Shown here in pieces: positions 1-64,000 of a DNA stretch of 64,000 bases. Position 1 is the first letter of the stretch. Every line of letters begins with the position of its first letter. The stretch lies in assembly GCF_900105685.1 (NCBI RefSeq), contig NZ_LT629781.1, positions 3,224,001-3,288,000 of the forward strand, read 5' to 3'. The position numbers and the translations under genes are program-made. Under the pieces are notes generated by a model, which saw nothing but the letters and a program-made list of their open reading frames with translations, did not search any database and was not told the origin of the DNA. Source of the stretch: Verrucomicrobium sp. GAS474 (GTDB taxonomy: Bacteria; Verrucomicrobiota; Verrucomicrobiia; Methylacidiphilales; GAS474).

Positions 1-90
1 CGCGCCTGGGTCGAGGAAAACTTCCTCGTCTCCAAAAACGCCGCGAAGCTCGCCGAGGCCTTCCGCCGGGTTACCTCTTCTCGCCCGTAG
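1..90 (+). CDS. C-terminal tail of an unidentified protein (5' end outside window)
   Basis: An open frame enters from the window edge and ends with TAG at 88-90, giving about 29 residues, acidic and Ala-rich with a helical look (begins RAWVEENFLV). The tail resembles the closing helix of GT4-type glycosyltransferases, but this is too short to assign. It converges on the BlaR1-like gene and their ends overlap by 20 bp. It may be a chance open frame. Confidence 0.35.
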   Translation, partial: RAWVEENFLVSKNAAKLAEAFRRVTSSRP

Positions 91-3000
91 GGTAGACGAT
101 CACGAGAGGCTTTCCTTCGACGGGCCGTTCCAGACGCGTCCGCACGTCCTGCCCCGCCGGATCCTTGAAGACGATCTCGTAAAAGCCGGGAACGTCGAAG
201 TTGATATCCTCGAACGAGAATGTTCCGTCACTCGCTCTCGGCATAACGCTGGAGCCGAAGGAATGCCTCTCGGAGTGCCGATAGTTTAAACTGATCTCGA
301 CGCCCCCGACCGGCTTTCCCTCTCCATCGACCAACGCTCCCTGAACCGGAACCCCCGGATGCCACGTCATGTCCCGCTCGACGATCGGATGGGCTGCATC
401 GACTTCGAGCGCTTCTCCTGCTTCGAAGTGGGTCCCTGCCCACAAAAACACCCGGTAGGTTCCGCCGAACGGAAGCGGCGTCGTTTGATAACGGTCCATC
501 AACATGGCGCTGTCGATGATCGCCTCACCGCTATCGATTCCCTTGTCCTTCAGAACAGAAGGCGCTTTCACCACATCGATGTGAGTGAAGAAACTCTTCG
601 TCGAGGGGCTTCCGTCAGGCAAGACCACCCGGCCCCGGATCACCCCTGCCGGGACCAGGGTGATTTTTTTGGAGAACGTTGCGTCGCTTTCCTTGATATC
701 AAAATCCTCCCTAGGGAACCAATAGCCGAGGAGCCGGTCTGCCGAAACACTCATCCGGTTCGGGGCGGGCACCTCGATCTCCGCGTGCCCCTCGGAAAGC
801 GGAAGATCTTTCAAGACTCCCCTCTGGGCTATCCCCTCTCCCACCCCCGATTCCAAGAAATAGACATGCAACGCCCCGCCGGGCATCGGCTGTCCCCTCC
901 CCGGATTGAGGAAGATCTCGACGTGCGACTTCGTATCCTTCCCTGCCAAATCGAAGACATAGCCCTCGGTATCCTTCTTCAGATTAACGTCGAAGCTTCT
1001 TCCGCCGACCTGAAAGGTATAGGGAACCCCGGAAACGAGATGAGACGAAGGAAGTTCATCGAAAGAGAAGAACAGTTCCTCTCCCGAAGACGAAACCGTC
1101 AACGTCCCCGCGACATCGTATCCCACCGCCTGGGCATGCCCCAGCTGGGCCATCAGATGACAGATAATCGCCGAAGGCATCGAGCCCGTTCCATCCCTTC
1201 CCCTGGGATGAACGATCTTCCCGCTGAATCGCATTCCTTTCTCCAGCGGAAAAGTCTGCTCCAGGACTCCCTCACCGACTCGCAACGGAAAAACGGCCAA
1301 CGGATAGCCTGCCGCTTTCACATAAACGCGATATCCCATCTCCTCGCTGAGATCGTTGACGACGAAACGGCCAGCCTCATCCGAATGCGCCAAGATTTGG
1401 GGTTCATAATCGATGCCGTAGGAGGAATGGACACTTCCATTCGATTCCAATTCCGCCGCCATCTGCACCTCCGCCCCGGCAACCGGTCTTCCACTCTCCT
1501 CATCGACGATGATGCCCCGCGCAGGAATCGACGGACGCAGGACCACGTCGATCAGCTTGTCCTCCTCCCATGCATGGTATTCGGCGACGATTTTTTGCCA
1601 GCCGGGCCGGAAGAAAGTCAGCTTGGCCTTGGTATCGACGGCGAATTGTCCCAGGGAAACCGTTCCATCGCTCCCCGTCTGTTCGGAAACCCCGAAATTC
1701 GGATCATGCTGTCCTACCCACCCTTCCACCTTCACGCCGGGAAGCGGCGCGCCCGTTTCCGAAACGACCCGAATCCGCGCCGGAATTCCTTTCTTAAACA
1801 CCACCTCGACCGGGCCAACCTTGCCACCCTCGGCCTTCGGCAGCTGCATCGAGAAAGGGGCGTACCCGGCGGCCCATCCCGAGAGCCACACGAAATCGCC
1901 CTTGCCTTTGGCAGCAAAGGTTTCGCCCGTCCGTTGGATGTCGGCAAAGGTTCTTCCGTTTTCGTACCGACTCGTCACGTTGAGCGAGATTTTCCGAGGC
2001 AGCGGCAATCCGTCCTCCGTCCGCAAGGTTCCCGATAGGGAGACATCGGCGGCATTCCCGTCCGATTTTTGCCATTCCGGCTCGGAATCCTTGATCGAGG
2101 CAATCCGTTCCGCCGCCGTCATCACCTTCGCCGAGAGGAGCGGCAGGAGGAACATCGTTCCCAAATAGAGAGCGACGCCGAGAAAGATCGCCGACACCGC
2201 TAGGGTGGCGACGCCCTTCCGAGCACTCCCCTCTCCAACCCCCAAAAGACGGCGTACTCGGGCTAGTAGTTCCCCTTCCCCGCTCGCAGCCAGAGCGAGG
2301 GAACCGGCCCTCTCTCCCTCGAACGCGGCCAAAGCCTCGGCATACCCGAGAGCGTCTCCCGACCAGGAGACCACGAGATCGTCACACGCATTTTCCCGCT
2401 CCTCCCGCAGGACACGGCTGATGTACCAGACGGCGGGGTGATAGAAGAACAGAGCCTCGCAGACGGCCTGGAGAAGATTGACGAAGGCATCGTGGCGACG
2501 GATATGGGCCAACTCATGAAGAAGGATTGCCTCGACCTGCTCGACCGGGAGCGAGGCCATCACGCCCAGGGGGAAGAGAATGACCGGCTTGAACCATCCG
2601 GCGACCATCGGAACGGTGACCGCCGCGCTTTCACCGAAGCGAACCAGCCGCGCGACTCCGGCACGCCCGCAGAGGGCGGCGAAGCGATCCCGCCACACCT
2701 CGTCGACGGGAAGAAGCGGACTCCGCGCCAAGGCTCGAACGCCGTGCCAGCCACGGGCCAGCCGGATGAGAAAGAAAGTGACGCCCGCGAACCAGAGGGA
2801 GGTGAGCCACGGCAGGTAGGGTTCGAGCCGGAGCTTTCCTTCCGCCTGCCACTCGAATGGCATTTCTTTACCCGCTGTCACTGTCGCGAAGGAAACCGGC
2901 GTCTTCGCCACCTCTTCCGCCACCGCAACGCGGACCGGGGCCTTTTCCATCCGCGCCGTGAAATCGCTGGAGGCGAAGGTCCACCACGGCAGCACGGCCA

Positions 3001-3154
3001 TCGCGATCAGGGCCGCGCAGCCGACGGTGTAACGGGCCTTCGCCGTCCGCTCCGGCATCAGCGCCAAGCCCAGGCGAAGGCCGAGGGCCAGCAGCGTCCC
3101 GATCCAGACGGAATGGATCAGCATCCATCCCAGCCGCTCGCTCCAGGCGCTCAT
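71..3154 (-). CDS. BlaR1-like M56 sensor metallopeptidase with long carboxypeptidase-regulatory-like tail
   Basis: A 1027-residue integral membrane protein. Residues 1-60 hold two membrane segments, a third lies near 114-132, then a cytoplasmic M56 metallopeptidase domain with the zinc motif HELAH at 213-217 and a downstream ENACDD stretch typical of BlaR1/MecR1. A further membrane helix near 315-340 is followed by about 690 exported residues that look like successive beta-sandwich carboxypeptidase-regulatory/CNA-B-like repeats (recurring GxV..xxGxPVxGaxV patterns) rather than the penicillin-binding sensor of classic BlaR1. The family senses an outside ligand and cleaves the partner BlaI repressor. 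It overlaps the upstream blaI-like gene by 4 bp (ATGA), so the pair is translationally coupled. The ligand is unknown. Confidence 0.85.
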   Translation of the reverse strand: MSAWSERLGWMLIHSVWIGTLLALGLRLGLALMPERTAKARYTVGCAALIAMAVLPWWTFASSDFTARMEKAPVRVAVAEEVAKTPVSFATVTAGKEMPFEWQAEGKLRLEPYLPWLTSLWFAGVTFFLIRLARGWHGVRALARSPLLPVDEVWRDRFAALCGRAGVARLVRFGESAAVTVPMVAGWFKPVILFPLGVMASLPVEQVEAILLHELAHIRRHDAFVNLLQAVCEALFFYHPAVWYISRVLREERENACDDLVVSWSGDALGYAEALAAFEGERAGSLALAASGEGELLARVRRLLGVGEGSARKGVATLAVSAIFLGVALYLGTMFLLPLLSAKVMTAAERIASIKDSEPEWQKSDGNAADVSLSGTLRTEDGLPLPRKISLNVTSRYENGRTFADIQRTGETFAAKGKGDFVWLSGWAAGYAPFSMQLPKAEGGKVGPVEVVFKKGIPARIRVVSETGAPLPGVKVEGWVGQHDPNFGVSEQTGSDGTVSLGQFAVDTKAKLTFFRPGWQKIVAEYHAWEEDKLIDVVLRPSIPARGIIVDEESGRPVAGAEVQMAAELESNGSVHSSYGIDYEPQILAHSDEAGRFVVNDLSEEMGYRVYVKAAGYPLAVFPLRVGEGVLEQTFPLEKGMRFSGKIVHPRGRDGTGSMPSAIICHLMAQLGHAQAVGYDVAGTLTVSSSGEELFFSFDELPSSHLVSGVPYTFQVGGRSFDVNLKKDTEGYVFDLAGKDTKSHVEIFLNPGRGQPMPGGALHVYFLESGVGEGIAQRGVLKDLPLSEGHAEIEVPAPNRMSVSADRLLGYWFPREDFDIKESDATFSKKITLVPAGVIRGRVVLPDGSPSTKSFFTHIDVVKAPSVLKDKGIDSGEAIIDSAMLMDRYQTTPLPFGGTYRVFLWAGTHFEAGEALEVDAAHPIVERDMTWHPGVPVQGALVDGEGKPVGGVEISLNYRHSERHSFGSSVMPRASDGTFSFEDINFDVPGFYEIVFKDPAGQDVRTRLERPVEGKPLVIVYPTGEKR

Positions 3155-3549
3155 TTCTTCCTCCCCCGCTTTTCCTTCTGCGCCTCGTCGATCAGAGCGC
3201 GGATGGCGGCCAGTTCCTCGGGCGAGGTCGGCTTCGCCGAGAGGGCGCGGAGGACGAGCTGGCTGAGGGAACCCCCGAAGACCCGGTCGATCATGCCGCC
3301 GACCATCCTCTCCTGGTTTTCCCCCTCGGCCACGGCTGCCGCGTAGATGTGGGTCATCCGCGACTCATCGCGGGTGACGAGTCCTTTCTCGAACATGATC
3401 TGGAGGAGCTTCAGCGTCGTCGTGTAGCCGCCCCGGCTTCCCATCGCCTCCCAGATCTGCCGGACGGTCTGCGGACCTCCGCCCCAGAGGGCCTGAAGGA
3501 TTTCAAGTTCTGCCTGCGTCGGCGGAGTCCGTTTGTCGCTCATTCTCAC
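3151..3549 (-). CDS. BlaI/MecI/CopY-family repressor
   Basis: A 132-residue winged-helix repressor: TQAELEILQALWGGGPQTVRQIWEA is the characteristic start of the BlaI fold, followed by the recognition helix region (GGYTTTLKLLQIM) and a C-terminal dimerisation helix rich in Leu and Arg. The partner is the M56 sensor immediately downstream, which in this family inactivates the repressor by proteolysis. The frame can start at GTG 3549 or at ATG 3543 (MSDKRTPP); the ATG removes only two residues and is equally plausible. Two ACGA-N6-TCGT dyads upstream (3554-3569 and 3590-3604) are good candidates for its own operator. Confidence 0.88.
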   Translation of the reverse strand: MRMSDKRTPPTQAELEILQALWGGGPQTVRQIWEAMGSRGGYTTTLKLLQIMFEKGLVTRDESRMTHIYAAAVAEGENQERMVGGMIDRVFGGSLSQLVLRALSAKPTSPEELAAIRALIDEAQKEKRGRKK

Positions 3550-3553
3550 ATCC

Positions 3554-3604
3554 TACGACGATCTTCGTAAGATAGGCAATCCCAAAGCAACGAACTATTT
3601 CGTA
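3554..3604. promoter_or_regulatory. Two BlaI-type operator dyads upstream of the blaI-blaR1 pair
   Basis: ACGA-N6-TCGT occurs at 3555-3568 (extended by one base on each side to TACGA/TCGTA) and again at 3590-3603. The centres are 35 bp apart. BlaI/MecI repressors bind paired short dyads of similar geometry in front of their own operon. Placement just upstream of the start codon fits autoregulation; binding is inferred. Confidence 0.5.
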
Positions 3605-3668
3605 GGTTAGCCCGCGCGAAAGAACCCGGAACGAACGGAGGAGAAACCGGGCCTGCCCCGGGTATCGA

Positions 3669-4886
3669 CTACTTCTTGAGGCTGACGCCGGCCTTCTTGC
3701 AGGCGGCCTTCAGGGTCTCGACGAAACGCTCGAGCTCTTCCTTCTGGTGAAGGGCGGAGACGGCGGTGCGGATCAGATCCTTTCCGGCAGGGACGCCGGG
3801 AGCAATCGACATGACGGTGAAGAAACCGGCATCCCAGAGGGCCTTCCAGACCAGGTAGCACTTTTCCTTGTTCCCGATGACGATCGGGACGGCGGGCGTC
3901 GGGCTTTCCCAGTAATCGATCCCGGCCTCGTCGAGGAGCTGGCGGTAGTAGGACGAGTTCGCGAGGAGCCGTTCCTGGTGCTGCGGCTCGGCCTGCATGA
4001 CGCGGAGGGCGGCGAGGCTGGAGGCGGCGGCGGGCGGCGTCAGGGCGGCGCTGAAGATGATCTGGCGGCACGAGGTGCGGAGATAGTCGATGGTCGCCTT
4101 GCTCCCCGCCATGAAACCGCCGGTGCTGGCGAGGGACTTCGAGAAGCTGCCGACGATGAGGTCGATCTTCCCGTTGGCGCCGAAATGGTCGCAGACGCCC
4201 CGGCCCTGCTTGCCGAAGACGCCGAAGCCGTGCGCGTCGTCGACGAGGAGGAAGGCCCCGTGCTTCTGGGAGAGTTCGACGAGTTCCGGGACGGGGGCGA
4301 GATGGCCTTCCATCGAGTAGACGCCGTCGACGGCGATCAGCTTCGGCTGGGTGGGGCTGAGGCTTTCGAGAAGGGTGCGGAGGGAGGCCATGTCCCCGTG
4401 GGTGAAGCGCTCGATGTCGGCGCCGGAGAGCTGCGCGCCGTCCCAGAGGGAGGAGTGGATGCTCTTGTCGACGATGAGGGCGTCGCCCCGGCGGGCGAGG
4501 GCCGCGAGGCTGCCCTGGCAGGCGAGGTAACCGGCGACGATGACGTGGCAGGCTTCGGTGCCGAGGAAGGCGGCCATCTCCTCCTCGAGCTCGCGATGGT
4601 AGCCGCGGGAGCCGTTGGCGAGACGGGAGCCGCACGAGCTGGTGCCCCACGTGGCGGCGGCCTCCTGCGAGGCGGCGACGACCTTCGGGTGCTGGCTGAG
4701 GCCGAGGTACTCGTTGCTGCTCATCATGAGCATCTTTTTCCCTTCCACCTGGAGGTGGAGCCCCTCGACGGCGTCGACGGTATGGTAGAAGGGGTCATAC
4801 TTCAGCCGGAGCTTGGTATTGACGTCGTCCTCGATCCGGTCGTGGATCGGGCGCGCCTTCTGGGTGGAGAAAAGGGTGGAAAGCAT
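3669..4886 (-). CDS. Alpha-oxoamine synthase family PLP enzyme (serine palmitoyltransferase/KBL/BioF-like)
   Basis: A 405-residue fold-type I PLP enzyme that condenses an amino acid with an acyl thioester. The PLP lysine is K250 in GSFSKS, preceded by the DDAHG motif (216-220) that contacts the cofactor; SNEYLGLSQHP and GSRLANGSRGYH are classic alpha-oxoamine synthase motifs. Full length and intact. The N-terminal 40 residues resemble serine palmitoyltransferase and CqsA-type members more than BioF, but the acyl donor and amino acid cannot be fixed from sequence, and no ceramide or biotin genes are nearby. It is the last gene of a minus-strand series running from the ExbB gene. Confidence 0.82.
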   Translation of the reverse strand: MLSTLFSTQKARPIHDRIEDDVNTKLRLKYDPFYHTVDAVEGLHLQVEGKKMLMMSSNEYLGLSQHPKVVAASQEAAATWGTSSCGSRLANGSRGYHRELEEEMAAFLGTEACHVIVAGYLACQGSLAALARRGDALIVDKSIHSSLWDGAQLSGADIERFTHGDMASLRTLLESLSPTQPKLIAVDGVYSMEGHLAPVPELVELSQKHGAFLLVDDAHGFGVFGKQGRGVCDHFGANGKIDLIVGSFSKSLASTGGFMAGSKATIDYLRTSCRQIIFSAALTPPAAASSLAALRVMQAEPQHQERLLANSSYYRQLLDEAGIDYWESPTPAVPIVIGNKEKCYLVWKALWDAGFFTVMSIAPGVPAGKDLIRTAVSALHQKEELERFVETLKAACKKAGVSLKK

Positions 4887-4922
4887 GAGGAGCTGAAAGA
4901 GAAAGGGACTAAGCGTCCCGCA

Positions 4923-5399
4923 TCACGGCTTCGGAGTCAACCCCTGCCAGGGAATTTGATGGCGGGAGGCGTAATCGGCAAGTTCGGCCTGACGGGAAGT
5001 GAGGACGGCACGGACGATCGACGAATCGTCCGCGTGGGCGTCGGAAGGAAGCTCGCCCGAGATCATGTCGATGTGCTTGTGGACGTAGAGGAGGACGAAG
5101 GCGGCCTCGGCGGCGACGACGTAGGGAATCTGTTCGTCAACCCCTTCGGCGAAGTCCTCGACGAGACCGGCGAGGAACTCAAGCTGCTCGAAGAGATGGG
5201 GAAAGGCGGGGGCGGCGATCTGGGTGAACTCGACCTTGAGCAGGGGAAGCTTGAGCAAAAGGCCCTTCACCGCGGCAGGGGTCACTCGGACGGCCTGCTT
5301 TTTGACATATTCCACACTTTCGGGCATCCCAATTTTTAAAGGCGGAACGGTGGAAATGCCAAGCCCAATCCGGGAAAATAATTTCCCGATCAAAACCAT
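4923..5399 (-). CDS. Conserved hypothetical, possible YkvA/DUF1232-like protein
   Basis: A 158-residue protein lying between the OmpA-domain gene and the alpha-oxoamine synthase, same strand. The C-terminal half contains a hydrophobic segment followed by IDMI and a later ADDSSIVRAVL, which matches the spacing of the YxxxPxDLIPD...DD pattern of YkvA/DUF1232 proteins, although the central prolines are missing. The first half is Pro/Lys/Leu-rich and may contact membrane. The start is uncertain: ATG at 5327 (MPESVEYV) would remove 24 residues. I would not assign a function. Confidence 0.5.
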   Translation of the reverse strand: MVLIGKLFSRIGLGISTVPPLKIGMPESVEYVKKQAVRVTPAAVKGLLLKLPLLKVEFTQIAAPAFPHLFEQLEFLAGLVEDFAEGVDEQIPYVVAAEAAFVLLYVHKHIDMISGELPSDAHADDSSIVRAVLTSRQAELADYASRHQIPWQGLTPKP

Positions 5400-5418
5400 C
5401 TCCCGAAAGAGATCTCGG

Positions 5419-6468
5419 CTAAGTCGAAGAAAGCGCCCGGACGATGATCTCGACCCGGCGGTTTTTCTGCTGCTGCTCGATGGTTCCGGTGGTCGGGACG
5501 ACGGGGCGCGTCGCGCCGTAGCCCTTGGCCGAGACGCCGAATTTCGCCTCGGGCAACCGCTGCCGGAGCCACATTTGGACGGCGGAGGCGCGGTCGAGGC
5601 TCAGCTTCTGGTTGTAGTCGTCCTTGCCGAAGGAGTCGGTGAAGCCGTCGACCTCGACGTCGGCGCGGAGATATTTCCCGATGTATTTCAACGCCTGCCC
5701 CAGCACCGCCTCGGCACCCGGCCGGAGCTGGGCGGAGTCGAAGTCGAAGAGAATGTCGGTCGGCAGAGTGAGGACGACGGGCTGGGGAAGGTTCGGGTTG
5801 AGCGTCGGGGGCGGGGTGCGGAACTGGAGTCCGATCTGCTCCGGGGAGGGCAGCGCCGAGGGGGCGGGAACGGGGTCCCCTCCCCGGCCCTGGCCGGGCA
5901 GGCTCGAGCCGATGGCGGTCGGGTTCCCCGGCGCGGGGAGGGTCGCGGCGGGGACCGTCGCCGGGACACCGGGCGTCGTCGGGGCGAGGGTGAATTTGGA
6001 GATTTCGGCATCGAGCTTCGCGTGGTCGTCGAGCGCGTAGGGGCTGACCGAGGCGGGCGGCGCGGGAACGACGGGAGTGAAGGCGGGGAGGCTCCCCGGC
6101 CCTTCCAGCGGGAGGGAGGTCGAGGGCGAGGGCGCGCCGAGCAGGCCGTGGTCGACCATCTGGGGAGAGGGCTCGGGCAACCGCGAGGGGGCGTTCTGGA
6201 CGACCTGCGGCGGCGGGGGGACGGGGGTCGGCGGCGGCTGGTCGATCGCCGTCGGCGGGATCTCGACCCGCTTCACCTGGGTCGGCTGCGTCATCCGGCC
6301 TTTCTCCGCCGGGATCGCGAGACGGCCGACGTGGAAGCTGTCCGAAACGTAGAAGAAGGCTCCATGGACGGCCAGCGAGAGGAAGAGCGCGACGGGGACG
6401 ACCCAGCGCCGCCGCCCGATGGCGGGGGGACGCCAGAACGTCGATGAGAAAAGAGGTGCCGTGGCCAT
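5419..6468 (-). CDS. TonB-like anchored OmpA-domain envelope protein
   Basis: 349 residues in three parts: a short cytoplasmic head and one membrane helix (about 22-42, VVPVALFLSLAVHGAFFYV, TonB-like); a Pro/Ala-rich periplasmic linker of about 170 residues (PPPTPVPPPPQ and similar); and a C-terminal OmpA/Pal peptidoglycan-binding domain containing FDFDSAQL, GFTDSFG, NQKLSLDRA and NRRVEI. The arrangement resembles TonB or TolA at the N-terminus and Pal at the C-terminus in a single chain. It is the fourth gene after ExbB, ExbD and a TPR protein, so it probably bridges the energised inner-membrane motor and the cell wall. Its start lies 6 bp after the TPR gene's stop. Confidence 0.82.
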   Translation of the reverse strand: MATAPLFSSTFWRPPAIGRRRWVVPVALFLSLAVHGAFFYVSDSFHVGRLAIPAEKGRMTQPTQVKRVEIPPTAIDQPPPTPVPPPPQVVQNAPSRLPEPSPQMVDHGLLGAPSPSTSLPLEGPGSLPAFTPVVPAPPASVSPYALDDHAKLDAEISKFTLAPTTPGVPATVPAATLPAPGNPTAIGSSLPGQGRGGDPVPAPSALPSPEQIGLQFRTPPPTLNPNLPQPVVLTLPTDILFDFDSAQLRPGAEAVLGQALKYIGKYLRADVEVDGFTDSFGKDDYNQKLSLDRASAVQMWLRQRLPEAKFGVSAKGYGATRPVVPTTGTIEQQQKNRRVEIIVRALSST

Positions 6469-6474
6469 GCGAAC

Positions 6475-8937
6475 TTACTCCCCAGTATCGTTGAAAGCGG
6501 GGTACCCGTCCCGCAATTTTTTCCGGAATCCTTCCGCCTGCGCCTTCTCCCCGGCGAGGTCGGCGGCCTGCGCGGCGGCGTTCAGGGCGCGGGGCGTGAT
6601 GACGTCGTCCCGGTAGATGAGGCTGAGGGTGGCGAACGATTTCAAGGCGTCGCCATACTGCTTCTGCGCCAGGTGCCAGCGCCCGGTCAGGTAGCGGGCC
6701 TGGGCGTTGTTCTTCCCCTCCGGTTCCTGGAGGAGGACCTTGTCGAGGTTCTCCTTCGCGCCGGCGAAGTCCTTCCCCTCCCCGATCTGGGCCTCGGCGA
6801 GGGCGAGGAGGACGGGGGAGGTCTCGGCGCTCTTCGCCTCCTTCGCGCGGAAGGTCTGGTAGCTGACGACCGCCGCGGGCCACCGCTTCAGCTTCCGCTG
6901 GGCCTCGGCCAGTTCCCACCACGCGGAGGCGAGGTAGGTCCCCGCCGCGGGATGGACCGTCACCGCCGCGTACCAGACGGCGGCAGCCTCGGGATGTCCG
7001 GCGTCGGCCTCCTGCGAGCCCATCCAGTAGTAGAGCCCGGCAGGGACGCGGATTTCCTTCGACTGCGGGTCGGCGGCGTTCGTGAATCCGTCGTAATCGC
7101 GGACGAGGGCCTCGGTCTTATCGAGATCCTTCTTCTGCCACACGATCCAGAGGAGGCGGTAGGTCGCCGGAATCTGCCACGCCTTCGGATCGCCCGCCCG
7201 CGCCTGGGCGAGGAGGGGCTCGGCCGAAGCATAGTCCCGCGCCGCGAAGGCCTCGGCCCCCAACGTGTAGGCGGCGAGCGGGAGGAGCTTGCTGCCGGGA
7301 AAATCGGAGACGATCTGGCGGAAGGCGGCGAGCATCCCCTCCTTCGCCCCCGGCGTGTTGTTCGCGGCGAGGCGGGCGTCGAGGACGGCGATCCTCTCCG
7401 TCGCCATCTGGACCTCGGGCGATTTGGGCGAGGCCGCCTTCGCCACCTCGGCCCACGCGGCGACGGCCCCGGCGGCGTCGGGGACGTTTTCGAGGGCGAC
7501 GGCGCGGCACTGGCGGGCGGAGAATTCGAGCGCCGCCGTTTCCTTCCTTCCGCCCTCTTTTTTGATGAACAGGGCGAAACCGTCGGCCGCCGCCTTCCAT
7601 TCGGAGAGGGCGTAGTGGGCGCGGGGGGCCTCGAAGTAAATCTCGGTCGCCGGGAGGCCGTCGGGGAGGTCCTTCATCCCGGCGAGCTGGTCCCAGATCG
7701 GCTTCGCCTCGGCGAAGCGTTTCTGGTCGCTATACCACCGCGCCCGCAGGTAGAGGACCTGCGGCACGACGGGCGAGGCAGGGTAGGCGGAGAGGAAGGC
7801 GGCGGTCTCTCCCGGCACGTTGTCGCGGGAGAGCTCGACCTGGGCGATGAGCCGCTCGTAGGCGACGGCGGGGACGAGGCCGTTGGCCGAAAACTGGGAG
7901 AGGAAGAGGTCGTAGATCCGGACGGCGTCGGGGAGGTTCTTCAGCCGGTAATGGGAGCGGGCGGCCTCGAGGAAGACGGCGGCGCGGCTCGAATCGAGGA
8001 GGCGGTCCCGGCTCTTGTCGAAGAGGGCGACGACTTCCTTGTAACGCTGCTGCCGGTAGTAGAGATCGAGGAGGCCGGTGTTCGCCACCTTCGCATAGGC
8101 CCCGTCGGGATCGATCTGGAGGCCGTTGAGGAAGAGCTTCTCCGCCTCGTTCTCGCGGGGCGGATTCTGACGGAGGGCGGCGAGGGCCGCGCGGCTCGCC
8201 GCCTGCGCGCGCGCCGCCTTCTCCGTCGGCGCCGAGGCGTTCAGCACGGTCTGCCAGTACGTCTGCGCCCCGGCCCAATCGTCCTTCCTCTCCGACCACT
8301 CGGCCAGCATCTGGGCGGCGGCGGCGGTGTAGACGATCGGCGGCGTGCGGCCCGCGAAGTCCCGGAGGATCGCGTTCCCCTCCTCTTCCTTGCCGATCCG
8401 CATCCGCGAGGCGGCGGCGAAGAAACGGGCCGCCTCCCGCGTCGCGTCGTCGATCACCGAGGCGGGACCGACCGGGGCGTTGGCGACGCCGTCGAGGAGG
8501 GGGAGCGCCCCGGCGTAGTCGCCCTTGCGGTAAAGGATGTCGCCGCGCCGGTAGGAGGCCATGACGGCGAAGGCGTCGCCGGAGTAGGTCTCCGAAAGGA
8601 GCTTGAAGACCGAGGCCGCCTCGTCGGTCCGGCCCAGGAGGCGGTAGGACTCGCCGATGCGGAAGAGGGCCTGCTCCCGCTGGCTCTCGGCGAGGGAGGC
8701 GAGGAGGTCGGAGTAGGCCAGCAACGCCTCGTCGTAACGCTTGGCCGTGTAGAGCATGTCCGCCTGTTGGAGCTGGGTGTCGAGGAGCGGGCGGACGTCG
8801 AGCGTGGCCGCAGTCGTCCCGGCGGCGGACGAGGCCGCCGGGGCGGCGTCCTGCGCCGCGCCGGTCCGACCCAGGCCCAGGACCATCCCGAGGACGAGGG
8901 CCGGGGCAAGCCCTCGCGCTCCTCCACGGGCTCTCAT
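6475..8937 (-). CDS. Secreted tetratricopeptide-repeat protein of the ExbBD operon
   Basis: 820 residues beginning with a basic region and hydrophobic signal peptide (MRARGGARGLAPALVL... ending near GAAQDA), then about 20 TPR-like helical pairs through the whole chain (for example LYTAKRYDEALLAYSDLL and GRWHLAQKQYGDALKSFATL). The start at 8937 is chosen because its ATG overlaps the exbD stop by 4 bp and opens directly into the signal peptide; an upstream extension would be Arg-rich antisense-like sequence. TPR exports in this position are protein-protein scaffolds in the periplasm, comparable in role to CpoB in Tol systems, but much larger. No enzymatic motif seen. Confidence 0.8.
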   Translation of the reverse strand: MRARGGARGLAPALVLGMVLGLGRTGAAQDAAPAASSAAGTTAATLDVRPLLDTQLQQADMLYTAKRYDEALLAYSDLLASLAESQREQALFRIGESYRLLGRTDEAASVFKLLSETYSGDAFAVMASYRRGDILYRKGDYAGALPLLDGVANAPVGPASVIDDATREAARFFAAASRMRIGKEEEGNAILRDFAGRTPPIVYTAAAAQMLAEWSERKDDWAGAQTYWQTVLNASAPTEKAARAQAASRAALAALRQNPPRENEAEKLFLNGLQIDPDGAYAKVANTGLLDLYYRQQRYKEVVALFDKSRDRLLDSSRAAVFLEAARSHYRLKNLPDAVRIYDLFLSQFSANGLVPAVAYERLIAQVELSRDNVPGETAAFLSAYPASPVVPQVLYLRARWYSDQKRFAEAKPIWDQLAGMKDLPDGLPATEIYFEAPRAHYALSEWKAAADGFALFIKKEGGRKETAALEFSARQCRAVALENVPDAAGAVAAWAEVAKAASPKSPEVQMATERIAVLDARLAANNTPGAKEGMLAAFRQIVSDFPGSKLLPLAAYTLGAEAFAARDYASAEPLLAQARAGDPKAWQIPATYRLLWIVWQKKDLDKTEALVRDYDGFTNAADPQSKEIRVPAGLYYWMGSQEADAGHPEAAAVWYAAVTVHPAAGTYLASAWWELAEAQRKLKRWPAAVVSYQTFRAKEAKSAETSPVLLALAEAQIGEGKDFAGAKENLDKVLLQEPEGKNNAQARYLTGRWHLAQKQYGDALKSFATLSLIYRDDVITPRALNAAAQAADLAGEKAQAEGFRKKLRDGYPAFNDTGE

Positions 8938-9425
8938 GGCTTGGCCGGGGCCGCCGTCGGGACGGGATTGGCGGCGGGAGCGGGAGCCGCGCCGGCGGAG
9001 CCGGATCCCTCGGCCCCGGGGCGAAGCGTGGCGAAGGCGATGTTCCACGCGTCGGCGGCGCGGCAGGCGTCGAGGACGGCGACGACGGCCTGGTACTTCG
9101 CATCGGCATCGGCCCGGACGATGACGGCCTGGTCGGGATACTCCTGCACCACCCCGGCGAGGATCTGCTGGAGCTCGTCAGGGGAAACGGGGCGGCGGTT
9201 GAGGTTGATGACGCCGTCCTTCGTGACATTGACGATCACCTCGCCCGGGAGCCGCTTCGGCTCCTTGCCCTGCTTCGCGGTCGGCACCTTCACGTCGATG
9301 TCGGCCTCGTACCGGGCCAGGTTCCACGTGAGGATGAAGAAGCAGAGCAGGAAGAGGACGACGTCGATCATCGGCGCCAGCTGCAGGCCGATTTGCTCCG
9401 TGACGATGCGGCGGCGGAAATTCAT
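8934..9425 (-). CDS. ExbD/TolR-family proton-channel subunit
   Basis: 163 residues: short cytoplasmic N-terminus, one membrane helix at about 15-35 containing the essential proton-carrying Asp (D21 in LAPMIDVVLFLLCFF), and a periplasmic ExbD/TolR fold (VPTAKQGKEP, VIVNVTKDGVINLN, VIVRADADAKYQAVVAVLDACR). The extra 25-residue Ala/Pro tail is unusual but not rare. With the adjacent ExbB homologue it forms the proton-driven motor. The gene overlaps the TPR gene by 4 bp, indicating coupled translation. Confidence 0.9.
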   Translation of the reverse strand: MNFRRRIVTEQIGLQLAPMIDVVLFLLCFFILTWNLARYEADIDVKVPTAKQGKEPKRLPGEVIVNVTKDGVINLNRRPVSPDELQQILAGVVQEYPDQAVIVRADADAKYQAVVAVLDACRAADAWNIAFATLRPGAEGSGSAGAAPAPAANPVPTAAPAKP

Positions 9426-9450
9426 TGGGAAAAGGAGGGGGAGAAAGGGA

Positions 9451-10191
9451 CTAGCGCCGCTTCTTCATCAGGATGATCTCCTGCACCCGGGCCGTCGTCG
9501 CCACCTCGAAGACCGAGATCAGCGATTGGACGCGGCCCCGGAAGTAGGAATAGAAGAACATCGAGGCGATGCCGACGATGAGCCCCGCCGCCGTGGCGAC
9601 GAGGGCCTGGGAGACGCCCCCGGCCAGCATCATCGTCCGCATCGTCAGCGCCTCGGTCGCGATCGTGCCGAAGGAACGGAGGATGCCGACCACCGTGCCG
9701 AAGAGGCCGAGCATCGGGGAGAGGACGCCGATGTCGAGGAGGTAGACCACGCGCTGGTTGAGCATCGCGGCGATCCGCGCCCCCTCGGACTCGGCGATCG
9801 CGGCGATCGCGTCGGGATCGGCGTCCTTCCGGCGGTAGGTGAATTCGAGGACCTTGGAGAGCACCTCGGCGAGCGCCTCCGGGCGGTCCTTCAGGTAGGC
9901 GGCGAGGCCGGAGAGATCCTCGTCGGCCAGGTAGGCGTCGATCCGGTTTTCCAGCTCGTCCTGGGTGATCGCCTTCCGGCGGAGGGTGAAGAAATAATAG
10001 CCGATCAGGAAAACCGCCGCGATCGAGGCGAGGAAAAGGGGCATCATCACCAGCCCCCCCGCCTTCAGAAGCTCCCAGAGGGAGAGCGCCGAAACGGGGC
10101 CAAGGACATCGGTGGGGGCAGAAGCCGGAGTCGAAGCGGCCTGAGCCAGAAGGGGATAGAAGAGGGAAGTCATACCGGGATGCTCTTCCAT
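9451..10191 (-). CDS. ExbB/TolQ/MotA-family motor protein
   Basis: 246 residues with a cleavable-looking N-terminal segment, a first membrane helix near 47-68 (GGLVMMPLFLASIAAVFLIGYYFF), a cytoplasmic loop and two more helices in the ExbB pore region (LLDIGVLSPMLGLFGTVVGILRSF and ALVATAAGLIVGIASMFFYSYF). The GLFGTVVG motif is diagnostic. ATG 10173 (MTSLFYPLLAQ) opens on the signal-like stretch and may be the true start instead of 10191. First gene of the ExbB-ExbD-TPR-OmpA operon; energises the downstream envelope proteins using the proton gradient. Confidence 0.9.
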   Translation of the reverse strand: MEEHPGMTSLFYPLLAQAASTPASAPTDVLGPVSALSLWELLKAGGLVMMPLFLASIAAVFLIGYYFFTLRRKAITQDELENRIDAYLADEDLSGLAAYLKDRPEALAEVLSKVLEFTYRRKDADPDAIAAIAESEGARIAAMLNQRVVYLLDIGVLSPMLGLFGTVVGILRSFGTIATEALTMRTMMLAGGVSQALVATAAGLIVGIASMFFYSYFRGRVQSLISVFEVATTARVQEIILMKKRR

Positions 10192-10317
10192 ACCCTAGAA
10201 AAGGAGGCTTTACCACCTGGAAAAGACTCCTTTCCATCCCCTCTCCCTTTCGACGCCTATAAAGTAGCAAATGCAAGACTTGCCTATTCTAGGAAATGTC
10301 ACTAGTGTCGTGGGCCA

Positions 10318-10896
10318 GTGAAATATCGTACCATCCTGCTCTTCGGCGCCCCCGGCTCCGGCAAGGGCACTCAGGGCAAGATCTTAGGTAACATTCCCGG
10401 GTTTTGGCATTGCGCCTGCGGCGACGTCTTCCGTTCCCTCGATCCCCAATCTCCTCTCGGCGAAGCCTTTCTCAAGTATTCGAGCCGGGGCGAACTCGTT
10501 CCCGACGACCTGACCGTCAGCCTTTGGGCCGAGCAGCTCGCCAAGGTCGAGGCCTCGGGCCGCGTCAGCGCGGAGTCCGACATCCTCGTCCTCGACGGCA
10601 TCCCCCGCAACCTGCCCCAGGCGAAGATCCTCGCGGAGAAACTCGACATCCGCCACGTCTACCACCTGAGCTGCCCCGACCGGGTGAAGCTCGTCGCCCG
10701 CCTGAAGCGCCGCGCCCTCAAGGACAACCGCCTCGACGACGCGAACGAGCAGGTCATCACCCAACGCCTCCTCACCTACGAGGAAGAGACCAAGCCGGTC
10801 CTCGACTTCTTCGGCGAGAAGATGACGACCCACGTCGACGCCCTCCAGTCCCCCTACCAGGTGCTGCGGGACATCCTCAAGACGCTCGATTTTTAA
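10318..10896 (+). CDS. adk: Adenylate kinase (short form)
   Basis: 192 residues; interconverts ATP+AMP and 2 ADP in the cytoplasm. P-loop GAPGSGKGT near residues 10-18, AMP-binding DGIPRN, and a short RRALKDNR segment where long-type enzymes carry the LID domain, so this is the short type. Begins with GTG (MKYRTILLF). It is a single-gene unit divergent from the ExbB operon and followed by an intrinsic terminator at 10914-10945. Because short forms overlap with UMP/CMP kinases in sequence, a broader NMP specificity is possible. Confidence 0.87.
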   Translation: MKYRTILLFGAPGSGKGTQGKILGNIPGFWHCACGDVFRSLDPQSPLGEAFLKYSSRGELVPDDLTVSLWAEQLAKVEASGRVSAESDILVLDGIPRNLPQAKILAEKLDIRHVYHLSCPDRVKLVARLKRRALKDNRLDDANEQVITQRLLTYEEETKPVLDFFGEKMTTHVDALQSPYQVLRDILKTLDF

Positions 10897-10913
10897 CCGA
10901 ACCGCGCGGCACG

Positions 10914-10945
10914 AAAAAGGGCTTCCCGGAAGGGAAGCCCTTTTT
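10914..10945. terminator. Bidirectional intrinsic terminator between adk and the convergent glycine-zipper gene
   Basis: AAAAAGGGCTTCCC, a GGAA loop, then GGGAAGCCCTTTTT: a 14-bp perfect stem with A-tract before and T-tract after, so it can stop transcription from both converging genes. Confidence 0.93.
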
Positions 10946-10962
10946 GCGTATGCAGCAAAAAA

Positions 10963-12252
10963 CTAGAGCGCCGTCCCCTTGATCTTCTTCACTTGCGCCT
11001 CGGCCTTCGCTTTCAACTCCTGCGCGTAGGCGGCGTAAAGCTGATTCGCATAGGCCGTCGTCTCGGCGTCGGCACGGCGTTGGGCGGCGCTCCGCGCCGA
11101 GAGCTGGCGCTGGTAATCGGCGTCCTGCGCCTTCTTCAACTTGTCGGCATCGTTCGACTTCGAGACGATGTCGTAGATCCCGCCGAGGACGGCCCCGCCG
11201 AGGGCACCCCATCCGGCCCCCTCCCCTCCTCCGGCGAGGGCACCGATCCCGGCTCCGCCGACCGCACCGCCGCCGACGCGCATCCCGGTCTTCGTCGGCT
11301 CGCCCGAGCCGTTGCCGCCGAACTTCGACGTATCGCGCCGCGCATCGGGAACCTCGGCGAGCTTCGCCCGGCGGAAGTCGCCGATCTGTTTCTCGATGAC
11401 GCCGACCCGTTCGCCAAACCCGGCGAGGGCCGTCTTTTCCGACGCCGCCCCCGTTTCCAGCGCATCGGCGGAGCGGATCAGGCGGGCCGCAGGCGTTCCC
11501 TTCCGGTTTCCGTCGAGGAGGCCGTATTCATAAGCGCCGTTCGCCTCGAAGTGGATCGGATCGGCATCGATGACCTTCCAGACGCCTTCCTCCTTCACCG
11601 CCTGGTTGACCTTCCACGTCACCTCGGCCGACTGCCCCTTCGCAAGGAGAAGGGTCCGGTCATCGGGCCGGTAGGCGAAGCCCGGCGGCAGATCGTCGGC
11701 CAGGACGAGCAAATCGACGAGAGGCTCCGCCAGGGACGGCATCGGGGCGAGCGTGGGCGCGGGCTCGGCAACGACCGAAACCGCGTAGACATCGTCCCGC
11801 GCCTTCAGCTTCACCGCATAGAGGACCGCGACGCCGTCCCCGTCCTCGCCGGGAGTGAGGGACAGGGGGCGCAGTGCGGCGATGCGGAGGTAATCGGGCA
11901 GCCGCCGCTGGAGCGCGGCGCGGACCGCCTTCTCGCTCGGCAGCTTGAAACGGGCGTCCCACCAGCCGACCTTCTGCTTCGCCTCCTCGCCGAAGAGGTG
12001 GAGGGAACCGGTCCCGGCGGTGTTCGAGACGAGGGCCGTCTCCTTGCGGCTCCACGCCGCGAAATCGTTCGTCCGCTTCCGCGCCGTATGGATCTCGTCG
12101 TCGGACGTTGATCCGGGCATCGACCCGCAGAACAGGAAAATCCCCCCGGCGACGAGCGCCACCGAAACCGCACCGACGATGCCCAACACTTTGGGGTTGC
12201 GGAACCAAGGTGCTCCGACCCTCCCCTCCCCTTCGCCGTCCGTCGCGCCCAT
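10963..12252 (-). CDS. Membrane-anchored protein with C-terminal glycine-zipper segment, function unknown
   Basis: 429 residues. One membrane helix close to the N-terminus (about 24-46, VLGIVGAVSVALVAGGIFLF), a mixed alpha/beta region with no recognised fold, then a Gly-rich stretch (VGGGAVGGAGIGALAGGG...) typical of glycine-zipper proteins that insert in membranes, and a long charged helical tail of KAQDADYQRQLSARSAAQRRAD type. Its start codon shares one base with the preceding stop (TGATG), so it is coupled to the Lrp/NirDL-like gene. No enzyme motif seen. Confidence 0.7.
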   Translation of the reverse strand: MGATDGEGEGRVGAPWFRNPKVLGIVGAVSVALVAGGIFLFCGSMPGSTSDDEIHTARKRTNDFAAWSRKETALVSNTAGTGSLHLFGEEAKQKVGWWDARFKLPSEKAVRAALQRRLPDYLRIAALRPLSLTPGEDGDGVAVLYAVKLKARDDVYAVSVVAEPAPTLAPMPSLAEPLVDLLVLADDLPPGFAYRPDDRTLLLAKGQSAEVTWKVNQAVKEEGVWKVIDADPIHFEANGAYEYGLLDGNRKGTPAARLIRSADALETGAASEKTALAGFGERVGVIEKQIGDFRRAKLAEVPDARRDTSKFGGNGSGEPTKTGMRVGGGAVGGAGIGALAGGGEGAGWGALGGAVLGGIYDIVSKSNDADKLKKAQDADYQRQLSARSAAQRRADAETTAYANQLYAAYAQELKAKAEAQVKKIKGTAL

Positions 12253-13397
12253 CAGGCCTCCATCTCCTTCGGATCGATCCCGACCGAGGCGGCCCAGGCG
12301 CGGTAGGCATGGGGCGTGATTTCCGACGGCTTGATCTCGCTCCGGCCGCCCCAGAAGATATTCGTGTAGGCGACGGGAATGCCCGACTCGGCGAGGTGGG
12401 CGTCGATCGCCGCCTTGTGCTGGCGGACGACCTCCTTGTCGCTGCCATGGGCCACGGCCATGATATTGACGCTCTTGAAGTCGGGACCGCCCTCGCGCCA
12501 ATAGGCATGGGTCAGGATGTGGAAGCGGCCGACCTGGCGGCCCGCCTCGATCTCCCGCCCGGCGGGGACGGCCCAATGGAAGAGGGCGTTGAAGCGGGTC
12601 ACCCGCTCCCCGGCGGCGTTCGCCTTCACGTGTTCGAGGAAGGTCGAGAAACGGCCGATCACCTTCCGCCGGTTCAGATCCTCGGCGACGGCGATGAACT
12701 CCTCCAACGGGATCCCGGCCTCGGCGGCCCGGGCGGTCCAGATCTTCTCGACGATTTCCTCGGGCTCGAATTCCCGCTTCAGCGTCGTCAGCACCCGCCA
12801 TTCGAGGTCGCTCAATTCCTGGACCGTCACCGGATGCATCACCGCGTCGGCCTCCCCCTTCGATCCGAAGGGAATATCGCGCCGCCGCACGTGGCCGACG
12901 CCTAGAGCGAAAATCCCCTTCGCCGGCATCAGGCGGAAGCTCTCCGCCCCGATCTTCCGCCGCAGCCATTCGGCATGCTTCGGCATCGAGTAGCCCTGCG
13001 GCACCTTCAACGTCGTCCAGAGCTTGTATTGGGACCCGGCGGTCTCGGCGTCGGTCGAGCGGACGACGACGTGGCCGCTGAAGGGATCGTGCTTGAAGAG
13101 GTAATCGAACCCGGCCTCGATCTGCTCCTGCCCCACTTCCCAGGCGACGAGGGCACCGGGGGCGAGGTCGGTCGCCATGAGGGTCTGCCGGACGCGGCGG
13201 ATCGTCCCGGCGCGGAGCATCGCGCGGATCCGCCCGATCACCGTCTCGATCCCGATGCCGGAGAGCGCGGCGATCTCGGCGATGGGGGAGCGGTTGAACC
13301 CCGAAATCCGGTCCTCGGAAACGGCGAGGATCGCGGCGTTGACCGGATCGTGGGTGCTGATGGGGATGGCTTCGGCGTCGGGCGCGGTCAGGGACAT
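12252..13397 (-). CDS. Fused two-module AsnC/Lrp protein resembling siroheme decarboxylase NirDL/AhbAB
   Basis: 381 residues built from two AsnC/Lrp-type modules: helix-turn-helix at about 20-65 (IAEIAALSGIGIETVIGRIR) with an alpha/beta domain to about 190, then a second HTH-like start near 205 and a second domain. In each half, sequences match the siroheme decarboxylase pattern where a His-bearing strand is followed by a Trp/Asn-Leu/Met stretch: SGHVVVRST...KLWTTL in the first and LTHAYWRE...NIMAVAHG in the second. Known fused NirDL proteins have about this length. Ordinary annotation would say Lrp-type regulator. Start chosen at ATG 13397. No other heme d1 or siroheme gene is in the window, so the decarboxylase role is an inference. 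Confidence 0.65.
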   Translation of the reverse strand: MSLTAPDAEAIPISTHDPVNAAILAVSEDRISGFNRSPIAEIAALSGIGIETVIGRIRAMLRAGTIRRVRQTLMATDLAPGALVAWEVGQEQIEAGFDYLFKHDPFSGHVVVRSTDAETAGSQYKLWTTLKVPQGYSMPKHAEWLRRKIGAESFRLMPAKGIFALGVGHVRRRDIPFGSKGEADAVMHPVTVQELSDLEWRVLTTLKREFEPEEIVEKIWTARAAEAGIPLEEFIAVAEDLNRRKVIGRFSTFLEHVKANAAGERVTRFNALFHWAVPAGREIEAGRQVGRFHILTHAYWREGGPDFKSVNIMAVAHGSDKEVVRQHKAAIDAHLAESGIPVAYTNIFWGGRSEIKPSEITPHAYRAWAASVGIDPKEMEA

Positions 13398-13529
13398 GAT
13401 GGAAGGCACGATAGCCCTTCCCTCCCCCTCCGAACAAGCCAAACCGGGTGCGGCAAAATGGCGGGCGGGATCGCCCCGAAGCGGCCCTTGGCGGCTTGAT
13501 CTTGTCCCCGCTTTGCTCCAGTTTGCGCC

Positions 13530-13982
13530 ATGCCTCTTTCCTATATCCTGCTCCAGGCCCACAGCGGCGTCCGCTGGCTCGTCCTCGCCGCCGGCCTCGT
13601 CTCGGTCTCCCTCACCTTCATCGGGTGGAAGTACACGCGCCCCTGGACCAGGGCGGCCAAGATCGCCGGAACCTCCTACGTCGGCTTCCTCGACCTCCAG
13701 CTCCTCCTCGGCATCCTTCTCTACGCCATCGATCCCCTCACCCGCGCGTTCTGGCAGGCCCCGGGCGAGCACATGAAGGACGGCAACATGCGCTTCTTCG
13801 CCATCGAGCACGTCACCTTCATGGTGCTGGCCGTCGCCCTCGCCCACGTTGGCTCCGTCCTGGCGCGGAAGGCGACGACCGACGAGGCCAAATACAGCCG
13901 CCTCTTCTTCTTCCACGTCGGCTCCTTCCTCCTCCTGCTGGCCGGGATTCCCTGGCACCGGCTGGCGGCGGCAGCCCAATAA
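13530..13982 (+). CDS. Four-helix cytochrome-b-like membrane protein
   Basis: 150 residues with four membrane helices (about 14-33, 52-70, 90-112, 127-145). It opens with HSGVRWLVL, and later carries FFAIEHVTFMVLAVALAHVGS and ends GIPWHRL. This is the pattern of small membrane proteins annotated as cytochrome B in Bacteroidetes and Verrucomicrobia; H11, the His of IEH, and the His of LAH are candidate heme ligands. Divergent from the NirDL-like gene and followed by a terminator. Function not demonstrated for the family. Confidence 0.68.
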   Translation: MPLSYILLQAHSGVRWLVLAAGLVSVSLTFIGWKYTRPWTRAAKIAGTSYVGFLDLQLLLGILLYAIDPLTRAFWQAPGEHMKDGNMRFFAIEHVTFMVLAVALAHVGSVLARKATTDEAKYSRLFFFHVGSFLLLLAGIPWHRLAAAAQ

Positions 13983-14002
13983 GGGCACCGCTTCCGGGCA
14001 CG

Positions 14003-14033
14003 AAAAAAGGCGCACCCTGCGGTGCGCCTTTTT
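14003..14033. terminator. Bidirectional terminator between the membrane protein and leuB
   Basis: AAAAAAGGCGCACC, loop CTGC, then GGTGCGCCTTTTT: 13-bp stem with A- and T-tracts, serving both converging genes. Confidence 0.92.
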
Positions 14034-14063
14034 CGTTGCGAAAGCCGAAGCCTAGGTCGTGTT

Positions 14064-15149
14064 CTAGATCCGGGAGAGGATCTGGTCGCCCATCTCGCGG
14101 GTGTTGACCCGGGTCAGCCCCTCGCTCCAGATGTCACCGGTGCGGTAGCCCGCGGCGATCGTCTCGTTGACGGCCTTCTCGATGGCCAGGGCCGCGTCCT
14201 CGCGCCCCAGGCTGAAGCGGAGCAGGAGCGCCGCCGAGAGGATCTGGGCGATCGGGTTGGCGATCCCCTTCCCCGCGATGTCGGGGGCGGTGCCGCCGCT
14301 CGGCTCGAAGAGGCCAAACTTCCCGCCCGCGCCGAGGGAGGCGCTGGGGAGGAGGCCGAGAGAACCGGTCGCCGCCGCAACCTCGTCGCTGAGGATGTCG
14401 CCGAAGAGGTTCTCGCAGAGGAGGACGTCGTACTGGGCCGGGTTCTTGATGACCTGCATCGCGGCGTTGTCGACGTAGACGAAGTCGAGCGTCACGTCGG
14501 GATACTGCGGGGCGATCGCCTTCACCGTCTTGCGCCAGAGGAGGCTCGATTCGAGGACGTTTGCCTTGTCGACAAGGGTGACGTGCTTCCGGCGGCCCTG
14601 CGCGGCCTTGAAGGCCGTGTGGGTGATCCGCTCGATCTCGGGCGTCTCGTAGACGAGGGTGTCGACGGCCCGCTCGCCGCGCTCGGTCTTCGTCGTTTCC
14701 TTCGGGAGGCCGAAGTAGAGGCCGCCCGTCAGCTCGCGGACGACGAGGATGTCGAAGCCGTTCGGGATGAGCTTGTTCTTGATCGGCGAGGCCTCGATGA
14801 GCTGCGGGTAGCAGATCGCCGGGCGGAGGTTCGCGTAGAGGCTGAAGATCTTCCGCAGGGGGAGAAGGGCGGCCCGCTCGGGCTGCTCGTTCGGCGGGAG
14901 GGTCTCCCACTTCGGGCCGCCGACGGAGCCGAAGAGGATCGCCTCGGCGCGGCGGCAGACCTCGACGGTCGACTCGGGGAGGGCCTTGCCGTGGGCGTCG
15001 ATGGCGGCGCCGCCGACGAGGGCCTCCTCGAAGGAGAACGAAAGTCCGAACTTCGCGCCGACCTTCTCGAGGAGGGGGAGCGTGACGGCCATCACTTCGG
15101 GCCCGATGCCGTCTCCGGCAAGGACCGCGATCTTGTGCGTGGAACTCAT
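14064..15149 (-). CDS. leuB: 3-isopropylmalate dehydrogenase
   Basis: 361 residues; NAD-dependent oxidative decarboxylation of 3-isopropylmalate in leucine biosynthesis. [12 protein letters not shown] opens the chain; [10 protein letters not shown], the metal-binding Asp region ([14 protein letters not shown]) and the NAD loop [21 protein letters not shown] are all present. Full length. It lies 24 bp downstream of leuD, same strand, so the two are one transcript. leuC and leuA are not in the window. Confidence 0.96.
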
Positions 15150-15173
15150 GTCAGAAGGGGAAGACGATTTCGC

Positions 15174-15719
15174 CTACTTGGCGGCGATCATCCCGGCCTT
15201 CCGGGCGTAGTTGAAGATGCCGCCCGCCTCGACGACGGGGCGGACGTCGCCCAGCGGCTTCAGCGGGTAGGTCTTGCCGTTGGCGCGGACCTCGTCCTTG
15301 TCGAAGTCGACCTCGACGTGGTCGCCCGTCTTGATCACGTCGACGAGGCGCTCGTTCGACTCGTAGGGGAAGACCTCCCCCGTCGCGATGCAGTTGCGGA
15401 AGAAGATGCGGGCGTAGGTCTCCGCGATGGCGACCTTGCACCCCGCCGCGCCGAGGGCGATCGGGGCGTGCTCGCGGGAGGAGCCGCAGCCGAGGTTCTT
15501 CCCGGCGATGAGGACGGCGTATTCGGTCTTGGTCTTCCCCTCGGCGACGAACTTTTCCTTATACTCGCCCTCGGGGAGGCCGATCATCGCGTAGGAGCCG
15601 AGCTTGTCGTATTCGGCCGGGACGGTGGGGACCAGCATCAGGTACTGGGCCGGGATGATCTGATCGGTATCGATGTTGTCTTTGACGACGAACGCGGGGC
15701 CGGAGATGAGTTTGCTCAT
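15174..15719 (-). CDS. leuD: 3-isopropylmalate dehydratase small subunit
   Basis: 181 residues; the swivelling domain of isopropylmalate isomerase. DNIDTDQIIPAQY near the N-terminus and the substrate loop NLGCGSSREHAPIAL are diagnostic; the size is that of the small-subunit form used with a separate LeuC. Followed by leuB. The large subunit leuC is not adjacent, so the enzyme's partner must be encoded elsewhere. Confidence 0.95.
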   Translation of the reverse strand: MSKLISGPAFVVKDNIDTDQIIPAQYLMLVPTVPAEYDKLGSYAMIGLPEGEYKEKFVAEGKTKTEYAVLIAGKNLGCGSSREHAPIALGAAGCKVAIAETYARIFFRNCIATGEVFPYESNERLVDVIKTGDHVEVDFDKDEVRANGKTYPLKPLGDVRPVVEAGGIFNYARKAGMIAAK

Positions 15720-15784
15720 AATATTATGCGAAGTGGTGCGGGGAAGGAGGGGCTATTTAACTCCTTTTCCCCTTCCCTAGCAAG

Positions 15785-15823
15785 GCCCTGTTTGTTTCTC
15801 CCGGCTTGAGAAACAGGGCTTTT
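15785..15823 (+). terminator. Hairpin with T-tract overlapping the DUF2007 promoter
   Basis: GCCCTGTTT at 15785-15793 pairs perfectly with AAACAGGGC at 15811-15819; an inner TTTCTC/GAGAAA pairing is an alternative. TTTT follows. It looks like an intrinsic terminator for plus-strand transcription, yet no plus-strand gene precedes it, and it overlaps the -35 box of the next gene. Confidence 0.45.
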
Positions 15824-15834
15824 GCGACTATCTT
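15806..15834 (+). promoter_or_regulatory. Sigma-70-type promoter of the DUF2007 gene, probably leaderless
   Basis: -35 TTGAGA (15806-15811), 17-bp spacer, -10 TATCTT (15829-15834). Initiation about 7 bp downstream falls at 15841, the A of the ATG. No ribosome-binding site lies before that ATG. Confidence 0.6.
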
Positions 15835-15840
15835 ACCCTT

Positions 15841-16083
15841 ATGGACATGAATCCGCTGGTGACAGTCGCCTCCTTTTCGAGCCTTGAAGCGGCGGTGGCG
15901 GTGAAGGGATACCTGGAAGACCGGGGTATCCCCGCCTTCGTCCCCGACGTGATCGAACCCCAGAGAGACTGGGACGGCCCGACCCCTTTCTCCCTCCCCC
16001 TGAACAACATCCCCGTCCAGGTCACCGCCAGCTGCGAGGAAAGAGCCTCCCGCTTCATTTCCGACTTTTTCCGGACGACTTAG
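15841..16083 (+). CDS. DUF2007-family small protein
   Basis: 80 residues matching the DUF2007 (putative signal-transducing) fold: LVTVASFSSLEAAVAVKGYLEDRGIPAFV near the N-terminus, then a short loop and a C-terminal IPVQVTASCEERASRFISDFF. The family is described as small ferredoxin-like alpha/beta proteins of unknown role. The promoter places transcription start at the ATG, so the message is probably leaderless; an internal ATG at 15847 is an alternative start. Convergent with the large TPR gene. Confidence 0.75.
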   Translation: MDMNPLVTVASFSSLEAAVAVKGYLEDRGIPAFVPDVIEPQRDWDGPTPFSLPLNNIPVQVTASCEERASRFISDFFRTT

Positions 16084-16098
16084 AGCCTGTTATGCAGG

Positions 16099-19000
16099 CT
16101 ACCCTCCCAGTTTTCCCTTCAGGTAGCCCTTGATCCAGGGCAGATGGCCGCTGGCAAGATAGGCGGTCAAATCCTCCTTGAAGGCGGGATTCCGCAGGAT
16201 CAACGGCAAGACCTGCCAGCGCAGCGCCTCGTCGTCGAGCTTGTCGAAGATCCAACCCAATTGGCCCGCCGCCTCAGACCAGAGCTCGGGAGCGGTTTCC
16301 TGCCTCAGCAAGGCGTCCGCGTAACCGAGGGCCCCCGCCCAATCCTGCCGGGAAAGTGCCGCCTCGGCCCGGAGGGAGATCAGGGCGTTGGGGAAGGTCG
16401 GCGCGGGGAACTCCCGCTCGTAATCCCGGAAGGCCGCCTCGACCGCCGGACTATCGAAAGGGGACGCCCGCCAGAAACGGCGGCTCGCCGTCCAGTCCCA
16501 GTGATCCCCGGCGGGCCAAGCGAGATCGATTCCGACCTGCTGGAGTCGGCTCCCCAGAATCAATCCCCGCAGGCGCAACAGGGCGGCCGCCTCCCGCTTC
16601 GGGCTCGAAGGATAGGCGGCAAGGAAGGCCGAGGCTTCCCGCATCAGCGCCGGGTAATCGCAGCCGGCATAGGTCAAGGGAGCGCCGTTCTTGTCGACTC
16701 CCTTCGCCTCGAGATCGATGCGGACGCTGGCCGTGATCGCGAGTCGGAGAAAGGCGGTGAAATCCCGGATCGGGGCGGCTCCTTTTTTCGCCTCCAGGGC
16801 GTCGACGGCGGCCAGGCACGTTCCGGCGTCGAGCCGCTCTCCATACCACCCGTCGTCGCTCCGCCGGAGAAGCAGGAGGCGAGCCCTGACATACTCGGCG
16901 ACAATCGCCCGATCGAGCTTCGGAACGCGGGAAAGGAGAAGGAGGTCGTCGAGTAAATTGACCTCATGGAATGCCGCCGGCGCCCGCTCGCGGAGCCCCT
17001 TGAGCTCCCGCTGGAAAGCCTCCGCGTCGAGGGAGAGGGCCTTTTCGGGAAGGGCCTCGAGGCGGCGACGATACTCTTTCCCGTCGGTTCCGTCCCCACT
17101 CCGATTGTCTCTTCCCGGACGGGAAAGATCCCACTGCGTCTCGGTATAGGTCGAACGTCCGTTCACCCTCCGGGAATCGAGGTCGACATCGGAGGTCACG
17201 AAGAAAGACCCGCTCTTCATCCCTTCCAACGGCAATGACCAATAGACCGCGGCCCGCTTCGCCTCGGCGGAGGCGGGATAAAGGGAAAGGAGTCGGTCGT
17301 AGAGCGGACGGGTTCCCTCGATCGAGCCGTTCTCGACCGCCCGGCCCAGGGTATAGGGGGAAACCGAGGCGATCCGCCTCGCCGCATCGATCTCCGCCCA
17401 GAGCGCCTTCGGGGTGAGTTCTCCCTTCGGATCGATCTCCTCCGTCTTCCGCCACCAGCGGACGGCGTGGAGAAGCTCCTCCCGACCGTCGAGCTCGGCC
17501 TGCATCGTGGCGGCGGGGAAGCCGAGGGCCTGGCCGTTTTGCAGGCGCAGGCTTCCGGCCCCGGCCCCCTCGCCGTCGAAGAGGATGCCGCGGCATTCCG
17601 TCCCGTCGAGCGGGAACGGGAGCGCCTGCTTCCGGCGCGTTCTCCACCAGTCGGCCATCTCCCACGCGCCGGAGGCCGTCGCCCCGGCCTTGGCCGTGAG
17701 GTGCTCCTGCTTCGCGGCCCGTTCCTCCAGTTCGCGCCGCTTCCCGGCATAGCCCTCGAAACGGGCGGCCATCCGGAAATCGTCGCGGGCCAGCGCCCGT
17801 TGCCGCAAGACGGCGCAAAGATCGTTCCGGAGGTTTTCGAGCGCCGGGTCGGTGTTCTGCAACACCGGCTCCAGCGACTCGATCGGGGCGAAGTTCAGGA
17901 GCGCGTCGAGCGCCTGGGCGACCTCGGCATAGGAAGCGCCGGAATAATCGAGCCCGATCTGGGAGACGCTCGCCGGAGGCGTCGTCACCGTCCCGCCGAG
18001 ACCCGAACGGACCGGAAGGCGATTCCCGTTCAGAGCGGCGAGCTCGAGGAGGGCCTCCCCGTCCTGCTTCCGGTCGTGAAGGACGAGGGCGTAGCGGAGA
18101 CGGGCACCGCCCCAGAGGGGGCTGCGCGGAAAGGCCCTCAGGAAATCGCGCCAGGCCTGCGTCGCCGCTTCGAGGTCGCCCGCCCGGTGGAGGATCAGGG
18201 CGCGGGCGAAGGCGAGGTCGTCGCTCCTCGCCGGGGCCTTCTTCCCGGCCATCGCCACGAGGGTCAGGGCCTGCTTCTGGTCCCCTCCGTCGCTCGCCGC
18301 ATAGGCGAGGATGGCCAGGGAGCGATCCTGCCAGGCCTCTCCCACATAATCCTTCCGGTGGGCGGCCACCGCCTTCGCGAGGCGGGCCAGCGCCGTCTGC
18401 CGCCATGCCTCAGCCCCCTCCGCCTGTTGGCGAAGGGACGTCCCATCCCGACGATATGAATCAGGATCCTTCGGAGCCGTATTCAGGATCAGGTAGGCCA
18501 CGGCGAGCGCCACGCGGGGCTGGGAGGCCAGGGCGTCGTAATCGGGGGAAGGCTCCGCCGCCCCGTAAATTTCCTCGTCGATGCCGCCCGTCGTGTTGGC
18601 CCGGTAGCTCATCCGCACGAGGCTTTTCTCGATCATCGTCACCGCCGGGGCGAAGTCCTCGGGATGGTCCCGATCCTCGGTCTGGTGGAGGAAGTAACCG
18701 ACCGCCTCGGAGCAATGGCGAAACTCGTAAGCCAAGCCGCCGAGCCAGCCGAGGGCATCGGCCCGATAGCGCCCTTTCGGATAGGCCTTCAGGTAACGCT
18801 TGAAGAGGGCCTCCGTCTCGGCCCGTTTCGCCTCCTTCACCTGGAGCGTCAGCCGGTCTCCGTAGACCGTCTGGGAGAAATGGCACCGGGCCTTCATGAA
18901 GAGTGCCGCCTCGGCGCGGGGATGCTGTGGGGCCTCGGCGAGCACTTGGTCGAAGTAACGCTCGCTGTCCGTGTCGTTGCCGCCCTTGAAATAGAAGGCG

Positions 19001-19524
19001 CCGACGACGTAGTCCCAATGAGGGCGCATCTCGGGTGAGGAGGCCTCGGCCAGCTTCATCGCCTCGGCGATTCGGCCGGGGGGGATCAATTTGGGCTCCC
19101 ACTGGGAGTGGCTCAAACTTTCCACCTCATTCGCCTTCCGCCAGCGGACATAGGCGGCCATCTCCGGCCCCGGGATCGTCCGGGAAAGGCTGAGGTCGTA
19201 GAAATCCTGGAGGAGGTTGAGCTCGGACGCCCCGCCGCCCCAACTCCGGCGCGCCCGGATCGCCCCGGCAATCCTCTCCGTCAATTCCGGCGAAGTCCCC
19301 TTGGCGAACGCCTCGGTATCGCTCTCCCGGTAAAGGGAGAAACCGTCGTAATCGGAGCGCGGCACGGGCGAAAAGGTCTCCTGGTAGATCTGGCCGATGC
19401 TCTTCGCCGGAAGGCGGGCGAGATAGTACGGCAAGACCGGGGGGGCCGCGTCATACCCCCCGCCCGTCGCCCACGCGCAGACGGGCAGGAAAACGAACGA
19501 GACGATCAATCGAAGGGATGCCAT
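16099..19524 (-). CDS. Very large secreted TPR protein
   Basis: 1141 residues with an N-terminal signal peptide (MASLRLIVSFVFLPVCAWA). The rest is mostly helical, with TPR-like units recognisable around 160-290 (YFDQVLAEAPQHPRAEAALFMKAR) and 400-470 (AFARALILHRAGDLEAATQAWRDFL), and a C-terminal helical region. No catalytic motif. It overlaps the DUF3142 gene by 19 bp, so the two are coupled and likely act together in the envelope or at the cell surface. The role is unknown. Confidence 0.72.
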   Translation of the reverse strand: MASLRLIVSFVFLPVCAWATGGGYDAAPPVLPYYLARLPAKSIGQIYQETFSPVPRSDYDGFSLYRESDTEAFAKGTSPELTERIAGAIRARRSWGGGASELNLLQDFYDLSLSRTIPGPEMAAYVRWRKANEVESLSHSQWEPKLIPPGRIAEAMKLAEASSPEMRPHWDYVVGAFYFKGGNDTDSERYFDQVLAEAPQHPRAEAALFMKARCHFSQTVYGDRLTLQVKEAKRAETEALFKRYLKAYPKGRYRADALGWLGGLAYEFRHCSEAVGYFLHQTEDRDHPEDFAPAVTMIEKSLVRMSYRANTTGGIDEEIYGAAEPSPDYDALASQPRVALAVAYLILNTAPKDPDSYRRDGTSLRQQAEGAEAWRQTALARLAKAVAAHRKDYVGEAWQDRSLAILAYAASDGGDQKQALTLVAMAGKKAPARSDDLAFARALILHRAGDLEAATQAWRDFLRAFPRSPLWGGARLRYALVLHDRKQDGEALLELAALNGNRLPVRSGLGGTVTTPPASVSQIGLDYSGASYAEVAQALDALLNFAPIESLEPVLQNTDPALENLRNDLCAVLRQRALARDDFRMAARFEGYAGKRRELEERAAKQEHLTAKAGATASGAWEMADWWRTRRKQALPFPLDGTECRGILFDGEGAGAGSLRLQNGQALGFPAATMQAELDGREELLHAVRWWRKTEEIDPKGELTPKALWAEIDAARRIASVSPYTLGRAVENGSIEGTRPLYDRLLSLYPASAEAKRAAVYWSLPLEGMKSGSFFVTSDVDLDSRRVNGRSTYTETQWDLSRPGRDNRSGDGTDGKEYRRRLEALPEKALSLDAEAFQRELKGLRERAPAAFHEVNLLDDLLLLSRVPKLDRAIVAEYVRARLLLLRRSDDGWYGERLDAGTCLAAVDALEAKKGAAPIRDFTAFLRLAITASVRIDLEAKGVDKNGAPLTYAGCDYPALMREASAFLAAYPSSPKREAAALLRLRGLILGSRLQQVGIDLAWPAGDHWDWTASRRFWRASPFDSPAVEAAFRDYEREFPAPTFPNALISLRAEAALSRQDWAGALGYADALLRQETAPELWSEAAGQLGWIFDKLDDEALRWQVLPLILRNPAFKEDLTAYLASGHLPWIKGYLKGKLGG

Positions 19525-20879
19525 AGGGAGTCGGAATCGAGTTCCGGAATGCGCCAGCGGAAGGTCGTTCCGGGCGACGGGGGAAGGTGTTCGAGGAAAC
19601 CGGTGCGGAGAATCGCTCCGGAGGGAAGCTGCCCGAAGCGCAGGGAAAGGGAGCGCGATTCAAGGCCGCCGCCCTTCGATGCCGTGGCGAAATCGCCCGG
19701 CACCGCTCCGCGCAAAAAAGGAAGGGAAGCCTCCACCTCCAGGGTGTAACCGAATCGCACCTCTTTGGAGCCTCCCACGAAAGGCATTAAATCGGCTTCC
19801 GAGTCGTTTTTCAAGACGATCCGGCCCGCCTCGTCCCATGCGACGCCGAGATGGGGCCCGGGCCGGTCGCCGCGCCCCAGCGCCTGGAGCATCGGCAGGC
19901 TGTAACCCGACGCCGCCTCCGCTCCCGGCAACCGGAAATAGAGTACCCCGGAGGCCCCCGCCGCCCGGGCCGCCCCGATTCCCGACGCCAGCGCCCCGGC
20001 GTCGGGAAAGCGGAGGACGATCCGTTCTCCCGGGGCGATCGGGGAACCGAACAGCACCCCCTCCCCCGCCACCCTCCCCGCGTCGTCGAGGAACGGCGAA
20101 CGGAGGAGGCCGCCCCAATCCCATTTCCGGAAGCTCCCCCGGCTCTCCCCCTCCTTCGAGAGCAACGTCAGCCGGGAGAAATTCGGCAGCCCGGCCCGCC
20201 ACGGCACCGGGCAACCCTTCCAGGCCGCGATCTGCCGGGACAAATCGGGACCGGCGAGCGGCGGAAGGAAGCCATCCTTTCCCACCTGCTCCCGCCCATG
20301 GCTCAGGTCGCTCAGGTCATAAAACATCGGAACGATTTCCTCGACGCTTTCCCGGAACAGGGAGGCGCTCCCCGCCCAATGGGCCAAGGCCGAGATCGAG
20401 AGGCCCACGGAACGCCCCCGGGTTTTCCATTCCCGGAGGAACGCGGCATAGGTCGGCAGCAGCCGGTCGGGAGCTTCGTAATCGACCTCGATTTTCCGGG
20501 CACCCGTCTTCGCGGCAAAGGTGTCGAGGAGCTCGAAGAGCCCCTTGTCGGAGGGCCAATCGGCTCCCGGCTTCAGCTCCAGCCGGACGACGGGGACGAT
20601 CTCGATCCCCGATCCGGCAACGGCGCGATCAGCCGCTTGCCAGTCGATCTCCACCCGCTCCCCCCAGCGCCATCCCACCCCGTCCGAGACCAGCGTCCCG
20701 CCATGCCAATAAAGGGCATGGAGCCCCCTCGCCCGCCATTCCCGGACCTCCTCCCTCACGGGCGGCAGCGTCCGCTGCCAGACCCAGAAGGAAGGCCCTT
20801 CCTCGACCGCCTGGAGCGGGAAGAGCATGAAAAAGAAAAAGCCCCCTGCGGAGAGGAATATCCGCCGCAGGAGGCTCAT
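19506..20879 (-). CDS. DUF3142-domain secreted protein
   Basis: 457 residues with an N-terminal signal peptide (LFLSAGGFFFFMLFPLQAVEE). The N-terminal two-thirds matches DUF3142, a TIM-barrel-like, glycosidase-reminiscent family: FWVWQRTLPP, ALYWHGGTLV, KIEVDYEAPDRLLPTYAAFLREW and ALAHWAGSASLFRESVEEIVPMFYDL. An acidic residue pair (EVDYE) is placed where glycoside hydrolase-like barrels carry catalytic acids. The C-terminal third is beta-rich. Next to a giant TPR protein that starts inside its 3' end, and 25 bp downstream of argH. Confidence 0.72.
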   Translation of the reverse strand: MSLLRRIFLSAGGFFFFMLFPLQAVEEGPSFWVWQRTLPPVREEVREWRARGLHALYWHGGTLVSDGVGWRWGERVEIDWQAADRAVAGSGIEIVPVVRLELKPGADWPSDKGLFELLDTFAAKTGARKIEVDYEAPDRLLPTYAAFLREWKTRGRSVGLSISALAHWAGSASLFRESVEEIVPMFYDLSDLSHGREQVGKDGFLPPLAGPDLSRQIAAWKGCPVPWRAGLPNFSRLTLLSKEGESRGSFRKWDWGGLLRSPFLDDAGRVAGEGVLFGSPIAPGERIVLRFPDAGALASGIGAARAAGASGVLYFRLPGAEAASGYSLPMLQALGRGDRPGPHLGVAWDEAGRIVLKNDSEADLMPFVGGSKEVRFGYTLEVEASLPFLRGAVPGDFATASKGGGLESRSLSLRFGQLPSGAILRTGFLEHLPPSPGTTFRWRIPELDSDSLWHPFD

Positions 20880-20904
20880 CGGAAGAGGCAGGAAACGGAA
20901 CCGG

Positions 20905-22299
20905 TCAGGCCAGCTTTTCCTTCCACCGCTTGACCTGCGCCGCCACGGAAGCCGGATTGGGGGCTCCCGCGGTGAGGCGGTTGGTGAGGGCGAGGTCGAG
21001 GTCGAAGAGGGCGAGGGCTTCCTCGTTGTAGACGTCGGAGATCGTCTTCAGGTCGGCGACGGAGAGCTGGTTCAGCGGCACCCCCTTTTTCTCCGCGAGG
21101 CCGACGGCGGCGCCGACGGCGTGGTGGGCCTGGCGGAAGGGCATCCCCTGCTTGACGAGCCAATCGGCGAGGTCGGTGGCGAGGAGGAGCGGATCGGAGG
21201 CGGCGGCGCGGCATTTGGCGGCCTTGACGACAGTTCCCTCGAGCATGGCGGCGAGGATCTCGAGCGAGGCGTGGAGGGTGTCGGCGGTATCGAAGAGCCG
21301 TTCCTTGTCCTCCTGGAGGTCGCGATTGTAGGTCATCGGGAGGCCCTTCAGCAGCGTGAGGAGGGACATGAGATTGCCGACGACGCGGCCGCTCTTCCCC
21401 CGCACCAGTTCGGCGACGTCGGGGTTCTTCTTCTGCGGCATGAGGCTGGAGCCGGTCGTGTAGGCGTCGGGGAGGCGGATGAAGTCGAACTCGGCGCTCG
21501 ACCAGAGGATGAGGTCCTCGGAGAATCGGGAGAGGTGGACGGCGGCGAGGGCGGCGGCGGCGGCGTACTCGACGATGAAATCGCGGTCGCTGACCGAGTC
21601 CATCGAGTTTTCCGAGACGCGGGCGAAGCCGAGGAGCTGGGCGACGTAGGCGCGGTCGAGCGGGAGGGTGCTCCCCGCGATGGCCCCGCTGCCGAGGGGG
21701 AGGACGTTGGCCCGCGCCGAGGCGTCGGCAAGGCGGCCCGCGTCGCGCTCCAGCATCTCGACGTAGGCGAGGAGGTGATGGCCGAGGGTGACGGGCTGGG
21801 CCCGCTGGAGGTGGGTGTAGCCGGGGATGACGACGGAGGCGTCGCGCTCGGCCCAGGCGACGAGGGCCTTTTGGAGGCCCCGGACGGCCTCGAGGTCCCG
21901 GGCGATCTCGTCGCGGATCCAGAGGCGCATGTCGGTCGCCACCTGGTCGTTCCGGCTCCGGCCGGTGTGGAGCTTCGCCCCGGCGGGGACGCGGGCGGTG
22001 AGGACGGCCTCGATGTTCATGTGGACGTCCTCCTTGTCGACGGCCCAGGCGAAGGCGCCCCGGTCGATCTCGTCCTCGATCTGGCGGAGGCCGGAGGCGA
22101 TGGCGTCGAGCTCTTCCTGCGTCAGGATGCCGATCTTCAGCAGCATCGTGGCGTGGGCGATGCTGCCCCGGATGTCGTGCTTGTAGAGACGCCAATCGAA
22201 GGAGACCGATTGGCTGAAACGCTGGAGCAGGGCCGCGGCCCCCTCGGTGAAACGGCCGCCCCAGAGGGCTTGGTTGGCTTGATCGGCGGGGGCGCTCAT
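20905..22299 (-). CDS. argH: Argininosuccinate lyase
   Basis: 464 residues, the family's usual length; converts argininosuccinate to arginine and fumarate. GRFTEGAAALLQRFSQSVSFD opens the chain, the fumarase-superfamily signature GSSLMPQKKNPD is present near residue 280, and HTGRSRNDQVATDMRLW and GYTHLQRAQPVT provide the other active-site segments. It sits between the pseudouridine synthase and the DUF3142 gene, on the same strand with short gaps. No other arginine genes are nearby. Confidence 0.96.
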   Translation of the reverse strand: MSAPADQANQALWGGRFTEGAAALLQRFSQSVSFDWRLYKHDIRGSIAHATMLLKIGILTQEELDAIASGLRQIEDEIDRGAFAWAVDKEDVHMNIEAVLTARVPAGAKLHTGRSRNDQVATDMRLWIRDEIARDLEAVRGLQKALVAWAERDASVVIPGYTHLQRAQPVTLGHHLLAYVEMLERDAGRLADASARANVLPLGSGAIAGSTLPLDRAYVAQLLGFARVSENSMDSVSDRDFIVEYAAAAALAAVHLSRFSEDLILWSSAEFDFIRLPDAYTTGSSLMPQKKNPDVAELVRGKSGRVVGNLMSLLTLLKGLPMTYNRDLQEDKERLFDTADTLHASLEILAAMLEGTVVKAAKCRAAASDPLLLATDLADWLVKQGMPFRQAHHAVGAAVGLAEKKGVPLNQLSVADLKTISDVYNEEALALFDLDLALTNRLTAGAPNPASVAAQVKRWKEKLA

Positions 22300-22335
22300 G
22301 ATGTCAGGATGAGGTTGGGGAAACGGGGAGGAAGC

Positions 22336-23409
22336 TTAGTAACGGGAAGTGCGGCGGGCGCTGCCGCCCTTGTAGCTCGCCTTGTAGGAACTCGTCTTGG
22401 AGGCGGACGATTTCGGGCCGCTGCGGAAGCCGCCCTTCGTCTCACCCTTGGGCGAAGGCCGGGCACGATAGGTACCGCTGCTCGCCTTGCCGACCGGGGT
22501 GCGGGTTCCCGGCTTCTTGTAGGAGGAGGAAGGAGAAGCCGAACCGAAGACGCGGCGCTCGGGTCTTTCAGGGCGATCGGCGCTGGAAGACCTTTCGGGC
22601 CTCTCGGGACGATCGGGCTTGTTGTAGTTTCCGCCCTCGACCTTGCCGAACGGCTTCTTCAAGAAGGAACGGACCGGCTTGAGCTCGGGCGGACGGGCCT
22701 GCTTCGTCGGGGAGAGGTGTTTGGCGATGTCCTTTTCGGTCAGCATCTTCCACTGGCCGGAAGGGAGGCGGTCGAGCTTCAGGGTCCCGATCTCGGTCCG
22801 CATGAGGCGGCGGACCTTGTAGCCGAGGTAGAGGAACATGAGGCGGATCTGCCGCTTGATCCCCTGCATGAGGACGACCTTCACCGAAGAACCGCCGAGG
22901 GAATGGATCTCCTCGACGCGGGCCTTTTTCCCCTCAATGAGGACTCCCTTGCGGAGCTTGTCGGCGGTGGAGAAATCGAACTCGCGGTCGAGGGTCACCT
23001 CGTAGGTCTTCGGGAGCTTGTAGCTCGGATGGGTGAGGCGCTGGGCGAGGGCGCCGTCGTTCGTGACGATGAGGAGGCCTTCGCTGTCGACGTCGAGGCG
23101 GCCGACGTAGAAGACGCGGGGCCAGTCGCTCGGGAGGAGGTCGTAGATGGTCCGGCGTCCCTCGGGATCGTCGGCGGTGCAGAGGAAGCCCTTCGGCTTG
23201 TTCAGCATCGCCGTGAGGGAACGGGCGGCGGCTTCGTTGCGGGCCAGGCGGCTGCCAACCTTCACCTGATCCCCCTCCTCCACCTGGGTGGAGAGGTCGG
23301 TGACGACCTTCCCGTTGATCGAGACCCGCCCGTCGGTGACAAGTTGCTCGCAGGCGCGGCGGGAGCCGAAGCCCGATTGGGCCAGGAAACGGTTTAGACG
23401 GGTACTCAT
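22336..23409 (-). CDS. RluB/RsuA-family 23S rRNA pseudouridine synthase with basic low-complexity tail
   Basis: 357 residues. An S4 RNA-binding domain fills residues 3-50 (RLNRFLAQSGFGSRRACEQLV), then the RsuA-type catalytic domain with the active-site Asp D106 in GRLDVDSEGLL. The last about 105 residues are Ser/Lys/Arg/Pro-rich and repetitive (PERPERSSSADRPERPERR), a disordered RNA-binding tail. The domain order and length before the tail fit RluB (large-subunit rRNA). Starts the argH-DUF3142-TPR series. Confidence 0.88.
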   Translation of the reverse strand: MSTRLNRFLAQSGFGSRRACEQLVTDGRVSINGKVVTDLSTQVEEGDQVKVGSRLARNEAAARSLTAMLNKPKGFLCTADDPEGRRTIYDLLPSDWPRVFYVGRLDVDSEGLLIVTNDGALAQRLTHPSYKLPKTYEVTLDREFDFSTADKLRKGVLIEGKKARVEEIHSLGGSSVKVVLMQGIKRQIRLMFLYLGYKVRRLMRTEIGTLKLDRLPSGQWKMLTEKDIAKHLSPTKQARPPELKPVRSFLKKPFGKVEGGNYNKPDRPERPERSSSADRPERPERRVFGSASPSSSYKKPGTRTPVGKASSGTYRARPSPKGETKGGFRSGPKSSASKTSSYKASYKGGSARRTSRY

Positions 23410-23472
23410 GAGGGAAAGCGGAAGGCTATCAGATAACCTCCGCTTCCGCCTAGAAACAAACGTGTGCCAAAA

Positions 23473-24774
23473 CTATTCGATCAGCGACGCCTTCCGCGTG
23501 TCCCGCATGGTGCAATAGACGAGGAGGGAGAGGAAGATGCAGAGGCTGGCGTAGTAGTAGAAATATTCCTCGTGGCCGATCTGCTTGAACTTCAGGGCGA
23601 TCGGTTCGGCCGTGCCGCCGAAGATCGAGACGGTGACGGCGTAGGGGACGCCGACGCCGGTCGCCCGGATGTGGGCGGGGAAGAGCTCCGCCTTCACGAC
23701 GGCGTTGATCGAGGTGTAGCAGGAGGTGAAGGCCCAGGCCCCGGCGATGAAGAGGAAGCACTCGAACGGCCCCTTCGCCGCATGGAGGCCGGTGAGGAGG
23801 GGGACGGTGCAGAGGGTGCCAAGGACGCCGAAGGCGATGAGGAGGGGCTTCCGGCCGATCTTGTCGGAGAGCGCCCCGTAGAGCGGCTGGAGGAGGAGGG
23901 CGAAGATCAGCGAGGCGGCGACGACAGTCGTGGTCTGGAGGTCGGTGAGATGGACCGAGAGCTTCAGGAACTTCTGCATGTAGGTCGTATAGGTGTAGAA
24001 GGCGAGGGTTCCGCCCGCCGTGAGGCCGATGACGAGGGCCACTTCCTTCGGGTAGCGGATCAGGGTGCGGAGGGGGTTCTCCTTCTTCACGCTGGCGTCG
24101 GTCTCGAGGAACTGCTCGGTCTCGTGGAGGTTCCGCCGCATCACCGCGCCCATGACGGCGAGGATGCCGCCGATGACGAACGGGATCCGCCAGCCCCAGG
24201 CGCGGAGTTCCTCGGGGCTGAGGAGGACCTGCTGGAGGAGGAGGAGGACGAAGATCGCGGTGAGCTGCCCGCCGATGAGGGTGACGTATTGGAAGCTGGA
24301 GTAGAATCCGCGATGCTTCCGGTCGGCGACCTCGCTGAGGTAGGTGGCGCTGGTCCCGTATTCGCCGCCGAGGCTGAGGCCCTGGATCACCCGGGCCAGG
24401 CCGAGGACGATGGGGGCGGCGATCCCGATGGTCGCGTAGGTCGGGCATAGGGCGATCATGAGGGACCCGGCGCACATGAGGACGACGGAGAGGGTCAGGG
24501 AACGGCGGCGTCCGTAGCGGTCGGCCAGATGGCCGAAGAGCCACCCGCCGAAGGGCCGCGCCAGGAAGCCCCCGGCGAAGAGGAGGGCGGCGTTGAGCTG
24601 CTGCACCACCTCATCGCCCGCCGGGAAGAACGATTTGGCGAAGTAGAGGGCGAAGGCGGTGTAGGTGTAGAAATCGAACCACTCGATCAGGTTGCCGCAG
24701 GAGCCGATGAAGATGGCTTTGATCCGCCGCAGTCGGTCGGCGGCGGGGCTGAGGGGGACGGGGGAGGTTTCCAT
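23473..24774 (-). CDS. kgtP: KgtP-like alpha-ketoglutarate/proton symporter (MFS, MHS family)
   Basis: 433 residues, 12 membrane helices, inner membrane. The whole chain parallels KgtP of enterobacteria: GNLIEWFDFYTY near the start, GWLFGHLADRYGRRRSL (MFS signature), GEYGTSATYLSEVA, FYSSFQYVTLIGGQL, GALSDKIGRKPLL and KAELFPAHIRATGVGVPYA. Alpha-ketoglutarate uptake is therefore the best guess, but MHS relatives take other carboxylates or osmolytes. The start at 24774 is preceded by an AGGAAA ribosome-binding site 6 nt upstream and leads straight into the first helix; a longer upstream frame is non-coding. Confidence 0.84.
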   Translation of the reverse strand: METSPVPLSPAADRLRRIKAIFIGSCGNLIEWFDFYTYTAFALYFAKSFFPAGDEVVQQLNAALLFAGGFLARPFGGWLFGHLADRYGRRRSLTLSVVLMCAGSLMIALCPTYATIGIAAPIVLGLARVIQGLSLGGEYGTSATYLSEVADRKHRGFYSSFQYVTLIGGQLTAIFVLLLLQQVLLSPEELRAWGWRIPFVIGGILAVMGAVMRRNLHETEQFLETDASVKKENPLRTLIRYPKEVALVIGLTAGGTLAFYTYTTYMQKFLKLSVHLTDLQTTTVVAASLIFALLLQPLYGALSDKIGRKPLLIAFGVLGTLCTVPLLTGLHAAKGPFECFLFIAGAWAFTSCYTSINAVVKAELFPAHIRATGVGVPYAVTVSIFGGTAEPIALKFKQIGHEEYFYYYASLCIFLSLLVYCTMRDTRKASLIE

Positions 24775-24917
24775 GCGTTTTCCTTTCCGGAGTGGGAGGG
24801 GGGTGAAGGTTCCGCGCCGGGTCGACGACCGCGACGACTGACGACTTACCCCTAAGATAATCCAAATCGCCAATATTGCACCTTTGGAAATTACCTAGAC
24901 CTTCGCTGGAAAAAAAG

Positions 24918-24950
24918 AAAGGGACGGACCTGAAGGTCCGTCCCTTTTTT
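24918..24950. terminator. Terminator downstream of the small basic protein gene
   Basis: AAAGGGACGGACC, loop TGAA, GGTCCGTCCCTTT followed by more T, with an A-tract on the other side; 13-bp perfect stem, works in both directions. On the minus strand it lies after the stop of the small basic protein gene and before the kgtP upstream region. Confidence 0.9.
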
Positions 24951-25015
24951 AAGGAAACGTGTGCGCCTGCGCGCGAAAAACCAACCACGAAGGCCAGCCG
25001 CGCGGACGCGGACGA

Positions 25016-25171
25016 CTACGCGTCGGGCTTCGTCTTGCGGAGGCCGAGGACGCGGTCCCCTTCCTTCCACTGACCGCGCTTCTTGAGCAGGTCAACGCGC
25101 TCGAAGCGCTTGAGGACGTTCCGCTTGGTGGCCGTCGCCGAGGACGTGCGAAGACTGCGATGCTGTGACAT
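25016..25171 (-). CDS. Verrucomicrobia/Chlamydiae-type small basic protein
   Basis: 51 residues, very basic: MSQHRSLRTSSATATKRNVL through RFERVDLLKKRGQWKEGDRV to a TKPDA end. The NVLKRFERVDLLKKRGQWKEG core is the signature of a tiny protein family restricted to Verrucomicrobia and Chlamydiae, presumed to bind nucleic acid or ribosomal RNA because of its charge. An AGGAG ribosome-binding site sits 7 nt before the ATG, and a strong terminator follows. It is the best single taxonomic marker in the window. Confidence 0.9.
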   Translation of the reverse strand: MSQHRSLRTSSATATKRNVLKRFERVDLLKKRGQWKEGDRVLGLRKTKPDA

Positions 25172-25260
25172 GATATGACTCCTGAGTTATCCTAAAAATT
25201 CGTTTCCCTGAACGGCTCTCACCAATCGGGCTCGTCAGAATGCCCGGACCCGGCGAATTG

Positions 25261-25998
25261 TCACGCAGTTTCTTCATCCCCGTCGGAGGGGGGAAGCGTA
25301 TCGGTGTCGATCATCCCCGAGAGGGAACCGCCCGGCTCGACAATTATTTCATGGGTGAGAAGGACTGGAGCCTCGACGATGCCCTCGCTCAGGACGTGGA
25401 TTTTCTCCCGGGCGTAGATCTGGCGGGCGTTGATCCGTCCGTCGGCTTCGAGGAGGGTCGTCCGCACCCGGTCGACCGCGGTTTCGGCCCCGCGGAGGAC
25501 GCGGATGAGGGGGGCCATCAAGGCACCCCGGACGGAGCCCTTCTTCGACAACAGGATCGATTCGAGGGCCCGGATGCGGGCCGACTTGATCTCCCCGCTC
25601 ACGGTGACGTTCCGGCCCCGGATCTCGGGGCCGCTGTAGCGGACATTCGCCTCGAAGACGACGTCGCCGCTGGTGTGGACCCGCTGCCGGACGACCCCCT
25701 CCAGCGTGTAGCTGCCGATGTTGAGATGGCACCCGCAGGAGGAGCAGACGGCGGAGAGGGCGTCCTCGTAGACCTTCTGCTCGCTCTCGCACTGGGGGCA
25801 GCGGATGAGGCGGGAGGGCTTCTGCTTCCGGACGCGCCGACCGGCGTTCCCCTTCGTCTCGAGGGAGAAGTAGCCGTTGCAGTGGCGGCAGACAGTCGAG
25901 ATCGCCTCGGCCGGTTCCTGCTGCGTCCCCTCGCAATGGGGGCAGGTGACGGTGATGCGGTCGGCGGACGATTTGTTGCCGCTGCCCTTGAGGTTCAT
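25261..25998 (-). CDS. Zinc-ribbon bactofilin
   Basis: 245 residues. Two zinc-ribbon-like modules come first: CPHCEGT...CRHCNGY (about 19-40) and CPQCESE...CSSCGCH (about 67-88). A bactofilin right-handed beta-helix follows (NIGSYTLEGVVRQRV, AGPEIRGRNVTVSGEIKSARIRA, INARQIYAREKIHVL, GGSLSGMID). Bactofilins polymerise into cytoskeletal filaments; ribbon-headed versions are unusual and the ribbons may bind nucleic acid or partners. The start codon is adjacent to the stop of the small bactofilin gene just upstream, so both are transcribed together. Confidence 0.8.
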   Translation of the reverse strand: MNLKGSGNKSSADRITVTCPHCEGTQQEPAEAISTVCRHCNGYFSLETKGNAGRRVRKQKPSRLIRCPQCESEQKVYEDALSAVCSSCGCHLNIGSYTLEGVVRQRVHTSGDVVFEANVRYSGPEIRGRNVTVSGEIKSARIRALESILLSKKGSVRGALMAPLIRVLRGAETAVDRVRTTLLEADGRINARQIYAREKIHVLSEGIVEAPVLLTHEIIVEPGGSLSGMIDTDTLPPSDGDEETA

Positions 25999-26343
25999 TT
26001 ACCGCACTCCTCCCATCCGCATGCGGAAACCGAAAAGGGAGAAGAAACGGCGCAGGAGGTCGCCGAGGCCGTCGCCCATGCCGACGCTGAGGACGGGGGC
26101 GGTGGGATGGGTCGCGGCCTTGCCGATCAGGAGGAGGGCCTTGATCCGGGCGCCAGGCTCGATGCGGAGGGAGCCGCTCCGCAGCTCGCCGTCGATCCGG
26201 GCTTCCTTGAAGATCTCCAGGTGGTCCCGGACGTGGACCTTGCCGCGCAGCTCGCAGGCGATGCGGGCGCTCCCGAACACGGTGAGGTCGCCGATGAGGC
26301 GGAGTTCGGTGGGGAGGACGGTGGTGGGGGCGGTCGCTTCCAT
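25999..26343 (-). CDS. Small bactofilin
   Basis: 114 residues. A short beta-helix domain shows the regular bactofilin repeats ELRLIGDLTVFGSARIACELRGKVHVRDHLEIFKEARIDGELRSGSLRIEPGARIKA, i.e. GxV/I.., read here in pieces of about 18 residues, then a basic aromatic tail (RRFFSLFGFRMRM) that could attach to membrane. A polymer-forming cytoskeletal protein by family. Divergently transcribed from the LuxE-like gene across an 81-bp gap holding a good promoter. Confidence 0.8.
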   Translation of the reverse strand: MEATAPTTVLPTELRLIGDLTVFGSARIACELRGKVHVRDHLEIFKEARIDGELRSGSLRIEPGARIKALLLIGKAATHPTAPVLSVGMGDGLGDLLRRFFSLFGFRMRMGGVR

Positions 26344-26359
26344 TGCGGATACCGGTTCC

Positions 26360-26388
26360 TATTTAAGACCACATTCCGCCAGTGGCAA
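26360..26388 (-). promoter_or_regulatory. Promoter of the bactofilin pair
   Basis: On the minus strand, -35 TTGCCA (26383-26388), 17-bp spacer, -10 TAAATA (26360-26365, or TTAAAT with 16 bp). It lies 17 bp upstream of the small bactofilin start. On the plus strand TATATT at 26406-26411 is a candidate -10 box for the LuxE-like gene. Confidence 0.5.
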
Positions 26389-26424
26389 GAAATCGACTTC
26401 AAAAATATATTTAACTCAGCGAAG

Positions 26425-27513
26425 ATGAGCCCTTCCATGTTCCTCACCCCTTCCCTCCGCGCCGCCTGGTGGCGGCGCATCGCCGCCCTGAAGGGGGGAG
26501 ACGACGTCGGCTTCAATCAAGCCGCGCTGGAGCTCTTCGCCTGGCAGTTCTCGAAGAACGCCCCCTACCGGACGTGGTGCCGGGCGGAGGGCGTCGACTC
26601 CCCCAAGGCGATCCTCTCCTGGCGGGAGATCCCCTCGGCCCCCCAGGAACTCTTCAAGAGAAAGACCCTCTTCTGCCACCCGGCGAAGAGCGCCCGCGCG
26701 CTCTACCGGACCAGCGGGACGACGACCGGGCGGAAAGGGATGCAGCGGCTCCTCTTCACCGACCTCTACCGCGCCTCGGCCCTCGCCGCCGCCGAGCTCG
26801 TCGGCCCCTTCTCGATGCCCGGCCTGCCGAAGCGCCTTCCCCTCCTCTGCCTCGCCCCCTCGCCGGAAGAGAACCCCCACTCCTCCCTCTCGGCGATGCT
26901 CGGCTTCTTCATCGAGGCCCGGGGCGACCGCCGCCATTCCCGATTTTTCGTCGAGGGGGACCGTCTCCGCCTCGACGCCTTGGCCCGCGCCCTGAAGCAG
27001 GCCGAGGAACGGCAGACCCCCGTCGGCATCCTCGGCACCGCCTTCGCCTTCGTCCACCTGATCGATGCCGGCCTCGGGCCGTTCCGGCTGCCGGAGGGGA
27101 GCTTCCTCATGGAGACCGGCGGCTTCAAGGGCCGGAGCCGCGAGGTCGCCAAGCCGCTCCTCTACCAGGAACTCTCGAAGCTTCTGGGCCTCCCCCTCCC
27201 CTCTCTCTGGAACGAATACGGGATGACCGAGCTCAGCAGCCAGGCCTACGCCCAAGGCCCCGTCGGCGCCCATCACCTGCCGCCGTGGACCCGCATCCTC
27301 CCGATCAGCCCGGTCAACGGCAAGATCCAGACCAAGGGCCGCCAGGGGCTCCTCCGGTGGATCGACCTCGCCAACGTCGACGGCGTCCTCGCGCTGGAGA
27401 CCGCCGACCTCGGCCTCTCGACGATCAACGATTACCAGCACTTCCGGCTCATCGGCCGCGTGCCGCAGCTCCCCCGCCGGGGCTGCTCCCTCGACGCGGA
27501 GGATCTCCAGTGA
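26425..27513 (+). CDS. luxE: LuxE-like acyl-protein synthetase
   Basis: 362 residues of the LuxE (acyl-protein synthetase) family, which activates a fatty acid with ATP and passes it to a reductase. The adenylate-forming signature YRTSGTTTGRKG lies at about 94-105, NEYGMTELSSQAY near 265, and a Cys in a GCS motif stands 8 residues from the C-terminus (C354), the position where vibrio LuxE carries its acyl-accepting Cys. ATG 26425 starts the family-like region; ATG 26437 is an alternative. The downstream luxC start (GTG) overlaps its stop codon. No luxA, luxB, luxD or luxG is in the window. Confidence 0.82.
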   Translation: MSPSMFLTPSLRAAWWRRIAALKGGDDVGFNQAALELFAWQFSKNAPYRTWCRAEGVDSPKAILSWREIPSAPQELFKRKTLFCHPAKSARALYRTSGTTTGRKGMQRLLFTDLYRASALAAAELVGPFSMPGLPKRLPLLCLAPSPEENPHSSLSAMLGFFIEARGDRRHSRFFVEGDRLRLDALARALKQAEERQTPVGILGTAFAFVHLIDAGLGPFRLPEGSFLMETGGFKGRSREVAKPLLYQELSKLLGLPLPSLWNEYGMTELSSQAYAQGPVGAHHLPPWTRILPISPVNGKIQTKGRQGLLRWIDLANVDGVLALETADLGLSTINDYQHFRLIGRVPQLPRRGCSLDAEDLQ

Positions 27514-28568
27514 GCTCCGCGCGGCAACGGGCCGCCCTCCTCGCCCCCCTCTTCGGACTGAAGCCCCCGGCCCTGACGGCGTGGCTCGAAGTCGAGCTCG
27601 GTTCCACCGACGCCCTCGACCGCTGGACGCCCCGCGCCCCGGGGATCGCCAGCCGCGCCGTCGCGCCCCGGACGATCTACCACCTCTGCCCCGGCAACGT
27701 CCCCGAGGCCGGCCTCCAAAGCCTCCTCATCGGCCTCCTCCTCGGTTCCCGCAACGTGGCGAAGCTCCCCCGGGATCCCGCCGTGCGGAAGGCGATCCGG
27801 GCCTTTGCGGCCTCGCTCCCCGCCCCCCTCCGGCCCTTCCTCGCCCTGCGCACCGCCTTCCGTCCGAAGGAAGTGGCCGGACCCAATATTGACGCCGTGA
27901 TCGCCTACGGCGGGGACGAGGCCGTCGCCGCCGTCCGCGCCCGGTTGCGGCCCGATCAGGTCTTCCTGCCCTACGGCCATCGCGTCTCCCTCCTCTGGCT
28001 CGGGAAGCTGGTCAAGACGGCTCCGGGGCTCGCCGCCGCCGTCGCGCACGACGTCTCGGCCCACGCCCAACTCGGATGCCTCTCCCCCCAGGCCGTCTAC
28101 CTCGCCCCGGGCTCGGACGCCGTCGCCTTCTGCGAGGCCCTGGCCCGGGCGCTGCACGCCCTCCCCGCCACGCCGCCGCCTCTCGCCCACGCCGCCTTCA
28201 TCCGCAACGCGAAGCACGCCGTCCGCGCCGCCGGGGGCCGTCTCTGGGAAAGCGCGAGCCCGCTCGGCTCGACCGTCCTCCTCGATCCCGATCCCGCCTT
28301 CCGGGACGGCTACACCCATCGCACCGTCGCCGTCCGGATCGCCTCTCCGAAGGCCGTCGAAAAGGCCCTCCTTCCTTTCCGGGAAAAAATCTCGACCGTC
28401 GGCCTCCGCGCCCCCTTTTCCCCCGCCGACGAGGCCCTCGCCCTCGCCCTCGGCGCGGAGAGGATCTGCCCCGTCGGCCAATGCCAGCAGCCCCCCTTGT
28501 TCCGCCACCACGATGGGCGTCCCCGATTGGCCGATCTCGTGAAATGGGTTGACCGTGAGGTCCTCTAG
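27510..28568 (+). CDS. luxC: LuxC-like acyl-CoA/acyl-protein reductase
   Basis: 352 residues of the LuxC family: NADPH-dependent reduction of an activated acyl group to the fatty aldehyde. The aldehyde-dehydrogenase-like nucleophile is C190 in QLGCLSPQAVY, matching the QACLSPQ motif of vibrio LuxC; PGNVPEAG and a KLPRDP stretch are further family features. It is shorter than vibrio LuxC (near 480 residues) but the C-terminus (RPRLADLVKWVD) reads like a natural family end. Starts with GTG inside the GTGA overlap with luxE, with a GGAGGA upstream. The terminal TAG lies inside the left arm of an inverted-repeat element. Confidence 0.82.
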   Translation: MSSARQRAALLAPLFGLKPPALTAWLEVELGSTDALDRWTPRAPGIASRAVAPRTIYHLCPGNVPEAGLQSLLIGLLLGSRNVAKLPRDPAVRKAIRAFAASLPAPLRPFLALRTAFRPKEVAGPNIDAVIAYGGDEAVAAVRARLRPDQVFLPYGHRVSLLWLGKLVKTAPGLAAAVAHDVSAHAQLGCLSPQAVYLAPGSDAVAFCEALARALHALPATPPPLAHAAFIRNAKHAVRAAGGRLWESASPLGSTVLLDPDPAFRDGYTHRTVAVRIASPKAVEKALLPFREKISTVGLRAPFSPADEALALALGAERICPVGQCQQPPLFRHHDGRPRLADLVKWVDREVL

Positions 28569-28722
28569 GTCCAATCGGCAATGAGACAACCGCGCCGGCG
28601 GGGCTTTGCCCCGTCTCCCGTTGTTGCCCTTCGCTCGATGTGGCTTTAGGCCACACCTTCGCGCGGTCGCCTAGGGCCAATCCGAAGCAACGCGGTCTTG
28701 TCTCATTGCCGATTGGACCTAG
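28565..28722. repeat. 158-bp MITE-like element with perfect 25-bp terminal inverted repeats
   Basis: Left arm 28565-28589 (begins CTAGGTCCAATCGGCAAT) and right arm 28698-28722 are exact reverse complements over 25 bp. Inside are two short hairpins, GGGGC/GCCCC (28600-28612) and GTGGC/GCCAC (28640-28654), plus a degenerate direct copy of the arm start at 28671-28684. CTAG at both outer ends could be a 4-bp target duplication or contain a duplicated TA. There is no coding potential. It separates luxC from queD, contains the luxC stop codon, and would fold into a long hairpin in the message. No transposase seen. Confidence 0.75.
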
Positions 28723-28733
28723 GATAAAACGAC

Positions 28734-29096
28734 GTGAAGATCACTCTCTGCAAGGATTTCGAGTTCGAGGCCGCCCAGGCCCTCCCTTCCTTTCCCGAAG
28801 GGCACAAGTGCCGGGCCATGCACGGCCACAGCTTCAAGCTGACCATCTCGGTCACCGGCGAGGTCGATCCGAAGACCGGCATTTTCTACGATCACGCCCT
28901 CATCTCCGAGGCGATGGCCCCCCTCATGGAGACCCTCGACCACGCCTGCCTGAACGACATCCCGGGCCTCGAGATCCCCTCCATCGAGAACATCTGCCAC
29001 TGGCTCTGGACCCGCCTCGCGCCGAAGCTGCCGGGCCTCTCCGAGATCGTCCTCCACGAGACCTCCCGTTCCCGCTGCGTCTACCGGGGGGATTAA
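28734..29096 (+). CDS. queD: QueD-like 6-carboxytetrahydropterin synthase
   Basis: 120 residues, the family's usual length; in queuosine/7-deazaguanine synthesis QueD converts dihydroneopterin triphosphate to 6-carboxytetrahydropterin. PEGHKCRAMHGHSF supplies the catalytic Cys (C26) and two zinc His (H30, H32); LDH, the ETSRSRCVYRG end and ITGEVDP-like EVDPKTG match E. coli QueD closely. The first zinc ligand is absent: residue 15 is Gln (AAQ) where E. coli has His (AAH). Starts with GTG at 28734. It stands between luxEC and modBC, with no other queuosine gene nearby. Confidence 0.83.
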   Translation: MKITLCKDFEFEAAQALPSFPEGHKCRAMHGHSFKLTISVTGEVDPKTGIFYDHALISEAMAPLMETLDHACLNDIPGLEIPSIENICHWLWTRLAPKLPGLSEIVLHETSRSRCVYRGD

Positions 29097-29114
29097 GGTC
29101 GGCCCCCGCGCGAC

Positions 29115-29783
29115 ATGAGCGACCCCGTCCTCCATCTCACCGCCTTCACGGCGGGGGCCGCCCTGCTGGCCGTCGCGTTGATCTTCCCGCCCGGCATCGC
29201 GCTGGCGTGGCTCCTCGCCCGGAAGGAATGGCCGGGAAAATCGCTCGTCGAGACCTGCGTCGCCCTTCCCCTCGCCCTCCCGCCGGTCGTCACCGGCCTC
29301 CTCCTCCTCGTCCTCCTCGGGCGGCGGGGACCCATCGGGGGTTGGCTCCACGCCCACGGCATCGACCTCGTCTTCGCCTGGCCCGCCGTCGTCCTCGCCC
29401 TCGCCGTCATGGCCCTCCCCCTCTTCGTCCGCACCGTCCGGGCCGCCATCGAGGAAGTCGATCCCGCGCTGGAACAGACCGCCCGGACCCTCGGGGCCGG
29501 GGAGGCGCGGGTCTTCCGCACCGTCACGCTGCCGCTCTCCCGCCGGGGCATCGTCGCCGGAACCCTCCTCGCCTTCGCCCGCGCCCTCGGCGAGTTCGGC
29601 GCGACGGTGATGGTCGCCGGGATCATTCCCGGCAAGACGATGACCCTCTCCACCGCGATCTATCAGGACGTCCTCGAAGGCCGGGACGACGAGGCGTGGC
29701 TCCTCGTCGCCATCGTCGCCGCCATGGCCTTCGCCGCGCTCTGGTTCGGGGAGCGCCTTCAGAAAAGGAAGGGGCGCGCATGA
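29115..29783 (+). CDS. modB: Molybdate ABC transporter permease
   Basis: 222 residues, five membrane helices, inner membrane. The permease-ATPase contact loop reads EQTARTLGAGEARVFRTVTLPLSRRGI and the ModB-specific FARALGEFGATVMVAGIIPGKTMTLSTAIY follows. Forms the channel of the molybdate importer with ModC, whose ATG overlaps its stop by 4 bp. It begins 18 bp after queD. No binding-protein gene modA is adjacent on either side. Confidence 0.92.
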   Translation: MSDPVLHLTAFTAGAALLAVALIFPPGIALAWLLARKEWPGKSLVETCVALPLALPPVVTGLLLLVLLGRRGPIGGWLHAHGIDLVFAWPAVVLALAVMALPLFVRTVRAAIEEVDPALEQTARTLGAGEARVFRTVTLPLSRRGIVAGTLLAFARALGEFGATVMVAGIIPGKTMTLSTAIYQDVLEGRDDEAWLLVAIVAAMAFAALWFGERLQKRKGRA

Positions 29784-30895
29784 TCGACGCCCTCCACCTC
29801 GAGCACGTCCGCATCCGGAACATCGAGACCGGCGACCTCGTCATCCCCCTGGGCGTCACCGTCCTGTTCGGTCCCTCGGGAGCGGGGAAGACGACGCTCC
29901 TGCGCTGCGTCGCCGGGCTCGACCGGCCCGAGGCCGGGAAGATCTTCTTCCGTGGATTCTTCTGGAACGACGACCGCTTCGTCTGCCCCCCGCAAGAGCG
30001 CCGCATCGGCTACGTCCCCCAGAATTACGCCCTCTTTCCCCACCTGACGGTCCGGGAGAACCTCGTTTACGGCCGCTTCCGCCCGGGCCACGGAGGCCCT
30101 CCTTCCCGGGAAGAACGCGAGAAAAATTTCTCGAAGCTGATAGGGCAGCTCGGGCTCTCGGGACTGGAGGATCGCCTTCCCTCGGCGCTTTCCGGGGGGC
30201 AGCGCCAACGCGTCGCCCTGGGGCGGGCGCTCTGGCCCCATCCGGGACTCCTCCTCCTCGACGAGCCCCTTTCCGCCCTCGACGTGCCGACCCGGGAACG
30301 ACTCCGGGGAGAATTGCGCGCGTTCCTCGTCGAGGCCGGAATTCCCGCGCTCCTCGTCACCCACGATCCGAAGGAAGCCGCCGTCCTGGGAGACCAAGTC
30401 GTCCTGATCGACCAGGGACGCATCCTTCAACACGGCTCGGTCTCCGAGGTCTTCAATCGTCCCGCCACGGCCGAGGCGGCCCGGATCGTCGGCAGCGATA
30501 CCCTGTTCGAGGGCGAAGTGGAGGAGCAAGCCGAGGGCCTCGCGCGGGTCCAGACGGGGAACGCGCGGCTCCTCGCCGTCGCCCCCCAGTTGAGCCCGAG
30601 CGTCCGCCTCGTCCACGTCTCGATCCAGGCGGCCGATGTCAGCCTCGCCCGCGACTCAGCCGATACGAGGAGGGAGACGAGCAGCCCCCGGAATCGGCTT
30701 CCCGGAACGATTTCACGGATCGGGGAGGAAGGGGCGCTGGTGCGGGTCGAGATCGATTGCGGCCTGCCGGGAGGCGTCCCGTTGAAGGCCCTCCTCACCC
30801 GGGAAGCGATGGGCGACCTCGGCCTGCGGCCCGGCCTCCCCGTCATCGCCCTGATCAAAGCCCCCTGCGTCCACCTGATGGCGCGGGATGCCTAA
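29780..30895 (+). CDS. modC: Molybdate ABC transporter ATP-binding protein
   Basis: 371 residues. Walker A GPSGAGKTT near 31-39, signature LSGGQRQRVALGRAL, Walker B LLLLDEPLSALD, H-loop VTHDPKEA; then a C-terminal TOBE-like region (SVRLVHVSIQAADVSLA, VRVEIDCGLPGGVPLKALLT) typical of ModC, which binds molybdate in regulation of the transporter. ATGA overlap with modB. It ends 3 bp before the stop of the convergent ispA gene, with no hairpin between them. Confidence 0.92.
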   Translation: MIDALHLEHVRIRNIETGDLVIPLGVTVLFGPSGAGKTTLLRCVAGLDRPEAGKIFFRGFFWNDDRFVCPPQERRIGYVPQNYALFPHLTVRENLVYGRFRPGHGGPPSREEREKNFSKLIGQLGLSGLEDRLPSALSGGQRQRVALGRALWPHPGLLLLDEPLSALDVPTRERLRGELRAFLVEAGIPALLVTHDPKEAAVLGDQVVLIDQGRILQHGSVSEVFNRPATAEAARIVGSDTLFEGEVEEQAEGLARVQTGNARLLAVAPQLSPSVRLVHVSIQAADVSLARDSADTRRETSSPRNRLPGTISRIGEEGALVRVEIDCGLPGGVPLKALLTREAMGDLGLRPGLPVIALIKAPCVHLMARDA

Positions 30896-30898
30896 GGC

Positions 30899-31780
30899 CT
30901 AATTCTTCCGCTCGAGCATGTACCCCGCGATGGCGCGGAGGGTCTCCCCCTTGACACCGAAGATCTTCAGGGCGTCGTCGGCCTTCTTCGTCAGGCGGGC
31001 CGCTTCCTTCACGGCCTTGTCCATGCCGAGGATCGAGGGGTAGGTCGCCTTCTGCGCGGCGATGTCCTTGCCCGCGCTCTTGCCGAGCTGCTCCGAGGTC
31101 TGGGTGCAGTCGAGGATGTCGTCGATGACCTGGAAGGCGAGGCCGAGGGCCTGGCCGAATTCGGTGATGGCGGCGAGCTGCTTTTCCGTCGCGTTCGCGC
31201 TCATCGCGCCGAGGCGGAGGGAGCCGGTGATGAGGGCCGCCGTCTTGTTCTCGTGGATGTAGCGGAGGTCGGCGGGGGAGAGCTTCTTCCCCTCGCCCTC
31301 GGTGTCGGCCACCTGGCCGCCGATGAGGGCCTGGCTGCCGGAGACCTCGGCCAGCTCGAGGACGAGGGCGCCGTGGTTGTAGCGCTTCGATGCCTTGGCC
31401 TTGGCGGTCATCTCGAAGGCGATGGTCAGGAGGGCGTCGCCCGCGAGGACGGCGATCCCTTCGCCGAAGACCTTGTGCGAGGTCGGCTTGCCCCGGCGGA
31501 GATCGTCGTTGTCCATGCAGGGGAGATCGTCATGGATCAGGGAATAGGTGTGGATGCACTCGACGGCGCAGGCGAGCGGGAGGGCGTCCTTGTACTTGCC
31601 GGAGATCGCCTCCGAGGCGGCGAGGGTCAGGATCGGGCGGAGCCGCTTGCCCCCGGCGAAGATGCTGTAGCGCATCGCCTTGTGGATCGTCGCGGGACGG
31701 GTCTTCTCCTTCGGAAGGAGGGCGTTGAGGGAGGCTTCGACTTCGCCCTGACGGGCCTTCCAATAGGGGGCAAGATTCAT
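30899..31780 (-). CDS. ispA: Farnesyl/geranyl diphosphate synthase (IspA type)
   Basis: 293 residues; head-to-tail condensation of isopentenyl diphosphate with allylic diphosphates. The first Asp-rich motif is LIHDDLPCMDNDDLRRGKPT and the second is VIDDILDCTQTSEQLGKSAGKD; GKRLRPIL near the N-terminus binds the isopentenyl diphosphate. The four-residue DDLPCMD arrangement is that of short-chain bacterial FPP/GGPP synthases. Feeds uppS and the other isoprenoid genes at 53.5-59.8 kb. Its product chain length is not certain. Confidence 0.92.
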   Translation of the reverse strand: MNLAPYWKARQGEVEASLNALLPKEKTRPATIHKAMRYSIFAGGKRLRPILTLAASEAISGKYKDALPLACAVECIHTYSLIHDDLPCMDNDDLRRGKPTSHKVFGEGIAVLAGDALLTIAFEMTAKAKASKRYNHGALVLELAEVSGSQALIGGQVADTEGEGKKLSPADLRYIHENKTAALITGSLRLGAMSANATEKQLAAITEFGQALGLAFQVIDDILDCTQTSEQLGKSAGKDIAAQKATYPSILGMDKAVKEAARLTKKADDALKIFGVKGETLRAIAGYMLERKN

Positions 31781-31892
31781 CGCGCTGTTTTTATGATCCG
31801 AATGGGAAGCATTGGCAAACGAAAACCATTCTTCACCGAGTTGTCACGCAGCGCACATCGTCCCGTCACCGAAGGAAGGCGTTGTACGCTCC

Positions 31893-34121
31893 ATGGTTTC
31901 TTCCCTCGGGCAGCAGGCGGTTAAGGGTGGCGTTGGCAATCAGGGTATCGAGAAGGATCGGACGGATCGGAACGGGAACAAGAACGGCTTCGCCAAGCTT
32001 TCCCTCGGGAAAAAAATCTTCTTCGGGTTTTCCCTCCTCCTCGTCCCCCTCGTCGGGCTCGGCCTTTTCATGCTCCACAGCCTGAAGTCGATCCAGGACG
32101 CCACCGTCGACCTCCGCTCGGAGAACCTCCCCGCCATCGAGGTCTCCAAGCGCCTCGGCAAGGCCTCCGCCGACCTCCTCAACGCCGCCACCCGGCTCAG
32201 CCTGACCCTCGATCCCGTCGACAGCGCCGCGACCCTCGCGGCGCTCGACGCCACCGAAAAGGAACTCGCCGCCATCCAGGCCGATCCCGCCCTCGCCTCG
32301 ACTCCCGCCGCCGTCCGCCTCCTCCCTCCCTTCGAGGCCTCGTTCCGCAGCTTCGCCGGGACGGCGGTCGCCCCCGCCGCCGACGCCGCGGCGCCCGATC
32401 CGGCGGCATCTCCAGCTCCCTCCGCCGTTCCCCCCGCGCGGCAGGGCGGCGACTTCGCCGCCCTCGATTCGGGCATCTCGGCGATGCGCGACGCGCGGGA
32501 AACCCTCGACGACACGCAGCAGAACTTCCTCACCCTCCTCGGCAAGATCGCCTCGGCCCAGCGGGACAAGCTCCGCAAGGATCAGGACAGCTCCAACACG
32601 AACACGAAGGTCGCCGCCCGCCTGGAACTGATCGACGCCATCCTCGACAAGACCGCCCACGTCGCCAGCGAGACCAACCGCAACATCGCCCGCCAGGACG
32701 CCGAGGCGATCGCCGCCACGGCGAAGGAATTCGACGACGTCCTCCCGATGATCGACCAGCTCCTCGCCCTCACCCCGCCGGAGCGGGACTGGAAGCCCGC
32801 CGCCGGTTCCTCCGTCGGCCTCGCGCGGAAGGACGACCTCTCCAACGCCCAGTCGCAGGCCCAGGTCTTCCGCTCCTTCCTGCGGAACTTCGTGATCTCG
32901 TGGAAGGTCATGTCGAAGGCCAAGGAGAAGTGCGCCGCCGACCTCGCCTCCCTCCGCACGATCAGCGAGAACATCACCGCCGCCGCCTCCCAGGGCGTCG
33001 ACGAGCGGAGCGGCTCGACGCTGAAGCACATCGGCTCGACGAAGTTCTTCGCTTTCGCCGCGCTCGGCGGGACCCTCCTCCTCGCCCTCCTCATGGGGCA
33101 GGTCGTCACCCGCGTCCTGACCGACTCGGTGAAGGCCGTCATCCTCCAGATCGCCAACACCCTCTCCAGCAAGACCGAGGAGACGCTGAAGACGGCGGAG
33201 CATTTCAACGCCGCCGGGAAGGAAATGGAACGGCAGACCCAGCGCCAGAGCGAGGCCGTCCGCAAGACCGCCTCCTCTCTCAGCCAGATCGCCGCCTCGA
33301 CGAAGGAGACCGCCGTCCGCGCCCGGCAGGCCCGCGACATGTCCCGCGAGACCCGCTCCGCCGCCGAGTCGGGCGAGGAGGCGATGAGGACGATGAATGC
33401 CGCCGCCGAGGAGGTCCGCGCCTCGGGCGAGCACCTCCGCACCGCGATGGGGGAACTCCGCGAATTCAGCAAGGGGATCTCCCAGGCCTTCCGCCAGATC
33501 GACGCCATCGCCCTCCAGACCCGCATCCTTTCCCTCAACGCCTCGGTCGAGGCCGCCCGGGCGGGCCACCACGGGGCGGGCTTCGCCGTCGTCGCCGACG
33601 AGGTGCGGAACCTCTCCCACCGGAGCACGGAAGCCTCCCGCAACTCGGGCAGCAAGGTGGAGCTGGCCCTCCAGAAGGTCGAGGAAGGGGTGAAGACGAG
33701 CGAGGAGGCCCTCCTCCGCATCGAGGCGATCCTGGAGAGCGCGAGCCGCGTCGACGGCCACCTCCGCTCGATCCTCGACCATGCCCGGAACACCGACACC
33801 GTGATGGAGGCGATCGCCGTCGATTCGGCCCAGCAGAGCGAGGGCCTCCAGGTCATCTCCGAAGCGAGCAAGGAGATCGACACGATCACCCAGAACAACG
33901 CCGAGGCCGCCCGCCAGACGGCCTCCGCCGCCAACCACCTCCGGGAACAGGCCGCCGAGGTACGAAAGAACGTCCAGGAACTCGTCGGCATGGTCGAGGA
34001 GACCCACCGGGAACGGCCGCTTCTCCCCGTCAACTCCCCGGCGCAGCCCCCGACGGCTCCGGCCCCTTACCGGAAGGCGTTCCCGAAGCCGCCCTCCCGT
34101 GCCGCGCTGGCCTCGGTTTAG
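31893..34121 (+). CDS. Methyl-accepting chemotaxis protein
   Basis: 742 residues from ATG 31893 ([11 protein letters not shown]); a TTG start at 31812 would add 27 residues and is less likely. One helix at about 40-60 ([22 protein letters not shown]), a long periplasmic sensor region of about 310 residues including an Ala/Pro-rich stretch, a second helix near 385-405 ([22 protein letters not shown]), then a coiled-coil signalling domain whose hairpin tip contains [20 protein letters not shown] and [14 protein letters not shown]. No clear HAMP domain is visible between helix and signalling part. Ends in a Pro-rich tail. No che genes are nearby. Confidence 0.86.
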
Positions 34122-34398
34122 GAGGGGGAGCGCGAAGGAGGCGGTGGAGGCGATCCGCACGGGTTAGACGACGCAAGAAGGGCTTCGCCCCTCCTGGACT
34201 TGCCTCCCGGCACTGCAAGTCAGTCTCCCCTGGGGAACGAGTGTCGCTACCGCGACGGCAGTCCCCGTCTGATAGGCCTGAACTGTTCTAGCCGTACCGC
34301 ATTAGGCCGTCCGCTTCGGGTAGAGCGCGTCCGCCAGATCCCTTGTCCGCTTGGGAGGAATCATGCGTCCGAGTGCTGGGGATCTTTCTCGCGCCACG
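34122..34398. other. Non-coding intergenic stretch with several hairpins and a dispersed 33-nt repeat
   Basis: Between the MCP and the ahcY terminator no gene is evident. It holds inverted repeats: GGGC/GCCC near 34180, GACTTGC (34198-34204) with GCAAGTC near 34214-34221, GTCGC/GCGAC near 34243-34255, and AGATCCC (34337-34343) with GGGATCT (34379-34385) enclosing a 33-nt segment repeated at 50119-50151. A structured RNA is possible but not shown. Confidence 0.4.
34344..34376 (-). repeat. Dispersed 33-nt repeat, copy A
   Basis: Read on the minus strand the segment starts GCACTCGGAC and ends AAGCGGACA; 30 of 33 positions equal the plus-strand copy at 50119-50151. It lies inside a flanking AGATCCC/GGGATCT stem. 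Intergenic in both places. Confidence 0.55.
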
Positions 34399-34432
34399 AA
34401 AAAGGCGCGTCCCTTTACGGGACGCGCCTTTT
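34399..34432. terminator. Terminator downstream of ahcY
   Basis: AAAAAGGCGCGTCCC, loop TTTAC, GGGACGCGCCTTTT: 14-bp stem, strong, with an A-tract on one side and T-tract on the other. Confidence 0.92.
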
Positions 34433-34456
34433 CCATCTCTCGATCGATCGCTTGGC

Positions 34457-35761
<1,305 letters not shown>

Positions 35762-35794
35762 AATGGGTGTCCGTGTGTCGGGTTGATTTGAATG

Positions 35795-36976
35795 CTAGAG
35801 ACCGGCCAGCTTCGCGAGGGCCTTGGCCTTGTCGGTCTTCTCCCACGTCAGGGCGTTGAGATCGTCGGTGCGGCCGAAGTGGCCGTAGTTCGTGCTCTTG
35901 CTGTAGACGGGGCGGAGGAGATTGAGCTGCTTCACGATGTTCGCGGGCTTGAAGCTGAAGACCTCGCGGATCGCCTTCTCGATCTTCGCCTCGTCGACCT
36001 TGCCGGTGCCGAAGGTGTCGACCGCGATGGAGATCGGCTCGGGATAGCCGATGGCGTAGGCGAACTGGATCTCGACGCGGTCGGCGAGGCCGGCGGCGAC
36101 GACGTTCTTCGCGACGTAGCGGCCCATGTAGGCGGCGCTGCGGTCGACCTTCGACGGGTCCTTGCCCGAGAAGGCGCCGCCGCCGTGGCGGCCCATGCCG
36201 CCGTAGGTGTCGACGATGATCTTGCGGCCCGTGAGGCCGCTGTCCCCCTCGGGACCGCCGATGACGAAGCGGCCGGTGGGGTTGACGAAGTAGCGGGTCT
36301 TCTTGTCGAGGAGCTTCGCGGGGATCGTCTTCTTGATGATCTCCTCGATCACGTACTTCTCGATCTCCTTGTGCTTCACGCCGTCGGCGTGCTGGGTCGA
36401 GACGACGACCGCGTCGACGCGGACGGGGACGCCGTTCACGTACTGGAGGGAAACCTGGGTCTTGGCGTCGGGGCGGAGCCACTTCACCTTGCCGCTCTTG
36501 CGGAGGTCGGCGAGCTTCCGGCCCAGCTTGTGGGCGTAGACGATCGGGGCGGGCATCAGCTCGGGGGACTCGGTGCAGGCGAAGCCGAACATGAGGCCCT
36601 GGTCGCCCGCGCCCTGCTCGGCGGTTTCCTTGCCTTCGTGCTTCTCGGCGTCGACGCCCTGGGCGATGTCGGCGCTCTGGCGGGTCAGCGCATTGAGGAC
36701 GTGGACCTTGTCGGCGTGGAAGACGTCGTCGTCGTAAGTGTAGCCGATGCCGCGGATCGCCTCGCGGACGATGCTGACGTAGTCGAGGTTCGCCTTCGTG
36801 GTGATCTCCCCGGCGACGACGACGAGGTTGCTCTTCGCGAGGGTCTCGCAGGCGACGCGGCTGTATTTGTCCTGCGCGAGGCAGGCGTCGAGGATGGCGT
36901 CGGAAATGGTGTCACAAACCTTGTCGGGATGCCCTTCGGTCACCGACTCGGACGAGAAGATATACGATTTGCTCAT
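35795..36976 (-). CDS. metK: S-adenosylmethionine synthetase
   Basis: 393 residues; makes SAM from methionine and [22 protein letters not shown] at the N-terminus, the [10 protein letters not shown] signature, [23 protein letters not shown] and the IGYPEPISI segment are all intact. The start at 36976 (MSKSYIF) is chosen over an upstream in-frame codon because it matches the family and leaves room for a promoter. First gene of the metK-ahcY unit. Confidence 0.96.
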
Positions 36977-37019
36977 AGAGATGGGTGAAGACCGTACACC
37001 TTCGCCCCCGCCATGCAAC

Positions 37020-37050
37020 AAAATAAATTGACGCATCCAAATATATCAAT
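37020..37050. promoter_or_regulatory. metK promoter and candidate SahR operator
   Basis: Toward metK: -35 TTGATA (37044-37049 read on minus), 18-bp spacer, -10 TATTTT (37020-37025). Overlapping this is an ATTGA (37027-37031) to TCAAT (37046-37050) dyad, a plausible operator for the divergent ArsR-type regulator. No riboswitch fits in the 86-bp gap. Confidence 0.45.
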
Positions 37051-37062
37051 AACTCTTCGGGA

Positions 37063-38049
37063 ATGGCGATGGCGAAGACCCAATCCCCGAAAACCCGGAC
37101 CGGCAAGTCCCCTTCCCCCGGCGCGAGCCTGAAGGAACTCTGGCCCGTCCTCGGGGACACCAGCCGCCTCCGCCTCCTGGCCCTCCTCCAGCGGGAGGAA
37201 CTCTCCGTCGCCGAGCTCCAGCAGATCCTCCACCTGAGCCAGCCGACGATCTCCAACCACCTCGCCACGCTGCGGAAGACCGCCCTCGTCCATTCCCGCC
37301 GGGAGGGGCAGCGGATCTATTACACCCTCCATCCCGCCCTCTCCGAGGCGACGTCGCAAATCGTCCAGACCGCCCTCCTCATGCTCCAGGAGACCGACGA
37401 GGCCGGGGCCGACGAGGCCGCCCTCCGCGAGGTCCTGGCGAAGCGGCGCGATGCCGCCACCGAATACTTCAACCGCATGGCGGGCCGCCTCGACCGCGCC
37501 CGCTGCCCGGGCCGGAGCTGGGGCGCCGTCGGCCCCCTCCTCTCCCACCTCGTCCCGGAGAAGGTCATCGCCGACCTCGGCGCGGGCGAGGGCTGGCTTT
37601 CCCAGCTCCTCTGCCGCCGGGCGAAGCAGGTCATCGCGATCGACAACTCCCCGAAGATGGTCGAGTACGCCATGGCCGAAGTCCGCGCCAAGGCGATCCC
37701 GAACCTCGAATACCGCCTCGGCGACATCGCCGCGCCGCCGATCGACCCGGAAAGCGTCGACATCGCCATCATGAGCCAGGCCCTCCACCACACGGCGAAC
37801 CCCGCCGAGGCGATCCGGGCCGCCGCCCGCATCCTGAAGCCGGGCGGCCTCTTCCTGATCCTCGACCTCAGCCAGCACCACTTCGACGAGGCGCGGGAGC
37901 TCTACGGCGACTACTGGCTCGGCTTCAACGAGACCGACCTCCGCATCTGGCTGAAGAAGGCCGGGTTCAACGACATCGCCGTCCAGGTCCTCGATCCCGA
38001 TCCCGATCCGCCCGGCCTCCGCCCCCTCCTCGCCTCGGCGCGGAAGTAG
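37063..38049 (+). CDS. SahR-like ArsR regulator fused to a SAM-dependent methyltransferase domain
   Basis: 328 residues. Winged-helix ArsR domain at about 25-95 (DTSRLRLLALLQREELSVAELQQILHLSQPTISNHLATL), then a class I methyltransferase fold (VIADLGAGEGWLSQLL, AIDNSPKMVEYA, DIAIMSQALHH, LKPGGLFLILDLS). This is the architecture of SahR, which controls SAM-cycle genes in Proteobacteria by sensing S-adenosylhomocysteine. Here it is divergent from metK-ahcY, the expected target operon. The second codon Met (37069) is an alternative start. Confidence 0.85.
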   Translation: MAMAKTQSPKTRTGKSPSPGASLKELWPVLGDTSRLRLLALLQREELSVAELQQILHLSQPTISNHLATLRKTALVHSRREGQRIYYTLHPALSEATSQIVQTALLMLQETDEAGADEAALREVLAKRRDAATEYFNRMAGRLDRARCPGRSWGAVGPLLSHLVPEKVIADLGAGEGWLSQLLCRRAKQVIAIDNSPKMVEYAMAEVRAKAIPNLEYRLGDIAAPPIDPESVDIAIMSQALHHTANPAEAIRAAARILKPGGLFLILDLSQHHFDEARELYGDYWLGFNETDLRIWLKKAGFNDIAVQVLDPDPDPPGLRPLLASARK

Positions 38050-38104
38050 GAGACGGTCTTTTCTTCTCGATTTCACGGGACCGTGAAATAACGTTCCCCG
38101 AACC

Positions 38105-39310
38105 ATGCTCGGCGCCTCCACCGTCTCCCCTCCCAGCCCGAAGCCCGATTGGCTCCCCTGGTCCCACGTCCCGTGGCGGAGCCGCCTCCTCCGGTTCCTC
38201 GTCTTCGAGGTCTGGTCGGGCCTCGTCCGCCGCCTCCACCGCGCTCCCGACGTCTACCGCGCCCAGCGGATCACCGCCCCCTGGCCGGGAAACCGGCCCC
38301 CGGAGGCGACCGGGAGCCTCCTCGACGCCTTCCGCTTCTACAACCGCCACTGGACCACCGTCGACCACGCCCAGGACGAGTACGTCTACGACGTGACCGC
38401 GTCCGGCCGGGGCTCCCGCCCCCTGCGGATCGACCCCGTCGGCGGCTGGGTGATCCTTCCCGGCTACGGCGTCATCCGGGAATCGGTGCCGAACGGCTAT
38501 TGCCTCGGCGTCCCCGGCCTCCGCTCCTACCTCCGCCAGGCCCCGGACCCCGTCCTCCCCGAGATCGTCCTCCTCACCGATCCCTTCGACACCAACCACG
38601 GCCATTTCCTCAACGACATCCTCGGCCGCCTCGCCCTCTTCGAGCGCCGGGGCGTCTCCCGCGCGATCCCCGTCGTGATCAGCGCGCGGCTGGCGAATCA
38701 TCCGCTGTGGCGGGAGTGCCTAGCCAACGGTTCCCCCGCCCTGCGGGACCGGAAATGGATCGTCATGGACAGCGAGACCCCGATCGACGCGGGCCGCGTC
38801 ATCTTCGGCAAATCGGCGGTGAACGACCGGGAGACCGGCGAGGGAGTGCTCCGCCTCATCGGCTGCTGCCCGCCGCCTCCCGCCGGGCCGGGCCAGGCGA
38901 TCTTCCTGACGCGGCGCAACCGGCGCTCCTTCTCCAACCTCGCCGAGATCGAGGCAGCGGCCGAGGCGGCGGGGCTCCGCGTCGTCGATCCCGGAACCCT
39001 CTCCTTCAAGGCGCAGATGGAACTCTTCGCCGACGCCTCGGTGATCGTCGGCCCCCACGGTTCCGCGTTCGACAACACCCTCTTCCGCCAGGGCGCCCCC
39101 CTCCGGCTGCTGGAGATCTTCCCGCCCGGCTTCGCCCCGCCCTACCACTGCTGGCAGGCGGCGGCCTTCGGCTACACCTACCGGAGCCTCCATGTGAATG
39201 GCGCGAGGAAGGAAAAGGAAGAGGCCGGAGCCGCCGAGGCCTCCGATTTCTATCTCAGCGCCGACGACTTCGCCGCCGCCCTCCGGGCCTTCCTCTCGGA
39301 AACGAAGTAG
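38105..39310 (+). CDS. GT61-family glycosyltransferase
   Basis: 401 residues. NHGHFLNDILGRLALF and later FLTRRNRRSFSNLAEIEAAAEAAGLRVV plus ELFADASVIVGPHGSAFDNTLF give the DUF563/GT61 pattern known from capsule-associated bacterial and plant enzymes. No membrane helix. It sits alone on the plus strand between the SahR-like gene and a convergent lycopene cyclase, so neither donor nor acceptor is suggested by context. Confidence 0.78.
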   Translation: MLGASTVSPPSPKPDWLPWSHVPWRSRLLRFLVFEVWSGLVRRLHRAPDVYRAQRITAPWPGNRPPEATGSLLDAFRFYNRHWTTVDHAQDEYVYDVTASGRGSRPLRIDPVGGWVILPGYGVIRESVPNGYCLGVPGLRSYLRQAPDPVLPEIVLLTDPFDTNHGHFLNDILGRLALFERRGVSRAIPVVISARLANHPLWRECLANGSPALRDRKWIVMDSETPIDAGRVIFGKSAVNDRETGEGVLRLIGCCPPPPAGPGQAIFLTRRNRRSFSNLAEIEAAAEAAGLRVVDPGTLSFKAQMELFADASVIVGPHGSAFDNTLFRQGAPLRLLEIFPPGFAPPYHCWQAAAFGYTYRSLHVNGARKEKEEAGAAEASDFYLSADDFAAALRAFLSETK

Positions 39311-39321
39311 GACGCCCCGCC

Positions 39322-40062
39322 TCACCGCCCTGCGGCGGGAAGGAGCATCACAAAGCTCTGCGCCACCAGCCACGAGGTCACGTAGAAGAACGCCGCCTCC
39401 TCCCAAGGCAGGATGCCGCCGAGGCGGACCCCGGTGATTTGCTTCGGATCGAAGAACCAGATCCCCGAGCGGACAGCGACCAGGTCAGCCACCGTGTAAT
39501 AGGTCCCCCACAGCGCCCCGGCGCAGGCGATCACCGGCAGTTGGTGGAAGAGGAGCGCGGGGGCGATCGCCCATTGGAACGCGATCACGGGGAGGAACCA
39601 GGAGAAGAGATGCCAGGCATACCCCCAACGCGGGGAGCGGGGCTTCTCCCGCCACCAGTGCAGGACGGCGGCCCACCCCGCCAGGATCGCCAGGACGCCC
39701 AGCCCGTTGAGCGGCGAGAGCGGCGTCGCCTCCCCCGTCCGCCAGCCGGGCCGCAGGAAGAACAGGAGCGCGACCGTCCCGACGACGTTGACGCTCTGCC
39801 ACAGGAAAAAGAGATACTCCTCCCACGGCAGCCATCCGATTCGGCGGCCCGTCCGATGGGGGGTGAACCCCCAGATGCCCTGCTGGACCGCCCAGTTGTC
39901 CCACGGCGAGGCGAAGAGGAAGACGAGGAGGCAGACGATCGCCGCCGCGACCAGGTTGAGCCCGAAAAAGGAAAGCCCGCCCTCCCAGTGCCGCCCCAGC
40001 AGAAAGGCGAGGAGGAGCGTCGGCGGCAGGTTGAAACGGGCGTGGAATCCCAGATAAGTCAC
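39322..40062 (-). CDS. Membrane lycopene beta-cyclase (CarR/CrtYcd fused type)
   Basis: 246 residues, about seven membrane helices. The PWEEYLFF and PWEEAAFFYVTS motifs, one in each half, are typical of lycopene cyclases of the CrtYc-CrtYd/CarR type, here both halves in one chain. Start taken at GTG 40062, which is preceded by a GGGAGG ribosome-binding site; upstream sequence in frame is not family-like. Makes beta-ionone rings in carotenoids. No other carotenoid gene is in the window. 38 bp downstream of the ACT gene. Confidence 0.78.
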   Translation of the reverse strand: MTYLGFHARFNLPPTLLLAFLLGRHWEGGLSFFGLNLVAAAIVCLLVFLFASPWDNWAVQQGIWGFTPHRTGRRIGWLPWEEYLFFLWQSVNVVGTVALLFFLRPGWRTGEATPLSPLNGLGVLAILAGWAAVLHWWREKPRSPRWGYAWHLFSWFLPVIAFQWAIAPALLFHQLPVIACAGALWGTYYTVADLVAVRSGIWFFDPKQITGVRLGGILPWEEAAFFYVTSWLVAQSFVMLLPAAGR

Positions 40063-40100
40063 ACCGCTCCCCCCTCCCGGCCCGTAAGCAAAAACCAGCC

Positions 40101-40562
40101 TTAGCGGCTGATGTCGCGCTGCGAGAGGATCTTGAAGTGGTTCTGGGTCAGCACCCCGATCGCCACGTCCTCGTCGTCGACGTGGACGGCGAGGGCCGCC
40201 TTGCCGCGCGGGCGGGTCAGGAAGGAGTAGCTGAAGAAGATGTTGCACTCGGCCTGCAGCAGGGCGCTGAGGACGCTGCCGAGGTCCTCGGAGCTGCTCG
40301 GCAACTCGATGACGACGAGGGTCGACTCGGTGAAGGAGACGGTGTGCTCGAGGAAGATCGACCGCGCCCGGGAGGGATCGTCGACGACGAGGCGGACGAT
40401 CGAGGCGTCGACGCTGTCGAGGATCGTCAGGGCGACGATGTGGACGTGGTTTTCGCCGAGGAGCTTCACGAGGTCGAGGAGACGCCCCGCCTTGTTTTCC
40501 ATGAAGACGGAGAACTGCTTGATGCGGCTTTCCCGCAGATCGTTTTCGGTTTCGATAGACAC
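40101..40562 (-). CDS. Tandem ACT-domain protein
   Basis: 153 residues composed of two ACT-like modules: KQFSVFMENKAGRLLDLVKLLGENHVHIVALTILDS and SEDLGSVLSALLQAECNIFFSYSFL, with a VTESTLVV-type strand between. Stand-alone ACT proteins of this kind bind amino acids and are usually regulators. It is co-directional with the lycopene cyclase downstream and divergent from the GT39 gene. The ligand is not known. Confidence 0.75.
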   Translation of the reverse strand: MSIETENDLRESRIKQFSVFMENKAGRLLDLVKLLGENHVHIVALTILDSVDASIVRLVVDDPSRARSIFLEHTVSFTESTLVVIELPSSSEDLGSVLSALLQAECNIFFSYSFLTRPRGKAALAVHVDDEDVAIGVLTQNHFKILSQRDISR

Positions 40563-40649
40563 AGCCCTCTATTGAACGAGGAGGGAGGCGGCCTGTCACG
40601 TCTTGTTTTTCCCTTTCCCCCTCCCGCACCGGGGCCTAAAAGTATCGGG

Positions 40650-42449
40650 ATGCCCCTTTTTCGCAGTCCGCGCCTCCCGGAATTCTCGACCCGCGCGCAG
40701 ATCGCCCTCCTCCTCGGCGTCGCCGTCCTCCTCTTCTGCGGCAGCTTCGGCCTCCCCCTGATCGACCGGGACGAGCCCCGCTTCGCCCAGGCGACCCGGG
40801 AGATGATGGAACGCCACGACTGGATCGTCCCGACCTTCAACGGCGAGTACCGCTTCGACAAGCCCCCCCTCACCTACTGGACGATGGCGGTCTTCTACGC
40901 CCTCGGCGGGATCAACGAGCTGACCGCCCGCCTCCACTCGATCGTCAGCACCGTCGCCCTCGGCTTCGTCGTCTGGGGGATGGGGCGGAAGTGGTTCTCG
41001 GCGGGGGCCGGATTCGCGGCGGCGTTCTCCCTCCTCACCTCGCTCCAGATCCTCCTCCATGGCCGCCTCTCCGTCGCCGACATGCCGATGGTCCTCGCCG
41101 TCACCGTCGCCCAGTGGGCGCTCTTCGACCTCCTGACCGACGACTCCGCCGAAGGAGACAAGAAACGCCGGGGCCGCCTCCTCACTCTCTACTTCGCCCT
41201 CGCCGCCGGGTTCCTCGCGAAGGGGCCGATCACCCTCGCCGTCCCGGTCGTCACCATGCTCCTCTTCCGCTTCGTCTTCTGGCGACGGCAGGAGGCATGG
41301 GGACGGCTGAAGATCGGGCAGGGACTCCTCCTCGTCCTCCTCGTCATCGGCCTCTGGGGCATCCCCGGCCTGATCAAGACCCACGGCCTCTGGTGGAGCG
41401 TCGGGATGGAAAAGCACGTCGTCGAGCGCGGCCTGGAGCCGCTCAACAGCCGCGCCTACTTCGCCCCCTACTACCTCTGCACCGCCTTCCTCAGCTTCTT
41501 CCCCTGGGCCGCCCTCTTCGGCTACGTCATCGTCCTCCTCCAGCGGAACTGGAACCGGCAGAACGCCTTCCTCTTCTCGTGGCTCGTCGCCCCCTACCTC
41601 ATCTTCGCGGGCTACGCCACCCAGCTCCCCCACTACATCCTTCCGGCGATGCCTGCCTTCTTCCTCCTGCTGGGGCAGGCCCCCGGCCTCGCCGCGCCGC
41701 TGCCCCGCTGGCCCCGGATCGTCGCGTGGACGGTCTGCGGACTCTATGCGGCCCTCTTCCTCTTCCTCCACTTCGTCGTCCTCGCCGCGCCGTGGGTCCA
41801 GCCCTACCTGCCGCTCCGGGAAGCCCTCATCGGCCTCTCCATCGTCCTCGCGGGAGGCATCACGCTGATCTACGTCTACGAGACCGACCGTCTCCGCCAC
41901 GCCGTATGGGCCGTCATCCTGATCGGCCTCGGCTTCTTCCTCATCGGCGTCGGCTTCCGCCCCCTCCTCCCCGCTCTCCGCATCGCCCAGATCGAGGCCG
42001 ACTTCGCCGCCCGGACCGGCAAGCATCCCCGACTCGTCGCGCAAGGCTTCGCCGAGGGAAGCCTCGTCTTCTACACCGGCAGGCATTGGGACTTCGTCCC
42101 GACGCCCGACGACGTGAACAAGATTGTCGCCGCCGCCGACGCGGAACATCCCATCCTCGCCGTCACCCTCGAAAACGAAATCCACATCGACACGGCGCTG
42201 AAGCATTTCTTCCAAGGCTTGGGCCACGGCACGAAACCGTCCAGCGAAGCGCAGGACCTGAAGAAAAAGATCGAGGAGCAGGCTCTCTACGTTGAAGGCG
42301 TCCACCCCGGCATTGTGTTCACCGGCACCGCGCCTACCGGCCCCAATGGAGAAGTCTATACCTATAAATTCAACGAGTACGAAACCGTCTCCGGCATCAA
42401 CTTCGCCCGGGCGAGCTGGGTGAAGCTCCGCGTCATCGTCCGGCCATGA
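40650..42449 (+). CDS. GT39-family (ArnT/PMT-like) membrane glycosyltransferase
   Basis: 599 residues. About 12 membrane helices, with IDRDEPRFAQATREMMERHDWIVPTFNGEYRFDKPPLTYW near the N-terminus: the DEPR and KPPL..YW motifs are those of ArnT and related enzymes that transfer sugars from polyprenyl phosphates in the periplasm. The C-terminal 150 residues are soluble. Start at ATG 40650. The stop codon overlaps the ATG of the serine hydrolase gene by 4 bp (ATGA). Confidence 0.85.
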   Translation: MPLFRSPRLPEFSTRAQIALLLGVAVLLFCGSFGLPLIDRDEPRFAQATREMMERHDWIVPTFNGEYRFDKPPLTYWTMAVFYALGGINELTARLHSIVSTVALGFVVWGMGRKWFSAGAGFAAAFSLLTSLQILLHGRLSVADMPMVLAVTVAQWALFDLLTDDSAEGDKKRRGRLLTLYFALAAGFLAKGPITLAVPVVTMLLFRFVFWRRQEAWGRLKIGQGLLLVLLVIGLWGIPGLIKTHGLWWSVGMEKHVVERGLEPLNSRAYFAPYYLCTAFLSFFPWAALFGYVIVLLQRNWNRQNAFLFSWLVAPYLIFAGYATQLPHYILPAMPAFFLLLGQAPGLAAPLPRWPRIVAWTVCGLYAALFLFLHFVVLAAPWVQPYLPLREALIGLSIVLAGGITLIYVYETDRLRHAVWAVILIGLGFFLIGVGFRPLLPALRIAQIEADFAARTGKHPRLVAQGFAEGSLVFYTGRHWDFVPTPDDVNKIVAAADAEHPILAVTLENEIHIDTALKHFFQGLGHGTKPSSEAQDLKKKIEEQALYVEGVHPGIVFTGTAPTGPNGEVYTYKFNEYETVSGINFARASWVKLRVIVRP

Positions 42450-43591
42450 CTCTTTCCTCCGACTGGGCCGCCTTCCCGAAGACCCTCGCCCTCCTCGAGG
42501 AAGGCCGCGAGAAGGGCCTCCACTTCGGAGCCCAGCTCTACGTCCGGCACGGGAAGAAGACCCGCTTCTCCGGCGCATGGGGCGAGGCCCGGGAGGGCCT
42601 CCCCATGCGGCCCGAGACGCTGATGACTTGGCTCTCCTGCTCGAAGCCCCTCGCGGCCCTCGCCGTCGGACGGCTGCTGGAGGAAAAGCGGCTGACCCTC
42701 GACCAGCGCGTCACCGACTGGCTCCCCGAATTCGGCCAGGGCGGCAAGGAGGCGATCGCGCTGACCCATCTTCTCACCCACACCTGCGGCTTCCGCACCG
42801 CCGACTCGATGTGGAACCGCAACACCTGGGAGGAAAACCTCGAGCGCATCTGCGCCGCCCCGCTCGAGCCGAACTGGATTCCCGGCCAGACGGCGGGCTA
42901 CCAGATCTCGGCCAGCTGGTTCGTCCTCGGCGAGATCGTCGCCCGGATCACCGGCCAATCGTACGCCTCGTGGATCCGGCAGGAAATCTTCCGCCCCCTC
43001 GGGATGAACGATTGCTCCTTCGAGATGACCCCCGCCCTCTACCGGGACTACGACGCGGCGGGCCGGATCGGTTGGCTCCACAACACCGCCCTGGGCCGCA
43101 ACGAGCCCCACCGCTTCTGGGACAGCGAGGAAGGCTACGGCCGGTGCTGGCCGGGAAGCAGCGGCCACGGGCCGATCGCCCAGCTCGCGCTGCTCTACGA
43201 GATGATGGCGGGCGGCGGGACGCTCCACGGCGTCCGCATTCTCCGCCCGGAGACCGTCGCCCTCCTCACCGCCCGCCACCGCGTCGGCCTCTACGACCTG
43301 ACGTTCCGGCACACCCTCGACTGGGGCCTCGGCTTCATCATCGATTCGAAGAAATACGAGACCGATCCCGGGACGAATCCGATCCCCTACGGCTTCGGTC
43401 CCCACGCCTCCGAACGGACCTTCGGCCACAGCGGCGCGCAATCGTCCTGCGCCTTCCACGATCCCGAGCACGACCTCGTCGCCGCCTGGATCGTCAACGG
43501 CATGCCGGGGGAGATGCCCCATCGCCCGAGGGCGCGGGCGCTGAACGGCGCGATTTACGAAGACCTGGGCCTTGCCTCGGCGGCAGGCTAG
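42446..43591 (+). CDS. Beta-lactamase-fold serine hydrolase (class C / esterase-like)
   Basis: 381 residues. Catalytic SxxK as SCSK (S64 to K67), a YQIS tyrosine motif near 152 and a GHSG third motif near 332 define the class C/DD-peptidase/esterase clade. No signal peptide is seen, so it would be cytoplasmic unless the coupled gene affects location. Translationally coupled to the GT39 gene by a 4-bp overlap, which suggests a shared pathway. Substrate unknown. Confidence 0.8.
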   Translation: MTLSSDWAAFPKTLALLEEGREKGLHFGAQLYVRHGKKTRFSGAWGEAREGLPMRPETLMTWLSCSKPLAALAVGRLLEEKRLTLDQRVTDWLPEFGQGGKEAIALTHLLTHTCGFRTADSMWNRNTWEENLERICAAPLEPNWIPGQTAGYQISASWFVLGEIVARITGQSYASWIRQEIFRPLGMNDCSFEMTPALYRDYDAAGRIGWLHNTALGRNEPHRFWDSEEGYGRCWPGSSGHGPIAQLALLYEMMAGGGTLHGVRILRPETVALLTARHRVGLYDLTFRHTLDWGLGFIIDSKKYETDPGTNPIPYGFGPHASERTFGHSGAQSSCAFHDPEHDLVAAWIVNGMPGEMPHRPRARALNGAIYEDLGLASAAG

Positions 43592-43628
43592 GAAACGGAG
43601 AGGAAAGATCGGCGCGCGCCAGCTCAGG

Positions 43629-44015
43629 CTATTGCGCCGCGCCGTTATAGGTCCCGCCCGAAAGGCCGACGGCCTGGCGGTAGGGGGCGGCCGCCTTCTG
43701 CCAGACATTGTGGCGGCGCTTCAGCTCGTCGATCTGGGTCGAGACGACGTTGATGCGCGATTCGAGCATCTTCTTCACCTGATATTCCAGGTCGATGATC
43801 TGCGATTCGAGGATCAGGATCTCGGGATTGTCCCGTTCCTCCGGTCCCGGCATCCACTCGTGGGAAGTCATCTCGGCGATCAACGCCTGCTTCTTGGCGC
43901 CGTGGTCGGGGAGCTCCTCCCAGCGGCCTTCCTTCACGGCATTCCATTCCCACATGACCTGCTCGATCATCTTCCGAAGGAGCCGGATCTTGTCGGCAGT
44001 TTCAAAGACTTTCAT
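43629..44015 (-). CDS. Coiled-coil protein, possibly FlgN-like
   Basis: 128 residues from ATG 44015; an upstream extension is non-coding. Predominantly helical with heptads: IRLLRKMIEQVMWEWNAVKEGRWEELPDHGAKKQALIAEM, then IIDLEYQVKKMLESRINVVSTQIDELKRR. A run of Lys followed by an ALI..E helix recalls FlgN-type flagellar chaperones, and the window contains one chemotaxis receptor, but no flagellar gene is nearby. Convergent with the serine hydrolase. Confidence 0.5.
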   Translation of the reverse strand: MKVFETADKIRLLRKMIEQVMWEWNAVKEGRWEELPDHGAKKQALIAEMTSHEWMPGPEERDNPEILILESQIIDLEYQVKKMLESRINVVSTQIDELKRRHNVWQKAAAPYRQAVGLSGGTYNGAAQ

Positions 44016-44284
44016 GGCACCGGGTTTGAGGTGGGGGAATCGGGTGGGAGGCAGACGCATAGGCAATGCTCGTTCCCCTCCTTCATCGGCACGGAGTGAA
44101 TCATTCTTGAGCCCAAAATGCAAGTGAGGCCAAAACAGTTCCCCTCACGACCGGCCGTAAGGAGTTACACGGAAAACGCATGTGGGTAAAAAAATCTAAA
44201 TTACTGCTTTTAGAAAAGTAAAATGTCGCCCAGAATTTAAGGCACAAGACGTTAAACGGGAACGAAATTCGCTTCACGAACGGT
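44016..44284. other. AT-richer intergenic region between the coiled-coil and DnaJ-like genes
   Basis: 269 bp containing divergent start regions for both genes. It is notably richer in A and T than the surroundings between 44160 and 44260 and holds short inverted repeats such as a TTTTA/TAAAA pair near 44210. No gene or clear RNA is seen; no CIRCE-type heat-shock element was found. Confidence 0.35.
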
Positions 44285-45196
44285 ATGGCCACAGTCGCCT
44301 TCAATTATTATGTCCGCCTCGGCCTCGTTTCGAGCGCGAGCCAGGACGACATCCGGAAGGCCTATCGCCAATTGGCGCGCATCTACCATCCCGACGTCGC
44401 CGTCAACAAGGCGATGGCCGAGGAAGTGTTCAAGCAACTCCAGGAAGCCTACAGCACCCTGAGCGACGCCGAGCTCCGCCGCGATTACGACCTCCGCATG
44501 AAGGACGAGCGGAGCCGCTTCTCCTTCCGCACCAGCAACCCCCGGCCCGCCGCCGCCACGCCCCCTCCTCCTGCTCCCGCTCCCGTTCCGAAGGCCCGCA
44601 AGAAGAAGGCCGCCGAGTCGTTCGACGGCGGTCCCCAGCCGGTCCACCGGAACGACCTCGACATCGAGTCGTCGCTCGAAATCACCCTCGAGGACGCCAT
44701 CCACGGCGCGACCTACGTCATCAGCATCGACCAGAAGGATGCCACGACGCGCCGCCAGACGATCCATTCCTGCCGCGTCGAGATCCCGGCCAACGTCTAC
44801 AGCGGCCAGCGGATCCGCCTCCGGGGCCTCGGCTACACCGACCGCTACCGGAACGCCGCCGGGGACCTCTTCCTCGAGATCGCCTTCGCCCGCCACCTCC
44901 GTTTCCGCCTCATGGGGGACAACCTCCTCACCGATCTCACCCTCACCCCGTGGGAAGCCGCGCTGGGAGGCCGCGTCCGCGTCCCGACGCTCGACGGCAC
45001 CGCCGATCTCTACATCCCGGCCGGCACCCAGCCCGGCCAACGCTTCACCCTCGTCGGCCACGGCGTCCCGAAGGCCGGCGGCAACGGCGACCGCGGCCTC
45101 CTCTACGCCACCGTGAAGCTCCACGTCCCGACCGCCGCCTCGGCGAAGGAAAAGGAACTGTGGCAGGCGCTGGCGCGGCAGCAGTATAAGCAGTAA
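44285..45196 (+). CDS. DnaJ-domain co-chaperone (CbpA type)
   Basis: 303 residues. J domain at residues 5-70 with the HPD motif at 35-37 (IYHPDVA), a short Ala/Pro-rich linker, then the DnaJ C-terminal substrate-binding domains (SLEITLEDAIHGATYVISI, RIRLRGLGY, LTLTPWEAALGGRVRVPTLDG). No zinc-finger Cys, so it is CbpA-like rather than DnaJ proper. It has its own promoter region and is convergent with the efflux operon. It stimulates DnaK ATPase by family knowledge. Confidence 0.88.
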   Translation: MATVAFNYYVRLGLVSSASQDDIRKAYRQLARIYHPDVAVNKAMAEEVFKQLQEAYSTLSDAELRRDYDLRMKDERSRFSFRTSNPRPAAATPPPPAPAPVPKARKKKAAESFDGGPQPVHRNDLDIESSLEITLEDAIHGATYVISIDQKDATTRRQTIHSCRVEIPANVYSGQRIRLRGLGYTDRYRNAAGDLFLEIAFARHLRFRLMGDNLLTDLTLTPWEAALGGRVRVPTLDGTADLYIPAGTQPGQRFTLVGHGVPKAGGNGDRGLLYATVKLHVPTAASAKEKELWQALARQQYKQ

Positions 45197-45208
45197 GGGA
45201 GCGCCGCC

Positions 45209-46738
45209 CTACTCTGTCTTCGCCACCGGCACACCCGGCTCCGGGGCCTTGCTATCGAGCGGCAACACCGGATACGGCGCGGGCGCTTCGGCCATCAACT
45301 GCGCCTCGTTCCATCCGCCGCCGAGGGCCTTGATCAGCCGCACTCCGGCATAGAGCCGCTGCCCGACGACCTGGGCCTGCGCCCGCCGGGCCGCCAGCTC
45401 GGTCCGCTGGGACTGCGTCACCTCGAAGTAATCGACCGCGCCGCTTCGGTAGCGCCGTTCGGAGAATTCCCGCGCCTTCGTCGCCGCCTCGGCGGAGCGG
45501 CCCAGGGCGGCGGCCCGCTCGGCGAGGAAGTGCTGCCGCGCCAGCGCGTCCTCGACGTCGCGGAAGGCCTCCAGCACCGTCCCGCGATAATCGGCCACCG
45601 CCCCCTCGTAGTCGGCCCGGGCCGCCTTCACCTGCGCCGTCGTCTGGCCGCCGGTGAAGAGCGGCAGGTCGATCGAGGGGCCGAAGGACCAGATGTTGCT
45701 CGGCTTCGTGAAGAGGTTGCTGGCGCTCGCGCTGAGGTAGCCGTATTGCCCCGTCAGGCTCACCTTCGGGAAGTAGGCCGCGTAGGCGACGCCGATCTGG
45801 GCGTTCCGCGCCGCCATCGTCCGCTCGGCCCGCGCCACGTCGGGACGGCGCTCCAGCAGCGTCGCGGGCAGGCCGACGGGGATCGCGGGGGGCAGCAGGT
45901 CGGCGGGAAGCGGCGACTCGCTCACCGCGAAGCCCGACGCCGCCGCGCCGCAGAGGACGGCGAGGGCGTTCTGCGTCTCGGCCCGGTTCTGCGCCACTTC
46001 GGCGAGGTCGGCCTCGGAGTTCGCCAACTCGGTCTTCGCCTGCTCGAAGTCGACCGCCGTGGCCCGGCCCGCCCTCACCCGCTTCTCGGTGATGTCGAGG
46101 GACTTCTTCCGCGTCTCGACGGTCTGGCGCAGGATGGCCAGCTCGGTATCGTACTCGCGCAGCGTGAAGTAGTCGATCGCCACGTCGGAATGCAGGGTGA
46201 GGAGGACGTTCTCCGTCTCGGCCACCGCCGCCTGGGCCTCGTCGCGGGCCGACTCGAAGGAGCGGCGGACCCGGCCCCAGAGGTCGATCTCGTAGCTGAG
46301 GTCGACGGGGACGTTGAAGGAGTTGATCGTCGCGGGCGGGATCGACTGGCCCCGCGCCGCCTGCGCCAGCTGGGGATTGTTCCCGCTGAGGCGCTCGCGG
46401 GCCGCGGCGGGCTCCAGCGAGAGGCTCGGGAAGAAGGAGGCCCCGGTGAGCCGCGCCTGCGCCCGCGCCTTGTCGACCCGCGCGATCGCGGAGCGGAGGT
46501 CCTGGTTCTGGGCCGTCGCCAACGCCTCCAGCCGGGTCAGCTCGGGATCGCCGTAGAGCACCCACCAGTCGTCCCGGGGCGCGGCGTCGCGGGGATCGGC
46601 CTTCTGCCACTGCCAGTCGGCCGGAGGCGGCTGGGCCGAGGCCGCATCGACCTCGGCGCGATGGTAATCGGGGCCGACGGCGCACCCGGCGACCAGGAGG
46701 GGGACGAGGGCGAGGGAAAGAAGGAGGGGATGTTTCAT
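45209..46738 (-). CDS. NodT/OprM-type outer-membrane efflux lipoprotein
   Basis: 509 residues. Lipoprotein signal with lipobox LVAGC at about 14-18, then GPDYHRAEVD, two repeated TolC-like alpha-hairpin/barrel halves (residues 50-270 and 270-480), including DLSYEIDLWGRVRRSFESARDEAQA and PSIDLPLFTGGQTTAQVKAARADYEGAVADYRGTVLEAFRDVEDALA. Outer-membrane duct of the drug pump. It follows EmrB and EmrA in the same operon. Confidence 0.92.
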   Translation of the reverse strand: MKHPLLLSLALVPLLVAGCAVGPDYHRAEVDAASAQPPPADWQWQKADPRDAAPRDDWWVLYGDPELTRLEALATAQNQDLRSAIARVDKARAQARLTGASFFPSLSLEPAAARERLSGNNPQLAQAARGQSIPPATINSFNVPVDLSYEIDLWGRVRRSFESARDEAQAAVAETENVLLTLHSDVAIDYFTLREYDTELAILRQTVETRKKSLDITEKRVRAGRATAVDFEQAKTELANSEADLAEVAQNRAETQNALAVLCGAAASGFAVSESPLPADLLPPAIPVGLPATLLERRPDVARAERTMAARNAQIGVAYAAYFPKVSLTGQYGYLSASASNLFTKPSNIWSFGPSIDLPLFTGGQTTAQVKAARADYEGAVADYRGTVLEAFRDVEDALARQHFLAERAAALGRSAEAATKAREFSERRYRSGAVDYFEVTQSQRTELAARRAQAQVVGQRLYAGVRLIKALGGGWNEAQLMAEAPAPYPVLPLDSKAPEPGVPVAKTE

Positions 46739-46743
46739 GTTCT

Positions 46744-48297
46744 TTAGTGGGCCGAAGGAACGCCGCCGCCCATCGGTGCCGGTTTGGGAAGGAAGAAAAG
46801 GCTGAGGCCGCTCAGGAGGAGGACGACGCCGATGACGAGGAAGGCGTCGCTGTAGGCCTGGATATAGGACTGCTTCCGCATCGCCCCGTCGACGGCCTTC
46901 AGCGCGAAGGAGGAGGCCGTCGCCGTGTCGAGGCCCTTCGCCTGGAACATCGCCGTCAGCGCGTCGATCCGGGCATGGAACGCCGGGGTGTAGGTCGTCA
47001 CCCATTCCCCCATGCGGACCGAATGGAGGTGCTCCCGCTGCGTCAGGACCGTCGAGAGGAGGGCGATGCCGATCGAGCCGCCGATGTTCCGGCTCATGTT
47101 GAAGAGGGCCGAGGCCGAGCCCGCCTCGCTCCGGGGAATCCCCGTCGTCGACATGCTGAGGAGCGGGACGAAGAGGAACGGCTGCCCGATCGCCCGGACG
47201 ACGTTCGAGACGCGGAACTGGTCCATGGCGAAGTCGGGCGAGAGGAAGGCGTCCATGAAGCAGCTTCCCGAGAAGAGGACGATGCCGAAGCCCGCGAGAA
47301 TCCGGGGATCGACCACCTTCATCAGGCGGGGGACGAAGGGAAGGATGAAGAGCTGGGGAATCCCCGCCCACATCAGCGTCAGGCCGATCTGGAGGGAATT
47401 GTAACCCTGGATCTGGGCGAGGTAGAGGGGGATGAGGTAGACCGTTCCGTAGAGCGCGAGGCCGAGGGCCGAGAGGATCATCGAGCAGAGGGTGAAGTTC
47501 ACGTAGCGGAAGACCCGGAGGTTCAGGAACGGCTTCTTCGAGGTGAGCTCGATGTAGAGGAAGAGGCCGATGAAGACGACGGCGAGGATCGCGAAGCGGA
47601 CGATGAGCGGGCTGCCGAACCAATCCTTCCGTTCCCCCTCCTCCAGCACGTATTCGAGCGAGCCGAGGCCGATCCCCATCGCGAGGATGCCGAAGTAATC
47701 GCCCTCCTTCAGCAGTTCCGGCTTCGCCTCGTCCTGGGGCAGGTTCGCCGCGATGAGGAGGAACATGAGGATGCCGGGGACGACGTTGATGAAGAAGATC
47801 CACTCCCAGCCGTAATTGTCGGTCAGCCAGCCGCCGATCGTCGGGCCGACGGAGGGGGCGAAGGTCGCCGTCATCGCGAAGATGGCGTTGCCCAGGGGCT
47901 GGGCCTTCGGAGGCATGATGGTGAGGTTCACCATCATCGCCATCGGGATGAGGGCCCCGCCCGTCAGCCCCTGGAGGACGCGGGCCGCGATCATCATGTT
48001 CAGGTTCTGGGAAAAGGCGCAGAGGATCGAGCAGCCGACGAAGGCGACCGTGCTGAAGAGGATGTACCGCTTCACCGAGACGATGCGGGCGACCCAGCCG
48101 GTGATCCCGATGACGATGATCTCCGCGACGAGGTAGGCCGTCGAGATCCACGACCCCTCCTCCAGCGAGCAGCCGAGCGCCCCGGCGATGTCGTTCAGCG
48201 AGGAATTCGTGATCTGGATGTCGAGGACCGCCATGAACGCCCCCAGCATCGCGCCGAAGAGGGCGAGCCATTGCTTGGGGGAGACACGTTGTTCCAT
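46744..48297 (-). CDS. emrB: DHA2-family multidrug transporter (EmrB type)
   Basis: 517 residues with 14 membrane helices, inner membrane. The DHA2 motif FMAVLDIQITNSSLNDIAGALG, WISTAYLVAEIIVI and RVLQGLTGGALIPMAM are characteristic, as is PLLSMSTTGIP. Proton-driven drug export with EmrA and the outer-membrane factor. Stop lies 5 bp from the outer-membrane factor's start, and its start is 36 bp downstream of EmrA. Confidence 0.92.
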   Translation of the reverse strand: MEQRVSPKQWLALFGAMLGAFMAVLDIQITNSSLNDIAGALGCSLEEGSWISTAYLVAEIIVIGITGWVARIVSVKRYILFSTVAFVGCSILCAFSQNLNMMIAARVLQGLTGGALIPMAMMVNLTIMPPKAQPLGNAIFAMTATFAPSVGPTIGGWLTDNYGWEWIFFINVVPGILMFLLIAANLPQDEAKPELLKEGDYFGILAMGIGLGSLEYVLEEGERKDWFGSPLIVRFAILAVVFIGLFLYIELTSKKPFLNLRVFRYVNFTLCSMILSALGLALYGTVYLIPLYLAQIQGYNSLQIGLTLMWAGIPQLFILPFVPRLMKVVDPRILAGFGIVLFSGSCFMDAFLSPDFAMDQFRVSNVVRAIGQPFLFVPLLSMSTTGIPRSEAGSASALFNMSRNIGGSIGIALLSTVLTQREHLHSVRMGEWVTTYTPAFHARIDALTAMFQAKGLDTATASSFALKAVDGAMRKQSYIQAYSDAFLVIGVVLLLSGLSLFFLPKPAPMGGGVPSAH

Positions 48298-48333
48298 GGC
48301 GATGGGGGGGAAGTGCGGCGTTCGCGAGCCGGA

Positions 48334-49347
48334 TTAGGGCTGGGGCTGGGCCGGGGTTTCCCGCTCCCGTTCACGCTTGGTCCCTACCGCGATGGTCGGC
48401 GTGCAGGAGAGACCGGGGACGATCTGCTCTTCGTAGCCGCGGATCGAGTCGGGCTCGAAGCGGATCTTCACCGGAACGCGCTGGACGATCTTCGTGAAGT
48501 TCCCCGTCGCGTTGTCGGGCGGCAGGAGGGCGAAGGTCGCTCCCGTACCCGGGGACCAGCTGTCGATGTGACCGCGGAAGGTCTTGCCGGAAATCACGTC
48601 GATGGCGATATCGACGGGCTGACCGCGCCGGATCTTGCCGAGTTGGGTCTCCTTGAAATTCGCCACGACCCAGACGTCCTCGACGACCGCCAGCAGCGCC
48701 CCGCCGACGGTGACCCGGTTCCCCGTCTCGACCGTCTTCCGCCCGATCCGCCCGTCGGAGGGGGCCTTGATCGTGCAGTAGGAGAGCTGGTTCTCGGCAT
48801 CCTTCAGCTTCGCTTCGGCGACCTTGTAGGCGCTCTCGGCCGCGTCGAAGTCCTGCTGGGAGATCGCGTCGTCGCCCTTCAGCGGAAGCAGCCGCTCGTG
48901 GTCGGCCTTCGCCTTCTTCAACTCGGCGCGGGCCTGGTCGACCTGCACCTGGTAATCGGCGGGATCGAGGAGGACGAGGATATCGCCCTCCTTCACCACC
49001 TGGTTGTCCTCGACGCGGACTTCGAGGACCGTCCCGGAGACGCGGGAGGCGACGTTGTGGATGTGGCCCGTCGTGTAGGCGTCGTCGGTCTCCTCGTGAG
49101 TGAAGGCGTGGATCACCGTGTAGACGAGGAACCCGACGACGACAATCCCGGCGACCACCTGGAAGGTCCGGTTCCTGAAGAGCGCGGCGGCCTTCTGCTT
49201 GAACGGAGAGGGCTTTTCCTCCTTCTTCTGGCCGCCCTTCTCCCCTTCCTTGCCCCCTTCGTGCTTGGCCTCCTTGAAGCCTTCCTTGAATCCTTCCTTA
49301 AAACCTTCTTTGTTGCTTTCTTCGGGAGAGGCGGGGGTGTCGCTCAT
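48334..49347 (-). CDS. emrA: EmrA-type membrane-fusion protein
   Basis: 337 residues from ATG 49347. The first 60 are cytoplasmic and charged, with three exact KEGF units (KEGFKEGFKEGFKEA) and a Gly/Lys-rich run; then one helix (FQVVAGIVVVGFLVYTVIHAF) and a periplasmic HlyD-like body with a biotinyl-lipoyl half (TTGHIHNVASRVSGTV), helical hairpin (LKKAKADHERLLPLKGDDAISQQDFDAAESAYKVAEAKL) and YCTIKAPSDGRIG. Adapter between EmrB and the outer-membrane duct. An upstream extension in frame is Arg-rich and rejected. Confidence 0.9.
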   Translation of the reverse strand: MSDTPASPEESNKEGFKEGFKEGFKEAKHEGGKEGEKGGQKKEEKPSPFKQKAAALFRNRTFQVVAGIVVVGFLVYTVIHAFTHEETDDAYTTGHIHNVASRVSGTVLEVRVEDNQVVKEGDILVLLDPADYQVQVDQARAELKKAKADHERLLPLKGDDAISQQDFDAAESAYKVAEAKLKDAENQLSYCTIKAPSDGRIGRKTVETGNRVTVGGALLAVVEDVWVVANFKETQLGKIRRGQPVDIAIDVISGKTFRGHIDSWSPGTGATFALLPPDNATGNFTKIVQRVPVKIRFEPDSIRGYEEQIVPGLSCTPTIAVGTKRERERETPAQPQP

Positions 49348-49373
49348 GGTCGTTCTCGTTGGGAGTTCTTGAA

Positions 49374-50033
49374 TTAGGCTCGGGAAGCGGTTTTGGCGCG
49401 GGACGCGGGAACGTTGGCACCCAATGCCGCGAGGGAAAAACGGACGATGTGGTCGGCGATTTTCGCGACCTGATCGGGATCGGCGCAAAGTTCGGGAGCC
49501 AGCCGCTCGATCATCGCCCGGCTGCGGCGATGAAAGAGGCACTGGCCGAGGACGCTGCCGGCCAGGAGATGCAGCTCGGTCTCGGGCATCCGCTTCCCGA
49601 CGATTTCATCGATCAGCTCGCAGAGGCGGCGGAAAACCGGCCCGGTCAATTCGTCGACCAGGATGGCGAGGCCCGAGGTCGGGTTGATCATCTCCTGCGT
49701 GATGACCCGCATGTGCCAATCGGGCCGGTTCGGGTCGAGGAGGTGGCTCACGAAGCGGTGGACGAAGTCCCGGAACCGTTTCTCGGCCGTCCCGGGGGCG
49801 TTCGGCTCGATCATGTCGGCGCATTTCGACTTCGCCTCGCGGAGGACGGAATGGTAAAGCTCCTCCTTGTCGCGGAAATAGTAGTTCACCGCGGCGACAT
49901 TGACCCCGGCCCGGGCGGTGATCTCCCGCACCGTGGCGTCCCGGAACCCGCGCTCGGCGAAGACTTCCCCGGCGGCGGCGACGATCTTCTCCTTCGCCTG
50001 TTTCTGCGTTTCCTTCGGCGATGCCAACTTCAT
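49374..50033 (-). CDS. TetR/AcrR regulator of the efflux operon (CecR-like)
   Basis: 219 residues from ATG 50033. An N-terminal HTH (IVAAAGEVFAERGFRDATVREITARAGVNVAAVNYYF) precedes a C-terminal domain whose HMRVITQEMINPTSGLAILVDELTGPVFRRL stretch resembles CecR/DUF1956 regulators of drug pumps. It is the first gene of the emrA-emrB-outer-membrane factor operon. Two TTAAAAC-N4-GTTTTAA-type dyads upstream are likely operators, the proximal one over its own -10 box, so it should repress the operon and itself until a ligand binds. Confidence 0.85.
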   Translation of the reverse strand: MKLASPKETQKQAKEKIVAAAGEVFAERGFRDATVREITARAGVNVAAVNYYFRDKEELYHSVLREAKSKCADMIEPNAPGTAEKRFRDFVHRFVSHLLDPNRPDWHMRVITQEMINPTSGLAILVDELTGPVFRRLCELIDEIVGKRMPETELHLLAGSVLGQCLFHRRSRAMIERLAPELCADPDQVAKIADHIVRFSLAALGANVPASRAKTASRA

Positions 50034-50041
50034 AAACCGAT

Positions 50042-50069
50042 ATTTAAAACGCCCGTTTGAATTCGTCAA
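50042..50069 (-). promoter_or_regulatory. Promoter of the TetR-efflux operon
   Basis: Minus-strand -35 TTGACG (50064-50069) and -10 TTAAAT (50042-50047), 16-bp spacer, or TAAATA with 17 bp. The proximal operator dyad overlaps the -10 box. Confidence 0.55.
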
Positions 50070-50093
50070 CAAGAATTAAAACGACTGTTTTAA
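50044..50093. promoter_or_regulatory. Paired TetR operator dyads
   Basis: TTAAAAC-GCCC-GTTTGAA (50044-50061, one mismatch) and TTAAAAC-GACT-GTTTTAA (50076-50093, perfect 7-bp arms). The centres are 32 bp apart, three helical turns, so two dimers would sit on the same face. One covers the -10 box of the regulator's promoter. Confidence 0.65.
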
Positions 50094-50118
50094 AGTATCA
50101 TTCCCCTCGGCTCCGCCG

Positions 50119-50151
50119 GCACTCGGACCCGTGATTCCTCCCAAGCAGACA
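50119..50151 (+). repeat. Dispersed 33-nt repeat, copy B
   Basis: Begins GCACTCGGAC and ends AAGCAGACA on the plus strand; 30 of 33 match the minus-strand copy at 34344-34376. It lies between the LABN gene and the TetR operators. An imperfect CGAAGG/CCTTCG hairpin follows at about 50172-50196. Confidence 0.55.
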
Positions 50152-50200
50152 GGGTCTCTGCCCGGTCCCGAAGGAGCACTCACCGCTCCCTTCGCGCACC

Positions 50201-50530
50201 CTAACGAACCGCTTCGGCTGCCTTCTTTTTCTTGTGCCGCAGGGCGAGGGAGAGATTGTAGAACCCGATGAAGGCCGGGAAGAGATTCCCGAGGATGCCG
50301 ACCGAGTCGTTCTTCCCGAAGGTGAAGTAGGCCAGGACCATGAGGCTCCCCGCCGCGCTCATGTACCAGAACGCGGGCGGCACCACCGGATGGCCCGCCT
50401 TCCGGGAGGCGATGAGCTGGACGACCCACCGCCCGGCGAAGATGAGGGTGCCGCAGTAGCCGACGAGCTTCCATCCCGTCACCGTCACCGGGTGGCCGAA
50501 GAAGTGGAAGGAAAGGAGCATTTCGTTCAT
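50201..50530 (-). CDS. Lipid A biosynthesis N-terminal domain (LABN) membrane protein
   Basis: 109 residues from ATG 50530; three membrane helices. [44 protein letters not shown] and the following [26 protein letters not shown] match the LABN domain that usually precedes LpxB or the PNPT/DPG transferases, here as a single-domain protein. The role of stand-alone versions is not established. Positioned upstream of, and codirectional with, the TetR gene. Confidence 0.78.
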
Positions 50531-50611
50531 GGGAATCCGCAGCGTAGTCGGGAGGGGGAGACGATGCAATGCAGCGTTGTCACCCTTTCCCCCGCGATGT
50601 TACTTTCCGGG

Positions 50612-51991
50612 ATGTCTTCCCCCGTCCACGTCATCGGCGCGGGCCTCGCCGGTTCCGAGGCTGCCTGGCAGCTCGCCGAGCGCGGGCACCGCGTCGTCCT
50701 GAGCGAGATGCGCCCCGTCGTCCCGACCCCCGCCCATCTCACCGACCGCTTCGCCGAACTCGTCTGCAGCAACTCCCTCGGCTCCGACCTCCCCGACCGG
50801 GCGGGCGGCCTCCTCCATGCGGAAATGCGGCTCCTCGGCTCCTTCATCCTCCAGTGCGCCGAGACCGCCCGCGTCCCCGCCGGGAACGCCCTCGCCGTCG
50901 ACCGGGACCGCTTTGCCGAGGAGGTCACGAACCGTCTCTCCGCCCATCCCCTCATCGAGATCCGCCGCGAGGAAGTGCAGGCCGTCCCGCAGGAAGGCGT
51001 CGTCGTCGTCGCCAGCGGCCCCCTCACCAGCGCCCCCCTCGCCGCCTCGATCAAGGCGATCACCGGAAGCGACGCCCTCTACTTCTACGACGCCATCGCC
51101 CCCATCGTGGAGCACGACTCCCTCGACCTCTCGATCTGCTTCCGCTCCTCCCGCTACAACAAAGGACTTGGAGGAGATGGGGCCGAGGGCGATTACCTCA
51201 ACTGTCCGTTGAACCGCGAGGAATACCGCGCCTTCGTCGACGCCCTGAAGACGGCGGAACGGATGCCCCTCCGCGACTTCGAGAAGGAGGACGAGCAATT
51301 CTTCGAGAGCTGCCTCCCCATCGAGATCCTCGCCTCGCGCGGCGACGACGCCCTCGCCTTCGGCCCGATGCGCCCCGTCGGCCTGGAGGATCCCCGCACC
51401 GGACGCCGCCCCCATGCCGTCCTCCAGCTCCGGCAGGACAACCTCGCGGGGTCGCTCTACAACCTCGTCGGATTCCAGACGAACATCAAGTGGGGCGAGC
51501 AGGAACGGATCCTCCGCATGATCCCCGGCCTGGGGAAGGCCGAATTCATCCGCCTCGGCCAGATGCACCGGAATACCTTCATCAACTCCCCCACCCTCCT
51601 CGAATCGGGCCTCTTCCTGCGGACGCGTCCCGATCTCTTCTTCGCCGGGCAGATCGTCGGCGTCGAGGGTTATGCCGGGAACGCCGCGACCGGCCTCCTC
51701 GCCGGGATCAACGCGGCCCTGCGGATCGAGGGGAAGGAGGCCCTCGTCCTCCATCCCGATACGATGCTCGGCGCCCTCTGCCACTACATCACCCACGCGG
51801 AGCCGAAACACTTCCAGCCGATGAAGGCGAACTTCGGCATCCTGCCGGAACTCCCCGCCGAGGGCCGCCCCCGGGACAAGCAATTGCGCGGGGCCGCCTA
51901 CAGCCGCCGCGCCCTGACGCGGATGGAAGGCTTGGCCGCCGGGATCGCCCTCTCCTCCTCGCCCGCCCACCCCGCCGCCTCAAACGCCTGA
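50612..51991 (+). CDS. trmFO: Methylenetetrahydrofolate-tRNA (uracil-54-C5)-methyltransferase
   Basis: 459 residues; FAD- and folate-dependent formation of ribothymidine 54 in tRNA. FAD-binding [19 protein letters not shown], the Cys-bearing [19 protein letters not shown], the [14 protein letters not shown] substrate loop and [21 protein letters not shown] are all present. Starts at ATG 50612 (MSSPVHV), with ATG 50597 as an alternative; neither has a clear Shine-Dalgarno. The last 94 bp overlap the opposite TetR gene. Confidence 0.94.
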
Positions 51992-52599
51992 AGGGCATAG
52001 CGGCCCATCCGCTCCAGGTCGTCCCGGCTCGCCCCGTCCCGCGCCTGGGCTCCCATGCCCTGGATCACGCCCCAGAAGAACTGGGCCAGCGACTCGGCGT
52101 CGGTCGCCTCGGGAAGCTCTCCCGAGGCGATCCCCTCGCGGAGCTTCTCGACCATCCGCTGTCGTGCCCCCGTCCGGTAGGCGGCCAGCGCCTGCCGCAC
52201 CGGCGACGCCGCAGGCGAGGCCTGGACGACGGCGAGCGAGACCATGCAGCCGAGGGGCTGGTCGGTCCGGGTCAATTCCTGCGCCAGGGTCGAGAAAAGC
52301 CGCGCCATGGCGGCGCGCGCCGTCGGCTCCTCCCGCAGGATGCGGGGGTGATAGGCCCCCGGCCCGGCGGAATAACGCTCGATGGCGGCCTGGAACAGCC
52401 TCTCCTTGTCGCCGAAGGTGGCATAGAGGCTCGACGTGCTGATCCCCATCGCCTCGGTCAGGCTGTCGAGGGAGGTCCCCTCGAAGCCCCGCTCCCAGAA
52501 GAGTTCCATCGCCCGGTCGAGGGCCGCTTCCCGGTCGAACGCCCGGGGACGACCCCGGCTCCGGGGCTTCTTTTCGATATTTTGGATCGATCGTTTCAT
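51898..52599 (-). CDS. TetR/AcrR regulator divergent from an SDR gene
   Basis: 233 residues from ATG 52599. The N-terminal HTH ([49 protein letters not shown]) is the AcrR type, and the C-terminal domain resembles the TetR_C family of oxidoreductase-linked regulators ([25 protein letters not shown]). The stop lies 94 bp inside the convergent trmFO 3' end. It is divergent from the SDR gene, its likely target; GGAACGAACGTTCC at 52649-52662 is the candidate operator. Confidence 0.87.
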
Positions 52600-52648
52600 A
52601 ATTATGTTGACTCCAGGCCAGGTCCCGATTAGCTTGAGGCATAATAAC

Positions 52649-52662
52649 GGAACGAACGTTCC
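52649..52662. promoter_or_regulatory. Candidate TetR operator between the second TetR and SDR genes
   Basis: GGAACG-AA-CGTTCC: 6-bp arms around a 2-bp centre, 28 bp before the SDR start and directly downstream of a CATAAT -10-like box (52640-52645). Binding is inferred from position. Confidence 0.5.
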
Positions 52663-52689
52663 AAATAAATCAAAAAAGAAACGAATCTT

Positions 52690-53451
52690 ATGAGCAACAG
52701 ACTGAAAGACAAAGTGGCCCTCGTCACCGGGGCCAGCTCCGGCATCGGCCGGGATACCGCCAAACTCTTCGCCGCCGAAGGGGCGAAGGTGGTCGTCGGC
52801 GCGCGCCGGGAAAGCGAACTCGCCACCCTGGTCGCCGAGATCGAGGCGGCGGGCGGCCAGGCCGTCGCCCTCGCCGGGGACGTGAAGTCGGAAGCCTACG
52901 CGCAGGCCCTGGTCGCCCTCGCCCTCGAGAAATACGGCCGCCTCGACGTCGCCTTCAACAACGCCGGAACCCTCGGCGAGCTGGGGCCGACCATCGGGGT
53001 TTCCGAAGCGGGCTGGAACGACACCCTCGCCGTCAACCTCACCAGCGCCTTCCTCGGGGCGAAGCACCAGATTCCCGAGCTGATCAAGGCCGGAGGCGGC
53101 TCCCTCATCTTCACCTCGACCTTCGTCGGCCACACCCGCTCCTTCCCCGGCGTGGCAGCCTACGCGGCGAGCAAGGCCGGGCTGATCGGCCTGACGCAGA
53201 CCCTCGCCGTCGAATACGGGGCTCAGAAGATCCGGGTGAACGCCGTCCTCCCCGGCGCGATCGACACCCCGATGTTCCGCGAGAAGAACGACACCCCCGA
53301 AGCCCAGTCGGGCCTCGCGAACATGCACGCGCTGAAGCGGGTCGGGCAGCCCGAGGAGCTGGCCAAGGCGGTCCTCTTCCTCGCCTCGGATGATTCCTCC
53401 TTCGTCACCGGCACCGCCTCGCTGGTCGACGGCGGCCTCTCCGTCCAGTAA
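52690..53451 (+). CDS. Short-chain dehydrogenase/reductase
   Basis: 253 residues, classical SDR. Cofactor loop TGASSGIG (13-20), NNAG (90-93), catalytic S143, Y158 and K162 (AAYAASKAG). Arg at 39-40 in VGARR suggests NADPH preference. Near full length with no extra domains. Divergent from a TetR regulator that probably controls it, an arrangement seen for SDRs acting on toxic carbonyls or quinones; the substrate is not identifiable. A terminator follows. Confidence 0.88.
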   Translation: MSNRLKDKVALVTGASSGIGRDTAKLFAAEGAKVVVGARRESELATLVAEIEAAGGQAVALAGDVKSEAYAQALVALALEKYGRLDVAFNNAGTLGELGPTIGVSEAGWNDTLAVNLTSAFLGAKHQIPELIKAGGGSLIFTSTFVGHTRSFPGVAAYAASKAGLIGLTQTLAVEYGAQKIRVNAVLPGAIDTPMFREKNDTPEAQSGLANMHALKRVGQPEELAKAVLFLASDDSSFVTGTASLVDGGLSVQ

Positions 53452-53470
53452 CTCTCCCTGCCCTCCAACA

Positions 53471-53508
53471 AAAACGCCTTGCTCCCCGGAAGGGAAGCAA
53501 GGCGTTTT
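53471..53508. terminator. Bidirectional terminator between SDR and ispG
   Basis: AAAACGCCTTGCT (53471-53483) pairs perfectly with AGCAAGGCGTTTT (53496-53508), 13 bp, T-tract on both ends. It closes the SDR gene and the convergent ispG-containing run. Confidence 0.92.
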
Positions 53509-53526
53509 GCTTGGAGCGGACAGGTC

Positions 53527-55302
53527 TTAGACCTTGGCGGGCGTCGGCGCCGGATCGACCCAGCGGCCGTTCTCCTTGATCAGGTCGACGAGGCGGTCGA
53601 CAGCCTCGGCCTCGGGAATATTGAACTTCACCGGGGTCTTGTTGATGTAGAGGTTGATCTTGCTCGGCGCGCCGCCGACGTAGCCGAAATCGGCGTCGGC
53701 CATCTCGCCGGGGCCATTCACGATGCAGCCCATGACGGCGATCTTCACTCCCTTCAGGTGGTTCGTCGCCGCGCGGATCTTGGCCGTCGTCGTCTGGAGG
53801 TCGAAGAGCGTCCGCCCGCACGAGGGACAGGCGACGTAGTCGGTCTTGAAGATCCGGTTCCCCGAGGCCTGGAGGATGTTGTAGGAGAGGCGCAGCGCGC
53901 CGCCCGCGCCCGGCTCGCCCCGGACGAGGATCGCGTCGCCGATGCCGTCGCAGAGGAGGGCGCCAATCGTCGTCGCCGCAGTAAGGAGAGCCTCCAGCGG
54001 GTCGGGCTGGGTTCCTTCGGCGGGCGGGTTGAAGGTGTCCTTCAGGAGGATCGCGTGGCGGGCCGGGATCTTCGCCGCCAGGTAGCGGAAGGCGGCGATG
54101 GGAGCGTAGGGGGTACCGTCCTTGATCGTGACGAAGCGGGGCTCCTCTTCCTTCTCGAGGAACTCGAAGGCCTTCGCGTCGGTCAGGTCGACCTCGATGA
54201 CGCCCGACTTCTCGTAGACGATCTCGGGCGCGATGTCGCCGAAGGTCTCGTTCGCCGAGGCGAGGAGGTTGAAATTCTTCTCCGGGACGACGACGCGGAT
54301 CGTCTCCCCGCCGCCGAGGGCGAAGTCGCCGACCTTGATCGTCTTCGAGGCGCGGCGGGTGTAGGTGAAGGGATCGAAGGAGAGCGCGGGGGAATCGGGG
54401 AGCGGAGGGAGCGCGGCGAGCTTCGCCACCTGGGCCGCGAGGGCCCGGCCGACAGGGATCTCCCGGATGCTGTCCTCGGTGAGGGAAACGCGGAGAGTAT
54501 CGCCGATGCCGTCGGCCAGCAACGCGCCGATGCCGATGGCGCTCTTGATGCGACCGTCCTCGCCGTCGCCCGCCTCGGTGACGCCGAGGTGGATCGGGTA
54601 GTTCCAGTCGGGCCCGAGGGAATCGAGGGTCGCGACGAGGAGGCGGTAAGCCCCGATCATCACCTTCGGGTTCGACGACTTCATCGAGAAGACGAAGTCA
54701 TTGTAGCCGAACTTCCGGGCGGCGCGGGCGTATTCGAGGGCGCTCTCGACCATCCCCTGCGGGGAATCGCCGTAGCGGTTCATGAGCCGGTCGGCGAGGG
54801 AGCCGTGGTTCGTCCCGATCCGCATGGCGATCTTCCGCTCCTGGCAGAGGCGGACGAGGGGCTCGAAGCATTCCTCGATCCGGGCGATCTCCTCGGCGTA
54901 CTGCTCGTCGGTGTAGTCGCGGACGTTGAACTTCTTCTTGTCGGCGAAGTTGCCGGGGTTGATGCGGATCTTGTCGACCCACTTCGCGGCCTCCATCGCG
55001 GCCTCGGGCTTGAAATGGATGTCGGCGACGATCGGGACGTTGATCCCCTTCGCGGCGAGCTCCGCCTTGATGTTCTGGAGATTGGCGGCGTCCTTCACCG
55101 TCGGCGCGGTGATGCGGACGAGGGAACAGCCGGCGTTCGCGAGGTCGGTGGTCTGGCCGACCGACTTCGCCGTGTCCATCGTATCGCAGGTGATCATCGA
55201 CTGGACCCGGATCGGGTTCGCCGCGCCGAAGCCGATTCCGCCGACGAGGACCTCGCGGGTGAGGCGGCGCTGATAACGATAGGGATGGGGAGTGTGCTTC
55301 AT
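53527..55302 (-). CDS. ispG: 4-hydroxy-3-methylbut-2-enyl diphosphate synthase, long form
   Basis: 591 residues; penultimate step of the MEP pathway. A TIM barrel (VGGIGFGAANPIRVQSMITCDTMDT, TNHGSLADRLMNRYGD) is followed by an inserted region of about 200 residues, then the iron-sulfur domain with SCGRTLFDL and GCIVNGPGEMADADFGYVGG (4Fe-4S Cys ligands). Normal E. coli IspG is about 370 residues; the long form is typical of Chlamydiae, Bacteroidetes, plants and Verrucomicrobia. Last gene of the run that starts beyond the window. Confidence 0.94.
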   Translation of the reverse strand: MKHTPHPYRYQRRLTREVLVGGIGFGAANPIRVQSMITCDTMDTAKSVGQTTDLANAGCSLVRITAPTVKDAANLQNIKAELAAKGINVPIVADIHFKPEAAMEAAKWVDKIRINPGNFADKKKFNVRDYTDEQYAEEIARIEECFEPLVRLCQERKIAMRIGTNHGSLADRLMNRYGDSPQGMVESALEYARAARKFGYNDFVFSMKSSNPKVMIGAYRLLVATLDSLGPDWNYPIHLGVTEAGDGEDGRIKSAIGIGALLADGIGDTLRVSLTEDSIREIPVGRALAAQVAKLAALPPLPDSPALSFDPFTYTRRASKTIKVGDFALGGGETIRVVVPEKNFNLLASANETFGDIAPEIVYEKSGVIEVDLTDAKAFEFLEKEEEPRFVTIKDGTPYAPIAAFRYLAAKIPARHAILLKDTFNPPAEGTQPDPLEALLTAATTIGALLCDGIGDAILVRGEPGAGGALRLSYNILQASGNRIFKTDYVACPSCGRTLFDLQTTTAKIRAATNHLKGVKIAVMGCIVNGPGEMADADFGYVGGAPSKINLYINKTPVKFNIPEAEAVDRLVDLIKENGRWVDPAPTPAKV

Positions 55303-55358
55303 GCTTCTTTAGCGGACGGAACGGTTTTTGATTAAAATAAACGCCAAATGGCCGGGGC

Positions 55359-56903
55359 TCAAGGCTTAGGTTGCGCGGGCGCGGAAGGGGTCGCGGGGGC
55401 GGCTGCGGGCTCCGGGGCGAACTTCATCTCCGAGGGGGCGGCCTCCTTCGCGTGCCGCTTCCAAGGCAGGTCCTGGAGGTCGAAGAAGGTGACGTAGGCG
55501 AGGAAGCCGATGACGACGGCGGCGCAGGCCGAGTTCACGAACTCGAGTGTCCGCAGGGAGAGCGGCCTCCGGCGGATCGCCTCGATGACGGCCATCACGA
55601 TGTGGCCGCCGTCGAGGATCGGGATCGGGAGGAGGTTCATGATCGCGAGGTTGATGTTGAGGAAGACGCTGAACCAGAGGACCAGCCGCCAGCCGTCCTG
55701 CGAGACGAAGAGGATGTAGAGGTAACGGAGGATGCCGATCGGTCCGCTGAGGTGCTGCGCCCCGATGCCCGACTTCGGCGAGAAGACCGAACCGAGGGTG
55801 TTCTTCATCGAGTCGACCGTATCCCGGACCTGTTCCAGCGGCGTCGGGAAGATGAGTCCCATCTTGCCGTGCGGGTCCCAGACGAGGCCGATCCGGTATT
55901 CCTTCTGCCCGACGGGGATCTCCGGCGTCATCGAGATCGTCTGGGGCTGCTTCTCCCCTCCCCGCACGACGACGAGGCGGAGTTCCCCGGGATGGGCCGC
56001 CATGTAACCGCCGAGCGCCGCCGTCGAGAAGAGGCGCTCGCCGTTGACGGAGACGACCTCGTCGTTCGCCCGGATGCCGGCCCGGGCGGCGGGGCCGCCG
56101 GGGAAGACCTTCGCCACGATGGGAGTGATCGCGGGCCAGATTTCGATCTGCCGGAGCGCCTTCCGCTGGAAGACGCTCCCCTTCGGGATCTCGGGAACGA
56201 CGTCGAAGCGGAGCGGGGCGGCCTGCCCGGGGCGGGCGACCTCGAAGGCGATCGTCTCCCCCTCGCTGCTGACGATCCGCCACGTGATCGACGTCGCCTT
56301 CATCCCGGAGAAGCGGTCGACCGGGTGGCCGTCGATCGAGAGGATCTTGTCCCCCGCCTGCAACCCGGCGCGGGAGGCCGGGGAGTTTTCCTCGACGTAG
56401 CCGACCACCGTCGTGCTGTCGCCCTCGCCGAGGGGACGTCCGACGGCCCAGACGAGGCAGGAGAAGACGAGCGCGAGCCCCATGCTGAAGAGCGGCCCGG
56501 CAAAGGCGACGATCGCCTTGTCGAGGACCGAGATCGGGGGAAGGTTCTCGCGGGCGATATCGCCGCCGGCGCCACCCCCTTCGATCGCTTCCATCGGGGC
56601 CATCTGCGGCAGGGCGACGTAGCCGCCCGCCGGGATCGAGCCGAGGATCCAGTCAACCCCGCCGATCCGCTTCTTCCAGAGCGGCTTGCCGAACCAGAGG
56701 GCGAACCGCTCGATCACCAGCCCCCGCCACTTCGCGGCGAGGAAGTGGCCGAGCTCGTGGACGAAGATGAAGAGGTTGAAGGAGAGCAGCACCTCCGCCA
56801 GCACGACGAGGGGCTGGGCGGTGCGGAAATACCAAGCCACCCCGGCGGCCAGCGCCAGGGCGATGGCGATCTTGAGCCAAAAACGGAAAGTGAAGCGTCC
56901 CAT
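55359..56903 (-). CDS. rseP: Site-2 intramembrane protease (RseP/EcfE type)
   Basis: 514 residues. Zinc motif HELGH at 49-53 in the first helices, two PDZ domains (VVGYVEENSPASRAGLQAGDKILSIDG near 160 and VAKVFPGGPAARAGIRANDEVVSVNG near 265), and the C-terminal LLPIPILDGGHIV metal-binding motif. Cuts anti-sigma factors and leftover signal peptides in the membrane. It sits between dxr and ispG, the common bacterial arrangement. Confidence 0.92.
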   Translation of the reverse strand: MGRFTFRFWLKIAIALALAAGVAWYFRTAQPLVVLAEVLLSFNLFIFVHELGHFLAAKWRGLVIERFALWFGKPLWKKRIGGVDWILGSIPAGGYVALPQMAPMEAIEGGGAGGDIARENLPPISVLDKAIVAFAGPLFSMGLALVFSCLVWAVGRPLGEGDSTTVVGYVEENSPASRAGLQAGDKILSIDGHPVDRFSGMKATSITWRIVSSEGETIAFEVARPGQAAPLRFDVVPEIPKGSVFQRKALRQIEIWPAITPIVAKVFPGGPAARAGIRANDEVVSVNGERLFSTAALGGYMAAHPGELRLVVVRGGEKQPQTISMTPEIPVGQKEYRIGLVWDPHGKMGLIFPTPLEQVRDTVDSMKNTLGSVFSPKSGIGAQHLSGPIGILRYLYILFVSQDGWRLVLWFSVFLNINLAIMNLLPIPILDGGHIVMAVIEAIRRRPLSLRTLEFVNSACAAVVIGFLAYVTFFDLQDLPWKRHAKEAAPSEMKFAPEPAAAPATPSAPAQPKP

Positions 56904-56919
56904 ATTAAAAAAGAAAAAA

Positions 56920-58113
56920 TCAGGCCTTGGCCAGGGATTGGAGGGCGGCGTACCCGCCCGCCTCGACGCGGACCCATTCGGCGGCCGCCTGCCGGGCCCA
57001 GCCGTCGGCGGCGATGAGGGCGTCGAGCGAGGGGGTCGAAACGAGCGTGTGGCGGTCCATCACCGCCTCGACGCAGGCCGGGATCTCGTCGAAGCGGATC
57101 GTCCGGGCGACGAAGGCGTCGACGGCGACCTCGTTCGCCGCGTTGAAGACCGACGGCAGCGTGCCGCAGGCCTCGCCCGCCTGCCGCGCGAGGCGGAGGG
57201 CCGGGAAGCGGTCGGCATCGGGGGCCTCGAAGGCGAGGGAGCCGACCTCGGCGAGGTTCAGCGGGCGGAGGCTGTTCGGCAGCCGCGCCGGGTAGGTGAT
57301 CGCGTACTGGATCGGGAAGCACATGTCGGAATGGCTGAGCTGGGCGAGCTGCGAGCCGTCGACGAACTCGACGAGGGAATGGACGATGCTCTGCGGATGG
57401 ACGACGACGTCGACCTGCGACATCGGGACGTCGAAGAGCCACTTCGCCTCGATCATCTCGAGGCCCTTGTTGAACATCGTCGCCGAATCGATCGTGATCT
57501 TCCGGCCCATCGTCCAGGTGGGATGCTTCAGTGCCTGCTCGAGGGTGACCTCGCGGAGGGCTTCCTTCGCCGTCTTGCGGAAGGGACCGCCCGAGGCGGT
57601 GAGGATGAGGCGGCGGACATGCTTCGGGGTCTCTCCGTGGAGGCACTGGAAGATCGCGTTGTGCTCGCTGTCGACGGGGAGGATCGGGACGTTCTTCCGC
57701 TTCGCCGCCTCGGTGACGATGGCCCCGGCCATGACGAGGATTTCCTTGCTGGCGACGGCGAGTTCCTTGCCCGCCTCGATGGCGGCCAGCGCGGGATGGA
57801 GGCCCTGGGTCCCGACGATGGCGACGAGGACCATGTCGGCCCCCGTGACCTCGACCAGTTTGATCAACCCTTCGGCCCCGGCATAGCACTCGGTCCCGAC
57901 GGGGAGACCGGCCTTGAGTTCGGGGAGACCGGCCTCGTTGAAGAGGGCGACGGCCTTCGGGCGGAATTCCCGGGCCTGCTCGGCCAGGACCTTCGCGGAG
58001 CTGGCGGCGGCGAGGCCGACGACCTCCATCCGGTCGGGCAGATCGCGGGCCACCTTGAGGGCGCTCAGGCCGATCGAACCGGTCGAGCCGAGGATGAGAA
58101 CTTTCTTACGCAT
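56920..58113 (-). CDS. dxr: 1-deoxy-D-xylulose 5-phosphate reductoisomerase
   Basis: 397 residues; NADPH-dependent second step of the MEP pathway. GSTGSIGLSALKV (NADPH), PVDSEHNAIFQCL (catalytic), SGGPFRKT and the C-terminal NAANEVAVDAFV are intact. In operon with cdsA and rseP; gap of 16 bp to rseP. Confidence 0.96.
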   Translation of the reverse strand: MRKKVLILGSTGSIGLSALKVARDLPDRMEVVGLAAASSAKVLAEQAREFRPKAVALFNEAGLPELKAGLPVGTECYAGAEGLIKLVEVTGADMVLVAIVGTQGLHPALAAIEAGKELAVASKEILVMAGAIVTEAAKRKNVPILPVDSEHNAIFQCLHGETPKHVRRLILTASGGPFRKTAKEALREVTLEQALKHPTWTMGRKITIDSATMFNKGLEMIEAKWLFDVPMSQVDVVVHPQSIVHSLVEFVDGSQLAQLSHSDMCFPIQYAITYPARLPNSLRPLNLAEVGSLAFEAPDADRFPALRLARQAGEACGTLPSVFNAANEVAVDAFVARTIRFDEIPACVEAVMDRHTLVSTPSLDALIAADGWARQAAAEWVRVEAGGYAALQSLAKA

Positions 58114-58170
58114 GGATAGGAAAAATCAGGAACAAATTAGGAACCCTTAGCGTAGGGAGTTCCCGCTTGA

Positions 58171-59049
58171 TTACCATGCAAATCCGACCCGGAACTGGAC
58201 GTAAAAATAGAAGACGGGGGCGGTGAAAAGGATGCTGTCGATCAGGTCGAGGGCGCCGCCGATTCCGGGGATGAACCGGCCCGAATCCTTGATTTGGGCG
58301 TCCCGCTTCACGACCGACTCGGCCAGGTCGCCGACGACGCTCGCCAGAGCCAGCAGGGTGCCGAGGCAAACCCCGTCCCAGAGGCCGAAATCGGGGAGGC
58401 CTTTCGGGAAATAATGGATCAGGAGGACGCTGATGACGACCGAGAGGGCGACCCCTCCGGCAAACCCTTCCCACGTCTTCCCGGGGCTGATCCGGGGGAT
58501 CATCTTGTGCTTCCCCGCCAGGCTCCCGGCAACGAAGGCCCCGGCGTCGCAGAACTTCGTCACCGCCAGGAGGTAGAAGAGGATGAACGCCGTCTGGTAG
58601 GTCGCCCCCGGCCAGAAGGCGAGGCGGGCGAAGAAGGTGAAGAGGAACGGGATGTAGAAGAAGCCGAGGAGGGTCAGCGCAACGGTGACGATGGGGGTCT
58701 CGAAGGCCTCCTTGGAGAGGACGACGCGGACGAGGACGCCGATGGTCAGGAGGACGAAGATCGCCTGTTCCAGCAGGTCGATCCGGGCGATGTATCGGGG
58801 CGCGCCGATCAGGATGATGCCGCAGCCGACGTAGAGCAGGAGGCCGCAGAAGACCCCCCAGCGCCGGAAGACGCGGAGCTTCTTCTCCCGCTGGATCTGA
58901 TAGAACTCCCACTGGGCCAGGAGGCCCGAGACGGAGAGAAGAACCATCGGCCAGAGCTTCGAGCCCGAGAGCAGAATCCAGAGGACGATGCCCCAGAGGA
59001 GGAGCGTCGAGAAGCCGCGGCGGAGAAGGACGGAACGGGAAACTCCCAT
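58171..59049 (-). CDS. cdsA: Phosphatidate cytidylyltransferase
   Basis: 292 residues from ATG 59049, about eight membrane helices. The CDP-alcohol signature reads SVVGDLAESVVKRDAQIKDSGRFIPGIGGALDLIDSI near the C-terminus, with GKTWEGFAGG before it. Makes CDP-diacylglycerol. The gene lies 13 bp downstream of uppS and 57 bp upstream of dxr, in the conserved uppS-cdsA-dxr-rseP order. Confidence 0.93.
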   Translation of the reverse strand: MGVSRSVLLRRGFSTLLLWGIVLWILLSGSKLWPMVLLSVSGLLAQWEFYQIQREKKLRVFRRWGVFCGLLLYVGCGIILIGAPRYIARIDLLEQAIFVLLTIGVLVRVVLSKEAFETPIVTVALTLLGFFYIPFLFTFFARLAFWPGATYQTAFILFYLLAVTKFCDAGAFVAGSLAGKHKMIPRISPGKTWEGFAGGVALSVVISVLLIHYFPKGLPDFGLWDGVCLGTLLALASVVGDLAESVVKRDAQIKDSGRFIPGIGGALDLIDSILFTAPVFYFYVQFRVGFAW

Positions 59050-59062
59050 AAATTCCCCTCCC

Positions 59063-59782
59063 CTATACCTTACCGAAGCGCCGTTGTCTCCCCGCATAAT
59101 CGGCGAGGGCGGCGAGGAACTCCGCGCGGCGGAAATCGGGCCAGAGGGTCTTCGTGACGTAGATCTCGGTGTAGGAAAGCTGCCAGAGGAGGAAGTTCGA
59201 GAGACGCATCTCGCCGCTGGTCCGGATCAGGAGGTCGGGATCGGGGTAGTAGCGGGTGTAGAGATGGTGGCTGAAGGCGTTCTCGTCGATCTGCGCCGCG
59301 TCGAGACGCCCTTCCTGGACCTCCCGGATGAGGGAGCGGACAGCCTCGACGATCTCGACCCGTCCACCGTAGCTGAGGGCGAGGATGAGGGTGAGGCCGG
59401 TGTTCTCCTTCGTCGCCTCGATGCTCTTGTGGAGCTGGGCCTGGACCCGCTTCGGCAGATCGTTCAGGCGGCCGATGGCGTGAAGGCGGACGTTGTTCCT
59501 GTGGAGCTCGGGAACCTCGTTCTTCAGGAACGACTCGAGGAACCGCATGAGGGTCGCCACCTCGGCGGCGGGCCGCTGCCAGTTCTCGACCGAGAAGGCG
59601 TAGAGGGTCAGGAACTCGACCCCGACCTCGCTCCCGACGCGGACGATCTCCCGGACCGACTCGACCCCCTCCCGGTGGCCCATCGCCCGAAGCATCTTCC
59701 GCGAACGGGCCCACCGCCCGTTGCCGTCCATGATGAGGGCGACGTGGCGGGGGATCTTGCTCTTTTCGGGGGCGGATGCCAT
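59063..59782 (-). CDS. uppS: Undecaprenyl diphosphate synthase
   Basis: 239 residues from ATG 59782; cis-prenyl transferase making the C55 lipid carrier. The active-site MDGNGRWA carries the catalytic Asp D19; GHREGVESVREIV, LTLYAFSVENWQRP, ALSYGGRVEI and DLLIRTSGEMRLSNFLLWQLSYTEIYVT are all present. Fits the envelope run; 32 bp after purA. Confidence 0.96.
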   Translation of the reverse strand: MASAPEKSKIPRHVALIMDGNGRWARSRKMLRAMGHREGVESVREIVRVGSEVGVEFLTLYAFSVENWQRPAAEVATLMRFLESFLKNEVPELHRNNVRLHAIGRLNDLPKRVQAQLHKSIEATKENTGLTLILALSYGGRVEIVEAVRSLIREVQEGRLDAAQIDENAFSHHLYTRYYPDPDLLIRTSGEMRLSNFLLWQLSYTEIYVTKTLWPDFRRAEFLAALADYAGRQRRFGKV

Positions 59783-59814
59783 GGGGATGTTCCGTCCGCT
59801 GGAGGGGAGTCCGG

Positions 59815-61110
<1,296 letters not shown>

Positions 61111-62403
61111 CTAGCGGCGGCCGATGCTGTGGTATTCGAATCCGAGGGCGGCGACCTTCGCGGGGTCGAGGAGGTTGCGGCCGTCGAAGAGGAGGTTGCT
61201 GAGGGCGCGCTTCCGCATCGAGGCCCAGTCGAGGTCGCGGAATTCCTTCCACTCCGTCGCCACGACGATGACGTCGGCCTTCTCGGCGACGTCCTCGCCC
61301 CTGGAGACGATCTCGAGGCGGGGCTCGATTTCCTTCGCCTTCTCCGCGCCCTGCGGGTCATAGGCGATGACGTGGGCCCCTTCCTTCAGGAAGATCTGGG
61401 CGAGGTCCATCGCGACGCTGTTGCGGACGTCGTCGGTGTTCCCCTTGAAGGCGAGGCCGAGGAGGCCGACCCGCTTTTCGCGGAAGACCCAGAGGCTGTC
61501 GCGGATCTGCTTCACGAAGTGCTCCCGCTGGTCGTCGTTGATCCGGGAGACCTCCTTCAGGAGGCCGAAGTCGTAGCCGAGATCCTCGGAGATGCGGATG
61601 AAGGCGGAGAGATCCTTCGGGAAGCACGAGCCGCCGTAGCCGATGCCCGCGTTGAGGAAGGCGCGGCCGATGCGGTGGTCGGCGCCCATGCCCTGGGCGA
61701 CCATCTCGACGTTCGCCCCGGAGGCCTCGCAGATGCGGGAGATCGCGTTGATGTAGGAGATCTTCAGCGCGAGGAAGCTGTTCGCGGCATGCTTGATGAG
61801 CTCGGCCGAGTTGAGGTCGGTGACGAGGATCGGCGCGCCGAAGGGGGTGTAGAGCTCCTTCATGATGTTCCCGGCCTTCTCGGTGTCGGCGCCGACGACG
61901 ACGCGGTCCGGCTTCATGAGGTCGGCGACGGCGGAGCCTTCGCGGAGGAACTCGGGATTGCTGACGACGTCGAACTCGACGCCGCCCGAGTTGTAGCGGG
62001 AGATGGTCTGGCGGACCTTCTCGCCGGTCTTCACGGGGACGGTGCTCTTGTCGACGACGACGCGGTAGTCGGTGATGACGCCGGCGATCTCGCGGGCGAC
62101 CTTCTCGACGAAGCTGAGGTCGACGCTGCCGTCGGGCTGGGGCGGCGTGGGGACGGCGATGAAGACGACGAGGGCGTTGTCGACGCCTTCCTTGATCGAG
62201 GTCGTGAACTTCAGCCGCCCGTTGGCGACGTTGCGGACGATCATCTCCTCGAGGCCGGGCTCGTAGATGGGGATCTTCCCCGCGCGCAGGGCGGCGACCT
62301 TATGCTCGTTGTTGTCGACGCAGATCACCTCGTGACCGACCTCGGCAAAGCACGTTCCTGTCGTAAGACCAACATAACCCGACCCGATAATGGCTAGCTT
62401 CAT
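61111..62403 (-). CDS. ugd: UDP-glucose 6-dehydrogenase
   Basis: 430 residues; two NAD-dependent oxidations of UDP-glucose to UDP-glucuronate. NAD-binding GSGYVGL (7-13), SNPEFLREGSAVADLM, and the catalytic Cys in IGYGGSCFPKDLSAF. Same run as lptD and purA. Supplies uronate for surface polysaccharide. The usual upstream purine-rich ribosome-binding site is not visible, only a pyrimidine-rich stretch. Confidence 0.95.
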   Translation of the reverse strand: MKLAIIGSGYVGLTTGTCFAEVGHEVICVDNNEHKVAALRAGKIPIYEPGLEEMIVRNVANGRLKFTTSIKEGVDNALVVFIAVPTPPQPDGSVDLSFVEKVAREIAGVITDYRVVVDKSTVPVKTGEKVRQTISRYNSGGVEFDVVSNPEFLREGSAVADLMKPDRVVVGADTEKAGNIMKELYTPFGAPILVTDLNSAELIKHAANSFLALKISYINAISRICEASGANVEMVAQGMGADHRIGRAFLNAGIGYGGSCFPKDLSAFIRISEDLGYDFGLLKEVSRINDDQREHFVKQIRDSLWVFREKRVGLLGLAFKGNTDDVRNSVAMDLAQIFLKEGAHVIAYDPQGAEKAKEIEPRLEIVSRGEDVAEKADVIVVATEWKEFRDLDWASMRKRALSNLLFDGRNLLDPAKVAALGFEYHSIGRR

Positions 62404-62478
62404 AAAAAGACGAAAAGTAGGAGGTTGCGACGAAAAACGGCGTCTGAAAAGCGTTATTCCAGAAAGGCTGCCGCACGC

Positions 62479-64000
62479 TTATTCGGAAACGCGGATGCTC
62501 GCGTTGGGGAAGGCCTTCAGCGTGAAGCTCAGGTAGACCGACTGCTCGCTCTCGCTGTTGCGGTTGTTCCGCTCCGAGAGGGTCAGGCCGATCTGCCAGG
62601 AGGAGAGGTCGCGGTAGATGGTGTAATTCTGCTCGCTGAGGTGGCTGTCCGTGGTGTCGAAGGCGTGGAAGGTCTGGAACTGCCAATGCTCGTTCAGGCG
62701 CCAGAAATTCTTCACGTAGATGTTGTTCGAGTTCTGGATCGGCAGGCCGTAGATGTCGACGGCGGTGACGTTCTGGAGGAGGCGGTCGCCGACGGTGAAC
62801 TGGTAGGAGCGGTCGGGCTGCCAGGAGATGCTCTGGTCGTACATGTCGTAGCTGTTCCCCTTCGTGTCGATCGCCGCGCGGGAATCGAAGTGGAGCCAGG
62901 GGAAGGGCCGGATCGTGAGGTCGCTGTAGGCGTGGCTGAGAGTGTCGGAACGGAGGATCTGCTCTTCGTCATAATGCCGGGTGAGGTTGACGTCGGTGTA
63001 GAGGTCCCAGTCGAGGAGGTCCCAGTTCTTCCCGTCGCGCTTCGTCTGGATCTTGTTCCGGACGCCCTCGCGGAGGACGACCTGGCGGTCGATGGAATCG
63101 ACCGAGTTCCAGCCGGGGAAGCCGAGGGGGTTGGCCCAGGTGTTCGCCACCCGGTCGTCGAAGCCCCGGACGAGGTCGCGCCCGGCGGTGGGGAGGATCG
63201 CCTCGGCGTTCATGTAGGGCTCGACGACATGGCGTAAGCCGTCGACGGCGAGGCCGGGGACGTTTGCGTCGTTCCAAGTCTGGGAGAGCTTGAAGGAGAG
63301 TTCCTCGCCCGCGTCGACGACGGCGCGCTGGGCCGAGTCCTGGACGTGGTCGGTATAGAGGCCGTTGTTGTCGTTGCTCCACGCCGTCCCGCGGAACCCG
63401 ACGTGGGGGGTCGAGTTCAGCCAGCCGAAGAACTGCTGGGGCAGGGAGAACTGGTGGTAGGTGTCCCAGCGGTAGGCGCTGTAGTTCTTCGGACGGACGG
63501 CGTTGTAGTAGGTCTGGTTCGAGAAATTCTGCTGGAAATTGACGACGCTCGCCTCGCCCTGATACTGGACGCGGCTGCCGAAGAGGCTCACCGGCTTCAG
63601 GTCGAGGCGGACCTCGGGGGCCCGCTCGGTGCCGTCGAAGAAGCGGTTCGGCTGGAGGCGTCCGAGGACGGAGACCTCGAAGTTCGGCGTCCACTGGGTG
63701 AACTCGACCGTGTTGTCGGGCATCCGCTCCCCGGCGAACTGGTTCCGGTAGAAGTCCTCGGTGATGTAGGGATCGCTCCAGACGTTGGCGTTGATCTTGC
63801 CGGTCAGGCCGTCGGAAACGGGGAAGATCTCCTGGAGGGCGAAGAGGTAGCGGTCCCGCCCGATGGGGGAACGGGGAATCGAGGTCGGGTTCTCCTTCGA
63901 GTCGTCGTCGTTGACGGAATAGGCGCGGAAGAAGCCGCTGCCGTCCTTGGTCGGCCGGAACTTGAAGTCGACGCCGCCCGCCTCGCCCCGGCGGGAGCGG
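62479..64000 (-). CDS. lptD: LPS-assembly protein LptD, 5' end outside window
   Basis: About 507 residues of an outer-membrane barrel, open to the window edge so the N-terminal part including any OstA domain is missing. Alternating hydrophobic/polar strands with many aromatics (for example LTGKINANVWSDPYITEDFYRNQF, VNLTRHYDEEQILRSDTLSHA, WRLNEHWQFQTFHAFDTTD) and the C-terminal strand pattern fit LptD. Role: insertion of LPS into the outer membrane. Its 3' neighbour is ugd. The family call is by general LptD-like pattern, not by a distinct motif. Confidence 0.75.
   Translation of the reverse strand, partial: RSRRGEAGGVDFKFRPTKDGSGFFRAYSVNDDDSKENPTSIPRSPIGRDRYLFALQEIFPVSDGLTGKINANVWSDPYITEDFYRNQFAGERMPDNTVEFTQWTPNFEVSVLGRLQPNRFFDGTERAPEVRLDLKPVSLFGSRVQYQGEASVVNFQQNFSNQTYYNAVRPKNYSAYRWDTYHQFSLPQQFFGWLNSTPHVGFRGTAWSNDNNGLYTDHVQDSAQRAVVDAGEELSFKLSQTWNDANVPGLAVDGLRHVVEPYMNAEAILPTAGRDLVRGFDDRVANTWANPLGFPGWNSVDSIDRQVVLREGVRNKIQTKRDGKNWDLLDWDLYTDVNLTRHYDEEQILRSDTLSHAYSDLTIRPFPWLHFDSRAAIDTKGNSYDMYDQSISWQPDRSYQFTVGDRLLQNVTAVDIYGLPIQNSNNIYVKNFWRLNEHWQFQTFHAFDTTDSHLSEQNYTIYRDLSSWQIGLTLSERNNRNSESEQSVYLSFTLKAFPNASIRVSE

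Follow-up and report, generated by a model that had tools for sequence, protein, structure and literature searches.

A LuxE-LuxC pair without luciferase in Verrucomicrobium sp. GAS474 and its probable role in queuosine precursor synthesis

We found that Verrucomicrobium sp. GAS474 carries an intact LuxE-LuxC pair, of the type that converts a carboxylate to an aldehyde, without luciferase. Judging from the sequences, LuxE and LuxC, together with a class III PLP aminotransferase (AT), probably complete the preQ1 branch of queuosine synthesis in a different way, leading from 7-carboxy-7-deazaguanine (CDG) to preQ1, from which the tRNA base queuosine is built, and replacing QueC and QueF. We favor this queuosine reading because queD, queE and the AT gene are neighbors of luxEC, because the pair and QueC-QueF follow an either/or pattern, and because the LuxE fold resembles that of PaaK-like enzymes acting on aromatic acids. 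The pair lies in a stretch of 64,000 nucleotides (contig NZ_LT629781.1, positions 3,224,001 to 3,288,000), referred to here as the window, in which we placed the following features.

25261-25998 and 25999-26343, minus strand: two bactofilin genes, divergent from luxE, the first with a zinc-ribbon-like start
26425..27513, plus strand: LuxE-like acid-activating enzyme, 362 aa (open reading frame, Pfam, alignment with 7XC6)
27510..28568, plus strand: LuxC-like acyl-thioester reductase, 352 aa, GTG start (open reading frame, Pfam, alignment with 7XC6)
28566..28722, no strand: inverted-repeat (MITE-like) element, 157 bp, between luxC and queD
28734..29096, plus strand: QueD-like 6-carboxytetrahydropterin synthase, encoded downstream in the luxE-luxC gene row

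Both lux frames are open and full length, and the luxE stop overlaps the GTG start of luxC by four bases (GTGA), which confirms the coupling proposed in the initial annotation. In the alignment with homologues, relatives start at the second methionine of LuxE, and the true luxE start may be 26437 instead of 26425. LuxE scored 34.3 bits against Pfam PF04443 (cut-off 24.9), covering 327 of its 362 residues, and LuxC scored 125.5 bits against PF05893 (cut-off 21) over nearly its full length. In the PDB, the two proteins matched by sequence a single entry, 7XC6, the LuxC-LuxE complex of Photobacterium phosphoreum, and both of its chains. LuxE Cys354 (RGCSL) and LuxC Cys190 (QLGCLSPQ) align with the cysteines of that complex and are invariant in 20 LuxE and 24 LuxC relatives of the order, respectively; the same alignments showed that the TSGTT, GGxKG and EYGM(T/C)E motifs are kept in LuxE and the QxGCLSP stretch in LuxC. 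Profile scores and acyl-accepting cysteines thus place the proteins in the LuxE and LuxC families. The initial annotation had called such a pair, with its key residues near the LuxE end and at C190 of LuxC, and on intact frames, family scores and the 7XC6 alignment we agree; the activity residues also withstood closer alignment. Each gene is present in a single copy in the genome, which consists of one contig of 3.76 Mb.

Neither luxA nor luxB was found in this genome, so the pair is not part of a lux bioluminescence operon. A luciferase encoded elsewhere was considered and rejected, since the four luciferase-like proteins that the genome search returned all belong to other families (two alkanesulfonate-monooxygenase-like, or SsuD-like, one SfnG-like and one of the MsnO8 family); the earlier statement that luciferase genes are lacking therefore extends from the neighborhood to the whole genome. 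The initial annotation had further suggested that the aldehyde serves another purpose, such as the production of wax, alkylglycerol or signal lipids. Its first half, a role outside luminescence in an under-described system, stands, and the lipid product is not supported. The family names and 7XC6, the structure of a genuine fatty-acid reductase, do favor an enzyme pair whose products would be fatty aldehydes or alcohols destined for wax, ether lipids or signals. Nevertheless, we regard this as highly improbable: the scores fall far below the NCBIfam cut-offs for the luminous equivalogs (LuxE, 35.1 versus 550 bits; LuxC, 46.1 versus 750 bits), and LuxC lacks ∼90 N-terminal residues of its 7XC6 counterpart. 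Further objections came from the gene neighbors and from the distribution of QueC and QueF, both described below.

Predicted structures were obtained with AlphaFold at a confident pLDDT of 95.3 for LuxC and 92.1 for LuxE. The nearest solved fold to the LuxC model was 7XC6 LuxC (E value of 1e-20; TM score of 0.81 over the model), followed by aldehyde dehydrogenases. The LuxE model was nearest to PaaK-family adenylating enzymes of small, mostly aromatic acids, including those acting on phenylacetate, salicylate and 3-amino-4-hydroxybenzoate. The pair resembles the fatty-acid reductase of luminous bacteria, in which the acid is held on the LuxE cysteine, passed as a thioester to the LuxC cysteine and reduced to the aldehyde, in this proposed chemistry, in its adjacent, translationally coupled genes and in its LuxC fold. 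It differs in the missing luxA and luxB, the shorter LuxC N terminus, the low equivalog scores, the PaaK-like LuxE model and its partners, which are queD, queE and an aminotransferase.

The queD gene adjoining luxC had been missed in the initial annotation. Its product scored 105 bits against PF01242 and 81.9 bits against NCBIfam QueD, slightly below the cut-off of 89.25. In another genome of the same genus (G002, locus L043), queD directly follows luxC, and the 157-bp element is absent between the two genes. The element, which supplies the luxC stop codon TAG, is a near-perfect inverted repeat with ends of at least 23 bp (TAGGTCCAATCGGCAATGAGACA) and CTAG at each flank, and its DNA fold has a z-score of -10.4. 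It was apparently inserted between luxC and queD; no second copy was seen in the window or in the few other stretches that were read. On the other side of luxE, the divergent bactofilin pair is kept across families of the order, though LuxE identity there is only about 34 to 49%. It does not accompany LuxE outside the order (the 2 of 80 loci of the wider search that have it are both from Methylacidiphilaceae), and since its conservation is thus confined to the order, we rejected it as a functional clue.

To place these neighbors in a wider frame, we used a LuxE alignment scan with one genome per species, which returned at least 589 relatives, of which we retained 80 loci (from Verrucomicrobiota, Myxococcota, Gemmatimonadota, Vulcanimicrobiota [Eremiobacterota], Omnitrophota, Sumerlaeota, Chloroflexota, Bacteroidota and others). 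A LuxC-like gene was present in 61 of them. Neighbor clustering and a hand count showed that 40 of the 80 loci have beside luxEC at least one of queD, queE and a gene of a single class III aminotransferase subfamily, that of AT. The AT gene adjoins luxEC in 21 loci from several phyla; queD directly follows luxC in 18, all from Verrucomicrobiota, and is next to it in three further loci, from the order; and queE lies directly upstream in 3. Two gene orders illustrate this arrangement, AT-luxE-luxC-queD at L142 (where AT is cut by the contig end; also at L306) and queE-AT-luxE-luxC at L099. The survey of luxEC neighbors that the initial annotation had proposed thus turned up queD, queE and one aminotransferase where a fatty-acid reductase would call for lipid genes, none of which recurred. 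A preQ1 riboswitch, which was sought as direct proof of a queuosine link, was detected neither in the window nor in the 28 related loci scanned.

Several other arrangements were seen in these loci. An MFS transporter gene follows luxE in nine Verrucomicrobiota loci (L111, L130, L135, L143, L144, L149, L153, L157 and L160), in most of them sitting between luxE and luxC, and might possibly encode a carrier of a queuosine precursor. A CoA-binding-like protein of ∼155 aa is encoded just upstream of luxE at L154, L156, L159, L162 and L174, several of these from Vulcanimicrobiota; the L154 copy, the one tested, had no NCBIfam match. At two loci, L307 (7510-10029; G195:C60) and L102 (3267-5999), LuxE and LuxC matches fall within one open frame, possibly encoding fusion proteins. 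The L307 protein belongs to a more canonical LuxE type, and none of the neighbors sought for queuosine lies beside it.

The remaining genes of the proposed route were located in the window's genome (contig C1), AT and queE lying away from luxEC.

C1:1575736-1577043: class III PLP aminotransferase (AT), PF00202, 289.7 bits
C1:1379967-1380641: QueE, best model NCBIfam QueE, 229 bits against a cut-off of 300
C1:409965-410981: QueA

By its PF00202 match and the invariant class III PLP lysine motif in the alignment, AT is a class III enzyme, with matches to GABA, putrescine and acetylornithine aminotransferases. It fits no named subfamily, and its scores come to roughly half of each curated equivalog cut-off (265 versus 552 bits for the nearest). 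Within the order, members of the AT subfamily scored 472 to 605 bits and other class III enzymes less than 265, and the subfamily was carried by G006 and by all but two of the 29 LuxC genomes (27), and all 10 genomes with QueC/QueF lacked it. AT shares its family and its PLP lysine with class III aminotransferases that act on aldehydes (GABA and putrescine aminotransferases, PigE), a class in which the conversion of aldehydes to amines is known, and it differs from these in forming a subfamily of its own that co-occurs with LuxEC.

The standard queuosine route comprises FolE, QueD, QueE, QueC, QueF, Tgt, QueA and QueG or QueH. Of those sought, the window's genome has QueD, QueE and QueA, and neither QueC nor QueF gave a match in it. 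QueE was found in all LuxC genomes of the order, including this one, and CDG should therefore be made despite the missing QueC. QueA, which acts on preQ1-tRNA, was found in 21 of 21 good-quality genomes, again including this one, and preQ1 must therefore be available. Production of CDG without QueC and use of preQ1 without QueF leave precisely the kind of gap that could be closed by activating the acid, reducing it and transaminating the aldehyde.

We infer the substrate, the aldehyde intermediate, the product and the order of steps of the LuxE-LuxC-AT route as follows. QueD and QueE would make CDG, the carboxylate of which LuxE would adenylate with ATP before binding CDG to its own Cys354 through a thioester. 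From there, the acyl group would be transferred to LuxC Cys190 and converted by LuxC, with a nicotinamide cofactor, to 7-formyl-7-deazaguanine, from which AT would form preQ1 (7-aminomethyl-7-deazaguanine) for use by Tgt and QueA. The bypassed steps would be those of QueC (CDG to the nitrile preQ0) and QueF (preQ0 to preQ1). Such a route would share with the QueC-QueF branch its start at CDG, its end at preQ1, QueD and QueE upstream and QueA downstream; it would differ in the absence of QueC (PF06508) and QueF (PF14489) and in using an aldehyde and transamination in place of nitrile formation and nitrile reduction.

Since QueD is the commonest direct neighbor in Verrucomicrobiota, LuxEC might instead belong to this queuosine/pterin region but act on another acid, for example, the QueD product 6-carboxytetrahydropterin, to give a pterin aldehyde or alcohol. 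We consider this quite unlikely. All LuxC genomes retain QueE, which in Gemmatimonadota is encoded right beside luxEC; an aminotransferase suits an amine product and not a pterin alcohol; and the exclusion described next concerns QueC and QueF, the two steps that come after QueE.

If LuxE, LuxC and AT do replace QueC and QueF, as the queD, queE and AT neighbors led us to predict, then LuxEC and QueC/QueF should be mutually exclusive. Among 40 genomes of the order, LuxC was present in 29 and true QueC/QueF in 10, with no genome having both and one having neither. The LuxC count comprises 28 full-length genes and one contig-end fragment (G032, scoring 126 bits against a profile made from the order itself); true QueC was accepted at E values below 1e-40 and true QueF at E values near 1e-29 or better, with one QueF fragment counted (G018). 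The probability of zero overlap, uncorrected for kinship, is 11/C(40,10), or ∼1e-8. The exclusion reaches into the window's own genus, where G001 has QueC/QueF and lacks LuxC; a weak LuxC match in that genome (18.6 bits) was rejected as an aldehyde dehydrogenase of ∼506 aa. On a QueA tree covering 34 of the 40 genomes, the pattern requires a minimum of three independent switches, including one within this genus, a number that is a lower bound given limited searches. All three ran in the predicted direction, but with so small a number of pairs the sign test is not significant. Three draft genomes depart from the full pattern: G006 has AT, QueE and QueA with neither LuxC nor QueC/QueF, and G009 and G020 have LuxC with no AT detected. 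These exceptions may reflect either the draft state of the genomes or another enzyme stepping in.

The either/or pattern would be left without explanation by a fatty-acid reductase, and together with the queD, queE and aminotransferase neighbors and the PaaK-like LuxE model it speaks against the lipid reading. It could also arise if LuxEC and AT made an unrelated amine and QueC/QueF were missing through salvage of preQ1 from outside. Salvage of preQ1 is indeed common among bacteria (PMC11130926), and many aldehydes are substrates of class III aminotransferases. In that case, however, QueD and QueE would be useless, yet both recur with luxEC, adjoining it in many lineages, and the one-to-one replacement of QueC/QueF is seen even inside one genus. 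We therefore think salvage with an unrelated amine hardly probable at all and retain the replacement of QueC-QueF by LuxE, LuxC and AT as the preferred reading.

Beyond the order, where QueF was the enzyme searched, it was absent from 46 of 50 LuxE genomes of many phyla. Weak matches were provisionally assigned by length and coverage to the T-fold enzyme GTP cyclohydrolase I (FolE) in the case of QueF (20 to 31 bits, in these broad genomes) and to other ATP-pyrophosphatases in the case of QueC (19 to 25 bits). The four QueF-bearing exceptions, from Methylomirabilota (L104), Bacillota (L164), Chloroflexota (L127) and Actinomycetota (L110), fall in the LuxE tree into one side clade with L136 and L166 (SH-aLRT of 91). 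Outside this clade, all 44 genomes tested lack QueF (43 in the tree; L129 was not in the tree).

In those members of the side clade that could be read, the gene context suggested a link with thiamin. At L164 (5179-12276, Paenibacillus), genes for ThiM, ThiD, ThiE and an NCS2 permease directly precede luxE, and an SDR gene follows luxC. A TPP riboswitch lies upstream of luxEC at L104 (24-3451, Methylomirabilota), where a protein reading as a zinc alcohol dehydrogenase is encoded before luxE, and at L136 (7312-11642, Brevibacterium). No thiamin context was seen at L166. These findings suggest that side-clade LuxE-LuxC may serve salvage by reducing an oxidized thiamin moiety, first from the acid to the aldehyde and then to the alcohol, in which case the QueF-bearing exceptions would support the view that the substrates shared by these enzymes are heteroaromatic acids. 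With about an even chance of being right, we propose that LuxE-LuxC enzymes of the window's clade are general heteroaromatic carboxylic acid reductases whose product is set by the partner: with AT, preQ1 from CDG in QueC/QueF-free genomes of many phyla; in the sister clade, with TPP riboswitches or ThiM-ThiD-ThiE and an SDR or zinc alcohol dehydrogenase, a thiamin moiety for salvage.

In a search mainly of open-access journal papers, we found none linking queuosine with LuxE or LuxC or, in any relevant way, with acyl-CoA reductase. Bacterial preQ1 synthesis has been described as requiring QueC and QueF (PMC11130926). A LuxE homologue, AS87_03730, has been described in the nonluminous bacterium Riemerella anatipestifer. 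Its deletion slowed growth, and translation genes, QueA (COG0809) included, made up most of those up-regulated; the authors proposed no queuosine link (PMC4772473). This mutant may fit a queuosine role of LuxE. In the LuxE tree, two Bacteroidota proteins (L161 and L171) lie inside the wider clade of the window's LuxE.

If the proposed role is correct, activation of an acid, reduction of its thioester and transamination would constitute a third way to preQ1 and thereby a new path to a bacterial tRNA modification that is almost universal, with the free aldehyde 7-formyl-7-deazaguanine predicted as a new metabolite. It would explain how queuosine is kept without QueF in many Verrucomicrobiota, Myxococcota, Gemmatimonadota, Vulcanimicrobiota and others, and it would change genome-based calls on which bacteria make queuosine precursors and which import them. 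A large group of proteins whose present names derive from luminescence would also gain a function.
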